Of a stretch of 49,477 nucleotides of DNA, positions 1-49,477 are shown in pieces. Origin of the DNA: Pirellulales bacterium. Its GTDB lineage: Bacteria > Planctomycetota > Planctomycetia > Pirellulales > Lacipirellulaceae. The notes under the pieces were generated by a model. It did not search any database. It worked only from the letters and a program-made list of their open reading frames with translations, and was not told where the DNA came from. A program made the position numbers and the translations under genes. The stretch lies in contig JAFGFZ010000482.1 in assembly GCA_016930815.1 (NCBI GenBank), positions 1 through 49,477 of the forward strand, written 5' to 3'. Within the stretch, counting starts at the first letter, position 1; every line of letters starts with the position of its first letter.

Positions 1-173
1 CGCACCGCGTGGGGAGATGTTCGCCAAACTTCGCGACCGCCATTCCGTCGGGAGGACCAAAGATAGCATTCGCCTAGGTTGAATCATGACGGCGCGTAGC
101 GCCGCCCATCCTACGCGTTTCTTGCAGCGACTCCACTCCGTCGCAATGGGTCGGAAGTTTGGATATGAAAGAA

Positions 174-213
174 GGGTTGCGGTTTGCTCCATGAGCACCG
201 CAATCCTTTTTTT
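174..213 (+). terminator. Intrinsic terminator, probably bidirectional
   Basis: A 9-bp outer stem (GGGTTGCGG with CCGCAATCC, one G-T pair) and a 5-bp inner stem (TGCTC/GAGCA, loop CAT), separated by a two-base bulge, are followed by seven T on the plus strand. On the minus strand the hairpin is followed by a T-rich stretch, so it may also end rlmN transcription. It implies a plus-strand gene ending to the left. One frame (2-82) is open to a TGA and could be its last codons, but 27 codons are too few to name. The rest of 1-173 shows only a small GGCGC-GTA-GCGCC palindrome (93-105). Confidence 0.7.
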
Positions 214-281
214 ACAGCCTCGCGCACGAGGATCCAATTGCTCGGGCGGGCAACGGATATTCCACAGGCCCTCTGTCATCG

Positions 282-1346
282 TCATGCATGCCGCGCATCC
301 TGCCGTAATTGGCCGCACGCCGCATGGATTTGATCTCCTTTCCGGAGCCGGAATCGAACTTGGATATTGGACTCTTCGAGGATCCGCCGAAAGGTTTTTT
401 GAGATTTGGCCGTTGGCTGTTGGAAGGGTAATCCGGCGACAGGATTGTAGGGGATGACATTGACGAATGCGGTCCGGCCAGCCAGCAAACGGGCCAGTTG
501 TTTCGCATGTTCCGGCAGGTCGTTGACACCTCCCAGCAGCACATACTCAAATGTCAGCCGCCTTCCACTGGCCGCGAAATAGCGGTCGGCTGCAGCCAGG
601 ATCTTTGGGAGCCCACCCACCTTCGCATTCACAGGGACCAGTTCGTTACGAAGCCGATCATTCGGGGCGTGCAAAGAAATGGCCAATCGATAGTCCGGGC
701 ACTCCCGTGCAAGCCGGTCCATTGCCGTCGGAAGGCCAACGGTTGATAGGGTGATCCGCCGGGCGCTCAGGATATTCCGTATCCATTTCAATGCCGGCAA
801 GATTGCATCCAGGTTCGCCAGTGGCTCCCCTATCCCCATCAGAACCAGATGGGCAAGCCGCTCATTCCCGCCCAGCAACTGCTGTAATTTCAAGATCTGT
901 TCCACGATCTCACCGGTGGTCAGGTTTCGTTCCAGGCCATCGAGGCCACTTGCGCAAAATCGACAACCCATCCCGCAACCGACCTGGGTGCTGATGCAAA
1001 AAGTGCATGTCGCCTTGGGGACAGCCGAGGAGTCTGTTTTCTCTTTGGACTCCTTCGATCCGCGGATGAGAACCGACTCGATGGATCGGCTGTCAGCGAG
1101 TCCCAGGAGGAGTTTTTCGGTACCGTCGTCGGCCGTCGCCCGCCGAATCGTCCGGGTGGTCCAGAGCGGAAAGGCGTCCGCCAGTGCGTCGCGGAGTTGC
1201 GAAGGCAGGTCGGTCATCGATCCCCAATCGTCGGCCTGTCGTTCCAGGAGCCATCGGCGGATTTGTGCTGCCCGGAATGGTGGCTCACCTCGGTCTGCCA
1301 GCCATGGTCCAAGTTGCCGCAACGATTCAAAGAAAGGAGGCATCAA
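282..1346 (-). CDS. rlmN: 23S rRNA (adenine2503-C2)-methyltransferase RlmN
   Basis: A cytosolic radical SAM enzyme that methylates C2 of A2503 in 23S rRNA and, in many bacteria, A37 of some tRNAs. The 354-residue length fits the family. The [4Fe-4S] motif CGMGCRFC lies at residues 124-131, the SAM-binding GIGEP follows at about 171, and SLHAPND and NVIPYNP are typical RlmN blocks. The methyl-carrying cysteine near the C-terminus is the Cys of HAACGQLR (about 344). A short Lys/Ser-rich insert (about 97-111) precedes the cluster motif. The N-terminal helical domain is present, so the gene appears intact. It is followed by a hairpin terminator and preceded by sppA on the same strand, 45 bases away. 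Confidence 0.96.
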   Translation of the reverse strand: MMPPFFESLRQLGPWLADRGEPPFRAAQIRRWLLERQADDWGSMTDLPSQLRDALADAFPLWTTRTIRRATADDGTEKLLLGLADSRSIESVLIRGSKESKEKTDSSAVPKATCTFCISTQVGCGMGCRFCASGLDGLERNLTTGEIVEQILKLQQLLGGNERLAHLVLMGIGEPLANLDAILPALKWIRNILSARRITLSTVGLPTAMDRLARECPDYRLAISLHAPNDRLRNELVPVNAKVGGLPKILAAADRYFAASGRRLTFEYVLLGGVNDLPEHAKQLARLLAGRTAFVNVIPYNPVAGLPFQQPTAKSQKTFRRILEESNIQVRFRLRKGDQIHAACGQLRQDARHA

Positions 1347-1391
1347 GATGCGAGATTACCCGATGGAATTAGGACGATCTTCATTCTTTTT

Positions 1392-2501
1392 TCATGGATT
1401 CCGGCCAGCCAAGCGTGCTGGCGTGGTTGTCCAGAGGTAGTAGGCGCGGGGAGCCGCCAGATCGAACAATTGGGCCAGACTCAATCGCGACTGTCCTGGG
1501 TGGAGGTCTTGTAGATTCATGCCCAATAAGGCGTCCAAGGCACCAGGGGGTTTCTTGTATTGAACGCAACGCACCTCCTGGGGGCGTTTGTGCGCCAGCT
1601 CAATCGCTCGATTAATGGCATCTTCGACAAAACCAATCCGGTCGATCAATCCAAGTTCCAAGGCTTGGCCGGACGAAAAAACTTGTCCAGTGGCCGTCAA
1701 TTCGAGGACGTCTGGATGATTCTTAAAACCGGGCCGGCCACTTTGGACCACCTCCTTGAATCGTTCAAAACTTCGATCCACGAGGTCTTGGAGCAATTCC
1801 TGCTCTTTCGCTTTTTCCTCCTCGGTCAGCTTCCGTGTTGGGCTCCCCATGAGTTTGTATGGATGGCTGGTAATTGAGTCGTCTTTGACATCGAAACGCG
1901 CGAGGAGACCGGACAGGTCATAATGCGGGATAACAACTCCAATGGAACCGGTCCACGTGGACGGCTCGGCGAAAATAGAATTCTTCTGGTCGCCGACCGC
2001 CATGGCAATATAATATCCGCCACTCGCACAGAGTCCGCCCATGCTCACGACCATCGGGATCTTGCGATCTTGGCGGAGCCGGTTCAGGTGGTAATAGAGA
2101 TAATCACTGGCATCGACGGTCCCTCCGGGTGAATCAATCCTCAAAACAACGGCAACCACGTCCTCATCTTCCCGAACACGATCGATTTGCTTCTTGATGT
2201 ATCCATCGGTCTCCAGAATCGTCCCCTGGATATCGAGGATCACCACTTTTGAAGTCGCCGTTTTACTCAACGAGTGATACTTCTCCTGCGGCCCATTGGA
2301 CGGATTGAAGTAGCTGTGGTATTTCCCAATGAGCCCGAAAATGACAAAGATAGAAATCACAAATCCGATGGCGGCCAGCTTGCCAAAACGACCAAAGTAG
2401 GGGGCTCTCTGCTCCAGAACAATCCGTTGTGGTATCGGAGATACAATTTGAGGTTCCACGGGATTGGATCGCATCGGCGAAATGGGGGGGTCTTGGGCCA
2501 T
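1392..2501 (-). CDS. sppA: Signal peptide peptidase SppA (short, membrane-anchored form)
   Basis: A serine/lysine-dyad protease (peptidase S49) that degrades cleaved signal peptides in the membrane. The N-terminal 40 residues are cytoplasmic and Pro-rich, and one membrane segment lies at about 41-58. The protease core has DSPGG (about 123), the nucleophile Ser in CASGGYY (about S160), TGSIGV (about 184) and the general-base Lys in PYKLMGSP (about K216). At 369 residues this is the single-domain form, as in Bacillus, rather than the duplicated E. coli protein. The 252-base gap to the divergent gene at 2754 should hold both promoters. rlmN lies downstream on the same strand. Confidence 0.93.
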   Translation of the reverse strand: MAQDPPISPMRSNPVEPQIVSPIPQRIVLEQRAPYFGRFGKLAAIGFVISIFVIFGLIGKYHSYFNPSNGPQEKYHSLSKTATSKVVILDIQGTILETDGYIKKQIDRVREDEDVVAVVLRIDSPGGTVDASDYLYYHLNRLRQDRKIPMVVSMGGLCASGGYYIAMAVGDQKNSIFAEPSTWTGSIGVVIPHYDLSGLLARFDVKDDSITSHPYKLMGSPTRKLTEEEKAKEQELLQDLVDRSFERFKEVVQSGRPGFKNHPDVLELTATGQVFSSGQALELGLIDRIGFVEDAINRAIELAHKRPQEVRCVQYKKPPGALDALLGMNLQDLHPGQSRLSLAQLFDLAAPRAYYLWTTTPARLAGRNP

Positions 2502-2753
2502 ATCGATATCTCGTCCCTAAAAAAATGCTCACTTGCTAGCTAGACGGCCACTTGCCGTCCCTTGAAATTCATGGGTTTGGTTCCCCCCATGATTCTATTC
2601 TAGAAGACTCGCCTGTGGGAGCCACCTCGATTCCCATGCACCCAAGATCCAATTCCTCCGGCTTCTGCCGTTGCCCGAGCCTGCCGATTCTCGGTAAGCT
2701 AAGGCCCACCGGAAGCCGACCAGAACGAACCACCGATTACGAGGAGGACTGGA

Positions 2754-3503
2754 GTGTTTGTCTGTGCTTCGACCGAATGTTTTTCTGGGATGCCACATCA
2801 AGATGTCTTTCAGACGCTAGCTGATCTGGAGTTTACATCGGTCGAGGTTGCAGTCCACGAATCGGGGGGGATTCTACGGCCATCGGATGTCCTAGCCAAC
2901 CTATCCCATTCGATCGACTTGCTCCGTGGAACACATCGACTGGCACTGACAGCGATGAGTGTCGCAATCGAGGCCGAGAAGGCTGCCTACTACGAGCAGT
3001 TTGAAGCCTGCTGCCAATTGGCCAAGGCGGTCAAGATCGTGACCATCGTTGTCCCGGCTGCCGAACTGGGCACGCCATTCAATGAAGAAATCGAACGACT
3101 GCGCGAGCTAGTCCGGATCGCATCGCTGGAAGGCGCCCTGGTCGCTCTGAAAACACAGATCGGCTGCATGACGGAAGATCCCACCACGGCCGTTGTCCTC
3201 TGCGACAATGTGCGCGGGCTCGGACTCGCCCTGGATCCAAGCCATTACATCTGCGGCCCCCATCAGGGACGTTCGTTCGATAAAGTAATCCCCTACACCT
3301 TGCACGTGCACCTTCGCGATACAACCAAAAATAAACTCCAGGTCCGCATTGGGCAGGGTGAAGTGGACTACACCCGTATTATTAATGGGCTGCGCAAGGA
3401 GAACTACAACCGGGCTTTATCCGTCCACGTGGCGCCTATGGAAGGCGTGGATCATCATGGTGAACTACGTAAACTCCGGTTACTACTGGATAGTTCCCTA
3501 TAG
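2754..3503 (+). CDS. Sugar phosphate isomerase/epimerase-like TIM barrel (metal site degenerate)
   Basis: A 249-residue xylose-isomerase-like (AP endonuclease 2) TIM barrel. The GTG start is chosen because GAGGAGG (2741-2747) lies 6 bases upstream. In this fold four metal ligands are expected: Glu, Asp, His, Glu. The Asp (LDPSHY) and His (HVHLRDT) are present. The first Glu is replaced by Lys (VALKTQ), and the last Glu (usually in a SVE block) reads SVH. The second isomerase of this window (43121-44116) keeps all four. The protein may therefore bind no metal or catalyse something else. It stands just upstream of aroE and aroK and may be co-transcribed with them. Substrate unknown. Confidence 0.8.
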   Translation: MFVCASTECFSGMPHQDVFQTLADLEFTSVEVAVHESGGILRPSDVLANLSHSIDLLRGTHRLALTAMSVAIEAEKAAYYEQFEACCQLAKAVKIVTIVVPAAELGTPFNEEIERLRELVRIASLEGALVALKTQIGCMTEDPTTAVVLCDNVRGLGLALDPSHYICGPHQGRSFDKVIPYTLHVHLRDTTKNKLQVRIGQGEVDYTRIINGLRKENYNRALSVHVAPMEGVDHHGELRKLRLLLDSSL

Positions 3504-3565
3504 GCCGGATTGGATTGACTTGTCCACGCAGATTCCTCATTCGTGCCCCGCGACGAGAATTCGTT

Positions 3566-4423
3566 ATGGTATCCATCGACGCCAAGACAACCGTCTGTGC
3601 GGTGCTCGGTCACCCGATCGGCCATTCGCTCTCCCCAGCCCTCCACAACGCCGCCTTTGAAGCCTTGGGGTTACCACTGGTCTATGTTGCCCATGACGTG
3701 GCCCCAGGAAATGTGACCCGAGCCCTGGAAGGCATCCGGGTCCTGGGATACCGGGGCCTGTCGATCACGATCCCGCATAAGGTGGAAGCCATGCATGGGG
3801 TCGATCATGTCGATGCCATGGCGGCGGGAATCGGCTGCATCAACACGGTTGTCAATGATCATGGACGGCTCTTGGGTTCCAATTCGGATGGCCTGGGTGC
3901 CCTGGGTGGACTCCGGGACGCCAATGCGAATCCCGATGGTAAAAACGTTCTGATCCTGGGCTCCGGAGGCGCCGCCCGAGCCATCGCAATCACTCTGGCG
4001 CGGGAAACCGAACCACGGCGAATTACCATCCTGGGAATCGAACTTGACGAACTCAATCGCCTGATCTCGGATGTCCGGCATCATGCCACGGCAACGGTAA
4101 CCGGTGGTCAATTCACGGACGCTTCACTCCGCGCCGCGTTGGCCGAAACGGATATCCTGATGCATTGCTCGCCTATCGGCATGCATCCGAACGAAGAATC
4201 CAGCCTGGTATCTCCGGATATGTTTCGAAAGGGAATGGTGGTTTTTGATGCCGTCTACAATCCGCGCCGGACGAAGCTGCTCCGAGACGCCCAAGTCGCG
4301 GGCTGTCAAACCATCGAGGGCATCGAAATGTTCCTTGGCCAAGCCGCTGTTCAATTCGAACTCTGGACCGGCCGGCAGGCCCCGCGGTCCGTGATGCGCC
4401 GGGTTGTCGAGGCACACCTATGA
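3566..4423 (+). CDS. aroE: Shikimate dehydrogenase AroE
   Basis: Catalyses NADPH-dependent reduction of 3-dehydroshikimate to shikimate in aromatic amino acid synthesis. The frame is open from 3515, but the ATG at 3566 gives a 285-residue protein of usual length beginning MVSIDAK. Visible motifs are the substrate-binding SLSP (about 21-24), catalytic Lys in IPHK (about 72), INTVV with Asn (about 93), catalytic Asp in NSDGLG (about 108), and the nucleotide-binding GSGGAARA (about 132-139). The C-terminal block EGIEMFLGQAAVQFELWTG is typical of the family. Its TGA overlaps the ATG of aroK by four bases, so the two are translationally coupled. Confidence 0.96.
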   Translation: MVSIDAKTTVCAVLGHPIGHSLSPALHNAAFEALGLPLVYVAHDVAPGNVTRALEGIRVLGYRGLSITIPHKVEAMHGVDHVDAMAAGIGCINTVVNDHGRLLGSNSDGLGALGGLRDANANPDGKNVLILGSGGAARAIAITLARETEPRRITILGIELDELNRLISDVRHHATATVTGGQFTDASLRAALAETDILMHCSPIGMHPNEESSLVSPDMFRKGMVVFDAVYNPRRTKLLRDAQVAGCQTIEGIEMFLGQAAVQFELWTGRQAPRSVMRRVVEAHL

Positions 4424-4932
4424 ACATTGTTCTCGTTGGATATCGGGGGACTGGAAAAACGGCTGTCGGCACGGTACTCGCCCAGAAGCTGGGTTTGACC
4501 GCGATCCATCTCGACTCGGAAATCGTTCGTGTAGCCGGTCGAAGTATCCCAGAAATCGTCGCCAACAGGGGTTGGGCCGGTTTTCGTGATCTCGAAGAGG
4601 AAATCGTGCGTACCTACACAGCATACGATGGCCAAGTCATCGATTGCGGAGGCGGTGTGATTGAACGGGAGGCCAATTTCTCCAGACTGCAATCGGCAGG
4701 GCCCGTGATCTGGCTCAAGGCATCCGTGGACCGGATTGTGGATCGGATCGGTGGCGATCACCAACGCCCATCCCTGACCGGGGTCGAGAGCTTTACCGAT
4801 GAAGTTGCCGAGGTCCTCCACCGGCGAACCCCTCTCTACCGCCGAATCGCACATTTCGAAATTGATACGGACCAGCTCACCGTAAATGAAGTCGCCGAAC
4901 AAATATGCCGCCTCGTCCACTCCGAATCCTAA
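4420..4932 (+). CDS. aroK: Shikimate kinase
   Basis: Phosphorylates shikimate at O3 using ATP, the step after aroE. The 170-residue length fits. The Walker A loop GYRGTGKT is at residues 7-14. The substrate-binding Asp is in HLDSE (about 32), Arg in GFRDLE (about 56) and GGG at about 77-79. The lid region carries RPSLTG. It starts within the last codon of aroE (ATGA overlap), which indicates a two-gene shikimate operon. AroK and AroL cannot be told apart reliably outside enterobacteria; the symbol is used generically. Confidence 0.95.
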   Translation: MNIVLVGYRGTGKTAVGTVLAQKLGLTAIHLDSEIVRVAGRSIPEIVANRGWAGFRDLEEEIVRTYTAYDGQVIDCGGGVIEREANFSRLQSAGPVIWLKASVDRIVDRIGGDHQRPSLTGVESFTDEVAEVLHRRTPLYRRIAHFEIDTDQLTVNEVAEQICRLVHSES

Positions 4933-5432
4933 CGCGCTGCAAACGCAACGAACTTTGGGACGTGATCCGTGCACATGTGAATCGGCACCGCAGCACGGGC
5001 GACACGATGAGCGATGAGGCCATCTCTTCGATGCTGTGGGAGCGTTTCGGAAACGATCCGGCCGTGCTGAATGACTTGGCATTCGAGTATCTGGCTGAAG
5101 GCACCGACCACCTGGCGATGAAGGTCGCACAATTGACCTTTGTGGATCCCGTCGCGGAGATTCCTGAAAGGATTGGGATCGATCGCACCAAGGCCTTCGC
5201 GGGCCTGAGCACGGCCATGGGTGCAAGTCCCGAAAAAACCGCGGCGGCAATCACCGCCAGTGGGGCAGCAACCGTGTATGACTACCTGGCCGAGCTGGAT
5301 CACCAACGTTTCCTCGCCGTGTCACGACGGTCCTGGATAAACAATACGGACCTGCTCGAGGAAATGATCGAATCGTCGCCACCATCGCCCTGGGCATCTT
5401 CGGACAAATGGCGAAACGGTGGCAGGATATGA
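4905..5432 (+). CDS. Hypothetical protein overlapping the end of aroK
   Basis: A 175-residue frame not recognised as any family. From about residue 35 the composition looks like a real soluble helical protein: AISSMLWERFGNDPAVLND, DHLAMKVAQLTFVDP and a central GASPEKTAAAITASGAATV. The first 34 residues are basic and Cys-containing and overlap aroK by 28 bases. An internal ATG at 5007 would avoid the overlap and give 141 residues, so the start is uncertain. There is no signal peptide or membrane segment. Its stop lies 23 bases from the stop of the convergent transporter gene. Opposite-strand frames here look like translation shadows. Function unknown. Confidence 0.5.
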   Translation: MPPRPLRILTRCKRNELWDVIRAHVNRHRSTGDTMSDEAISSMLWERFGNDPAVLNDLAFEYLAEGTDHLAMKVAQLTFVDPVAEIPERIGIDRTKAFAGLSTAMGASPEKTAAAITASGAATVYDYLAELDHQRFLAVSRRSWINNTDLLEEMIESSPPSPWASSDKWRNGGRI

Positions 5433-5455
5433 ATGCATAGTGGCACAACCGATGC

Positions 5456-7387
5456 CTAAGCTCCATATTGTTTGATTGCCCGATCGAGCTTCGGCAGCAG
5501 CACGAAGATAAAGGCCGCCACCAAGAGCGTGGCCACGCCAAGGGTTGTAAACATCCGCCACGTGGGTTCGAGGCCGCTAATGAAGCCGGCCAGTTTGTTG
5601 CCGATGGCCGTGGAGAGGAACCAGCCACCCATCATCAGGCCCACGAGGCGCGGCGGGGAGAGTTTGGTCACCAACGAGAGACCCATTGGCGATAGGCAAA
5701 GCTCCCCCGCGGTGATAATCAGGTAATAGATCACCAGCCAGGCCACAGAGACCTTCTGCGCGCCGTCGCCGCTCAGGTACGTGGCGATGACCATGAAGAC
5801 CAGCGAAATGGTGGTGATGAGCATCCCGTAGAAGATCTTGCGGGCCGTCGTGATCCCTTTTCCTCGCCGCAGGCGCCAAGCGAAAAAGGTCACGACCAAG
5901 GGTGTTAACAGGACGACGAAAATGGGATTGAGGAAGCCTGCGATCAACTCGGCGTTCATGAGGCCGATGAACTCGCCCGGCGGCACCCGTGCATCGGAGG
6001 CATTCGCATAGACCGCGTCGAAATCCTGCTGGGTCAGAAGGAGGACCGGAATGATTGTCGGATTTTGCTCCAGTTCGAGCCGTCGCGCAAAGAGGACCTC
6101 GCGAAGGGGCGTGGCCGTGTCAGGATCGATCCGCACTGTGGTGGTGCTAACGCCATGGGAATCCTTTTCCCTGGTCACCTTCACGTTTTCGTCGGGGAAG
6201 ACCTTGCAGACCAGGTCGTTCCATGAGGTCTGGATTGATTGGGAGTCCTTCGCTTTATCGAGGGCAATCACATCCTTGTTGGCTGCCGTCACTTTCTCCA
6301 TCATGCTCATGCTGACCCGCTTGGCGCCGAACATGGCCGCTCCATCATCGTGGACGACCACCAGCATCCGCTCGTCAGGACGGGGAAGCTCGGGGTCGGC
6401 GTTCTTGAAGTAAGATGGCATGGCCTTCTGGCGATAGAAAGCGAGGGTTTCAGGAATCCATTCGGCGCGGCGGTTGGTCACGTTCTCGGTGAAGAAGGTC
6501 ATCAGCCCGCCGCTCAAGTGCAGGATCATGAAGAACGTGCCACCGGCGACAAAAACAGGCAAGAGCGCGCCGAGACCGGGCTTCTCCTCCGGGCTGGCTC
6601 GCCGCACAAGAAAAACAAAATAACCAAGGATGGGAAGCATCCCCACGATGAAGCCGAACGTGATCGGCCCAATGGTGGAATCAATGAAATCCACACGCTT
6701 CCCAACAAAGTAGCCAAGGATGCCGAAGATTGCACCGGGGAGCAAAATGGCAAGGCAAATCCTGCCAAAGGTCACATCGCCAGGGCTGGGCTCCGACCGC
6801 CGGTCGGCACTGGCAAGCTTGCGCCAGTTGCAGGAGAGGATCAGGACTCCAATGAGGAGTCCCACGCCCGCGCCAACGAAGGCATAATTGAAGCTGAAGA
6901 GATTGCGCAGCGGCGCCGCCAATAAAGCCGACAGCGTGGCACCAATGTTGATCCCCATGTAGAAGATATTAAAGCCCGAGTCGCGATTGGGATCCCCTGG
7001 AACATAGAGGTTGCCTACCATGGCAGAAATATTCGGCTTGAAAAGACCATTTCCCAAGCAGAGGGCGACCAGCCCCGCATAGAAGGTGGGCAGGCTGCGA
7101 ATGCCTAGGAGAAAAAACCCTATGGCCATGCAGAGACCTCCGATGAAGACCGAACGCCGGTATCCCAAATAGCGGTCGGCAATCATTCCCCCCAGGAAAG
7201 GGGTGAAATAGACAAAGGCGAGGTAGGTGCCGTAGATCTCGCCCGCCATGGTCACCGAAAGCCCAAGACCCCCGCGCTCCGTGTCGGTGGCGTAAAGCAC
7301 GAGGATCCCCAGCATCAGGTAGAAAGCCAGACGCTCCCACATCTCGGTAAAGAAGAGTGGATAAAGCCCTTGGGGATGTTTGGTCAC
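5456..7387 (-). CDS. POT/PTR family proton-dependent oligopeptide transporter with large central insert
   Basis: A major-facilitator-type proton symporter for di- and tripeptides in the inner membrane. The family signature EMWERLAFY (about 15-23, ExxER) sits in the first helix, and GNGLFKPNIS (about 112-121) and YMGINIGAT (about 143-151) are further POT blocks. The protein has 643 residues, against roughly 450-510 for usual bacterial members. The excess is a hydrophilic block at about 300-470, with VVVHDDGAA, TSWNDLVCKVFPDE and TTTVRIDP, between two membrane segments. Around 12-14 membrane helices are seen. A hairpin terminator at 7530-7566 separates it from the upstream minus-strand gene, so it probably has its own promoter. 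Confidence 0.92.
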   Translation of the reverse strand: MTKHPQGLYPLFFTEMWERLAFYLMLGILVLYATDTERGGLGLSVTMAGEIYGTYLAFVYFTPFLGGMIADRYLGYRRSVFIGGLCMAIGFFLLGIRSLPTFYAGLVALCLGNGLFKPNISAMVGNLYVPGDPNRDSGFNIFYMGINIGATLSALLAAPLRNLFSFNYAFVGAGVGLLIGVLILSCNWRKLASADRRSEPSPGDVTFGRICLAILLPGAIFGILGYFVGKRVDFIDSTIGPITFGFIVGMLPILGYFVFLVRRASPEEKPGLGALLPVFVAGGTFFMILHLSGGLMTFFTENVTNRRAEWIPETLAFYRQKAMPSYFKNADPELPRPDERMLVVVHDDGAAMFGAKRVSMSMMEKVTAANKDVIALDKAKDSQSIQTSWNDLVCKVFPDENVKVTREKDSHGVSTTTVRIDPDTATPLREVLFARRLELEQNPTIIPVLLLTQQDFDAVYANASDARVPPGEFIGLMNAELIAGFLNPIFVVLLTPLVVTFFAWRLRRGKGITTARKIFYGMLITTISLVFMVIATYLSGDGAQKVSVAWLVIYYLIITAGELCLSPMGLSLVTKLSPPRLVGLMMGGWFLSTAIGNKLAGFISGLEPTWRMFTTLGVATLLVAAFIFVLLPKLDRAIKQYGA

Positions 7388-7743
7388 GGCAATCCTCCCG
7401 GTTCAGTTGCCTGTTCTGACAGCATTCGGCCAACTCATCCCCGCTGCTGGCGGTTGAAGTCTGGTCCGAAGGGCCGATTGTAGCTAGATTTCGGCCTGGA
7501 TTTCAAGCACATTCCGGGATATGCCAATGAAAAGGGCGCGCCCCGCCTCCGATTCGGAGCACGCCCATCCAACATGCTGTGCCAAAGACTTCAACGGGGC
7601 AATCATCACCGGTTGCGGCACAGCGTTGACATGCAATCAAAAGGCCTTGGATGGGTGGGCAGGACTGCTCCATCAATCATCAACCGCCACCTGGAACCCA
7701 ATATACTCCTTCGAAAATAAAAGGCAAGCTTCTCATAGAGACG
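7388..7743. other. Intergenic region upstream of the POT transporter
   Basis: This 356-base stretch holds no convincing gene. It contains the minus-strand hairpin terminator at 7530-7566 and must carry the POT gene promoter between about 7388 and 7530. No promoter with good -35 and -10 boxes stood out. Short open frames here have no recognisable sequence. Confidence 0.6.
7530..7566 (-). terminator. Hairpin terminator between metalloprotease-like and POT genes
   Basis: Read on the minus strand, GGGCGTGC pairs with GCGCGCCC (8 bp, one T-G), enclosing an inner TCCGA/TCGGA stem, and is followed by TTTT. It lies about 180 bases after the stop of the 7744-8574 gene and would separate that transcript from the POT gene. 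Confidence 0.55.
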
Positions 7744-8574
7744 TTAGGCCTGTTTCCAATACTTGAAATGCTGGACGAATCGCATCTGGAGATCGGGCAC
7801 CGCCAATGCAAGTCGCGAGGAAAGGAGCCCCGGCGGTTTGCCTCGGCGTGCGTCCGCCAGAAAATAGACCAGTTCTCGATGGGCATCGACTGGGCCATGG
7901 AGCATGAAGTGGGCCCACGCCCATGAAAATCGATATTCCAGACCGCCCATCTCCGATAAGTCGGACTTGGCTTCTAGCATCCGAAGTGACGGGATCATTC
8001 CAAAACGCATGTTCCATCGCAACGACGCAAGATGGGGACTATCAAACGCCCGCTGATGCTCGGGCACCTCAAAATATTCGGCCAAACCTTCGTCGAGCCA
8101 AAGAGGAACCATGGGTTGGGACGCATGCATCAGTGCATGCGTGCATTCGTGTCGCAGGTCGACCGGAAGGGCATCGGCCCGATAAGCAAAAACACGCCCC
8201 AGGTTGCCACTCCTAACAAAAAGGGCCCGGCGATAGGGAACCGATGGATACAGTTGGCGGAGATAGGTTTCGTAGGTGGCACGATCCGAAAACAGATAGA
8301 CTTCGATCGGTATTTGGGCCTTTTCGATGGCAAGGGTCCGGATCAACTCCCGTTCCAGGAGGGCAAGTTCCCCAAACAGGGATTGATACGAATCGAGGGA
8401 AAAATTGGCACGGCAGACAAACGGGCCATGGACAGCACAATCCATCCATTCGGCAGCCAGAATGCGTTGCGTCGGACGGATGCCACATGTTGCCGCAGCA
8501 AGGGCTGTGCCGATAGAAAGAAATCGACGACGCGTTGGTGCATAGAACGGATTCAGGAATCGGATCCTTTCCAA
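7744..8574 (-). CDS. Exported HExxH (gluzincin-like) putative metalloprotease
   Basis: A 276-residue protein with a twin-Arg type N-terminus (TRRRFLSIGTALAAATCG, about 14-31), suggesting Tat export. The zinc motif HECTH is at about 142-146 and the third ligand region WLDEGLAEYFE at about 159-169. This HExxH...E spacing is that of gluzincins and of planctomycete DUF1570-type proteins. The C-terminal third is helical with several Trp and Phe. Substrate unknown. A second protein with the same signature lies at 41559-43022, but the two differ strongly outside the motif. Its start follows the stop of the phosphatase gene by three bases, so the two are probably co-transcribed. Confidence 0.72.
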   Translation of the reverse strand: MERIRFLNPFYAPTRRRFLSIGTALAAATCGIRPTQRILAAEWMDCAVHGPFVCRANFSLDSYQSLFGELALLERELIRTLAIEKAQIPIEVYLFSDRATYETYLRQLYPSVPYRRALFVRSGNLGRVFAYRADALPVDLRHECTHALMHASQPMVPLWLDEGLAEYFEVPEHQRAFDSPHLASLRWNMRFGMIPSLRMLEAKSDLSEMGGLEYRFSWAWAHFMLHGPVDAHRELVYFLADARRGKPPGLLSSRLALAVPDLQMRFVQHFKYWKQA

Positions 8575-8577
8575 ATA

Positions 8578-9441
8578 TCAACTGGCCTCTCTTGCCCAAG
8601 GCCACCATCTGACGTGAGCGGCGGCGGATGGCAAGCGGCACAAGCCGCCACCGGCGGGCCCGCGAAACCTCGAAGTCAAAACTCGCACCTGCCTATTCCT
8701 TCGCCGCCCGGATGGTATCGAATGGCCCTTGGCAATTGCGGCTGGATTTCGGCAGCAGACTTCGATGGCCGTCTCCTGCCCCACCAACTGGGCAGTCCGC
8801 TCAAAGGCAGGCCGTAACCGGGGAGCCCGAATTCGAACCGAATGCGCATCGGTTGCCAGGAAATGAACAAGCCCTTCCCGAAGCATCCATTCGGCCATCT
8901 GCTGGCTCGCCTTCCCAAAGGAACCAGTCAAGCTCCCGGCCGTCACCTGCATCAGACAGCCGCGATCCACCAAGGGACCCACAAGAGACGGTCGCCGAAG
9001 GATGCCAGCGTTCCGTTCCGGATGGGAAAGAATGCCCACAATCCCGGCGGCTGCCAAACTGTCCAGGAGCGGTTCGAGGGGCACATACAGTTCGTGCGGC
9101 AGTTCAAGCAACAGATGTCGGCCATGATCCCCAAGGGTCAGGACGTTACCAGCCAATACCTGCCGGACTAGATTTTCATCAATCCGTACATCCCCGCCCG
9201 GAAGAATGGAAATGTTGATGGATTCCTCGGCCAACGCCACAGCCAGTTCCGCTGTCCGCTGACGGATCAGCGCGCCCCGATTTTCGGAATAGTTACCTAG
9301 CTGATGGGGAGTGACAAGAATCGTGCTGATCCCGTCTTCCACGGCCATGCGGGCCATTGCTAGCGATATCGCCATGCTCCTCGCACCGTCGTCCAGCGCC
9401 GGAAGCAAATGGCAATGGATGTCAACCATCGGCTCATTCAT
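8578..9441 (-). CDS. PHP-type tyrosine-protein phosphatase, CpsB/YwqE family
   Basis: A metal-dependent phosphatase of the PHP superfamily. Relatives dephosphorylate the tyrosine kinases that control capsule or exopolysaccharide assembly. The frame is open from 9669, but the ATG at 9441 places the metal motif DIHCHLLP at residues 7-14, as in the family, giving 287 residues. Further ligand motifs are TPH (about 45-47), ELPHEL (about 113), SHPERN (about 139-144) and ATDAH (about 196-200). The last 40 residues are Arg/Gly/Trp-rich and look like an unstructured tail. No tyrosine kinase partner is visible in the window. Only three bases separate it from the HExxH protein gene downstream. Confidence 0.88.
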   Translation of the reverse strand: MNEPMVDIHCHLLPALDDGARSMAISLAMARMAVEDGISTILVTPHQLGNYSENRGALIRQRTAELAVALAEESINISILPGGDVRIDENLVRQVLAGNVLTLGDHGRHLLLELPHELYVPLEPLLDSLAAAGIVGILSHPERNAGILRRPSLVGPLVDRGCLMQVTAGSLTGSFGKASQQMAEWMLREGLVHFLATDAHSVRIRAPRLRPAFERTAQLVGQETAIEVCCRNPAAIAKGHSIPSGRRRNRQVRVLTSRFRGPAGGGLCRLPSAAAHVRWWPWAREAS

Positions 9442-9742
9442 CAAGAAACCCCGTCGATCCAAACCCAAGCCCGGATAATCCGTGATCGGCAACACCCGGT
9501 TATCGAAGTCTTGTAAAATACCCAGTTTCAGGAAGGGGGAGTATAGAGATGTCATCTTCCCCGTCAAGATGATTTCCCGCCTTCCTTCAGACGCCTTCGA
9601 GCCTTCATTCGCAACGTCGGCTAAGAGATGGAAAGACGAGTGCTCCATCAAGATTAAAATTTGGGGCAACTGTGCTTGTCAGAGGGCGCTATGCCACAGT
9701 TGGACGACTGTGGCGACACCAAGTTGGAAAGATGAAAGAGCA
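9442..9742. other. Intergenic region between csrA and the PHP phosphatase gene
   Basis: About 300 bases without a recognisable gene. An upstream in-frame extension of the phosphatase frame (to 9669) shows no family similarity and is regarded as non-coding. The notable element is a strong hairpin at 9693-9714 just after csrA. The promoter for the phosphatase gene should also lie here; no clear boxes were found. Confidence 0.5.
9693..9714 (-). terminator. 8-bp hairpin shortly after csrA
   Basis: GCCACAGT and ACTGTGGC form a perfect 8-bp stem with a 6-base loop, 28 bases after the csrA stop. There is no T-run on either side, so it may stabilise the mRNA 3' end or act as a weak terminator rather than a classical intrinsic one. 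Confidence 0.4.
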
Positions 9743-10027
9743 CTAGTCAATCAGTGAATCAACCATTGCGGGTATCGCATCACGTGCCATGTGCCCTTCG
9801 ACCACAACATACGGTTCGCGACCGCAACGAGAACGCGTTTGCGTTTTACGGGCCGGTTCCCGGTCGTATATCTCGTCAAATGATTCCAGTTCTCCACGAA
9901 GGATAGAAACGTCTCGCGGCGCCTCGATCGCAAGCGTCACGCGGGTACCAGAAATACGGCGGATAATAAGCTCAATATCATTTCCTATGCGAATACTCTC
10001 GCCAGATTTTCGAGTAAGAACCAACAT
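9743..10027 (-). CDS. csrA: Carbon storage regulator CsrA with C-terminal extension
   Basis: An RNA-binding dimer that binds GGA motifs in mRNA leaders and controls translation, including flagellar genes in many bacteria. The start at 10027 follows AAGGAGGA at a good distance and gives the canonical MLVLTRKSGESIRIG N-terminus. The core continues with IELIIRRISGTRVTLAIEAP and ends with VSILRGEL, where the conserved Arg of the RNA-binding face is kept. The protein is 94 residues, against about 60-75 for most CsrA; the extra 30 or so are a basic stretch (ARKTQTRSRCGR) and an acidic-hydrophobic tail. Frames open upstream of 10027 are non-coding leader. Paired palindromes lie in the leader at 10194-10230. 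Confidence 0.93.
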   Translation of the reverse strand: MLVLTRKSGESIRIGNDIELIIRRISGTRVTLAIEAPRDVSILRGELESFDEIYDREPARKTQTRSRCGREPYVVVEGHMARDAIPAMVDSLID

Positions 10028-10193
10028 GGCTAACAATCCTCCTTGCCTACTTGAATGGATGGCTCTGCCTGGATTGGCACAAGCTACAGCCGCGCGATGC
10101 AGCAGCCATTCCAAAAAAGCAGGCAAATCACATGCCATAAAATGCAAGACATGGCATGACCATGAAGTTTCCCGAGATCCCCAGGATTCTTTC

Positions 10194-10230
10194 ATCGGGA
10201 TTTTCCCGATAAGAGTCGGGATTATCCCGA
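10194..10230 (-). promoter_or_regulatory. Two tandem palindromes in the csrA leader region
   Basis: ATCGGGA-TTT-TCCCGAT (10194-10210) and TCGGGAT-T-ATCCCGA (10216-10230) are two 7-bp inverted repeats with nearly the same half-site, five bases apart. A further TCGGGAAA half-site lies on the minus strand at about 10168-10175. They are 167-203 bases before the csrA start. They could be paired operators for a dimeric regulator or paired RNA hairpins in the csrA leader. A terminator is unlikely because no T-run follows on the minus strand. Confidence 0.5.
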
Positions 10231-10314
10231 TAGAAAAAAAACAGGCAACCTTCATGGATTCGCGTGCTAGCATCCGGCAAGCCATCCGGTGCGTATCATT
10301 CAAAGACATGATTC

Positions 10315-11205
10315 TCAAAGTGGGACACGTCCATCATGGCCCGTTGAAGCTCGCCAGCATGCCCTGATCGCCGACGCCAAATCGTCGATCGAATAGGGCT
10401 TCCCGAGAACGGCCACAGCGCCGGCCGCGTGGGCCTTGGGAACCGTTTCGATCCGCGGGAAGTCAAGTAAGACAACAACCGGCACGGAGTGGATCTGGAT
10501 TTGGAATGCATTCAACTCAAGCTGTTCCCGCGAATCAAGTTGCCCGCCATCCCAGATTCCCGCCATGATTGCAAAAGATGGCTCTAGGAAACGATGGGGG
10601 CGATACCACCAAGTCGATGGGTAACCAACACTGGTCAGCGCATGGGTCATTGCGACATAGGTTGCATGGTCTGCAGTCGCGATAGCAATCCCAATTCCAG
10701 TATTCGTTGGGGAAGTCAACTCCCCCTGAGATCGCATCCCTGGTCCGATGGTGGGACCACCTGGCCCCCGAAGAATATCCCTTCCGGCCAGGATCCGATC
10801 CTGATCGGTTGCCGTGCGGGGCATATCCCAAATGGGTGGATAGCCTGCTGCCAACGCCGCGATTTGACGTTCCCACCACATAGGCCAGTGATACCACCAC
10901 ACGCGGGCATCGGCCGGCCAGGGGTGTCCGGTCCGGGTTTCTCCCTCACACCAGGATCCGAGCAGGGCAATGATCTTGATCAGCGGTGCGATGCGGCACA
11001 AGGCTTCGATCTGACTGCTTGGAAACTGGCCGGGGTAGGCCGCGGCGATAACCGCCAGTTGCGGCAAGGAATCCGCCGATTGCAAAAGGGCCTCTGCTGC
11101 TTCCACGTCGGGTACCTGTTTCACCCGGGCCGAATGCAGCAGGATCGAATGGACCATTTGGAATTCGGGTCGCGCCGTGTCGCCAATGAGTAGCAAATCA
11201 AGCAT
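10315..11205 (-). CDS. Tandem degenerate receiver-like protein
   Basis: A 296-residue protein that reads like two response-regulator receiver folds in tandem without an output domain. The first half has LLLIGD at the start and PQLAVIAAAYPG where the phosphoacceptor Asp would be (Ala instead). The second half ends with PVVVLLDFPR and AGAVAVLGKPYSIDDL, the receiver G-x-x-x-K-P signature with its Lys. Its Asp position reads PSFAIMAGIW, again without Asp. A Trp-rich linker (VWWYHWPMWW) joins the halves. It is probably a phosphorylation-independent partner protein. Its start overlaps the stop of the HTH-IIA gene by one base, so the two are coupled. Confidence 0.6.
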   Translation of the reverse strand: MLDLLLIGDTARPEFQMVHSILLHSARVKQVPDVEAAEALLQSADSLPQLAVIAAAYPGQFPSSQIEALCRIAPLIKIIALLGSWCEGETRTGHPWPADARVWWYHWPMWWERQIAALAAGYPPIWDMPRTATDQDRILAGRDILRGPGGPTIGPGMRSQGELTSPTNTGIGIAIATADHATYVAMTHALTSVGYPSTWWYRPHRFLEPSFAIMAGIWDGGQLDSREQLELNAFQIQIHSVPVVVLLDFPRIETVPKAHAAGAVAVLGKPYSIDDLASAIRACWRASTGHDGRVPL

Positions 11206-11909
11206 CAGCCCAGTTCGTCATCCCGTGCGGTAATCAACGCATGAATCGCTGCGGCATCCGGCGCGTCATGCAGTTCTTCCACCAGGGCCGTATCGTGGAT
11301 CAGTCGGCTAATCCGGGCCAGGATCCGAAGGTGTTCATGATCGGTTGTGGAACAGATCAAGAAAAACACGTCGGTCAAGGTACGGTTTCCAAACGGGATC
11401 CCGCTCGGAGAGATCCCTAACGACAAGACGGCTTCCTCTAAAATCCGTCCCATGGGCCGTCGTGGGTGGAGGAGGGCAACACCGTTATCCAAAGCGGTCG
11501 TATGCATCGCCTCCCGCGCCCGGACGGCATCGGCCATTGCCACGGGATCCCACAACCGGCCAGTCGACGCAGCTAACTCCGCCATCTGATGGATAACACT
11601 ATTCTGGGTTTTGGCGGGAAGGGGAACGGCAATGGCTTCCAATGGTAGTAGATCAACCATCCGGATCGATGTCGCCGTCGTGGCCTCTTCCGACTGTTCG
11701 AGCATATCCTCCATCTCGGCGAGCTCGCCATCACTGGAGATTCCCATCCGCTCTTCAAGCCAGTGATGGATATCCGCCCGTGCAAAACGCCACTGCCCGC
11801 CCACACGGCGTCCCGGCAGATTGCCGCGATCGGCTAACTTGGCAATTTTGGCCGGCATCATGTGCAAATACGCGGCCAGACCGTCCACATCAAAAAATTG
11901 GTCCGCCAT
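11205..11909 (-). CDS. HTH (excisionase-like) and PTS IIA fusion regulator
   Basis: A 234-residue fusion. Residues about 5-53 form a MerR/excisionase-type DNA-binding winged helix (FFDVDGLAAYLHMMPAKIAK ... RRVGGQWRFARADIHHWLEE). Residues about 86-230 are a PTS EIIA domain of the fructose/nitrogen type. The phosphoacceptor His is in VALLHPRRP (about H148), preceded by REAMHTTALDNG, which replaces the usual RE-x3-STGIG block. No EI, HPr or sugar permease is visible nearby, so a regulatory role is more likely than transport. In the EIIA-Ntr scheme the phosphorylation state would report nitrogen or carbon status. It is coupled to the receiver-like gene and lies upstream of csrA. Confidence 0.82.
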   Translation of the reverse strand: MADQFFDVDGLAAYLHMMPAKIAKLADRGNLPGRRVGGQWRFARADIHHWLEERMGISSDGELAEMEDMLEQSEEATTATSIRMVDLLPLEAIAVPLPAKTQNSVIHQMAELAASTGRLWDPVAMADAVRAREAMHTTALDNGVALLHPRRPMGRILEEAVLSLGISPSGIPFGNRTLTDVFFLICSTTDHEHLRILARISRLIHDTALVEELHDAPDAAAIHALITARDDELG

Positions 11910-11951
11910 CAGATAATTGGGGGGGGGAATTTAGGAACCGCTGATTTCAAC

Positions 11952-13580
11952 TCATTCGGGGACAAAACTTTGGCGAACCGAGACCTGGCGGGGAAGGCGG
12001 CTGTCTCGCTCGAAGACGCGAAGCGTCACCTGCACGCCACGGAGTGGAACCGCGTAGGGGGGACTGGTCTCCCGTTCACCCATGTCGTCCACGCCAAACT
12101 GATTGTCGTTGTCGATACCATCGGTCCCCTCGTCAACGCCTGTAAAGACATTGTTGTCCCCGTCGCGGTTGTCTTGATCGAGGCCATCCGTCTCGTAGTG
12201 GTACGACCAGGTATCGTAAACGGCATGGATGAACGGAAGCGGGTAGTTGAGTAATCCCGACTTGGGATGGATTTGCATCGAAAAGATAGAAAGTGGATCG
12301 AAAGTAGCCTGGTCCCACCGTTCCGACCGGCCGCCGAAGGCGACATTATATCCCAAATCGACATACGCTCCCTGGCCAAGATAGGAAACGGTGTTTGCTA
12401 CGGTACCCCACGCCGGATCGCCAGGTTTCACGGCGATCGGCACCGACGGCGTGCCAGCATTCCGAATCGGCGACTTGGGATCATACACGCGAATATCAAA
12501 CGCCAGGACATCCGTTAGAACGATGTCCTCGCCGGCGCGATTCTCCGTGTTCTCCGGTAAGGGCCTGTATTCGGAATCGTTGTTGGTATAGAAACGCTCG
12601 AACGGATAGCCGAATGGATGCAGCGGGCTTGCATTTAAAGTTGGATTGAACAGACGAATCACCGATAGATCCATCGCGTGCGGGAATCCAACATTCGGAT
12701 TCGAAGGATCATATTGGTGAGCAAACCGGTTTTCCCGTTTCGTGAGATCGGCCAGTGTGTTGGGGATCCATTGATCGCCTTCAAGGCGGGCTGAGATATC
12801 ATACCGCTGATAGAACATTCGGAATAATCTATCCGGGTGTGTTGCAGGAATCGAAGGGTGTAGAAGTGAACTGTTCGTCGGCAAATTCACCCACGGCGCG
12901 ATGAGCAGGACGCGGCGGTAGACCGTCCGCAGGCCCGGTTCGCCCAGGGAACCGTCCAACGGATTCTCTACGGCAAACCAAATAATTTCGGCCAGGTTCG
13001 ATTCGATCGTCCCATTGCCAAAGCGTCCAACAAACGGTTCGCCATCACTGCGGACGGTCAACGCGAGGATATCGTCATAGTCACCAAGGCCGTTTGGAAA
13101 AGCGGTTGGGATCAGCGTGTCCTTATCGATCGCCCCTCGAGGGACAAGCGACGTGTTGCCATCCAATTCACCATTTCCAGTTCCCGGATCGCCATCGGTG
13201 AGATAGCTCGGCAATGAATCATTGAGCGGGCCCTCGATCATTTCAAAGTATCCCGCGCCGGCTTCCGGTTGCATCCATGGCAAGGTGGGGCAGGTCGCGC
13301 CAGCCAGATCGTTTTGCAATAACTGGCGGCCGGAGCGGAGCATGCCGGACATTTCGATGGCCGCGCGACGTTTGTTCACACTATCGCTGACGCGGGCAAA
13401 GACATTCACGACCGCGGCCATCATGATGAGCGAAATGGCCATGGTCACGAGCATTTCGACAATGGTCAAGCCGTTGGGTGTTTGAGGTTTCCGAACAGGG
13501 ACCGGCACCGGAATCGGCCGCCACCACGCCAGCAGTCGCCGGAGTATTTCTCCAAGAGAAGCCAAGAATGATTGTCGCAT
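11952..13580 (-). CDS. Long pseudopilin-like protein with type IV N-methylation motif
   Basis: The ATG at 13580 gives 542 residues. After a 37-residue basic/Pro-rich leader comes a prepilin cleavage site, PNG followed by LTIVEMLVTMAIS with Glu at +5, and a hydrophobic helix up to about residue 60. This is the class III signal of type II secretion and type IV pilus pseudopilins, closest in layout to PulJ/GspJ. The large exported part has no obvious catalytic motif. Near the C-terminus lies an Asp/Asn-rich run (DGLDQDNRDGDNN, then DGIDNDNQFGVDD), which resembles calcium-binding thrombospondin-3-like repeats. Such long pseudopilins are common in planctomycetes. An upstream extension to 13778 is considered non-coding. 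Confidence 0.8.
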   Translation of the reverse strand: MRQSFLASLGEILRRLLAWWRPIPVPVPVRKPQTPNGLTIVEMLVTMAISLIMMAAVVNVFARVSDSVNKRRAAIEMSGMLRSGRQLLQNDLAGATCPTLPWMQPEAGAGYFEMIEGPLNDSLPSYLTDGDPGTGNGELDGNTSLVPRGAIDKDTLIPTAFPNGLGDYDDILALTVRSDGEPFVGRFGNGTIESNLAEIIWFAVENPLDGSLGEPGLRTVYRRVLLIAPWVNLPTNSSLLHPSIPATHPDRLFRMFYQRYDISARLEGDQWIPNTLADLTKRENRFAHQYDPSNPNVGFPHAMDLSVIRLFNPTLNASPLHPFGYPFERFYTNNDSEYRPLPENTENRAGEDIVLTDVLAFDIRVYDPKSPIRNAGTPSVPIAVKPGDPAWGTVANTVSYLGQGAYVDLGYNVAFGGRSERWDQATFDPLSIFSMQIHPKSGLLNYPLPFIHAVYDTWSYHYETDGLDQDNRDGDNNVFTGVDEGTDGIDNDNQFGVDDMGERETSPPYAVPLRGVQVTLRVFERDSRLPRQVSVRQSFVPE

Positions 13581-13927
13581 GAATCCAATTGCTCCGTTCC
13601 CGGACAGCCAGCCCCACGCTTTTAGCCCGTTCCTTCCATTCGACCGCGCCAGTCCGTCTGTGTCAAGAAAAGAGGCCCGTAAACCCTCTTCTCCTATTAT
13701 AGTCAAAGGTTGACGTCCAAGAAGTGGCCCAGGAACGCCACGTTTTTCGGCAATCCCCGGAACACCGCCCTCCCCCAACGCTGTTGAGGATTATTCTTAG
13801 TCAACAAACCAGACCGAGCAAACAGAGCGTTCATTCTCCGCTGTCTCCGTTGCCTTCTGTTCAAAAATGGACAGCCCACGATGCGGCACCGGCCACGATG
13901 GCAACTCATTCCACTCGGAGCGTAAAA
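13581..13927. other. Intergenic region with candidate promoter for the pseudopilin gene
   Basis: The 347 bases hold no recognisable gene. On the minus strand a perfect TATAAT (complement of 13696-13701) lies about 116 bases before the pseudopilin start, without a good -35 at 16-18 bases. Downstream of it an AAGAGG/CCTCTT hairpin followed by TTCTT could form in the leader. Function of both is inferred only. Confidence 0.4.
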
Positions 13928-14950
13928 CTACATCGCGTCACACTCCGTGTTCCGTTTCCATTCCACGACTTCGCGGATCACATCATCGATTCCATATTGG
14001 GTGTGGAAATGAATTGTATGGCGGAGTTTATCGAGGCACGGGATCCGGACATGGACATCTTCGAAATCACTCGAATAGGCCTTCGCGTACGATTCGAAGA
14101 CAACTTTGAGCGATGGATCAACGGCCGCGATTACCTTTTCAGCCAGTGCAAGGATCCGGATCGGTTCATCGCTGCCGATATTGAAAACTTGGCCAATTGC
14201 CCGGGGTGTATTCATCAAGGCAATGACCATTTGGCACAGATCGGCAACATGAACAAAGCAACGGATTTGTTCCCCATCGTTGTGCACGACTAGCGGTTGA
14301 CCTGCGAGAGCCGCGTCGATGAAACGGGGGAGGACCATCCCATAATCTGCCCTTTGCCGGGGCCCAATCACATTAAAGAACCGCCCAACCACAACCGGGA
14401 GATTCCGTTGGCGGTGATATGCGATTGCCAGGAATTCATCCATGGCCTTTGCGGCACCGTAGGACCATCGCGCTCGGTTGGTCGGGCCGATGACCAGATC
14501 GGCATCCTCGGCCCAGGGCCAGGCCGGATTTTTACCATAGACTTCGCTACTGCTTGCGATAAAGAGCTGCACCTGTTGGCCGGCGTCATGCAAGCGAGCC
14601 AGTTCGGCCAACATCGATTGAACCGGCACAATATTCCGCTCGATGGAATCGATCGGATCGTCGGCGATGCGCCGCACACCAACTGCTGCGGCAAGATGGT
14701 AGACATCATCCGCTTCGCGCAGGAGACGCCGCATCAGAGGAAGATCGTTCACGGAACCGCGGACGTATTCGAAATCCCAATGGTCATAAATCGCAGCAAG
14801 ATTATCGACCAGGCCCGTCGATTCGTCGTCGATCACCACAACATGCTGCCCCCGCTCCAGGAGTGCTTCGGCCAGATGACTCCCAATAAATCCCGCCCCA
14901 CCCGTAATGAGCGCTGAACGCGCGATATTGATGTTCCTCGTAGAATCCAT
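13928..14950 (-). CDS. NAD-dependent epimerase/dehydratase (extended SDR, nucleotide sugar)
   Basis: A 340-residue extended short-chain dehydrogenase acting on nucleotide sugars, of the GalE/UDP-glucuronate decarboxylase type. The NAD motif GGAGFIG is at about 17-23, the acidic residue binding the ribose is in VIDDES (about 40-44), YHLAA at about 84-88, SSSEVYG (about 133-139), and the catalytic Tyr and Lys are Y164 and K168 in YGAAK. RFFNVIGPRQ and the substrate block ending in RCFVHVADL are also present. The exact sugar cannot be read. It follows terC by 24 bases on the same strand, so they may share a transcript. It could feed exopolysaccharide or lipopolysaccharide synthesis. Confidence 0.9.
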   Translation of the reverse strand: MDSTRNINIARSALITGGAGFIGSHLAEALLERGQHVVVIDDESTGLVDNLAAIYDHWDFEYVRGSVNDLPLMRRLLREADDVYHLAAAVGVRRIADDPIDSIERNIVPVQSMLAELARLHDAGQQVQLFIASSSEVYGKNPAWPWAEDADLVIGPTNRARWSYGAAKAMDEFLAIAYHRQRNLPVVVGRFFNVIGPRQRADYGMVLPRFIDAALAGQPLVVHNDGEQIRCFVHVADLCQMVIALMNTPRAIGQVFNIGSDEPIRILALAEKVIAAVDPSLKVVFESYAKAYSSDFEDVHVRIPCLDKLRHTIHFHTQYGIDDVIREVVEWKRNTECDAM

Positions 14951-14974
14951 GATGGACCAGTGCCGATTCGTATT

Positions 14975-15976
14975 TTATTTCTGCAACTTGGAAGCATCCC
15001 GCCTTCCCACAACAACCGATGCCAGAATCGACGTGCCGAGCAGCATGGCAACGATGACGAGCGATGTCACGGGTAAAACTTCCCAGTGAAACCACACTTT
15101 GACAATCATCTTCAGTCCGATGAAACAAAGCACGCCGCTGAGCCCATAGTTCAGGTATCGAAACATATTCATGATCCCAGCTAGAAGGAAATACAAGGCT
15201 CGAAGGCCCATGATAGCAAAAACATTGGAAGTAAAGACAATAAAAAACCGTTGCGGCCCCGCATCCACCACCCCAAAAATAGCCGGCACGCTATCGACGG
15301 CAAACAGGACATCCGTGCTCTCGACCACGAGGAGAACCAAAAACGCAGTCGTTGCGTAGATCCTACCATTCTGGCGAATAAAGAACCGGTCGCCATGTTC
15401 TCCTTCCGCAACGCGAAGGTATTTCCTGGCAAGGCGCAAAATGAAATTTTTCGCCGGGTCGGCCTTTTTTTCGTGCGAAATTGCCAGCTTGATTCCCGTG
15501 TAGATAAGAAATAAGCCAAAGACAACAAACAGCCACTCAAAATGTTCAAACAGCTTTCCAGCCGCGAGAATGAACGTGAGGCGCATCATAATGGCGCCCA
15601 GAATTCCCCAGAACAGGATCCGGTATTGATGTTTCAATGGGATATGGAAGTAGGAAAAGATAATGGCGAAGACGAATACGTTATCCATCGATAACGACCA
15701 TTCGACGAGATAGCCGGTCAAGAACTGCAGGGCGGCGCGGCGCCCCCATTCGATCTCAACCCAGATACAAAAACCTAACGCAAGGCTCGTCCAGAAGACC
15801 GTCCAGACAGCCGACTCCCTGAGCGTCGGTTCATGCGATTTCCGGTGGAAAACGGTCATATCGAGGATGAGCAAGATCGCCACTGCGATGCAGAAGATCA
15901 CCCAATAGGAAAAGGGAACACCCTGGGAGACATCCGTTGCCGCGAAATGACCAAGTTGAGCAAGTGAAAAGGGCAT
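14975..15976 (-). CDS. TerC/Alx family integral membrane protein
   Basis: A 333-residue inner-membrane protein with about nine predicted helices. Family signatures are SMDNVFVFAIIF (Asp about 98) and VESTDVLFAVDSVPAI (Asp about 222 and 228), the conserved acidic residues in membrane segments. A cytoplasmic loop rich in Lys and Arg (about 168-206) lies between the halves. Relatives include Alx and TerC, linked to manganese export, pH stress or metal loading of exported proteins. The leader was checked for the manganese riboswitch common before such genes; its conserved GGGGAGUA-type core was not found. Confidence 0.92.
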   Translation of the reverse strand: MPFSLAQLGHFAATDVSQGVPFSYWVIFCIAVAILLILDMTVFHRKSHEPTLRESAVWTVFWTSLALGFCIWVEIEWGRRAALQFLTGYLVEWSLSMDNVFVFAIIFSYFHIPLKHQYRILFWGILGAIMMRLTFILAAGKLFEHFEWLFVVFGLFLIYTGIKLAISHEKKADPAKNFILRLARKYLRVAEGEHGDRFFIRQNGRIYATTAFLVLLVVESTDVLFAVDSVPAIFGVVDAGPQRFFIVFTSNVFAIMGLRALYFLLAGIMNMFRYLNYGLSGVLCFIGLKMIVKVWFHWEVLPVTSLVIVAMLLGTSILASVVVGRRDASKLQK

Positions 15977-16496
15977 GGTTGGATAGTCCTAATTTGTCTG
16001 GAACAGTCGCAACGGGCGCGCGTTTTCTCCATCCTTATGGTTGGAGGGTTGTGCCCCCGATCCGGGAAGTGGGAGGAACGGATCCCAAGGGGACCATGAT
16101 AGGGCCTTATTAAACGAGCGGCAACTACTGGCCATAGAACGAGTTCGGCCACACCGACCGGCCGTTTTACCGGAACCGATATCCATAAGTCACAAACCGG
16201 CCCGAAGTACTAGCATGGAAAGTCCCGTTTTTTCTCTTCCTTGCCTGTTCTTTGGGATGGAAAGCGTCACGATCGATCCTCGCGCCGTCCATGGACCGGG
16301 GTAACGGTAGGGAACCCTGTTTTTGGCGTGGATAAAACCAAAACCTGAATTGATTCACGGCAGAACCATCCAAAAACTGCTTCTAGCAATTGGCCGCGGG
16401 AAATGGATAATGAATGAATCAGGTACTCGGCTCGTTGATAGCCTGGTTCTTTATGTATTCTCTCGTTTTTCGGAACAGAAAGTGGAGCCTATTCCA
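15977..16496. other. Divergent promoter region between terC-like and TPR genes
   Basis: The 520 bases contain no convincing gene; the TPR frame is open back to 16323 but the exported protein fits a start at 16497. A weak hairpin with T-run on the plus strand (CGGCC/GGCCG followed by TTTT, 16146-16168) is visible. TTGATA and TATTCT spaced by about 15 bases (about 16436-16462) are a possible but suboptimal promoter for the TPR gene. Confidence 0.4.
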
Positions 16497-19400
16497 ATGC
16501 CCCCTGCCCTACTTTCCCGGCTGGGACGTTTCGTCTTTGCACCGCTTTGGATGGTCGCCTTCGTGGCGAATCCGGTAATCCACTCCGCTGAACCTGCGAC
16601 TTCATCACCCGCAGCCGTACAGGAGTTTAGTGGCGCGGTCGCGCTACAAAATCGAGGCGAATACGATTTGGCCGCTGATGCATGGTCCGACTTCCTGGAA
16701 AAGCGCGCGGACGATCCGCTGGCCCCCAAGGCGCGGCACTATCGGGGCGTCTGCCGCTTCCAGCTGCAGCAATACGCCGATGCTCGCGCTGATTTCGAGC
16801 ATGTGATCAAAAACACACCTCAAGTTGACTTGATTGAATCCACGCATATCAATCTAGGATTGTCGCTTTTCAACCTAGCACAAGCAAAAACACAGGTCCC
16901 GCGCGGCCCCGAGGACAAGGCCGATAACGATTCCACTGCTCTCTTCGACCAGGCGATTGCCACATTCAAAACCCAGCTCGAAAAATTCCCAGACGGTGAA
17001 TTTGTGCCACTTGCCTTGTATTACCAGGCTGAAGCCCTCTATGCGCGGCAAAAACGGGACGAGGCGATTGCCGCCTACCAAAAGTTCATCGCTTCCTTTC
17101 CCGACCACGCGCTTCGGCCCGATGCTTTCTATGGTCTGGGAATTGCGCAGGCCGATTCAGGGAATACGGTTGAGGCTGGCAAAACATTTCAGACTTTCCT
17201 GGATTCCTTTACAAATCATCCGCTGACCACCGAGGTTACCATGCGGTTGGGGGATATCCTGTTTGCTCAGGGCAAACAGGCCGAGGCAGAATCCCATTTT
17301 GCGGCGGCAGCCGCGATTGCGGATTTTGAACACGCCGATTATGCGTTACTCCGCCAAGCAGCCTGCCGGTTCGAAACCAACAATTTCACCGGAGCCACCG
17401 AGCTCTACAAAACCCTTTATCACAAGTATCCCAAGTCCCCCCATGCCCCCGTGGCCGCATTGAACGCCGGCAAGGCAATGCTGCGGATCGGAAACCATGC
17501 GGATGCCATCCTGTGGTTCCAAAACAGTTTGGCAACAGGCGACATCCATGCGGCCGAAGCCTCCCATTGGCTGGCCCGGGCCCAACTCGCGTCTGCGAAA
17601 CCGGCCGACGCTCTGGCAACGGTCGAAGCGGCATTGTCCGGCCCCCCGCCAGAGGCGTGGGCCATCCCGCTAGCAATGGATCGAGCCGATGCTCTGTACG
17701 CGATCCCTGAACGTCGGAGCCAAGCCATTGCCGCCTATACCAAAATCGCCGATGATCACCACCCGAATCCGCAGGCCGGGCAGGCACTCTACCTTGCCGC
17801 CGATACGGCACTGGCCATCCACGATTACCAACAGGCATTGGAGTTAACCACCCGGTACCTGAAAGACTATTCCACACATGCCGCCCTGGCGCAAGTCCGA
17901 CATATCGGGGCCGAAGCCCAACTCCAACTCAAACAATATGATGCGGCTATCAACGACTTCCGGCGACTGCTCGAAGATTTCCCCCAGAATCCAAGCTACC
18001 ACTCCTGGCGAAACCGCCTGGCGCTAGCCCATTCGCTAGCCGGGCAACACCAGGAAGCAATCGAGCTCCTTACGCCACATCTTGGTACGATCGACCAGGA
18101 TGCTGTCCGCGCTGAATCCGAACTCCTTGTCGGTGCAGCTCACTTGGCGCGGAAAGAATTCAACCAGGCCATCCCGTTGCTGCAAACAGCATTGGATCGC
18201 GCTCTTACGGTCCATGACACATCGCTCGTCGAGCGGGCTTTGCTCCAACTGGCCCGAGCGCAACATGGAATGGGGAATGGTCAAGCTGCCATCGATTTGG
18301 TTGAACGACTTCTCGCAGAATATCCCAAGAGCCGGCTTGTTGCCGAGGCGCAACTTCTCTTGGCCGAATTCTTCGCCGCCGCTGGAAATGACGAGAAAGC
18401 AACCGAGGTATTCGAGCAATTCCTCGTGTCGCATGCTGAAAGTTCCCTGGTTCCCTCCGCGATGCTTGGTGCTGCCGGCGCCTACTCACGCCGTGGCGTC
18501 CTGCCAAAGGCCATCCAGTTGCTCGATGATTTTATCACCCAATATCCAGGTCATCGACTCGCCCCGGATGCCTTTTTTGCCAGAGCCGTCGCACGCCAAA
18601 AAACGAAAAATTACCCCGGCGCCATCGAGGATGTCGCGGCATTTCTAGCTGCCCGACCAGAGGAACCGAGAAAATTGGATGCCCTGTATGTCCGCGGTTT
18701 GTGCCAAGCATCCCAAAAACAGTATGCCGACGCGATGGCAACATATGAATCGATTCTCGCCGACAATTCAAAATACACGGCCGCCGATCAGGTACTTTAT
18801 GAAATGGCCTGGATCCATCGCGAGCTGGGAGATTCTGGTTCGGCTCTGGAAACATTCAAACGCTTGACCACGGAACACCCGAACAGCCCGCTCGCGGCCG
18901 AATGCCACTATCGGGTCGGGGAAGCAGCGTACACAGCGAAAGATTATACGACCGCGGCGGATTCGTATCGTGCGGCTCGAGCGAAGGCAGGCGGCGGAAC
19001 TGAATTGGCGGAAAAAGCACAGCACAAACTGGCCTGGACACTCTACGAACAAGGAGACTTCAGCGCCGCGGCGGCTGAATTTGCCGCCCAGCTCGCCGAA
19101 TCGCCAACGGGACCGCTATCAGCGGATGCAAAGTACATGCGAGGCGAAGCCCTTTTCAAACAAAACCAGTTCGCCGAAGCACTCACGGCCATCAAAGAAG
19201 CCCTGGATTCCAAACCATCTAGCGATCTGTTTCGTATCGTTGGTTTGCTACACGCCGGTCAGGCAGCCGGCCAGCTCGAACAATGGGACACAAGCCTCCA
19301 ACTGCTTAACCAGTGCACTGGCGATTATCCCAACAACGACTACCGCGACGAAGTGGACTACGAACGGGGCTGGGCTCTGCACAAATTGGGACGCGATGAG

Positions 19401-19730
19401 GATGCAATTCCCTTGTTCGCTGAGGTCTCTGGACGCAATACCACTGCCCTCGGCGCTCGATCAAGGTTCATGATCGGCGAAATTCAAATGGGCAAGAAAG
19501 ATTACAACGCGGCAGTGCGAACCTTCTTTGAAGTTGCCTATGGTTATAAGGATGCAGGCGCAGAATCCAATCCCTGGAAAGCCAATGCCATGTTCGACGC
19601 CGCACGATGCCTGGAACAACTTAAAAAACAACCTTCGGCTACGAAGATCTATCAGGAACTTATCGAAAAGTATCCGGAAAGTGAACAGGCCACTCATGCA
19701 AGAAATCGCCTGCAAGAATTGAATCCGTAG
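16497..19730 (+). CDS. Large exported TPR-repeat protein
   Basis: With the ATG at 16497 (GGAG 9 bases upstream) the product has 1077 residues. It starts with a signal-peptide-like segment (SRLGRFVFAPLWMVAFVANPVIHSA). The rest is almost entirely tetratricopeptide repeats about 34-37 residues long, each with the small-residue pattern and phrases such as AIAAYQKFIASFPDHALRP and KIYQELIEKYPESEQ, as in BamD/YbgF-type periplasmic TPRs. It lies ten bases before exbB, and exbD and the toroid protein follow, all on one strand. A role as periplasmic scaffold or adaptor of that energised complex is inferred. An alternative upstream start at 16410 would extend the N-terminus. Confidence 0.88.
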   Translation: MPPALLSRLGRFVFAPLWMVAFVANPVIHSAEPATSSPAAVQEFSGAVALQNRGEYDLAADAWSDFLEKRADDPLAPKARHYRGVCRFQLQQYADARADFEHVIKNTPQVDLIESTHINLGLSLFNLAQAKTQVPRGPEDKADNDSTALFDQAIATFKTQLEKFPDGEFVPLALYYQAEALYARQKRDEAIAAYQKFIASFPDHALRPDAFYGLGIAQADSGNTVEAGKTFQTFLDSFTNHPLTTEVTMRLGDILFAQGKQAEAESHFAAAAAIADFEHADYALLRQAACRFETNNFTGATELYKTLYHKYPKSPHAPVAALNAGKAMLRIGNHADAILWFQNSLATGDIHAAEASHWLARAQLASAKPADALATVEAALSGPPPEAWAIPLAMDRADALYAIPERRSQAIAAYTKIADDHHPNPQAGQALYLAADTALAIHDYQQALELTTRYLKDYSTHAALAQVRHIGAEAQLQLKQYDAAINDFRRLLEDFPQNPSYHSWRNRLALAHSLAGQHQEAIELLTPHLGTIDQDAVRAESELLVGAAHLARKEFNQAIPLLQTALDRALTVHDTSLVERALLQLARAQHGMGNGQAAIDLVERLLAEYPKSRLVAEAQLLLAEFFAAAGNDEKATEVFEQFLVSHAESSLVPSAMLGAAGAYSRRGVLPKAIQLLDDFITQYPGHRLAPDAFFARAVARQKTKNYPGAIEDVAAFLAARPEEPRKLDALYVRGLCQASQKQYADAMATYESILADNSKYTAADQVLYEMAWIHRELGDSGSALETFKRLTTEHPNSPLAAECHYRVGEAAYTAKDYTTAADSYRAARAKAGGGTELAEKAQHKLAWTLYEQGDFSAAAAEFAAQLAESPTGPLSADAKYMRGEALFKQNQFAEALTAIKEALDSKPSSDLFRIVGLLHAGQAAGQLEQWDTSLQLLNQCTGDYPNNDYRDEVDYERGWALHKLGRDEDAIPLFAEVSGRNTTALGARSRFMIGEIQMGKKDYNAAVRTFFEVAYGYKDAGAESNPWKANAMFDAARCLEQLKKQPSATKIYQELIEKYPESEQATHARNRLQELNP

Positions 19731-19740
19731 TTACCAACGC

Positions 19741-20715
19741 ATGTCATCTCCGATAGGACACGAAACTGTGCATTTATCACGATTCTGTATGCAAGATAGA
19801 CCAGCCTTTTTTGTCGCATGGACTGGCAGCTGCATCGCTGCCTTGTGTCTGGGGGCCGTTGGATTTCTGGACTCATTCGCCCACGGCCAAACAACCGAAG
19901 CGATGGATCGGGCCAACGAGGTCTTGGAACAACCATCACCGGCTGATGGAACGATGACCGATCCAGGCGCCCTACTGGATGTCGAAATGCCGTCCATATG
20001 GGACCTTTTGGTGAAGGGGGGTTGGATGATGGTCCCTATCGGCCTCATGTCGATCCTCGTCGTCGCATTCGGTGTTGAACGTGCCTTAGCGCTTCGCCGG
20101 TCACGGATTTTTCCCGAAGAACTAGTCGCGCAACTCGGTCTCCTCTCCGCTGCATCGGCAAAATTCGATCCTCGGCGGGTCTACCGGCTTTGCCAGGAAT
20201 ATCCATCCAGCGCGTCCACCATTATCCGCACGATGTTATTGAAGATGGGCCGGCCACAGAGTGAAATCGAAAATACTGTTTCCGAAGCGAGCCAGCGGGA
20301 AGCAGATCGCCTCTATTCGAATGTTCGGACACTGAACCTGGCTGCGGCTGTGACGCCCTTGATGGGTCTTTTGGGCACGGTCTGGGGTATGATCCTGTCG
20401 TTCTACACGACGGCCAATCTTCCAGTCGGTTCGAATAAAGCCGAAGCCCTTGCCAATGGGATCTATGTCGCTCTGGTCACGACCTTCGCCGGATTGACCG
20501 TTGCCATCCCAGCAGCTGTTTTAGCCCATTGGTTCGAGGGCCGAATCCGCGGGCTCCTGATGCAAATTGATGAGATGATGCTGATCCTTCTTCCCCATAC
20601 GGAACGCTACGAAGGAAAGCTCCGCGTTAGCAAACAGCAGCTTGATGCTGCCGAAAGCCCGAAAATCCCTCACGATGATCTCCAAACCAAGCGTCGCCCC
20701 GCCGCGGCGAAATAA
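19741..20715 (+). CDS. MotA/TolQ/ExbB proton channel family protein
   Basis: A 324-residue proton-channel subunit that, with an ExbD/TolR partner, converts proton motive force into movement across the envelope. An N-terminal extension has a signal-like hydrophobic segment (about 23-42) and a short periplasmic stretch. The ExbB core follows: one helix at about 93-113 (GGWMMVPIGLMSILVVAFGV), a cytoplasmic domain, then two helices at about 200-222 (AAVTPLMGLLGTVWGMI) and 240-265 (ALVTTFAGLTVAIPAA), with the conserved Thr residues. A C-terminal tail is basic. The first start (19741) is used; 19789 is an alternative. The exbD-like gene follows after about 100 bases. Confidence 0.9.
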   Translation: MSSPIGHETVHLSRFCMQDRPAFFVAWTGSCIAALCLGAVGFLDSFAHGQTTEAMDRANEVLEQPSPADGTMTDPGALLDVEMPSIWDLLVKGGWMMVPIGLMSILVVAFGVERALALRRSRIFPEELVAQLGLLSAASAKFDPRRVYRLCQEYPSSASTIIRTMLLKMGRPQSEIENTVSEASQREADRLYSNVRTLNLAAAVTPLMGLLGTVWGMILSFYTTANLPVGSNKAEALANGIYVALVTTFAGLTVAIPAAVLAHWFEGRIRGLLMQIDEMMLILLPHTERYEGKLRVSKQQLDAAESPKIPHDDLQTKRRPAAAK

Positions 20716-20814
20716 CCGTCGATCGAATCCAGGGCATCTATTTCCCAAAACCGATCCCCCCTGGATCTGATCCTTGATGCCCGATCGAAATTCTGAAATT
20801 CCAAATTCATCCCC

Positions 20815-21222
20815 ATGGCAATTAAACTCCAACAAAACGCGGTGATCAGCACACTCAGCTTGACACCCCTTATTGATGTCGTCTTTCTCCTTTTGATTTT
20901 CTTTCTTGTTGCCACACGTTTCGAGCAAGAAGAACGGGATATGGCGGTACGTTTACCCCAAGCGAGCGAAGCAGCTCCGGCGATTGCCTCTCGTCAAGAT
21001 CTCTTCGTCACAGTCACATCCGAAGGATCCTTTTTTCTGAGTGGAAAACAAGTTAATCTATCGTTGCTAGAGGAATCACTCCAAGAAGCCTATCGCCGAA
21101 ACCCGGGTCGACAACGCGTGATCATTCGCGCCGATGCCAACAGCCGCACATTGCACCTTGTTGCCGCCATGAATGCTTGCAACAAGGCGAATATCCGAAA
21201 TTACAGCGTGGCTACGGAGTAG
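20815..21222 (+). CDS. ExbD/TolR family biopolymer transport protein
   Basis: A 135-residue partner of the preceding ExbB-like protein. The single membrane helix carries the essential proton-carrying Asp (about D21) in LTPLIDVVFLLLIFFLV, and a periplasmic domain of about 95 residues follows with the family pattern RVIIRADANSRTLHLVAAMNACNKANI. The 99 bases before it contain no gene; it starts with ATG after an AT-richer stretch that resembles degenerate repeats seen elsewhere in such genomes. The next gene starts 15 bases after its stop, so all belong to one transcription unit. Confidence 0.92.
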   Translation: MAIKLQQNAVISTLSLTPLIDVVFLLLIFFLVATRFEQEERDMAVRLPQASEAAPAIASRQDLFVTVTSEGSFFLSGKQVNLSLLEESLQEAYRRNPGRQRVIIRADANSRTLHLVAAMNACNKANIRNYSVATE

Positions 21223-21237
21223 GAGATTGTTCCCCCC

Positions 21238-24200
21238 ATGCCAAGGCATCGCCGCATCGTTCATCGCATCGAACCGAGCCGCTCGTTCCCGTTTGACGAG
21301 CAGGTATGGCCGGTGCATTTTGCACTTTTGGTGCTGGCGCTGCTCACGGCCGGATTGGTCATCCTGGCAGGTGGATGGAATGACCCTCGGTTCCTGCACA
21401 ACGGTTGGATTCGATTGTTGACCCTAGCCGCCACAATGGGTGGACTGGCGTGGGCCGCCAACACCTACAGCCCACGCCGTGCCCGGCGCCTGCATTTCGC
21501 CGTGTTAGTGAGTTTGATTACTCATCTCCTGCTCGCCGTCATCCTCCATGAGAAGTATCTTCAGCCCTTCGTCGATGCCCCAGAGGATACCGAACCTCCC
21601 GTGGTTGAAACACCCATCCCAGCTCCCATCCCCGCCCCTCCGGAGATGGTACCGGCCGAATTCGAACGCCCTCTGCAGACAGAGCCAATCCGAGTTGTCA
21701 CGCATGCACCTCCGGAACCACGAACCCAAACGGAGCCCGACGAGGCTCCGTGGCATGCGTTCCAACGGCTGGAGGTCCAAAAGGAACTGCCTCCGGCCGA
21801 AGTCGCTGAACGGAAGCCGGAACAGACACGGCCGCGCCGCGCGGAGGACCTCGCCTTATTCAACCGGCGCCCATCCGCCATGGCCCATCCGGCCGGTGGG
21901 ACGGTACCCGAGGAAATCTTACGGCGATTCACGGCACCCCTTGCCTCCAAACAAGCTGCCACTCCAATCCAACTCGCCCGCCGTGCATTCCAACAACCGA
22001 TCGTGCCAACAGGCAACATCACGGAGCCTACAGCCTCACCAGGCCAGGCGAACGAACCGACACGGCATCCGGAGCCGGAACCGCTGCAAGTCACCGATGC
22101 CCAACAGGCAATTGCCCGCCAAGCGACGAACCGGCAACACGGCGGGGCCGTCAACCGAGGTGTAATTTCTGCCCGAACGCAGCTAGCCCAGCCCCAGCCA
22201 ATGCCTCTGCTCGAATCGACCAACCAGGCGATACGCCGGAGTGATGCAGCATCCCCACTCGTTGAAGCGGTCCCCATTCTGTCTGAATCGCCAACCATTG
22301 CCGATGCGGCCGATCAGGCCGAATCCCGGCAGGACCAAAAGCCACCCCGGCCAATGATCGCTCGATCCGATCCATCTTCACGCGCCCGGCGGCCAACCGA
22401 AATTGCGCCTTCACCCGACGTGCTGGCTGTTGCCGAGGAACCATCGTGGCAATCGACCGATCATAGCAACGCGTTGCTTGCCGCCCAGTCCACCGGCACG
22501 CAACGCGCATCGTCCCAGTCTCCCCCCTTATCAGACGGTGATTCCGATGTCGCGTTCGTGAGTGAACCATCCCAGGTCATGCCAGGGAAGACCACACTCC
22601 AGCGCGCCCAGCCGGCCACTGAACCGAGCATCGCACCCCGTTCACGGACCGATTTCACTCCGCGCCGATCTCTTGAATGGGCCAACGCACCGGCATCACC
22701 GGCCACGGCCGAATCCTTCACGGCCGCTCAGAACAGTAGCTTCCATCGGGCCGGACCGGCACCGAACACCTTGGCGCTGACCCGGGCGAACGCAGGCTAT
22801 TTACTAGGCGGATCGCAAGACAACAATGCGGGGCGGGACCTACCCGTCGATGCCGAGCACCTGGCCCCATATCCATCCACGGCCGCCCGCCGCGATGCGG
22901 CAATCCAGCAACAATCCGGGCCTGCCCTGGCGCCTGCCATGGACGCCCAACTCGCCAAGGCAACTGCTGGCGCAGACGCCCCCATGGCACCAGCGATGGC
23001 CAAGCCGCTTGAGACGGCTGAATTGGCCGGCTCGCGCCGGCCAGGCCAATTGGCCGCATCCGCCAGCGCGGCGATCGAACGGCAGTTCGCAGCCGCAGCG
23101 CCTGGGGAAATCACGGCATCGGTGGGAAGTGGTGAACTCGACACAGGATCGGAGCAGATTGTCCCATCGAGTGGCACCGGCCGGTCGGCCGGTGGAGGTC
23201 AACCTGAAATCCAAATCGCGGCAGCCACACCTTCCCGCAGTTCGGCAACGGGCGGCGGTGCACCAGCCGCGGCACTTGCCGCGAAAGTTCCAGCCCTCGC
23301 GCCAGCGGCACCCCAGGCCAAGGGCGGTGGCGCGCCATTACCGGCCACCCAATCCATGGCATCCGATACGAGCGGTGCAAATCATGTGGCGACTGCGGCC
23401 ATTTTGGATCAGCCCCACGAAGGTGGAACGACTCTGTCGGGAACCTTGGGAGCTCAGGCGCCCACAACAGTCCGACAAGCGGAACGCGGAGATGCTGAAC
23501 CGGGCCTAGCCAGCGGCGGCGGTACTGCCGCGATTCGCTCCCGGCGTGGTCCGGCAACACCTGCCCTGGTTCGAGCCGATATCCCGGCCATTGCCGCGAT
23601 CCCCCAGGCTGGGAACACCACGGCATCCAATTCTTCCTCTTCGCAACATCAAGGACCAACCGATCCTGCAGACTCTCCAACTCAAACCGTTCGACCGGCG
23701 GAACCGAGCGTGTTGGTCATGGGACGACAGGGAACTGAGATGTCCGTCGATCGGGCCACGGCTGGTATCGATTCAGGAGGATTCGGGCCGAACTTTGCCA
23801 TCACAAGCGGGCTACCAGATCGTCTGGCTCAATTCCAAAGTCCCATCGTCCAGAGTACGCCCACGCGGTTTGTGCGGAAACGGACGACCGGCCTCCCGAC
23901 CATTCGGGGCATGGCACGGAAACCGGCTCCAGCCTTTGCCCAGCGAGCTCTCCGAGGCGAACCATCCGATGCCGCATCACCGCAACAACCTCCGGAAAAA
24001 ACCGAAGCAGCCATCGAACTAGGATTGGTCTATCTCGCCCGAAGGCAGCTTGCCGACGGACGCTGGTCCCTCTCTCGAAATGGCGTCGACCTTGTCCGGG
24101 CCCCCCGAGAACGACCTCAACTTGTTTCGGATGCCGCCGCAACCGGTCTGGCCCTGCTCGCGTTTCTTGGCGCGGGCTACGATCATTTTGATGATCAATA

Positions 24201-25086
24201 CCAGGAAGTGGTCAAGGCTGGACTGAACTTCCTCGTAAAAAATCAAAAGCCGGACGGCAATCTGTATATTCCGGGTGACATCGAATCGAGTCAGTATGCC
24301 CAGTTCTATAGCCACGGTATTGCGGCGATTGCTCTATGCGAAGCCTACGGCATGACCGGCGATCCATCCCTTCGGGAACCAGCCCAAAAAGCAATCCAGT
24401 TCATTATCGACACGCAACATCCATCGTATGGCGGTTGGAGATATCTTCCTGGCCTCGACTCGGACCTCTCCGTGACTGGATGGCAGGTCATGGCGCTCAA
24501 GAGCGGCGAGTTGGCTGGACTGAACGTGCCAACCGATGTTTATGAACGGATCGGGGAGTTCCTCCATCGGTGCCAAGGCTCCAAAGACGCATTTCTCTTC
24601 GTCTACAATCCGTATGCCGACACAGAAGACGCACGACGCCGTCACGGCCGGGACGCGAGTACGGTCATGACATCGGTGGGATTGCTCACCAGCCTCTACC
24701 TAGGGAAAAACCGGGATGATTTGGCCATCCGGCAGGGTGCCGAACATCTACTGGCCAATCTGCCCATGCATGGTATCAGCAGTCGCCCGGCAGTGGTTGG
24801 GACCACGGGCAATCCACTTCGCGATACGTATTACTGGTACTATGCAACACAAGTGATGTTCCACATGAAAGGGAAATATTGGAACCAATGGAACGCCCGG
24901 CTCCACCCACTTTTGATCGAAAGCCAAACTCAGGCTGGCCCGCTTGCCGGTAGTTGGAATCCCTTCCAGCCAATCCCCGATCAATGGGTCGCACACGGCG
25001 GGCGACTCTACGTGACAACGATGAACCTGTTGTCCCTGGAGGTCTACTATCGACATCTCCCTCTTTACGAAGCCACCGCTCGGTAA
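21238..25086 (+). CDS. Giant TonB-like protein with C-terminal terpenoid-cyclase-like toroid
   Basis: A 1282-residue protein in three parts. Three hydrophobic segments lie at about 25-45, 57-75 and 86-104. A very long low-complexity spacer rich in Pro, Ala, Gln and Thr runs from about 115 to 915. A domain of about 360 residues (921-1280) follows with squalene/oxidosqualene-cyclase-like alpha-hairpin repeats: YLARRQLADGRWSL, LNFLVKNQKPDGN, FIIDTQHPSYGGWRY, each like a QW motif. The cyclase DxDD acid motif is not intact (DSDLSVTGW), so terpene cyclisation is doubtful and a binding or structural role more likely. Being next to exbB and exbD, the membrane anchor and spacer recall TonB. Function inferred only. 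Confidence 0.85.
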   Translation: MPRHRRIVHRIEPSRSFPFDEQVWPVHFALLVLALLTAGLVILAGGWNDPRFLHNGWIRLLTLAATMGGLAWAANTYSPRRARRLHFAVLVSLITHLLLAVILHEKYLQPFVDAPEDTEPPVVETPIPAPIPAPPEMVPAEFERPLQTEPIRVVTHAPPEPRTQTEPDEAPWHAFQRLEVQKELPPAEVAERKPEQTRPRRAEDLALFNRRPSAMAHPAGGTVPEEILRRFTAPLASKQAATPIQLARRAFQQPIVPTGNITEPTASPGQANEPTRHPEPEPLQVTDAQQAIARQATNRQHGGAVNRGVISARTQLAQPQPMPLLESTNQAIRRSDAASPLVEAVPILSESPTIADAADQAESRQDQKPPRPMIARSDPSSRARRPTEIAPSPDVLAVAEEPSWQSTDHSNALLAAQSTGTQRASSQSPPLSDGDSDVAFVSEPSQVMPGKTTLQRAQPATEPSIAPRSRTDFTPRRSLEWANAPASPATAESFTAAQNSSFHRAGPAPNTLALTRANAGYLLGGSQDNNAGRDLPVDAEHLAPYPSTAARRDAAIQQQSGPALAPAMDAQLAKATAGADAPMAPAMAKPLETAELAGSRRPGQLAASASAAIERQFAAAAPGEITASVGSGELDTGSEQIVPSSGTGRSAGGGQPEIQIAAATPSRSSATGGGAPAAALAAKVPALAPAAPQAKGGGAPLPATQSMASDTSGANHVATAAILDQPHEGGTTLSGTLGAQAPTTVRQAERGDAEPGLASGGGTAAIRSRRGPATPALVRADIPAIAAIPQAGNTTASNSSSSQHQGPTDPADSPTQTVRPAEPSVLVMGRQGTEMSVDRATAGIDSGGFGPNFAITSGLPDRLAQFQSPIVQSTPTRFVRKRTTGLPTIRGMARKPAPAFAQRALRGEPSDAASPQQPPEKTEAAIELGLVYLARRQLADGRWSLSRNGVDLVRAPRERPQLVSDAAATGLALLAFLGAGYDHFDDQYQEVVKAGLNFLVKNQKPDGNLYIPGDIESSQYAQFYSHGIAAIALCEAYGMTGDPSLREPAQKAIQFIIDTQHPSYGGWRYLPGLDSDLSVTGWQVMALKSGELAGLNVPTDVYERIGEFLHRCQGSKDAFLFVYNPYADTEDARRRHGRDASTVMTSVGLLTSLYLGKNRDDLAIRQGAEHLLANLPMHGISSRPAVVGTTGNPLRDTYYWYYATQVMFHMKGKYWNQWNARLHPLLIESQTQAGPLAGSWNPFQPIPDQWVAHGGRLYVTTMNLLSLEVYYRHLPLYEATAR

Positions 25087-25651
25087 TCCCGATATACCGT
25101 TCTTTCAGCACGATGCATCGGCTGCGTCAGAATCAGACATCTGTTCAATTCTGCAACACTTAAAATGCAACAGGCGATCTGGGATATGCTGCCTGCAAAA
25201 TCCCAGATCGCCATGCATTGGGAGGTGAAGGAATTTGTTATTGGGTCAACGCATTCGTCTTTTCCGCCTGACAAATAGTCCTAATTCCCATACTAACAAT
25301 CCCTTCGGTCAACCGGTGGCTTAAACCTCTTCGCTCGCCAGCCCCGCTTCAAGTCTATTCTCTGTTCCGACCCTATTGATATCTTTTGTTGTTCCAAAGT
25401 CCTTTGCAGCGTGGCCATAGGATAGCAGACAGCAATTCGCATGCCAGAAGGAATCCGAAGACATGAATTCGTTCCTTGCGGTGATTTGGTAGAGTAGGAT
25501 CCAGCCAATCCAGCCAAGAGGCTTGTGTCGCTCTTGTCCCGCGAAGTCTTTTCCGGTACTCTTCCGCCCTCCTCTGACGGCAGTTCTGCTAGCACGCGGG
25601 CGGGATGCGGCGAATTGGCGAGCGGCATGCGCCTTTTTGGATATCTCTAGG
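25087..25651. other. Intergenic region before flhA
   Basis: The 565 bases between the toroid gene and flhA hold no recognisable gene. The flhA frame is open back to 25523, but that part shows no FlhA similarity. A long hairpin (25165-25218) is the one clear structure. A flhA promoter should lie between it and 25651; no convincing sigma-28, sigma-54 or housekeeping boxes were found. Confidence 0.5.
25165..25218. repeat. Long inverted repeat / hairpin after the toroid gene
   Basis: A perfect 13-bp inverted repeat GGCGATCTGGGAT (25173-25185) and ATCCCAGATCGCC (25200-25212) with a 14-base loop is extended by ATGCA/TGCAT arms (25165-25169 and 25214-25218) across a small internal loop. There is no T-run. 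It may end the upstream transcript, or be a small mobile or RNA element. Confidence 0.6.
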
Positions 25652-27775
25652 ATGGCTTCACCCTCAACCAGAACCGGTGCTTTCGATAGCATAGGCGGAT
25701 TGGCCGCCCGGTGGCAGGATCTGGTTCTGCCGATTGCAATCATCACGAGTGTGCTGGTGATTTTGGTACCGCTGCCCACGATGCTGATGGACATCCTCCT
25801 GGCCGGGAACATCACCATCGCTGTGATTGTCCTCTTAACAACCATCTACGTTCGGACCCCACTTGATTTCAGTATCTTTCCATCGCTTCTTTTAGCCACG
25901 ACACTCGCTCGGCTCGTGCTCAATGTTGCCACCACGCGTTTGATTCTGACTCGGGCGGGGACCGACAAATTGAACGCAGCGGGTAGCGTGATCACGGCTT
26001 TTGCAGATTTCGTCGCCGGTGACGGAAAAATCGTGGTCGGTCTGATTATTTTTATCATCATTGTCGTGATCCAGTTTGTGGTTATTACCAAAGGCGCAAC
26101 ACGCATTAGCGAAGTTGCCGCTCGATTTGCCCTGGATGGGATGCCCGGGAAGCAGATGGCCATCGATGCCGATCTCAATGCGGGTATCATCGATGAACGG
26201 GAAGCGCAACGCCGGCGTGAAGATATCACTCGCCAAGCCGATTTCTACGGAGCGATGGATGGTGCCAGTAAATTCGTGCGTGGCGATGCCATCGCAGGGA
26301 TCATTATCACGCTGATCAATATCGTGGGCGGTTTGATTATCGGCATGGCTGAAATGGGGATGGGCCTGTCGGAAGCCGGTTCACTCTTCACCCGGCTGAC
26401 AATCGGGGATGGTCTCGTCACCCAGGTCCCTGCGTTCTTGATATCCTTGGCAGCCGGTCTTCTTGTAACCCGTTCGACGCAGAAATCCAACATGCCGCAC
26501 GAGTTCTTGCGCCAGGTCTTTTCGCGACCCCGGGCCCTTGCCGTCACGGGTGGCTTTCTCTCCGTCCTTCTCTTGACCGGCCTCCCCCGGTTGCCGCTGG
26601 TTGCGCTAGGGGGTGCTTGTATGGGTCTTGCCCTGCTCCTATCGCGTCAGGAAAAAGAATCGGCCGCGGCCGAAGAAGCGGCGGTTGAAGCTGCCAAACG
26701 GAAACCGGCCGAGGAACGGATTGAAGACTTCCTAGTGATCGATCCCATGGAAGTGGAGATTGGCGTTGGTTTAATTCGGTTGGCTGATCCCAATCGAGGT
26801 GGTGACCTTCTCGAACGCATCCAACGCGTACGGCAAAACATCGCCGCCGAAATAGGGATTATTATGCCGAAAGTCCGAATCCGTGATAATCTGCGGCTCG
26901 ACCAGAACCAGTACCGAATCAAAATATCGGATATGCCCGTCGCCAGCGATCAGGTCTTTCCGGGCCAACTCTTGGCAATCAGCAGCGGTACAACAACCGG
27001 CGATCTTTCGGGGACCCCGACCAAGGATCCGGCCTTCGGCACTCCTGCCAAGTGGATCAATCCAATCTACCAGGATCAAGCTGAAATGCACGGCTGGACG
27101 GTTGTTGAACCTGGAGCCGTCCTGGCAACCCATTTAACCGAAGAGGTCCGCCGCCATGCGGACGAGATACTCACGCGGGACGCGACGAAGCATCTGGTGG
27201 ACGAATTGAAAAATACCTCGCCAGCGGTAGTCGAGGAATTGATCCCCAAGGTGATGACCCTCGCCGAAGTGCAGCAGATCCTGCAGATGCTCCTCCGTGA
27301 ACAGGTGCCCATCCGGCAGCTTGGGCTGATCCTTGAAACACTCGGCGATTACGCCCAGCGCACGAAGGATCCCATCCTACTTACCGAATATTCCCGACAT
27401 CGACTGGCCCGCCAGATTTGCACTCGCTATCGCGCGAAAGATGGCATGGTGCATGTGATCACCCTGGATCCGGCAATGGAAGATCGAATTCGAGCCGGAT
27501 TCGAACACAGCGAACGGGGCATCTTCATCCGCATGTCTCCTCAAGCGATAGAGATAATCTGCCGAAGCATTGCCACCGAAATCGAGAAATTGACCACGGC
27601 TGGTTACCCGCCCGTCCTCTTGGTGAGTCCACAGATTCGTGCCGCCTTGAAACAAATGACTGAATCCCACATCCCACAACTTGTCGTGCTTAGCTACAAC
27701 GAAATCACCCGAGACACGAAGATCGACAGCTCTGGAATGGTGTCCGACTCGACATCATTGCGGAATGCGGATTGA
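25652..27775 (+). CDS. flhA: Flagellar biosynthesis protein FlhA
   Basis: The export-gate subunit of the flagellar type III secretion system in the inner membrane. The ATG at 25652 gives 707 residues, the usual size. The N-terminal half carries about eight membrane segments. The cytoplasmic loop has the family block GMPGKQMAIDADLNAGIIDE (about 165-184), whose Asp residues are linked to proton use. The C-terminal half is the cytoplasmic nonamer-forming domain that docks export chaperones, with LTEYSRHRLARQICTRY in its later part. flhF and the flhG-like gene follow. No flhB, fliP, fliQ or fliR is visible upstream, so other export-gate genes lie elsewhere. Confidence 0.96.
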   Translation: MASPSTRTGAFDSIGGLAARWQDLVLPIAIITSVLVILVPLPTMLMDILLAGNITIAVIVLLTTIYVRTPLDFSIFPSLLLATTLARLVLNVATTRLILTRAGTDKLNAAGSVITAFADFVAGDGKIVVGLIIFIIIVVIQFVVITKGATRISEVAARFALDGMPGKQMAIDADLNAGIIDEREAQRRREDITRQADFYGAMDGASKFVRGDAIAGIIITLINIVGGLIIGMAEMGMGLSEAGSLFTRLTIGDGLVTQVPAFLISLAAGLLVTRSTQKSNMPHEFLRQVFSRPRALAVTGGFLSVLLLTGLPRLPLVALGGACMGLALLLSRQEKESAAAEEAAVEAAKRKPAEERIEDFLVIDPMEVEIGVGLIRLADPNRGGDLLERIQRVRQNIAAEIGIIMPKVRIRDNLRLDQNQYRIKISDMPVASDQVFPGQLLAISSGTTTGDLSGTPTKDPAFGTPAKWINPIYQDQAEMHGWTVVEPGAVLATHLTEEVRRHADEILTRDATKHLVDELKNTSPAVVEELIPKVMTLAEVQQILQMLLREQVPIRQLGLILETLGDYAQRTKDPILLTEYSRHRLARQICTRYRAKDGMVHVITLDPAMEDRIRAGFEHSERGIFIRMSPQAIEIICRSIATEIEKLTTAGYPPVLLVSPQIRAALKQMTESHIPQLVVLSYNEITRDTKIDSSGMVSDSTSLRNAD

Positions 27776-27822
27776 CAGAATCCTATTGAATCCCCACCTG
27801 CTTCCAGCTTACGGCACTTCTC

Positions 27823-29088
27823 ATGAACATCAAAACCTTTCGCGCCCGATCGCTCCAAGAGGCCTTGGATCTCGTGCGGCGGGATCTGGGCCCGGACGCC
27901 GCCATTTTACACACTCGGGAAGTTTCCCCGGGTATTGTTGGACGGATGCTTCGGCTCCGCCAGTTTGAAGTGGCCGCATCGGCCTCCGTCAATGTACCAA
28001 GTCGACTTCCGGAACGAATGCGGCCCAACGCCAGTAAAACAGATTCCTCTTGGAAAAGAGATTTCCGAGCCGCCCATCCTTTCTCTTCAATGCCATCCAC
28101 GGCAATACCCGCGCATCTGGATTGTGATTACCGGGCCAAGTTTCGTGACGATTTCAAACACCAGGTTCAGGACCAGCTCGACCAACTCACATCCCTTGTC
28201 GAGGATTTATGCCAGCGAAAGGCGGGTGGCCAGCCACATGAGTTGCCCGAAGCCCTGTTTCAAGTTTTCACGGACATGATTGAAGCGGACGTGGACGAGG
28301 AGACCGCCCGGGATCTCGTTGAACGCGTTCGTGTCAAGGCTCGTCCAACCGACCTCGTGGATCCGGTCCTAGTCATGTCCCGCGTCGCGTCGTTGCTTGA
28401 GGAGGAAATCCATGTCACCGGGCCGGTCATGACACCACCGGGCAAACGGCAAATTGTCGCACTGGTTGGGCCCACTGGGGTCGGAAAAACAACAACGATC
28501 GCCAAGCTGGCGGCCAATTACCGGCTCCGAGAAAAAAAACGTGTCGGATTGATTACCGTCGACACCTACCGGATCGCAGCCGTCGAACAACTCCGCACCT
28601 ATGCGGACATCATTGATCTGCCAATGGAAGTTGTTGCAACTCCACGTGAGATGCGCGAAGCAGTGGCCCGGCTTGCCGATCTGGATCTGGTCCTCATGGA
28701 CACAGCCGGTCGAAGCCCGCGTGACGAAGTCAAAATTCAAGAACTCAAGTCCATGCTCGGTGAGGCGCACGCGGATGAAGTTCATTTGGTCCTTAGCAGT
28801 ACCGCTGGAACCAGGAATCTCACTGCTACCGCCGAACAATTCCAAGAAGTCGGAACCACAGCTCTCCTGCTGACGAAGCTGGACGAAGCAACCAGTTTTG
28901 GGAACCTCCTAGGCCTCGTTCGACAATGCCCATTACCGCTGAGTTACCTCACCGATGGCCAAAATGTACCCGACGATATCGAAGTAGCCCAACCGCGCCC
29001 ATTAGCACAAATGATGTTGGGAAAACGCGTGATGGACGGCATCTCTGGATCCCATAGACACCGCTTTGTAGATCAGTCCAACTCTTGA
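27823..29088 (+). CDS. flhF: Flagellar biosynthesis GTPase FlhF
   Basis: An SRP-family GTPase that sets the position and number of flagella. Of 421 residues, the first 190 or so are the variable B domain and the NG GTPase domain follows: P-loop GPTGVGKTTTIAKLA (about 215-229), DTYRIAAVEQLRTYA (about 247-261), DTAGRSPRDE (about 293-302) and TKLDEA (about 351-356), all intact. The N-terminus MNIKTFRARSLQEALDLVRR is typical. It starts 47 bases after flhA and ends beside the flhG-like gene, matching the conserved flhA-flhF-flhG-fliA order. Confidence 0.95.
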   Translation: MNIKTFRARSLQEALDLVRRDLGPDAAILHTREVSPGIVGRMLRLRQFEVAASASVNVPSRLPERMRPNASKTDSSWKRDFRAAHPFSSMPSTAIPAHLDCDYRAKFRDDFKHQVQDQLDQLTSLVEDLCQRKAGGQPHELPEALFQVFTDMIEADVDEETARDLVERVRVKARPTDLVDPVLVMSRVASLLEEEIHVTGPVMTPPGKRQIVALVGPTGVGKTTTIAKLAANYRLREKKRVGLITVDTYRIAAVEQLRTYADIIDLPMEVVATPREMREAVARLADLDLVLMDTAGRSPRDEVKIQELKSMLGEAHADEVHLVLSSTAGTRNLTATAEQFQEVGTTALLLTKLDEATSFGNLLGLVRQCPLPLSYLTDGQNVPDDIEVAQPRPLAQMMLGKRVMDGISGSHRHRFVDQSNS

Positions 29089-29120
29089 AGCCATTGGAAA
29101 AACCACTCGAAGATTCCATC

Positions 29121-30116
29121 ATGTCCGACCAAGCCGATCAATTGCGAACACTTGTCCAAGCCGCCACGGCCGGGGATACCATGATCCACGCGCCGCCCAT
29201 CGTGGCTTTCGCCAGCGGGCGCCCAGGAGTTGGTGTCACGACGGTCGCAGTCCATGTTGCAATCGCTCTCTGCCGGATGGACTTCCAAGTCGTCCTTGTG
29301 GATGCCGATCTGGACCAGCCTGGAATTGCCGACCTTTGTCAAGTCACCCAAGATACAACCATCGCCGAAGTTTTCTCCGGGCGGCGTACCGTCCAAGAGG
29401 CGCTCGTTCAAGGCCCTGTGGGAATTCAAATCCTCCCTGGAACGAATCGGATCCACAATTTTGATCAGTTCATGACATCCCAAGACCGGCTAGTGACCGG
29501 TTTGAAGCGGCTGGGATCGATCACTGATATCATCCTCCTGGACTTGGGAGGTGGCATGAATCCCGGTGTCGCTCGGATCTGGCAGGAATCGAACCTGATC
29601 TTGCTCATGACGACAATCGAACCGGATGTTGTCATGGACGCCTACGCGGCCATCAAATGGCTTGATAAACGAGGGCGCGAGACCATGATGCAATACCCGG
29701 GGCCGAACAAGGGCTGGAAACAAGATTCCACAATCCACGAGGGTCCGTCCCCAACGCGTGTCAAGCCGGCAACCCAAAAAGAATTTCAAACATGCAAGCA
29801 CCACGCGCCTATGTCACAGACGAGGACTCAAAAAAGGTTGCCACCGATCGCAGCCGTGATTCGAGGCGCCAGTGAACCATCCGTTACGATCGATGTCCAT
29901 CACCGATTGGCCAGTGCCTGCCAACGATTCCTCGGCATTGAACTTCAGTCCGCTCCATCGATCCCGGGACTGGAGACGATCCGATTCGCCGTCGATGCAT
30001 CCATGGCTCCTTCAAGTGACCCACGATGCAGCCCGGAATCGTACAACGCCATGGCACATTATGTCGCTTCCTCCGTCGGATTGATCGATCACATCCACCC
30101 AAGAGGCGCCGCATAA
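29121..30116 (+). CDS. FlhG/MinD-like protein with degenerate P-loop
   Basis: A ParA/MinD-family protein in the flhG position. FlhG (FleN) is an ATPase that limits flagellar number together with FlhF. The ATG at 29121 gives 331 residues; a TTG at 29085 overlapping the flhF stop is an alternative. The deviant Walker A, normally SGKGGVGKTT, reads SGRPGVGVTT, so both lysines are replaced (Arg and Val). The Walker A' VDADLDQPG and Walker B IILLDLGGGM regions are recognisable. ATP binding or hydrolysis is likely altered or lost. The last 120 residues diverge from the family and end with a hydrophobic/amphipathic helix, possibly a membrane-targeting segment. A frameshift is unlikely since the frame stays open. 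Confidence 0.8.
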   Translation: MSDQADQLRTLVQAATAGDTMIHAPPIVAFASGRPGVGVTTVAVHVAIALCRMDFQVVLVDADLDQPGIADLCQVTQDTTIAEVFSGRRTVQEALVQGPVGIQILPGTNRIHNFDQFMTSQDRLVTGLKRLGSITDIILLDLGGGMNPGVARIWQESNLILLMTTIEPDVVMDAYAAIKWLDKRGRETMMQYPGPNKGWKQDSTIHEGPSPTRVKPATQKEFQTCKHHAPMSQTRTQKRLPPIAAVIRGASEPSVTIDVHHRLASACQRFLGIELQSAPSIPGLETIRFAVDASMAPSSDPRCSPESYNAMAHYVASSVGLIDHIHPRGAA

Positions 30117-30230
30117 TTCGATTCAAGCAGGGATGCTCAAAATGCCGATGGAAATGAAAAGCATGTATCGTACACACAAGTGGCAATTTAGTCGGATTAC
30201 AGAAACTTTACGGGCAGGATACAAGCACCC

Positions 30231-30470
30231 ATGGGTCAAACATACGCCGCGATTATGGGATTGCTTGCAATGCTTGTGGTCGTCGTGCGAGGCATCAAAA
30301 ACGGGGCCGGCATCGACGGGACCCTCTGGGCCGCATGGATTGGTCTTGTTGTATTCACAATGACCGGTTTCGTGCTCGGTTCCATCGCCGAATCAACCGT
30401 GAACGAATCTGTCCGGAAGGAAATGGAAAGCCGACTCGCGGAAGCGGAACTTAAAAACGACAACTCATAA
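30231..30470 (+). CDS. Small membrane protein between flhG-like gene and fliA
   Basis: A 79-residue protein not recognised by family. Two hydrophobic segments (about 5-20, AAIMGLLAMLVVVV, and 32-52, LWAAWIGLVVFTMTGFVLGS) are followed by a charged helix rich in Glu and Lys. A coupled Glu-rich C-terminus suggests a cytoplasmic tail. Its position between flhG-like and fliA on the same strand, with short gaps, argues for a real gene of the flagellar unit. Function unknown. Confidence 0.7.
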   Translation: MGQTYAAIMGLLAMLVVVVRGIKNGAGIDGTLWAAWIGLVVFTMTGFVLGSIAESTVNESVRKEMESRLAEAELKNDNS

Positions 30471-30523
30471 CATCGTTCCATACCGCGCATGATGCGCGGG
30501 GCTGAAATGTCATGGAGGACTCG

Positions 30524-31318
30524 ATGGCAACCGTCATCACGAAGCAGTTACACCAGGCAGAGATCAATGAAGTATGGCGGCAGTTTAAGGCTGACCCCAC
30601 CAATCGAGCACTTCGCAACCGGCTGGTCGAAAATTACCTGCCACTTGTCAAGTACAACGGCGAACGAATCTGGGCACGCCTTCCGGAAGGCGTGGAATTA
30701 GACGACCTGATCTCGGCCGGCGTCTTCGGGTTGATGGATGCAATTAAGGCCTTCGACCTGGAACGGGGCGTCAAGTTCGAAACCTATTGCGTTCCCCGAA
30801 TTCGCGGAGCAATGCTTGACGAATTGCGGACCATGGATTGGGTGCCCCGCCTGGTCCGCAGTAAAGCAAGTAAACTCAACGAAGCAATCAAGGTGTTGGA
30901 GGCGAAGCTAGGCCGGTCCCCCAATGAAAACGAATTGGCCCAACATATGGACATGCGGGTGTCTGAACTGGAGAAGATGATCACCGATGCGAATGCGGTA
31001 AATCTGATCAGCCTGAATAAAAAATGGTACGAAACCGACAGCTACAAAGACGTTCGCGAAATTGATATTCTCGAGGATAAAAAGGGCGAAGACCCTACTC
31101 GACGAATTCAGAAATCCGACTTGATGCGGCTCGTTACCAAGGGCCTGAATCGAAACGAGCGGTTGATTATCATTCTTTACTACTACGAAGAATTAACCAT
31201 GAAAGAAATCGGCCGCACGCTCGATCTCTCGGAGAGCCGTGTCAGCCAGATGCATAGCGCCATCGTTCAACGCCTCCAAAGCCAACTCTGCAAACGCCGG
31301 CCCGAATTTGGAACCTAG
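30524..31318 (+). CDS. fliA: Flagellar sigma factor FliA (sigma-28/WhiG type)
   Basis: A sigma-70-family factor that directs RNA polymerase to late flagellar and chemotaxis promoters. The start at 30524 is preferred over the ATG at 30512 because GGAGG (30514-30518) then lies 5 bases upstream; this gives 264 residues. Region 2 reads LDDLISAGVFGLMDAIKAFD, region 3 KLGRSPNENELAQHM, and region 4 LTMKEIGRTLDLSESRVSQM with its helix-turn-helix. The anti-sigma partner FlgM is not visible nearby. It closes the flhA-flhF-flhG run. Confidence 0.95.
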   Translation: MATVITKQLHQAEINEVWRQFKADPTNRALRNRLVENYLPLVKYNGERIWARLPEGVELDDLISAGVFGLMDAIKAFDLERGVKFETYCVPRIRGAMLDELRTMDWVPRLVRSKASKLNEAIKVLEAKLGRSPNENELAQHMDMRVSELEKMITDANAVNLISLNKKWYETDSYKDVREIDILEDKKGEDPTRRIQKSDLMRLVTKGLNRNERLIIILYYYEELTMKEIGRTLDLSESRVSQMHSAIVQRLQSQLCKRRPEFGT

Positions 31319-31489
31319 ATCGATGCCAGATTACCATATCGCAACCCTTATCAGACATATAACCTGAGCAATTGGCACAAAGAGACCGGCAACGCCCCAA
31401 TCGGCATGACAGATTGTGCTATCTTTTATATATGGTAAGTTCCAACCAAGCCGAGGGTCGTGTTGTGAATTTTCGGAGAGGATCGAAAA

Positions 31490-32506
31490 ATGGCTTCCAT
31501 CGACAGCGATCTTCTGCCCGAAATTGATGGGCTACTCGACCGGCTTGAAAAACTGCACAGTTCACCCGCCGTGGCGATCAAGTTGATGGAACTGATCCGG
31601 AACCCGGATTTTGAAATCGCAGACGTTTCAAGATGCCTCGAACACGATCCGGCCCTCGCGGCTTCCATCCTGAGGCTAGTTAATTCATCGTACTATGGCG
31701 CGGCTCAGGAAATTACCAGTATCCGTCATGCCCTTGCCTATCTGGGCCGGCGCACGATCCGAATGGCAATTCTCGGATTCGGATTGATCAAAGCCCTGGT
31801 CCAAGGCAGCCCGGCTATCTTTCATCGATCTTATTGGCGGCGGACATTAACGATGGCCACGGCCGCCCGTCAATGCGCCTTACGAATCGATCCGCACGAA
31901 ACGTGCCCCGACACGGCTTTCACGGCTGGATTGCTGGCCGATCTGGGAATGGCTGTCCTGGTGCAATTGGAGACCGCCAAGTATCTCCCCCTGTGCATCC
32001 AGGGGGACCACATCATCCAGCAGCCCGAATTGGAAATCGAAGCCTTTGGCTTCCATCACATCGATGTCAGCCAACGACTCCTCACCCGGTGGGAATTGCC
32101 AAATGACTTGGTCCAAGCCATCGCCACCCACCATCGCTGCCCTCCAAACGCGCCACGGATGAATCATATTCTACTGGCTTCAAACCTCTTGGCCGAAGTG
32201 TTATGGATTCCAGATAGCCCCTATATCAAGTCACTGCTTCAAATACTCCACTGTCACTTGGACCTGGACGAGGACGATTTGATTGCCCTCGCTGTGGAGT
32301 GCAAGAAATCCGTCAACGAGAGTTTCCAAATCTTCCAAGTTCGCATCAATGGCAAGATCGACATCGATGCCATTCAGGAATCCGCCAGAAAGCTTCGAGA
32401 CAAAATTGCCCTGGAAGATGCCGCTGATTTGGACAGCTTGGAAGCTTTCATGAACGATTCGACCAGAATCAAGACTGCCAGTGAAACCGGAGATATTCAA
32501 TCCTGA
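31490..32506 (+). CDS. HDOD domain signalling protein
   Basis: A 338-residue protein with the metal-dependent-hydrolase-related output domain HDOD at about 18-220: LPEIDGLLDRLEKLHSSPAVA, DVSRCLEHDPALAASILRLVNSSYYG, ISIRHALAYLGRRTIRMAILG-like blocks. HDOD lacks the HD pair of true HD hydrolases and is a signalling scaffold. The last 110 residues are helical with a coiled-coil-like stretch. The start follows GGATCG weakly. It lies 170 bases after fliA, and many HDOD genes sit beside flagellar or chemotaxis genes, so a link to motility control is plausible. Convergent with the oxidoreductase at 32564. Confidence 0.88.
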   Translation: MASIDSDLLPEIDGLLDRLEKLHSSPAVAIKLMELIRNPDFEIADVSRCLEHDPALAASILRLVNSSYYGAAQEITSIRHALAYLGRRTIRMAILGFGLIKALVQGSPAIFHRSYWRRTLTMATAARQCALRIDPHETCPDTAFTAGLLADLGMAVLVQLETAKYLPLCIQGDHIIQQPELEIEAFGFHHIDVSQRLLTRWELPNDLVQAIATHHRCPPNAPRMNHILLASNLLAEVLWIPDSPYIKSLLQILHCHLDLDEDDLIALAVECKKSVNESFQIFQVRINGKIDIDAIQESARKLRDKIALEDAADLDSLEAFMNDSTRIKTASETGDIQS

Positions 32507-32512
32507 TCACTT

Positions 32513-32564
32513 GCCCGCATATGCCATGAGCTCCTGCTGTGCACCGGCACTGAAATATGCGGGC
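32513..32564. terminator. Shared inverted repeat between convergent genes
   Basis: GCCCGCATAT (32513-32522) and ATATGCGGGC (32555-32564) form a perfect 10-bp inverted repeat with a 32-base loop, seven bases after the HDOD stop and reaching the stop codon of the convergent oxidoreductase gene. Without a T-run, it is a possible bidirectional transcript end signal. Confidence 0.45.
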
Positions 32565-33943
32565 TAGACACTCCACGGTGCCCGGGACGCCCTCGATCGC
32601 AGTGCGTTCGCCTCGGAATCACCCACAAACTCTTCCTTGACCGGGTCCCATGTCAGAGTTCGACCTGTCCATAGGGCAATACACCCTAGATGGGCAAGTA
32701 TCGTGGAACATGCGCCAATTTCAATGTCTGCTTTTGGACGGAGCCGCGTCCGAATGCAATCGAGCCAATCCCGATGGTTTTCCTCCACCGAATGCACCTT
32801 CGGGAAGCAGCTATCCAACACGTATTTTGGGTAACAGTCCAAGAATCCGAACCGCTCAACGTGGATCCACCCTTCATCGCCCACGAAAAGAACCCCGAAG
32901 TTGGTAATCGGGGTTTTCACATTCCATCCTTCAGGAATGATATGCTGCCCCTCTTGGAGTGTCGTGGCGCAGATAATCTTCGTATCATCGGCATACTTGA
33001 ATGTGAGAGATGAAACTCCGTCGATTCCTGGGGGCGTGATTTCAACCGGGCCAGTACCATCTTTGCGGAGTCCGGCATGGGCGGAATCCAGGTTGTGGAC
33101 CAATCCAGAAGTCAAATCCCCGGCACCGAACGCCCGATTGCAGCTCCAGGGAACCACGTGCTGCGGTGGGCCAGTATGGTGATAGCGATAGTTGTACGGA
33201 TACCAGGGACATGGACCAAGCCACATATCCCAGTCCAATCCATCGGGGACTGGCTCGGCTGGCAAGTTCAAATACGGGCTCACACCACTTGACGATACAT
33301 AGGCAAGTTTCACGTCGCCGATGCGCCCAGCATGAACCATCGCAAATGCCGTGCGATAATCGGGCGAATTGCGTTGCTGCAAGCCGGTCTGGAATACTCG
33401 CTGGTGGCGCCGTACAGATTCCACCATGGTGCGCGCCTGCCGAATGGTCAGGGAAATGGGCTTTTCGCAATAGATATCCTTGCCTGCCTGGGCAGCCAGA
33501 ACACTGATGGCTGGATGCCAGCGTTCCCCCGTGGCAATGACAACCGCGTCGATGTCATGGCAAGCCAGCAACTCGCGAAAGTCGGCATACGCCCGAAATC
33601 CATGAAACAAACCGCCTGGTTGTTTGGCACCATAGGTTTTTTCAAGTGCCTCCGTGGCCGCGTTACGGCGCCATGGATCGACATCGCTCAAGGCGACAAC
33701 CTGGACGTCTGGATAATTCGTAAAGATTTGGAAATGACCGCGCCCCATCATTCCGACACCAATGAAACCGACCGTGATCCGATGGCTCGGTGCCGTTGAA
33801 CCGTTCTTCCCAAGAACACTGCCTGGAAGAACGATCGGCGCCGCCAACGCTCCAGCCGCGGTAGCCAACTCCTTGAGCATGCGACGCCGTGTTCGAAGGC
33901 TACTTCCAGAACGCCAGAATTCTTTTCTCTTGATGTCTGTCAT
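32564..33943 (-). CDS. Tat-exported Gfo/Idh/MocA family oxidoreductase
   Basis: A 459-residue NAD(P)-dependent oxidoreductase of the glucose-fructose oxidoreductase/inositol dehydrogenase family. The twin-Arg signal TRRRMLKELATAAGALAAP (about 18-36) indicates folded export. The Rossmann motif GFIGVGMMGRGHF (about 59-71) and the catalytic-loop EKP (YCEKPISLT) follow, and the C-terminal family domain has WDMWLGPCPWYPYNYRYHH. The substrate is unknown; such proteins are abundant in planctomycetes and often linked to carbohydrate use. It is the downstream end of a minus-strand series; the second Tat-exported homologue is at 38922-40238. Confidence 0.9.
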   Translation of the reverse strand: MTDIKRKEFWRSGSSLRTRRRMLKELATAAGALAAPIVLPGSVLGKNGSTAPSHRITVGFIGVGMMGRGHFQIFTNYPDVQVVALSDVDPWRRNAATEALEKTYGAKQPGGLFHGFRAYADFRELLACHDIDAVVIATGERWHPAISVLAAQAGKDIYCEKPISLTIRQARTMVESVRRHQRVFQTGLQQRNSPDYRTAFAMVHAGRIGDVKLAYVSSSGVSPYLNLPAEPVPDGLDWDMWLGPCPWYPYNYRYHHTGPPQHVVPWSCNRAFGAGDLTSGLVHNLDSAHAGLRKDGTGPVEITPPGIDGVSSLTFKYADDTKIICATTLQEGQHIIPEGWNVKTPITNFGVLFVGDEGWIHVERFGFLDCYPKYVLDSCFPKVHSVEENHRDWLDCIRTRLRPKADIEIGACSTILAHLGCIALWTGRTLTWDPVKEEFVGDSEANALRSRASRAPWSV

Positions 33944-34035
33944 TTTCTGATTTTCTTGTTGACGCTACCCAATGCGGCGGAGCCGCAATCAAATCCGAAA
34001 TTCGAAGGATCTCTCAAATCTGTCCGAATCCTATC

Positions 34036-34102
34036 TCCCTCCCCCTTGTGGAAAGGATTCCCCTATTCTCCCTCCCCCTTGTGGGGAGGGCCAGGGAGGG
34101 GG
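34036..34102. repeat. GC-rich palindromic repeats, left flank of DUF559 gene
   Basis: Two copies of a palindromic unit. Copy A (34036-34056) is TCCCTCCCCCTTGTGGAAAGG, degenerate. Copy B (34070-34102) has the two-part form CCCTCCCCCTTGTGGGGAGG then GCCAGGGAGGGG. The last codons of the DUF559 gene (reading PLPGPPHKGEGE) lie inside copy B. Copy B is the inverted counterpart of the copy at 34479-34510. Confidence 0.8.
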
Positions 34103-34446
34103 GCCCGATCATTGTGAAGTTCATCCCATATTTTTTCCAACACACCATCCAACTCCTCAAAGATCTGATCATTCCAAAACCGTATCACGCGGAATCCTTG
34201 GCTGTTGAGCCAGCGGGTCCGATCGGTATCATATCCTTTTTTCTCGCTATGTTGGCCACCGTCGAGTTCGATTACAAGTTTCTTTCCATAAGCAACAAAG
34301 TCGACAACATATGCACCGATTGGAGCCTGACGGCGAAATTTAATTCCATTCATTTGGCAACAGCGCAGGTGAAGCCAAAGCCGCTGTTCGGCGTCGGACA
34401 TGTGATTTCTCAGTTTGCGGGCGAAGTCCCGTTTCGAAAGTGACAT
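34063..34446 (-). CDS. DUF559 family endonuclease-like protein
   Basis: A 127-residue protein with the DUF559 domain, a Vsr-like restriction-endonuclease fold. After RKLRNHMSDAEQRLWLHLRC come RRQAPIGAYVVDF (Asp about 49) and the catalytic-type block KLVIELDGGQH (Glu about 60, Asp 62, His 66), then GFRVIRFWNDQI. The ATG at 34446 is chosen; a GTG at 34479 would place the N-terminus inside a repeat. The C-terminus is translated from repeat copy B. The gene is enclosed by inverted palindromic repeats and sits inside an otherwise same-strand series of metabolic genes, which suggests it arrived by insertion. No partner methylase or recombinase is seen. Function of the family is not established. Confidence 0.82.
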   Translation of the reverse strand: MSLSKRDFARKLRNHMSDAEQRLWLHLRCCQMNGIKFRRQAPIGAYVVDFVAYGKKLVIELDGGQHSEKKGYDTDRTRWLNSQGFRVIRFWNDQIFEELDGVLEKIWDELHNDRAPLPGPPHKGEGE

Positions 34447-34478
34447 GGGTAGGTAGTGCGTTGCGTTGGTTCCCGGCA

Positions 34479-34633
34479 CCCCTCCCTAGCCCTCCCCATC
34501 CAGGGGAGGGAATGAGGAAGAATACCCCTCATGGGAAAAAGTTATCTACTGCCTCCCCCTCGTAGGGAGGGCCTTCCCTTTCTCCCTCCCACTCGTGGGG
34601 AGGGCCTTCCTATTGTCTCCCTCGTGGGGAAAA
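34479..34633. repeat. GC-rich palindromic repeats, right flank of DUF559 gene
   Basis: Copy C (34479-34510, CCCCTCCCTAGCCCTCCCC then ATCCAGGGGAGGG) is the reverse complement of copy B apart from few changes, so B and C form inverted repeats around the DUF559 gene (34070-34510). Further units in the orientation of B follow in tandem: a degenerate one near 34525-34536, D (34551-34572), E (34581-34604, CCCTCCCACTCGTGGGGAGG) and F (34615-34633). The stop of the HEAT gene lies eight bases beyond. Confidence 0.8.
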
Positions 34634-34641
34634 TCGTGCTC

Positions 34642-36753
34642 CTACCGATCCTGTTTCCGGGCATCGATATCTTGGATCACTTTCGGGATCTGTTGCCGTA
34701 ACGCTTCGTCTTGTGTCAAGGATCGAATGGCCTCCAACGCAGCCCGAGCCGGTTCGGGATCGGTCTGGCTCAGACCCTTCGCCGCTTCAAAGATAGCGGC
34801 CACCACAGTACCCTGAAGTTCTGGATCGTCGACAAAATCGCGGAGCAATGCGAGCGTTTCAATCGTGCGGACTGAACCGAACCGGGACAGGATCAGCTTC
34901 TTGTCCTCGATTCGGGTTGCCAAATCGAGCGCCTGCTTGAGCCGATCGAACGTTTGTTGGGGCGGACAATCATTCGGCAGCGAGATCACGCGGGCATACG
35001 CACGCAGAGCCCAAACACGGTATGCCGGCAAATTGCCATGTCGCGCAATCTCGAATAGTTCATCAGCTACGGAGGCATCGGGCCAATTGGCAAGAGCCCG
35101 ATAACCGGCATCACGAACCGACCGGTCGGTGCTTTGCATCGCCGAATGGACGGCGCGGAGTGATTCCTCGCCCCCCATTCGGGCCAGCGACGGCAGGATC
35201 GCGCATTGACCCGCCGCGTCCGCTTTCTGGAATGCCGCGAGTAATGGCGCCGGCCGCTGAGTCGGATCGGGTATCTTTTGACAGCTTATCCAGACGGCCC
35301 GCCCCGCCGCTTCACGTTCTTCACCTTCCGAACTCCTGCACAAGAGTTCGATAAGAGTATGGATATCCCTTTCCGTTGCCATGATTTCCAATGCGTGAAA
35401 CGCTTCGATTCGGATTGCCGGATGGGAATCCTTCGCTGCTTCCAGGAATACCGGCAAAAACATGGGCGATCGCCTGGCAAGGGCACATTGCACGATGGCT
35501 GGGCTGAGGTTCCCCTCGGTTTGCATCCACCCAATGAGCGCCTGGTTGGTTCCTCGCGCGGGCATGAGCCGAAGTGTCTCGAATGCGGCGGCCCGTATCC
35601 GATCATCCTCGGCTGCAGTTGCTAGATGAGCCAGTTCGGTAACATCGTGCGCCGTTCCCGACATTCTTAACACTTTCAATGCATGGATACGAATTTCGGT
35701 GTCCGGATGGTCCAGCAATTCCAACGCGGCCGCGCGAAGTGCAGGATCGGCACGATCCTGCAAACTCACGAGGGCTGCGATTTTACCAGATAGGGGCAAT
35801 TCCGGGATGGCCGAGGCGATCGCACGAATCGCTTCCTGTTGCTTGAGGTCCACGAGGTAATCCGCGGCAACCGCCCTCTGCCACGGTTCCTCGGAAGCCA
35901 GACCGGCAATCACCATCCGTATCGATTCGGATGGCTTGGCTACCATGAGCCCACGGAAGGCAGCGGCTCGTATCCGTTCCGATTCGGCGGACTGGAGCGA
36001 TTCATAAAGCCGGACGGCTGCCGCAGGATCCCCGCGCCGACAGAGCAATTCAGCGGCGTTACATATGGCATCGGCCACCACGTGATCGAACTCTGGCGGC
36101 GCCGCGCCGGCATAGCTGCGAAGTGCCTCGGCCGCCGGCAATGTTCCGATCCGGCCAAGGGCGGTCACGGCAACTTCCGCCAATGTGTTATCCCTGGCAT
36201 GGAGCAAATCCGAAAGGATCAAAACGGCATCGGGATCGGCCAAACGGCCCAATGAAATCGCGATCCCGATCTTCTCCCTCCCCTCGGTTTTGCCGAGCAT
36301 ATCTCGAAGCGATCGCAGGGCTGCCGGGCTGCCGATATCCTCGAGGGCATAGCAGGCCATGTGCGACAACCGCGGATTCGGTAATAACTCCGCCAGCACC
36401 GGGACTGACTCATCCGATCCGACAATCCCTAATTGACGGCAGGCGTACGCTTTCGCATCGTCCGTTGCAGTTCCCCGAAGTATCGCAACCAGACGATTCT
36501 CGATGTCCATTCGAGCTTGTTCGTCCGCCCGGGACTGAACCACGGCTTGTTCGATCGGATTCAATACGGAAAGGTCCTGGCCCGGTTCCAACTTAGCCAA
36601 TGCCTGAATCGCACCATCCAATGCGGAATGATCGCCCGCACGCAACGCGACGGAGACCACGCAGAGCGACCCGCCAACTAGCAACCATTCGCAAAGCTTG
36701 ACAATCGCTAACAAATTTTTGTTGAACAAACTTATTGGATTCAAGTACTTCAT
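34642..36753 (-). CDS. Exported HEAT-repeat protein (downstream paralogue)
   Basis: A 703-residue protein with a hydrophobic N-terminal segment (about 16-38, signal peptide or anchor) followed by many HEAT/PBS-lyase-like repeats, for example DESVPVLAELLPNPRLSHMACYALEDIGSPAALRSLRDML and DPDAVLILSDLLHARDNTLAEVAVTALGRIG. HEAT arrays form protein-binding solenoids; no catalytic motif is seen. It overlaps the upstream HEAT gene by four bases (ATGA), so they are co-translated. The two have the same length and repeat style and look like an old tandem duplication, but this one ends with ordinary repeats and lacks the C-terminal domain of its neighbour. The partner is unknown. Confidence 0.85.
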   Translation of the reverse strand: MKYLNPISLFNKNLLAIVKLCEWLLVGGSLCVVSVALRAGDHSALDGAIQALAKLEPGQDLSVLNPIEQAVVQSRADEQARMDIENRLVAILRGTATDDAKAYACRQLGIVGSDESVPVLAELLPNPRLSHMACYALEDIGSPAALRSLRDMLGKTEGREKIGIAISLGRLADPDAVLILSDLLHARDNTLAEVAVTALGRIGTLPAAEALRSYAGAAPPEFDHVVADAICNAAELLCRRGDPAAAVRLYESLQSAESERIRAAAFRGLMVAKPSESIRMVIAGLASEEPWQRAVAADYLVDLKQQEAIRAIASAIPELPLSGKIAALVSLQDRADPALRAAALELLDHPDTEIRIHALKVLRMSGTAHDVTELAHLATAAEDDRIRAAAFETLRLMPARGTNQALIGWMQTEGNLSPAIVQCALARRSPMFLPVFLEAAKDSHPAIRIEAFHALEIMATERDIHTLIELLCRSSEGEEREAAGRAVWISCQKIPDPTQRPAPLLAAFQKADAAGQCAILPSLARMGGEESLRAVHSAMQSTDRSVRDAGYRALANWPDASVADELFEIARHGNLPAYRVWALRAYARVISLPNDCPPQQTFDRLKQALDLATRIEDKKLILSRFGSVRTIETLALLRDFVDDPELQGTVVAAIFEAAKGLSQTDPEPARAALEAIRSLTQDEALRQQIPKVIQDIDARKQDR

Positions 36754-38861
36754 GGCAGTAATATTGGCGCATTCTCGGGAAAGACCACTTCGCCTGACTT
36801 GCCATCCATGCGGTATTGCACCTTGAGCTGTTTCACGACATTCGGTATGGGATCGCCACCGAACGCTTCGTTGTAACTGCTCGATGGTAGCACGATGAGC
36901 GGGAAATCGCGCGCGTGCTTCTGCAGGATTGAAGTGACATCTTTGAGTGTATCCCCCGCGCCGTAGGTGGCCTTGAGAATTTCCACCTTGACCGGTTCCC
37001 GCTGCACCTGCTCGAAGAGTTTCTGAACATCGGCACCGCCGCCAATCTTGCTTGCCACAGTCATGGCGACACCAGTCGCCTTATCCCTAAGGGCAGGATT
37101 CTTGGCCGATTCGACGGCCAGCCGCAGCATGGGAACGCTCGGATAACGTTCCATCACCTGGAGCACCAGTTCCCGCTCCGCATCGCGTTCCGCGGCATCC
37201 AGGGCATTTTTGCACATTGCGGCCCGCTGATCGTCTGGCATCAAAAATTGTCGCGCCAGACGAATATAACCACGCAGCGCCCGGACCTTGTATGGACTAT
37301 TCGGAGTCTTGGCCAACTCCAATAGCCCGGGCCCTGCCTCCAAAGTCATCCAGGTTCCTAGGAGCCGGACTGCCGTGTCTTGGATTTGCGGATCCTCTGA
37401 TTTGGCAGCTTCCACGATCGTTTGCAATGCCTTGGTGCCACCCATGCCGGTGAGTGTTTCCAGGATGGCGATTTGGGCGGATTTCGGCGCTCGTTCCAAG
37501 GCATCGGCCAGTTTCCGGGCACAGGCTTCGCGATCCGGCATGCGGAGGCAAGCCGCCTGGAGCGCCCTGGACGCCGCGGGAGTGTCGTCGGATCGCGGCG
37601 GATCGACGACTCGGTCAATCAACTCGGGCAGGTCCTCCCACTGAGCCACTTCTCCGAGGGCCACGAGGGCTGCAGTGCGCACCTGCCCATCCGCATCATC
37701 GATCGCCGCAAGCAGCGGCGGTACCGCATCCATGCGGCGCCTGCCGACCAACTCAAGAAGCACAATGCGTTCTTTCCCTTTGGCGGAATTCAAACGCGCC
37801 ACAAGATCCCTATCGACATGATTCCCAGGTAGCTCCTGGAGAGCCGCCGTGGCAGTCCGTGCCACTTCTTCATTCTCTTCGGTCGCGGCGATTAACAAGA
37901 CAGGGATGCAGGTGGCATCTCCGAGGCGCTTCAGTACTTCGATTGCTGCAACTCGGACGGGGACCGGCCCATCCTTGGCCGCGTCCAACATGGCGGGCAT
38001 CGCTTCCGAATCGCCACGGTCCGCGATCGCCAGAATCAACATGGCTTGCCGGTCGGGTGCCATGCGGGTTAATGATGCAAGTAGCTTCTTCGATACGCCG
38101 GGTCCAGTCAGTTCACGCGCAGTCGAAAGTCCGATGGCCACCATCGCCTGGTCACTTGATACGAGCTGCTCGACCAACAGACCGACGCCATCGGCACCGC
38201 GGGCCAAGATCGCGCCGCGGGTTGCTTCAACGATACGCGGCTTTGGCACGCCGGCTGTTCGCACTGCGTCGTAAAGGCCGGCCGCCTGATCCTTTTTTCC
38301 ATCGTTGAGCATTTTTTCAGCGCATAAAATACAACCTTCGGCGACGGCCGAACGCACGGCCTCGGGTGTATCGACGAGGGCCTGGCGCAGCGCGGCGGTG
38401 GCTGGCGCATTCCCAATGTGCCCCAAGGCAACCGCGGCTGCCGAAGCAATGCCCGGATCGGCATCCCGCATGTGCTTGATGAGTCCATCGACAGCCTGTT
38501 CGTCACGCCGTACACCGATGGAATGGATCACTCCCATCAACGATCGCCCTTCCAATTGCCCCATTGCCTGCCGCAAAGCCCCATCAGCGGCTGGATCCGG
38601 AATCACTTCCAGCGCGATGCGCGCCCACGATTCAAGCTCGGGATCATGGAGCAGAGCAGCCAAGGCGGGAACGGCCTTGTGCGAGCCCCAGACGGCCAGT
38701 TTCCTGCACGCCAGTGCCTTGTCCGCTTTGGGAACATCCGATTGCAGTAATTCAATCAACGGCTGCTCATCTTCCGCAACCAATGCTACCGGGGTTGTGA
38801 AATGGACTGCCGCCGCCACCATCATCACAGCAATCACCAGAGAGTTTCGATGGCTGATCAT
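36750..38861 (-). CDS. Exported HEAT-repeat protein (upstream paralogue)
   Basis: The ATG at 38861 follows GAGG at 8 bases and gives 703 residues. A signal peptide (RNSLVIAVMMVAAAVHFTTPVALVA) precedes HEAT repeats such as DEQAVDGLIKHMRDADPGIASAAAVALGHIG and VPVLLIAATEENEEVARTATAALQELPG. The last 70 residues (ATYGAGDTLKDVTSILQKHA ... NVVKQLKVQYRMDGKSGEV) look like a separate small beta-rich domain, resembling the C-terminal DUF3395-type domain; this resemblance was judged by eye. Its stop overlaps the next HEAT gene. The Tat-exported oxidoreductase at 38922-40238 lies 60 bases upstream on the same strand, so a joint envelope function is plausible. Confidence 0.84.
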   Translation of the reverse strand: MISHRNSLVIAVMMVAAAVHFTTPVALVAEDEQPLIELLQSDVPKADKALACRKLAVWGSHKAVPALAALLHDPELESWARIALEVIPDPAADGALRQAMGQLEGRSLMGVIHSIGVRRDEQAVDGLIKHMRDADPGIASAAAVALGHIGNAPATAALRQALVDTPEAVRSAVAEGCILCAEKMLNDGKKDQAAGLYDAVRTAGVPKPRIVEATRGAILARGADGVGLLVEQLVSSDQAMVAIGLSTARELTGPGVSKKLLASLTRMAPDRQAMLILAIADRGDSEAMPAMLDAAKDGPVPVRVAAIEVLKRLGDATCIPVLLIAATEENEEVARTATAALQELPGNHVDRDLVARLNSAKGKERIVLLELVGRRRMDAVPPLLAAIDDADGQVRTAALVALGEVAQWEDLPELIDRVVDPPRSDDTPAASRALQAACLRMPDREACARKLADALERAPKSAQIAILETLTGMGGTKALQTIVEAAKSEDPQIQDTAVRLLGTWMTLEAGPGLLELAKTPNSPYKVRALRGYIRLARQFLMPDDQRAAMCKNALDAAERDAERELVLQVMERYPSVPMLRLAVESAKNPALRDKATGVAMTVASKIGGGADVQKLFEQVQREPVKVEILKATYGAGDTLKDVTSILQKHARDFPLIVLPSSSYNEAFGGDPIPNVVKQLKVQYRMDGKSGEVVFPENAPILLP

Positions 38862-38921
38862 GATTTTGTCCTCGGATGAAATGGGGTTATTTTTCAATTT
38901 TGCACGCAACACTTTTCAGTT

Positions 38922-40238
38922 TTAGATCCTCCACGGCGCTCGTATCGCTTCGCTCCGCAAACGATTGGCCTGCTCATCACCAAGAAACTCATGTTGAACT
39001 GGATCGAATTGAACCTTACGACCAAGGAATAGCGCGATATTGGTTGCGTGACAAGCAATGTGTGAATAGCACGCGATATCCGCATTGCATTTGGGTTGAC
39101 TTCGGGTTTTCACGCAGTCAAGGAAATCGCGTACATGGAACGTGGCCGGGTATCCTCCAATTTCTTCCACTTTCCTGCCGGCCAGTAGTTCCGGTGAACT
39201 GAGAACGAATTTACCGCTATCCCCCGTTTCGATCCAACCGGTATCGCCCTCGAAACGGACCGGGCAGGAGCCGAGTGGCAACCAGTCCTTCTCACGTAGA
39301 ATTAACTTCACCCCATCCGCATACGTGGCGACAATCTGGCCATCCTCCGGCGGGCAGTATTCGACTGGCGCGGTACTATCCTTGTCGGCCGCCCATTGGC
39401 ACAGGTCGACGCAATGCGAGCCCCATTCAAGCACACCACCGCCAAGGAATTGGCCCCCCGGTTCAAAGGTGCCCATGAATCCGCCACCTTTTTCGAAATG
39501 AAAGCCGTTGAGCATGACACTGTTGAAGGGACGCCACGCCGCTGGGCCAAGATACATATCCCAGTCGACCTTCTCGATCGGCGGAGCCTCCTGGGGCGGC
39601 AACCAGCGGCTCATCGCTGTCGTCATTCCGGCCGGATGGGCATAAACGGTGCGCAGTGGTCCCAGCCTCCCCGTGCGAGCCAGCTCGCAGGCAAAGGCAA
39701 AGTGCGGCAAGTTCCTCCGCTGAGTGCCCGCTTGAAACACACGCCCGCAACGGCGCATGGTTTCCGCCAGCAACAAACTCTGCGAAATGTTCTTGGTGCA
39801 CGGTTTTTCACAATAGATGTCCTTGCCGGCACGGGCCGAATAGATGGCCGCTGTCGCATGCCAGTTCGGTCCCGTGGCGATGAGAACGGCATCGATATCG
39901 CTGCGATCCAATAGCTCGCGGAAATCGCAGTACATTGCACAGTCCCTGTTCTGGTACTTCTGGTCAGCCAGTTGTTTGACCGCCACACGACGTGCTTCCT
40001 TGACATCGCATACCGCGACGAATTGCACGTCCGGTTGCTCCAGGAAACAACCCAGGTCATAGGTTCCTCGACCGCCAATCCCGATGCCACCTAGTACAAT
40101 CCGTTCGCTAGGTGGTACTGCGCCATCCTTCCCCAGTGCCGAGCCAGGAATCACATGAGGCACGGCAAGAAGAGTACTGGCTCCAGCCATCGCCTTGACG
40201 AACTGCCGCCGATTAAGTGGTTTGGTCTGTTGCGACAT
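38922..40238 (-). CDS. Tat-exported Gfo/Idh/MocA family oxidoreductase
   Basis: The ATG at 40238 follows AGAGGA at about 8 bases and gives 438 residues. The Tat signal is NRRQFVKAMAGASTLLAVP (about 9-27). The Rossmann motif GGIGIGGRGTYD follows, with YCEKPCTKN as the catalytic-loop motif and WDMYLGPAAWRPFN in the second domain, as in its paralogue at 32564-33943. Both end with a similar block (EFLGDEQANRLRSEAIRAPWRI here). It is the first gene of the minus-strand series that continues with the two HEAT proteins. The substrate, probably a sugar derivative, is not readable. Confidence 0.9.
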   Translation of the reverse strand: MSQQTKPLNRRQFVKAMAGASTLLAVPHVIPGSALGKDGAVPPSERIVLGGIGIGGRGTYDLGCFLEQPDVQFVAVCDVKEARRVAVKQLADQKYQNRDCAMYCDFRELLDRSDIDAVLIATGPNWHATAAIYSARAGKDIYCEKPCTKNISQSLLLAETMRRCGRVFQAGTQRRNLPHFAFACELARTGRLGPLRTVYAHPAGMTTAMSRWLPPQEAPPIEKVDWDMYLGPAAWRPFNSVMLNGFHFEKGGGFMGTFEPGGQFLGGGVLEWGSHCVDLCQWAADKDSTAPVEYCPPEDGQIVATYADGVKLILREKDWLPLGSCPVRFEGDTGWIETGDSGKFVLSSPELLAGRKVEEIGGYPATFHVRDFLDCVKTRSQPKCNADIACYSHIACHATNIALFLGRKVQFDPVQHEFLGDEQANRLRSEAIRAPWRI

Positions 40239-40569
40239 GATGGGTCCTCTGTTTTGCACCGGTTGAACGTTGATGGAAATGAAAATGAATAAGCCACCGT
40301 ACGGCTCAATATCCTTATCCCTAATTTGAAGAATCGTATCCTCGCTATTCCGACAACCCCCACACCACCGACGACAGGATTCCCGTCTTTTTCGACTGCA
40401 GTGAAAGGCAATGCGTCATGGCGAGCCAAGCAGAATCATGGAGACGTCCGGCTGGCTGCTTGTGAATTCGCACTCCATAGCCACGTCCCCATCCATTGAT
40501 CAATCAACGTCAAGAGCAGCCGGGTATACAGAATGAATCCGGTGTTCGGGCCGGAAAAGCCGGAAAAGG
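40239..40569. other. Intergenic region between tRNA-His and oxidoreductase gene
   Basis: The 331 bases contain no recognisable gene. Directly next to the tRNA lies a short tandem CCGGAAAAG duplication (about 40552-40568). The oxidoreductase promoter should be here but no clear boxes were found. No integrase or attachment-like repeat of the tRNA end was seen. Confidence 0.5.
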
Positions 40570-40644
40570 GGTGGCTGGAGGGACTCGAACCCTCGACATC
40601 CAGAACCACAATCTGGCGCTCTAGCCGACTGAGCTACAACCACC
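40570..40644 (-). tRNA. tRNA-His (GTG anticodon)
   Basis: The minus strand folds into a complete cloverleaf. The acceptor stem GTGGTTG pairs with CAGCCAC (one T-G), with the histidine-specific extra G(-1) opposite C73. The D-arm is GCTCAGTCGGCTAGAGC, the anticodon stem CCAGA/TCTGG with loop TTGTGGT (anticodon GTG), and the T-arm GAGGGTTCGAGTCCCTC. CCA is not encoded. It is flanked by minus-strand genes. Confidence 0.96.
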
Positions 40645-40699
40645 ATTGGAATTGATACGACAGACAGTATATCGGCGGGAAAGCGGATGATCCAGATGC

Positions 40700-41482
40700 T
40701 TACTTGAATGGGAATCGCTCATCGATCTGGGCATCGGACAGTTCGACGAGGAACGTGGCGAGGCGATCGACGAGGACCTCCATGAGCCGGCGGCCCTTTT
40801 CCGCGGTCGCGGCATGCGGATTGGCGGCGCCAGCATTTTTCGTCAATAGGTGCCACGGCCGGGTGATCGAAACCCAACCTTTCCGCAATGCCTCAAAACG
40901 GAATTCCGCCGTCTTGCCGTCGTCGGCGGCCAGAGAGCCGTCCTGATTTCGGAGGACCAGATCCGGCCGGTAGGCAAGCATAAAGGACGTTTCCACCTCG
41001 CCGGCATGATCTTCCGGAGCATCGAAGATCTCATCATAAACATCGCCAAGGATCTGGTACCAATTGCAGAGGAAAAGTTGAGCCTCCGTCCGGCCATACA
41101 TCTCCCGCAACAGCACCTTGATGTCATTGCCACCATGGCTGTTGAAAAGGACGATCTTGTGGATATTGGATTTCACCAGCGATTCGACCAGATCGGCGAT
41201 TACGGCGTTCAGCGTCGATGGATTCAAGTTCAACGCGAGCGGAAACCGCTGCAAATTGGTCTCCGTTCCATAGGGTATCGTTGGGAGTAAAATCACTTTG
41301 GCTCCCCGTTCATGGGCAGCCTCGCAAATGGTCTGGCCCATTAGGTCGGCTTCGATGCAATCCGAGCCATACGGCAAATGCAGATTGTGCGGTTCGATGG
41401 CGCCGAGCGGTAAAACGGCGACCTCATACGACTGTTTCTTGACCGTTGCGTAGTTCGTTTCGAATAGTTTCCAGGGAAGCAT
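40700..41482 (-). CDS. Creatininase family protein
   Basis: The ATG at 41482 gives 260 residues; the frame upstream shows no family similarity. Creatininase-family enzymes are metal-dependent amidohydrolases, including creatinine amidohydrolase, mycofactocin MftE and riboflavin-pathway ArfB-like enzymes. Metal and catalytic blocks are present: PLGAIEPHNLHLPYGSD (Glu, His, Asp), FNSHGGN (His) and GEVETS (Glu). The true substrate cannot be determined; with sugar isomerases and oxidoreductases around it, creatinine is not implied. No clear Shine-Dalgarno sequence is visible. It follows the HExxH protein gene by 76 bases on the same strand. Confidence 0.88.
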   Translation of the reverse strand: MLPWKLFETNYATVKKQSYEVAVLPLGAIEPHNLHLPYGSDCIEADLMGQTICEAAHERGAKVILLPTIPYGTETNLQRFPLALNLNPSTLNAVIADLVESLVKSNIHKIVLFNSHGGNDIKVLLREMYGRTEAQLFLCNWYQILGDVYDEIFDAPEDHAGEVETSFMLAYRPDLVLRNQDGSLAADDGKTAEFRFEALRKGWVSITRPWHLLTKNAGAANPHAATAEKGRRLMEVLVDRLATFLVELSDAQIDERFPFK

Positions 41483-41558
41483 GGGATCGATATAGGAACG
41501 TGACCGTGTGTGGAATGCCCCAGTACCAAATGATAACCACTCTATACGGTGATGCCCA

Positions 41559-43022
41559 CTACCGCAACGCTCCCATCCAAGCACGGTATTCGCGATCCAA
41601 TTCAGCAAGGTTGTTCCCTGCCAACTTGGCAAGCGTGTTGATCTCAGCCCGACCCGAATAGACGGCCACCAGATATTCGACCAATGGCTCACGGTAGCCG
41701 CCGTTGTTCGCGTGGACGAGGAACGTGGTCAGGCCCGCCAATTGACTATAAAGTCGGGCAATATCGGGTCGGTTTTGCAGATCGTTCTTCCCCAAGCGGA
41801 CAACCTCCGCAAGCGGAATATAATAACCGTCATCCAAGAGTAGCTCACGGGCGGCCGGTAAACGCCCGGCATCGGGACCGCCAAGCGTGAAATAGCGGGA
41901 TGATCTTGCCGGCGACTCTGGATCCTGTTCCGCCAAGGACTCCATGTATGTCGCAACACCCTCAATAATCCAGAAATTATCGAGTGTTCTATCAGGGCTA
42001 ACCGTCCGGCGTGATTCTTGGAAGATCTGGTGCGTCGTTTCGTGGAACAGGGTTGCCGGATGTTGTTCCTCCCCGGCGAAGAAGTGGGATTCTCGCTGCC
42101 GGTCGAAATAGATCCCAAGCGTCTGCGAAATTTTTGGTTGCCGATGGATGAGGGCCGTGTTGTATTCGTCGCGGGTTGCGTAATAGCGAACACGATGGGG
42201 TCTGCCAGGCGCCCGCGCTGGCCGATCGCCGGCAAAGAGCTCTCGAACTTCCTTTTTGTCAAGGTAATAGCCGGCAAATACTTGCCGCCAGAGGGCATGG
42301 AATGTCTCAAGCCGCGATGCAAGTTGAACGCCCTCCTCGAGGCCAGCATTCGTTGTCACAAGAAAATGCTCGGTCCGGACTGTCCAACCACGTTCGATCG
42401 TCGCATGGCGCCGTGCGTCCTCTTCCGCGGATATCCACTGCTGGCCCCATCGCCGTTGGCCCGATTCATACTGCGGAATGTCTCCAGCCTGAATCCAACC
42501 AAACCGCGGGTGCCAGACCGATCCGGTATCGACCTTCGATCGATGATACGGGGTCAACCATCGGTCACCGACTTTTTCATAACCGAGCACTCGCCGCGCC
42601 TCGCTATGATCGGGATTTTCACGAACTGCACTGGCGGCCAACTGCATGGCCAACGCGGGCCGGCCGGCTTCAGCCGCGCGCCGGGCGAATGCAAACAGGG
42701 CATCGGCCTGCGCCAGCCGAAGAGCAGCGAATCGGCGGTGGAGTGGGCTCACCGAAGGAATTTGTTCCGCGGAATCATTCGGATCGAAGAGAATGCTCTG
42801 GCCATCGATTGGAGGTGGCAACCAATGTTGGATCCACACGGCCAATTCGTTCTGGCCTTCATTCAAGGCGTCCTCGGCCAATTCCGCAAGCTGCGCTGGA
42901 TACGTGTTCTTCTGTTCACTGATTGCGCTTGATAGAGCATCATCCGCAACGCTCGCACTGGCACCTGCCAGGAGGGCGGAACAAGCGAAATAAAACAGTA
43001 CGCGCGCACTCGTGAAACGCAT
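41559..43022 (-). CDS. Exported DUF1570-like HExxH protein
   Basis: A 487-residue protein with a signal peptide (ARVLFYFACSALLAGASASVA). An N-terminal helical, TPR-like region (about 35-150) covers AALRLAQADALFAFARRAAEAG and ends with ENPDHSEARRVLGY. The C-terminal part has the zinc motif HETTH (FHETTHQIF) and, 26 or so residues later, WIIEGVATYMES with the likely third ligand Glu. This is the layout of planctomycete DUF1570 proteins. It shares the HExxH...EG pattern with the 7744-8574 gene product but is much longer. A protease activity is inferred from the motif only. Confidence 0.82.
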   Translation of the reverse strand: MRFTSARVLFYFACSALLAGASASVADDALSSAISEQKNTYPAQLAELAEDALNEGQNELAVWIQHWLPPPIDGQSILFDPNDSAEQIPSVSPLHRRFAALRLAQADALFAFARRAAEAGRPALAMQLAASAVRENPDHSEARRVLGYEKVGDRWLTPYHRSKVDTGSVWHPRFGWIQAGDIPQYESGQRRWGQQWISAEEDARRHATIERGWTVRTEHFLVTTNAGLEEGVQLASRLETFHALWRQVFAGYYLDKKEVRELFAGDRPARAPGRPHRVRYYATRDEYNTALIHRQPKISQTLGIYFDRQRESHFFAGEEQHPATLFHETTHQIFQESRRTVSPDRTLDNFWIIEGVATYMESLAEQDPESPARSSRYFTLGGPDAGRLPAARELLLDDGYYIPLAEVVRLGKNDLQNRPDIARLYSQLAGLTTFLVHANNGGYREPLVEYLVAVYSGRAEINTLAKLAGNNLAELDREYRAWMGALR

Positions 43023-43120
43023 GGCGGATTGGCGGTGGTCCTGACTGCGACATGATTCTCAATGATTCTAGAATCCATTCTACCATGCCGAACCGATGGC
43101 CACTCCATCCCGGAAGGTTC

Positions 43121-44116
43121 CTAATCCGAAAATGCCGCATCGAACTGGACTTTGCTGGCCTCGAAATCGAGCCCTTTCAGGAACTCGACGGCCTCTTGCG
43201 CCCCATGTTCGCGATCCATGCCGCTGTCTTCCCACTCGACGGAAAGTGGTCCATCGTAGCCGATCTGGTTCAGCGTGCGGATGATCTCCTCGAAGTTGAC
43301 CCCGCCACGGCCGGGAGATCGAAAATCCCAACCCCGGCGCGGATCTCCAAAGTTCAGGTGGCTCGCCAGGATACCCGTCTTGCCATTGAGGGTCACAATC
43401 GCATCTTTGACATGGACATGGAAGATTCGGTCGGGAAATTCACGTAGGAACTCGACTGGTTCGATACCCTGCCAAAGCAGATGGCTCGGATCGAAGTTGA
43501 AACCGAATTCCGGCCGGTAATCGATGGCTTCCAGTGCCTGTTTTGCCGTGTAGAGATCGAAGGCAATTTCGGTTGGATGGACCTCAAGAGCGAATTTGAC
43601 TCCGCATTCGCCGAAGACATCGAGGATTGGATTCCACCGGTCGGCGAATTGCTGGAAGCCGGCTTGAATCATCGACTCCGGCACGGGTGGAAACGAATAG
43701 TTCAGGTGCCATATGGAAGAACCTGTGAAGCCATTGACAACCTCGACACCAAATTTCTGGGCAGCTCGAGCCGTGTTTTTCATTTCCTCAATGGCCCGTT
43801 CGCTAACGCCGGCCGGGTTCCCATCGCCCCAGACATGGCTCGGTACAATCGCGCGATGCCGCTCATCCACCGGATCACAAACCGCCTGACCCACCAAGTG
43901 GTTACTGATCGCCCGGCACTGAAGGTCGTGCCGTTCAAGCAGATCCCTTTTTTCAGTGGTATAGTTCGGGTCGTTGAGCGCCTTGTCCACTTCAAAATGG
44001 TCGCCCCAACAAGCAAGTTCCAGCCCTTGGTAACCGAAATCACTGGCCTTTCGAGCCATGTCCTGGATCGGTAGGTCGGCCCATTGTCCAGTGAAGAGCG
44101 TGATGAGGCGTGCCAT
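43121..44116 (-). CDS. Sugar phosphate isomerase/epimerase family protein
   Basis: The ATG at 44116 (GGAG 9 bases upstream) gives 331 residues in the xylose-isomerase-like TIM-barrel fold. All four expected metal ligands are present: Glu in FALEVHP, Asp in [10 protein letters not shown], His in IFHVHVKD and Glu in LSVEWED. The insertions [18 protein letters not shown] and the start [15 protein letters not shown] are typical of planctomycete members often found next to Gfo/Idh/MocA enzymes. The substrate is unknown. The HExxH protein gene starts 98 bases downstream. Confidence 0.9.
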
Positions 44117-44199
44117 AGTCGTGTCTCCGTTGTTGGAATTGCGGATAGTTGTTCTTGAGCCCGTCATTCTCCGCATTGAGCCACAAAAGGGAAAGGGGG

Positions 44200-44970
44200 T
44201 CACGCACCCAAGTCCTCTCGCAATGCGTTCAGCCCACGCTGGACTTCGCCGAGTGCCTCTCGCATCCGGGCCAGGTCCTGTTTGAGCGATTCCATATCGG
44301 CGCGGAGGCTCAGGATCGCGCCCTCATCTGGTATTGACATGGGGGGAGGAGGATTGGTGGCCACTGGTGGTTGATCCGTGTCCCACGATGGATCCGCGGC
44401 GGTCCCGGCGAGTGGCTCGGCGACCGTGCCGCCCTGGTATTCGCGGCGGAGTTTCTCCATTTCACGGTCGAGATAGAGGTTATGGGTCACCACGGCACCT
44501 CGGCCGGGCGGTGTTAGGTAGACGATCAGTTTTTTCTCGACCAACTGCGCGAGGATCGGCCGCAATTCGGCCAGGTCGGGAATCGGTTCCATCCGTGCCG
44601 CCCGGCCACGAAGTTCACCCACCGTCTGGGCACCGCGTAGCAACAGTTCCGCCATGACCGCGATTTCGACTTTATCGACACCAAGCCATTCGTAGGCGAA
44701 GTGCCGGTACTTATCGATCCGGCTGATTCCCTGAACCACAGCCACCGCCCCGATCGCTCGCAACCGTTCAATCGCATCCTCGATATCCGCCTCCTCAAGC
44801 TGCATCTGGGGAAATCGGTTGCTCTTCTGATTGCAGCCGGTTTTTAGACTGTTGAGCGAAAGGGGATAGTTGTCCGGCGTCGTCTTCGCTTTCTCGATCA
44901 AAACCCCCAACACACGGCGATCCATCGCCCCAATCGGCTGCCATCGCGGGGATATATCCGGAAGGGTCAT
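44200..44970 (-). CDS. YceH/DUF480 family protein
   Basis: A 256-residue protein of the YceH (DUF480) family, two winged-helix domains of unknown role. Family blocks: [36 protein letters not shown] and the second domain [21 protein letters not shown]. After about residue 185 comes a Pro-rich linker and a C-terminal coiled coil ([20 protein letters not shown]), making it longer than the usual 215 or so residues. Its C-terminal end is 83 bases from the start of the isomerase gene. Confidence 0.9.
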
Positions 44971-45034
44971 TCAAGCCTCCTTTCCAGGGAATGGATCATC
45001 GAATTTCTTCACTCCTGTGGTTGATCCGGATTTT

Positions 45035-45451
45035 TTAATCAGATGCGCTGCCCGGCGCGGCAGGAAGTCCACTCGGGGGAACCACCGCCCTCTGCGGAGA
45101 TGGAGAAAAGGGCCCCGGCTGAGGCTTCGTCTGCCAGGGAATTTTCCATGGCCAAAGCCCCACCAGCGTGCTACCGACGACACCCGTGACCCGGCCGTGG
45201 GTATCGTAGGTTTCAATCCTCCCAGATCGACTGCCGGGATCCTCGGCAATGGCCGCCACCGACTGGCCACTGGACGACTGGACTTCCAACCGGCGACAGA
45301 TCACCGTGTCGGCATTCAAGGCTGGGGAAACCACGACCCGGTCAGCGACCATGCTATCGGTATCCACCCGTTTGAGCAATTTATCTCGTAAGGCAACGCC
45401 CAGTGCAAGAAATAACAACGGATAAACAACCCAGCGTTCGTGTTCAGACAT
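45035..45451 (-). CDS. Small membrane-anchored hypothetical protein
   Basis: A 138-residue protein with one N-terminal hydrophobic segment (WVVYPLLFLALGVAL, about 7-21) and then a repeat-like beta-rich stretch (RVVVSPALNADTVICRRLEV, SGRIETYDTHGRVTGVVGS). The C-terminus is Pro-rich. Not recognised beyond resemblance to anchored planctomycete proteins of unknown function. The start at 45451 makes it divergent from the dockerin gene. Confidence 0.65.
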   Translation of the reverse strand: MSEHERWVVYPLLFLALGVALRDKLLKRVDTDSMVADRVVVSPALNADTVICRRLEVQSSSGQSVAAIAEDPGSRSGRIETYDTHGRVTGVVGSTLVGLWPWKIPWQTKPQPGPFSPSPQRAVVPPSGLPAAPGSASD

Positions 45452-45612
45452 GGCAGCGTGCGGATTAAAGACGGGGGGAAAAAAGCGTTTCTGGGAATTT
45501 GCCAGACGGGCCTGTGGAAATTCTACTTCGCCCCAGACATCGCGACCATCTCAAACCGAAATCGAGTTGCCACGACGCATCGATCCGGATTCTGAGTTTT
45601 CGGACAGGGCCA

Positions 45613-45640
45613 TTGACAACCGCAAGCGGTGTGATATTTT
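45613..45640 (+). promoter_or_regulatory. Promoter with palindromic spacer before the dockerin gene
   Basis: A perfect -35 box TTGACA (45613-45618) and TATTTT (45635-45640, versus TATAAT) are 16 bases apart, about 80 bases before the ATG at 45721. The spacer contains ACCGC-AA-GCGGT (45619-45630), an inverted repeat that could be an operator or enhance bending. Confidence 0.5.
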
Positions 45641-45720
45641 CTTATTTTATCATACTGGATCGGCGAAGGATCGCGCACGGCATATTCCTGGAATCTGCAA
45701 CTTGTTTGGAGTGGGCCTCG

Positions 45721-47058
45721 ATGAAAAAATCCAGCAACCGGTTTCTCAGAAAATCCATGGATTGGCTCCTATTCGGCAGCCTCTGCTATTGTCCGATATT
45801 CTGCTCCGCCCAAGATCCCGCAATTCGGCATTGCGACTACCAGATCGACGATCCGCCGCTCTTTAGCGGTTATGAAACGCCAGTTCCTTTCCGCCTATTT
45901 GGCATCGTACTGAACAACACGGAAGACTGGCTCGATCCCTTGGAGCAATTCGACAACCAGGGCGAACTCCCGCCGTTCATGGGCGGCGAGGCGGAAATTT
46001 TTGTCCAAGCCGTGGACCTCGATGGCACCCCCTATGATCCCTATCCGGATATAAGCCAAGCAGGGGCATCCGATCCACTTGTTGGCGACTTCGGCGGCAC
46101 ATTCGTCTGGATGGGGCAAAACTATGGCAATCTGCCCAATTTCCAATATGAGGAGAATTTTTATATCAATCAGGACATGATTGGCCAGCCTGGCGAAAGC
46201 CGCCCTGCCTGGTACGCTGAACTCGATCGCCTCGGCTTCTGGAGGCCTGGCTCGCCATTGGCCGAATGGAAACTGGTTCGAGCCGGCGATCTTGTCGAGG
46301 TCCGAGCTGCCGTCCCTGGTCTAACTTATCAAGGAAAACACAATGTCAACGAACGGCATACCGTTGATCCATTCAACAATTTCGAAGTGGAGATCCGGGA
46401 AAAAGGATATGGTCTGCCTGAGCCGGAATCTCTCCATCTGAATGCACTCAAGGATGAAGCTGATCAAGCCTTTTTTGATCAAACACGCCAGACCGGCGGG
46501 GAGCATTATCAGGGCTCCCGTATCCAGATCCAGGATGTCCTGTTCAACGGACTATCAGCCGGGGATCCCCTCTCCTCCGATACCACGTTGACCGTGTCCG
46601 ATGCGACAGGCCGTTCACTCGACGTGTACCTTGGCCTCTCCGCGAGTTTTAACTCCGGAACTGTACCCGCAGGCCCTATCCAGCTCACCGGCGTACTCGA
46701 CCAGAAATCCACCAACGGGCGAGACGGTTATCGCTTACTCGTCATGAACATGGCCGATATACAACCGGTCCTATCCGCTGACTTCGACTCGAATGGCCAT
46801 GTGGACGGGACCGACTTTCTGACATGGCAGACAGGATTTGGAGTGGACACTTCAGGAGACGCCAATGGAGACGGCACGACCGACGACGCCGACCTGGCGA
46901 TCTGGCAGCAACAATTCGGTAGCGGGTCCGGCCAAAAGTATGCCGTTATCCCGGAACCAACAGCCGCATGCTTATCATGTGCCCTCCTAAGTCTCCTTTT
47001 TCTATTTTCCCTGGCGAACCGATCCATCCACGAACCGGCCGGGATTGGGCGATTATGA
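45721..47058 (+). CDS. Exported dockerin and PEP-CTERM protein
   Basis: The ATG at 45721 is the first of a proper signal peptide ([23 protein letters not shown]) and gives 445 residues. The main body has no recognised domain. Near the C-terminus two dockerin-like calcium motifs are seen: [17 protein letters not shown] and [17 protein letters not shown]. Then follows a PEP-CTERM-type sorting signal: [20 protein letters not shown] with a closing basic/Arg stretch. This suggests an exported protein that may bind a cohesin-like partner and be sorted by an exosortase; neither is in the window. It overlaps the next gene by four bases. Confidence 0.82.
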
Positions 47059-48068
47059 AACGTCCCAGAGCGAATACGAATCGGCCCGAAACCATCTTCA
47101 TGATGGGCGCATTCACGCTTGTGGAGTTGCTAGTTGCGATCGCGATCATTGGGATTCTCATGGGCCTGCTTCTTCCAGCCATCCAGGCAGCGCGGGAATC
47201 CGCCCGGCGTGCCCAATGTGCCAACAATCTCCGACAAATAGGCCTTGCCCTATGGCAACACCATGACGCCACAGGTCATTTCCCGGCCGGGAACTTTGCC
47301 AGCCGGATCGGCGTCTGCACCGGTGGGGAGCTAACTGGTGAGGACAATCCGTCCCAGGACCATGTCAACTGGGCGATTCTGATCCTGCCTTATCTGGACG
47401 AGCGGCCGCTCTTCGAACAGTACGATTTCTCCACGTACAACGAGGCCCCAGAAAACAAGGCCGTCCGGGAATCGCAGGTGGCCGTCTATCAATGTCCCTC
47501 GGACCAGGAAACGTCCACTTTAACCGTCCCCGGATTCGGGCCTGCCGCGGCATGGGATCTAAACGTACCGTACATGCCCGGATCCTACCGGGCCGTCAGC
47601 GGGCGAAGCGATGGACGCCAATTCCTCGACGATCCGTTTGTCTATCAGTACCCGGAGGCATGGCGGGGAGTCATGCATTTGGTTGGCATTTTAGGGTTTG
47701 ACCGGGAACGGATTGCGAATATTGAGGATGGAACATCCCACACCCTGATGGTCGGCGAATCGGCTTCCCGCACCAAGAGCGAACACCGTACCCTTTGGGC
47801 CTACTCCTACGCGTTTTATAGCCTCTCAGCAACCATTCCACAGACCCGGACACTCTGGGGCGATTATGAACGCTGCCGTGCCGCGGGGGGAATCGGATAT
47901 GGGACGCCATGCACGCGTGGATGGGGGAGCTACCACGCCGATGGGAACCACTTTGTTTTATGTGATGGCTCCGTTCGCTTCCTATCCCAGGAAGTGGATG
48001 TGGCCGTATTTGCCGCCGCCGGCTCGATCGCCGGGGGTGAGTCGGAATGGCTGGCCAGTGGGGATTAA
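47055..48068 (+). CDS. DUF1559 pseudopilin-like protein
   Basis: The ATG at 47055 overlaps the dockerin gene stop (ATGA) and gives 337 residues. The N-terminus carries a prepilin-like site, MMGA then [20 protein letters not shown] with Glu at +5 (the preceding residue is Ala rather than Gly), followed by [21 protein letters not shown], the hallmark of the very large planctomycete DUF1559 family. The C-terminus has [16 protein letters not shown], the DGSVRF block of the family. Role unknown; probably an extracytoplasmic pilin-like protein. The stop is ten bases from that of the convergent oxidoreductase. Confidence 0.93.
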
Positions 48069-48078
48069 CCATCTCCAA

Positions 48079-49230
48079 TCAATAGGCCACATCGGTCCAT
48101 TGCCGTGATTTGCTGCTGGCGGCAATGGCATCACAAATGGCGATGGCGTTGTGGCCGTCGACGAATGTCGGGTAATCGCCACCCGGCCGTTCTCCCGCAA
48201 TATGCCCATAGACATTGCGGAAAAGATTCTTCGGCCCGTCCGGATAGGCTTCGTTATGGCCGCCCGGATAGTGGGCATATTCCCGTGCCTCCTCGTAGAG
48301 CAGACTGGGGTCCTTCATGATGATTTGATTCGGCCCTTCGCGGTGGCCAACCCAAAGTTCGTTCGGCCGTTCCTGTTCCCACGCCAGGGCACATCCACTC
48401 CCATCGATCTCGAATCGCAACCCATTCTTCCGGCCGGCGGACACCTGACTGACCGTGAATACGCCGTGCGCGCTGTTGTCGAATTCGATCAAAACGGATG
48501 CATAATCCTCCGTGTCGATGGCGACTTCCTCGAGGTCCTCCGGTTTCAGAAGTTTGCCGGCAAAACTTTCGATATCGCCCTTGGGCCGGTGCCGTACCGG
48601 ATGCACTGTGACAAGGTCCGCGCAGACCCGGACAATTTTCAGGCCCGTGATGTGCTGGATCAGGTCGCACCAATGGGATCCAATATCGGCAATTGCACGG
48701 GTGGTACCGCTTTGTTCCGGAACCAGCCGCCAATTCCAATCGGTATCGAGTAACAGCCAATCCTGCAAATAGGCTCCATGTGCCAAGTAGACACGACCGA
48801 CGTCTCCGTACTGCTGGCACATCAGTCGCGCCTGCTGTACCAGTGGCATGCATCGGTAATTGAAGTTGATCGCGTGAATCACACCCGACTCGCGAGCCAG
48901 CCGCACCAGCTCACGGGATTCACCCGAATCCATTGCCAGCGGTTTTTCGCTGATAATTGGCTTCCCAGCCGCCATCGTTGCCTTATTGACTGGGAAGTGA
49001 AGATGGTTTGGCGTGCAATTATGAACGACCTCCACATCCGGATCGGCAATCAAATCCCGGTAGTCACCATACGCCTTCGGAATCGACATCGCATCGGCTT
49101 TCGCTCTCGCCAAATCGGCATCCTTTTCAGCGAGCGCAACCACTTCGACAAATCCGAGCCGCCGGATAGCCTCCACGTGCGCGGGACCTATAAAACCAGT
49201 ACCTACAACGCCTGCTTTGATTGTTTTCAT
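48079..49230 (-). CDS. Cytosolic Gfo/Idh/MocA family oxidoreductase
   Basis: A 383-residue NAD(P)-dependent oxidoreductase without signal peptide. The Rossmann motif GVVGTGFIGPAH (about 7-18), NCTPNHLHFPV and the catalytic-loop EKP (ISEKPLAMD, about 93-101) are present, with IADIGSHWCDLIQHITG as the substrate-side block (His about 185). It fits the planctomycete sugar dehydrogenase subgroup that often lies beside TIM-barrel isomerases. The two other members of the window are Tat-exported and only distantly similar. Promoter at 49277-49304. Confidence 0.92.
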   Translation of the reverse strand: MKTIKAGVVGTGFIGPAHVEAIRRLGFVEVVALAEKDADLARAKADAMSIPKAYGDYRDLIADPDVEVVHNCTPNHLHFPVNKATMAAGKPIISEKPLAMDSGESRELVRLARESGVIHAINFNYRCMPLVQQARLMCQQYGDVGRVYLAHGAYLQDWLLLDTDWNWRLVPEQSGTTRAIADIGSHWCDLIQHITGLKIVRVCADLVTVHPVRHRPKGDIESFAGKLLKPEDLEEVAIDTEDYASVLIEFDNSAHGVFTVSQVSAGRKNGLRFEIDGSGCALAWEQERPNELWVGHREGPNQIIMKDPSLLYEEAREYAHYPGGHNEAYPDGPKNLFRNVYGHIAGERPGGDYPTFVDGHNAIAICDAIAASSKSRQWTDVAY

Positions 49231-49276
49231 GGCAGTTTAAGGGAAAAGACGGGTAGAGCTTAAACGTAAAAATGAG

Positions 49277-49304
49277 AATATAGACAAGTAGCAAGAAAAA
49301 TCAA
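49277..49304 (-). promoter_or_regulatory. Probable promoter of the 48079-49230 oxidoreductase gene
   Basis: On the minus strand TTGATT (complement of 49299-49304) and TATATT (complement of 49277-49282) are separated by 16 bases, about 47 bases before the start codon. The region around is AT-rich compared with the window. Both boxes match the housekeeping consensus at four or five of six positions. The remaining 49305-49477 shows no recognisable feature. Confidence 0.5.
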
Positions 49305-49477
49305 GCACTTGCCAATAACCCTGGCAACAAACCGGACCGATCGGTAGGATTCATTTTATGAACGGGATTGACTGTTGAAAACAGGCATGGGATGGTCATG
49401 GTTCCTGGGCCCGCAGTAGCCGGATCCTCGACTGGCCGACCGATCCTCTGTGAAATTCGTTCTCCCCAGGAGACAAG

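Follow-up and report, generated by a model that had tools for sequence, protein, structure and literature searches.

A small endonuclease gene of the DUF559 family, enclosed by two inverted structured repeats in the genome of a Pirellulales bacterium, probably constitutes a minimal mobile element that resembles REPIN/RAYT systems, with the nuclease gene lying between inverted terminal units. The gene is located in the stretch of DNA analysed here (the window, 49,477 nt). A Pfam search assigned the minus-strand ORF at 34063-34479 to PF04480 with an E value of 3e-42 and 143.4 bits, exceeding the gathering score of 20.6. The block comprises the following features:

34063-34479, minus strand: DUF559 (PF04480) endonuclease gene, 138 aa from the GTG at 34479, likely start at the ATG at 34446
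34070-34101, plus strand: unit B, with palindrome (34070-34090), spacer CCA and gene-facing mirror tail GGGAGGGG (34094-34101)
34479-34510, minus strand: unit C, the inverted partner of B, with palindrome (34490-34510), spacer TAG and gene-facing tail (34479-34486)
34037-34057, plus strand: degenerate extra palindrome outside B, 3 mismatches
34551-34571, plus strand: extra tandem palindrome unit without tail (pattern match)
34584-34604, plus strand: extra tandem palindrome unit without tail (pattern match)
34616-34630, plus strand: partial extra unit with core TCTCCCTCGTGGGGA

The ATG is the likely start, judged from those relatives in which an ATG comes just after the tail. Read towards the gene, units B and C both consist of CCCTCCCC, five variable nucleotides, GGGGAGGG, a 3-base spacer and GGGAGGGG, which is an exact mirror of the second arm. 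The palindrome is CCCTCCCC-CTTGT-GGGGAGGG in B and CCCTCCCC-ATCCA-GGGGAGGG in C, where the tail reads CCCCTCCC. The stem comprises 8 bp in both units, and by inspection the tail mirrors the adjacent arm at 8/8 positions in each. Together they form an inverted pair of 37 nt (84% complementary) that brackets the gene, and the two tails point towards it. This confirms the reverse-complementary arrangement of the two copies given in the preliminary description. Its statement that the last codons of the gene are read from copy B also holds: unit B encodes the C-terminal ~14 codons (ending ...PLPGPPHKGEGE). The four further units named there are present at slightly shifted positions (34037, 34551, 34584 and ~34616) and have no tails. 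In the window the palindrome pattern is matched 5 times (0.47 expected), a number reached in 0 of 100 shuffles. The block indeed sits inside a same-strand gene series; paired HEAT-repeat and Gfo/Idh oxidoreductase genes share one strand from 32564 to 40259 and are tightly spaced save at the DUF559 block.

Within the 5.55-Mb assembly of this organism (a MAG, 89% complete) the exact window palindrome is present at this locus only, with no dispersed copies, and the reversed-pattern control gave 0 matches. The assembly contains a second small DUF559 gene (C63:13-318), which is followed by a related unit with a long loop; its upstream side is the contig edge. An Rfam search gave no match. MITE-like repeats on three other contigs (C240, C384 and C479; L008, L011 and L013) have a CCCTCACCCC-CCCTCTCCC unit between ends resembling AATAACTT/AAGTTATT and seem to form a small family of their own.

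The surroundings of 22 small DUF559 genes from the window's family, its own gene included, were compared over as much as 20 kb. GC-rich perfect hairpins reached a density of 6.8 per kb within 100 bp of these genes, versus about 0.2 per kb beyond 300 bp. In a strict screen a unit-type hairpin was close to 20 of the 22 genes, for some of them on one side only, and the remaining two (L133 and L135) have a unit with a ~60-nt loop. Across the phylum, 76 of 85 small DUF559 genes from a Pfam-based sample are spanned by an inverted repeat that scores above 99% of the controls (99th percentile of 1097 positions in those loci). The full cross-phyla set of 80 loci is biased because the query included the repeat-encoded tail, and counting was therefore restricted to loci whose match ends before that tail; in the named set, 16 of 22 such loci passed the inverted-repeat test, and taken together the passing loci represent at least 11 phyla. 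The mirror tail shows the same orientation beyond the window. Among the hairpins of the family, a segment mirroring the arm (threshold at least 0.85) was found on 27/36 gene-facing and 4/36 outward sides, compared to 8.8% of control sides, and in the cross-phyla set on 90/128 gene-facing and 14/128 outer sides. Whether repeats cluster at DUF559 loci had been put forward as a check in the preliminary description; they do so, both by density around the 22 genes and phylum-wide, and not at the 30 Y1 (RAYT-type) loci inspected.

Some of the more distant loci have their own features. A gene of the 3hrl kind in N. gonorrhoeae is flanked on either side by similar units of hairpin and tail (L438, ~780-820 and 1400-1460), which are direct and not inverted. 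On Azospirillum plasmids a DUF559 gene is conserved near prfA, and no empty site was found at this locus. In Sinorhizobium K101 the DUF559 gene is followed by a mosaic repeat (L331, ~2890-3040) that is found widely in rhizobial plasmids and that we take to be RIME-like. RIME may be a local version of the DUF559-repeat system. The comparison of K101 to S. meliloti Ak57 was rejected as an empty site, since the difference is a deletion from inside DUF559 into the adjacent RIME-like repeat.

The repeat type follows the clade of the nuclease gene. On a tree of 23 DUF559 genes the four repeat types, which were assigned by eye, require 3 changes, the minimum, while shuffled labels never required fewer than 7. 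Five genomes (G398, G394, G411, G438 and G000) have DUF559 genes of two clades, each accompanied by the repeat type of its clade, and the repeat type is therefore tied to the gene rather than the genome. An automatic correlation of unit and protein within genomes was borderline (29 of 500 permutations). In a separate label test, the motif labels left 88 of all 196 proteins unlabelled, and the hand-assigned family test was used instead.

In relatives, populations of dispersed units were observed, arranged as REPIN-like inverted pairs that lack the gene. Exact palindromes number 277 in genome G406, which has one DUF559 gene. In the 100 palindromes listed, 43 successive pairs are 61-114 bp apart, 41 of them at 68-73 bp, and the pair ends are conserved; by chance 1.1 pairs closer than 200 bp would be expected. 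Many inverted pairs at near-constant spacing, as they are typical for REPINs, are thus present in G406 and not in the window's own genome. Over 44 genomes the number of palindromes was higher in those with DUF559 (medians 14.5 versus 0; Mann-Whitney P 0.0017, not corrected for phylogeny). An exception is G396, with 53 exact palindromes and no DUF559 gene detected in a 96% complete genome, which represents either an orphaned repeat population or one that has lost its partner.

Whole elements were also found in frame within genes for HsdR (at two positions), HsdM and HMG-CoA lyase. At these loci (L033, L036, L041, L043, L039 and L256) the DUF559 element is fused to the host protein by repeat-encoded linkers, and the HsdR proteins concerned also contain smaller repeat-encoded peptides. 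Palindromes inserted in frame in genes are known from the Rickettsia palindromic elements, which share this feature with the present ones; to our knowledge, they encode no nuclease. Among homologous HsdR genes, some have the element where others do not, and vice versa: L314-L316 carry it at site 1 and L317-L320 lack it there, and at site 2 it occurs in L318, with L314-L316 and L319 being empty. Five genomes from four genera carry the element at the junction of the aldehyde-DH and Fe-alcohol dehydrogenase (Fe-ADH) genes. About 20 genomes, among them congeners, have the junction without element, mostly with gaps of 8-130 bp, and two more have a lone palindrome only. In the congeneric genomes G394 and G407, Fe-ADH is 88% identical and DUF559 only 54%, which suggests replacement or independent insertion. 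The empty sites that the preliminary description had called for were therefore found in relatives, at the Fe-ADH junction and in HsdR, but not for the locus of the window. Relatives have the oxidoreductase-HEAT pair in common with the window but lack this junction, and they were rejected as an empty orthologous site.

The design of the units, judged from sequence, is that of the intrastrand triplex repeats BoxC, PIT and TM described by Holder et al. (PMC4666352). Such repeats have been reported from more than 260 genomes, triplex formation in vitro was demonstrated for the E. coli motif, and an origin and function have been lacking since the 1990s (PMC4666352). The likeness extends from the order of arm, loop, arm, spacer and mirror tail to the inverted pairs and to similar deletions between the arms. 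Holder et al. report no association of the triplex repeats with transposons or mobile elements, whereas the units described here are tied to the DUF559 family; neither "endonuclease" nor "DUF" is mentioned in the text of PMC4666352. In one E. coli record we found 33 matches to this design, with copies such as GGGAGAGGGTTAGGGTGAGGG, and one of these units adjoins ycjD, the DUF559 gene of E. coli. The E. coli units are identified as BoxC by their sequence match to entries of Table 1 of PMC4666352.

E. coli strains differ at the BoxC pair between hrpB and mrcB: some have the complete pair, in others it has collapsed to a single hairpin, and others lack it, through either gain or loss, and thus provide a further empty site. 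No target-site duplication was recognised, with no clear one at the hrpB-mrcB pair. A query with the BoxC pair seems to match fewer places in UTI89 and ST131 (L332, L338, L339 and L372). In the same comparison ycjD was missing between sapF and fabI in Nissle 1917 and, seemingly, in O157:H7; this was rejected as a clean empty site, since an efflux operon occupies the locus.

The DUF559 protein of the window is predicted to adopt a Vsr/homing-endonuclease fold of the PD-(D/E)XK type. The AlphaFold model has a mean pLDDT of 78.9, with values of at least 90 over most of the core. Among solved structures it matched 3hrl (N. gonorrhoeae NGO0050) with an E value of 2.2e-8 and the catalytic domain of the homing endonuclease I-Bth0305I (3r3p) with 1.7e-5 and a TM-score of 0.76 on the target, while the match to Vsr (1cw0) was weaker (E 0.01). 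E31, D60, E71, D73, H77 and R100 are invariant in the DUF559 alignment, and the first five fit a putative nuclease active site. Known Vsr-like homing endonucleases reside in introns or close to inteins. The likeness to I-Bth0305I is in the catalytic fold; the ends here are structured repeats, and neither an intron nor an intein was observed.

The preliminary description had drawn a parallel to REP/RAYT systems with a Vsr-like nuclease. The parallel is supported by the linkage of gene and repeat, the coupling to clades, the REPIN-like pairs, and the insertions and empty sites; as to the nuclease, a homing endonuclease is the better match than Vsr, and mobilisation by the protein is an inference there as here. 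In common with REPIN-RAYT systems (PMC3116915), one or few copies of a nuclease gene are flanked by palindromes and many inverted pairs have near-constant length, the repeat type is coupled to the gene clade, and distinct systems coexist in one genome. The differences are that the nuclease has the DUF559/Vsr fold and is not a Y1 HuH tyrosine transposase, that complete elements with their gene also occur in frame within coding sequences, and that mirror tails take the place of the GTAG/CGTC tags (PMC3733652). Because its partner is no Y1 transposase, the DUF559 block is REPIN/RAYT-like without being a member of that class.

We consider DUF559 as the mobiliser of the units to be the best-supported inference. 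In each unit the hairpin and its gene-facing mirror tail could form an intrastrand triplex. When the element becomes single-stranded, e.g., at a replication fork, the cognate DUF559 nuclease would recognise the two structured ends and would nick or cut the ends of the element and/or the target, and host repair and replication would copy the unit into a new site, as proposed for the mobilisation of REPINs by RAYTs, though with a different nuclease. The single-stranded or triplex intermediate and the position of the cut are parts of this proposal.

Of the 44 genomes of the family, 41 encode Y1 (RAYT-type) transposases, and the pairs are organised as in REPINs. The repeats could accordingly be REPs of an ordinary RAYT (Y1 HuH) encoded elsewhere in the genome, with DUF559 as a passenger. 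However, DUF559-type hairpins were found within 300 bp of 0 of 30 inspected Y1 loci, and G431 has no Y1 match and yet DUF559 with units, so that we regard this as very improbable. Most of the 30 loci carry palindromes of the CCAGGGGC or CCCAGGGC type or others, which argues for two independent systems that coexist. In this lineage, the common flanking of Y1 transposases by CCAGGGGC/CCCAGGGC-type palindromes (L408-L437) represents a REP/RAYT system of the classical kind.

DUF559 could also be a (Vsr/VSP-like) nuclease of host repair acting on repeats that form hairpins or triplexes; these repeats would be kept next to the gene for regulation or as substrates and spread by another agent or by replication slippage. 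For the DUF559 protein VsrA of Caulobacter a role in mismatch repair was proposed (PMC12907096), and some members of the family may therefore be host repair enzymes. The Vsr-like fold of the model and the between-arm deletions of the pair in E. coli, also reported in PMC4666352, fit this view, but a gene that lies together with its inverted ends in frame within unrelated host genes, a repeat type that tracks the gene clade within one genome and REPIN-like pairs of near-constant length do not, and we consider it unlikely. Somewhat less likely still is a homing cassette, in which the nuclease would cleave alleles without the element at one fixed position, homologous repair would copy the element in, and the dispersed pairs would be by-products. 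This would agree with the homing-endonuclease fold, with one junction that is occupied in four genera and empty in sister species, and with the discordant elements of G394 and G407. The REPIN-like pairs at many unrelated sites and the differing insertion sites in HsdR point to a transposition-like spread too.

Beyond the mobile element of the window, we see about an even chance that the mobilisers of BoxC/triplex repeats across bacteria, long missing, are the DUF559 nucleases, and that these form a new class of replicating element with structured single-strand ends, a Vsr-fold nuclease and no known transposase. The link between DUF559 and repeats may have been described earlier elsewhere, as the literature consulted was open-access. 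Such a link to a small nuclease would give a testable cause for the BoxC/PIT/triplex repeats, would explain the repeat-encoded tails of DUF559 proteins, and would mean that a second class of enzymes, unrelated to the first, can generate repeats in the REPIN manner. E. coli K-12 with its ycjD gene would be a ready model system.
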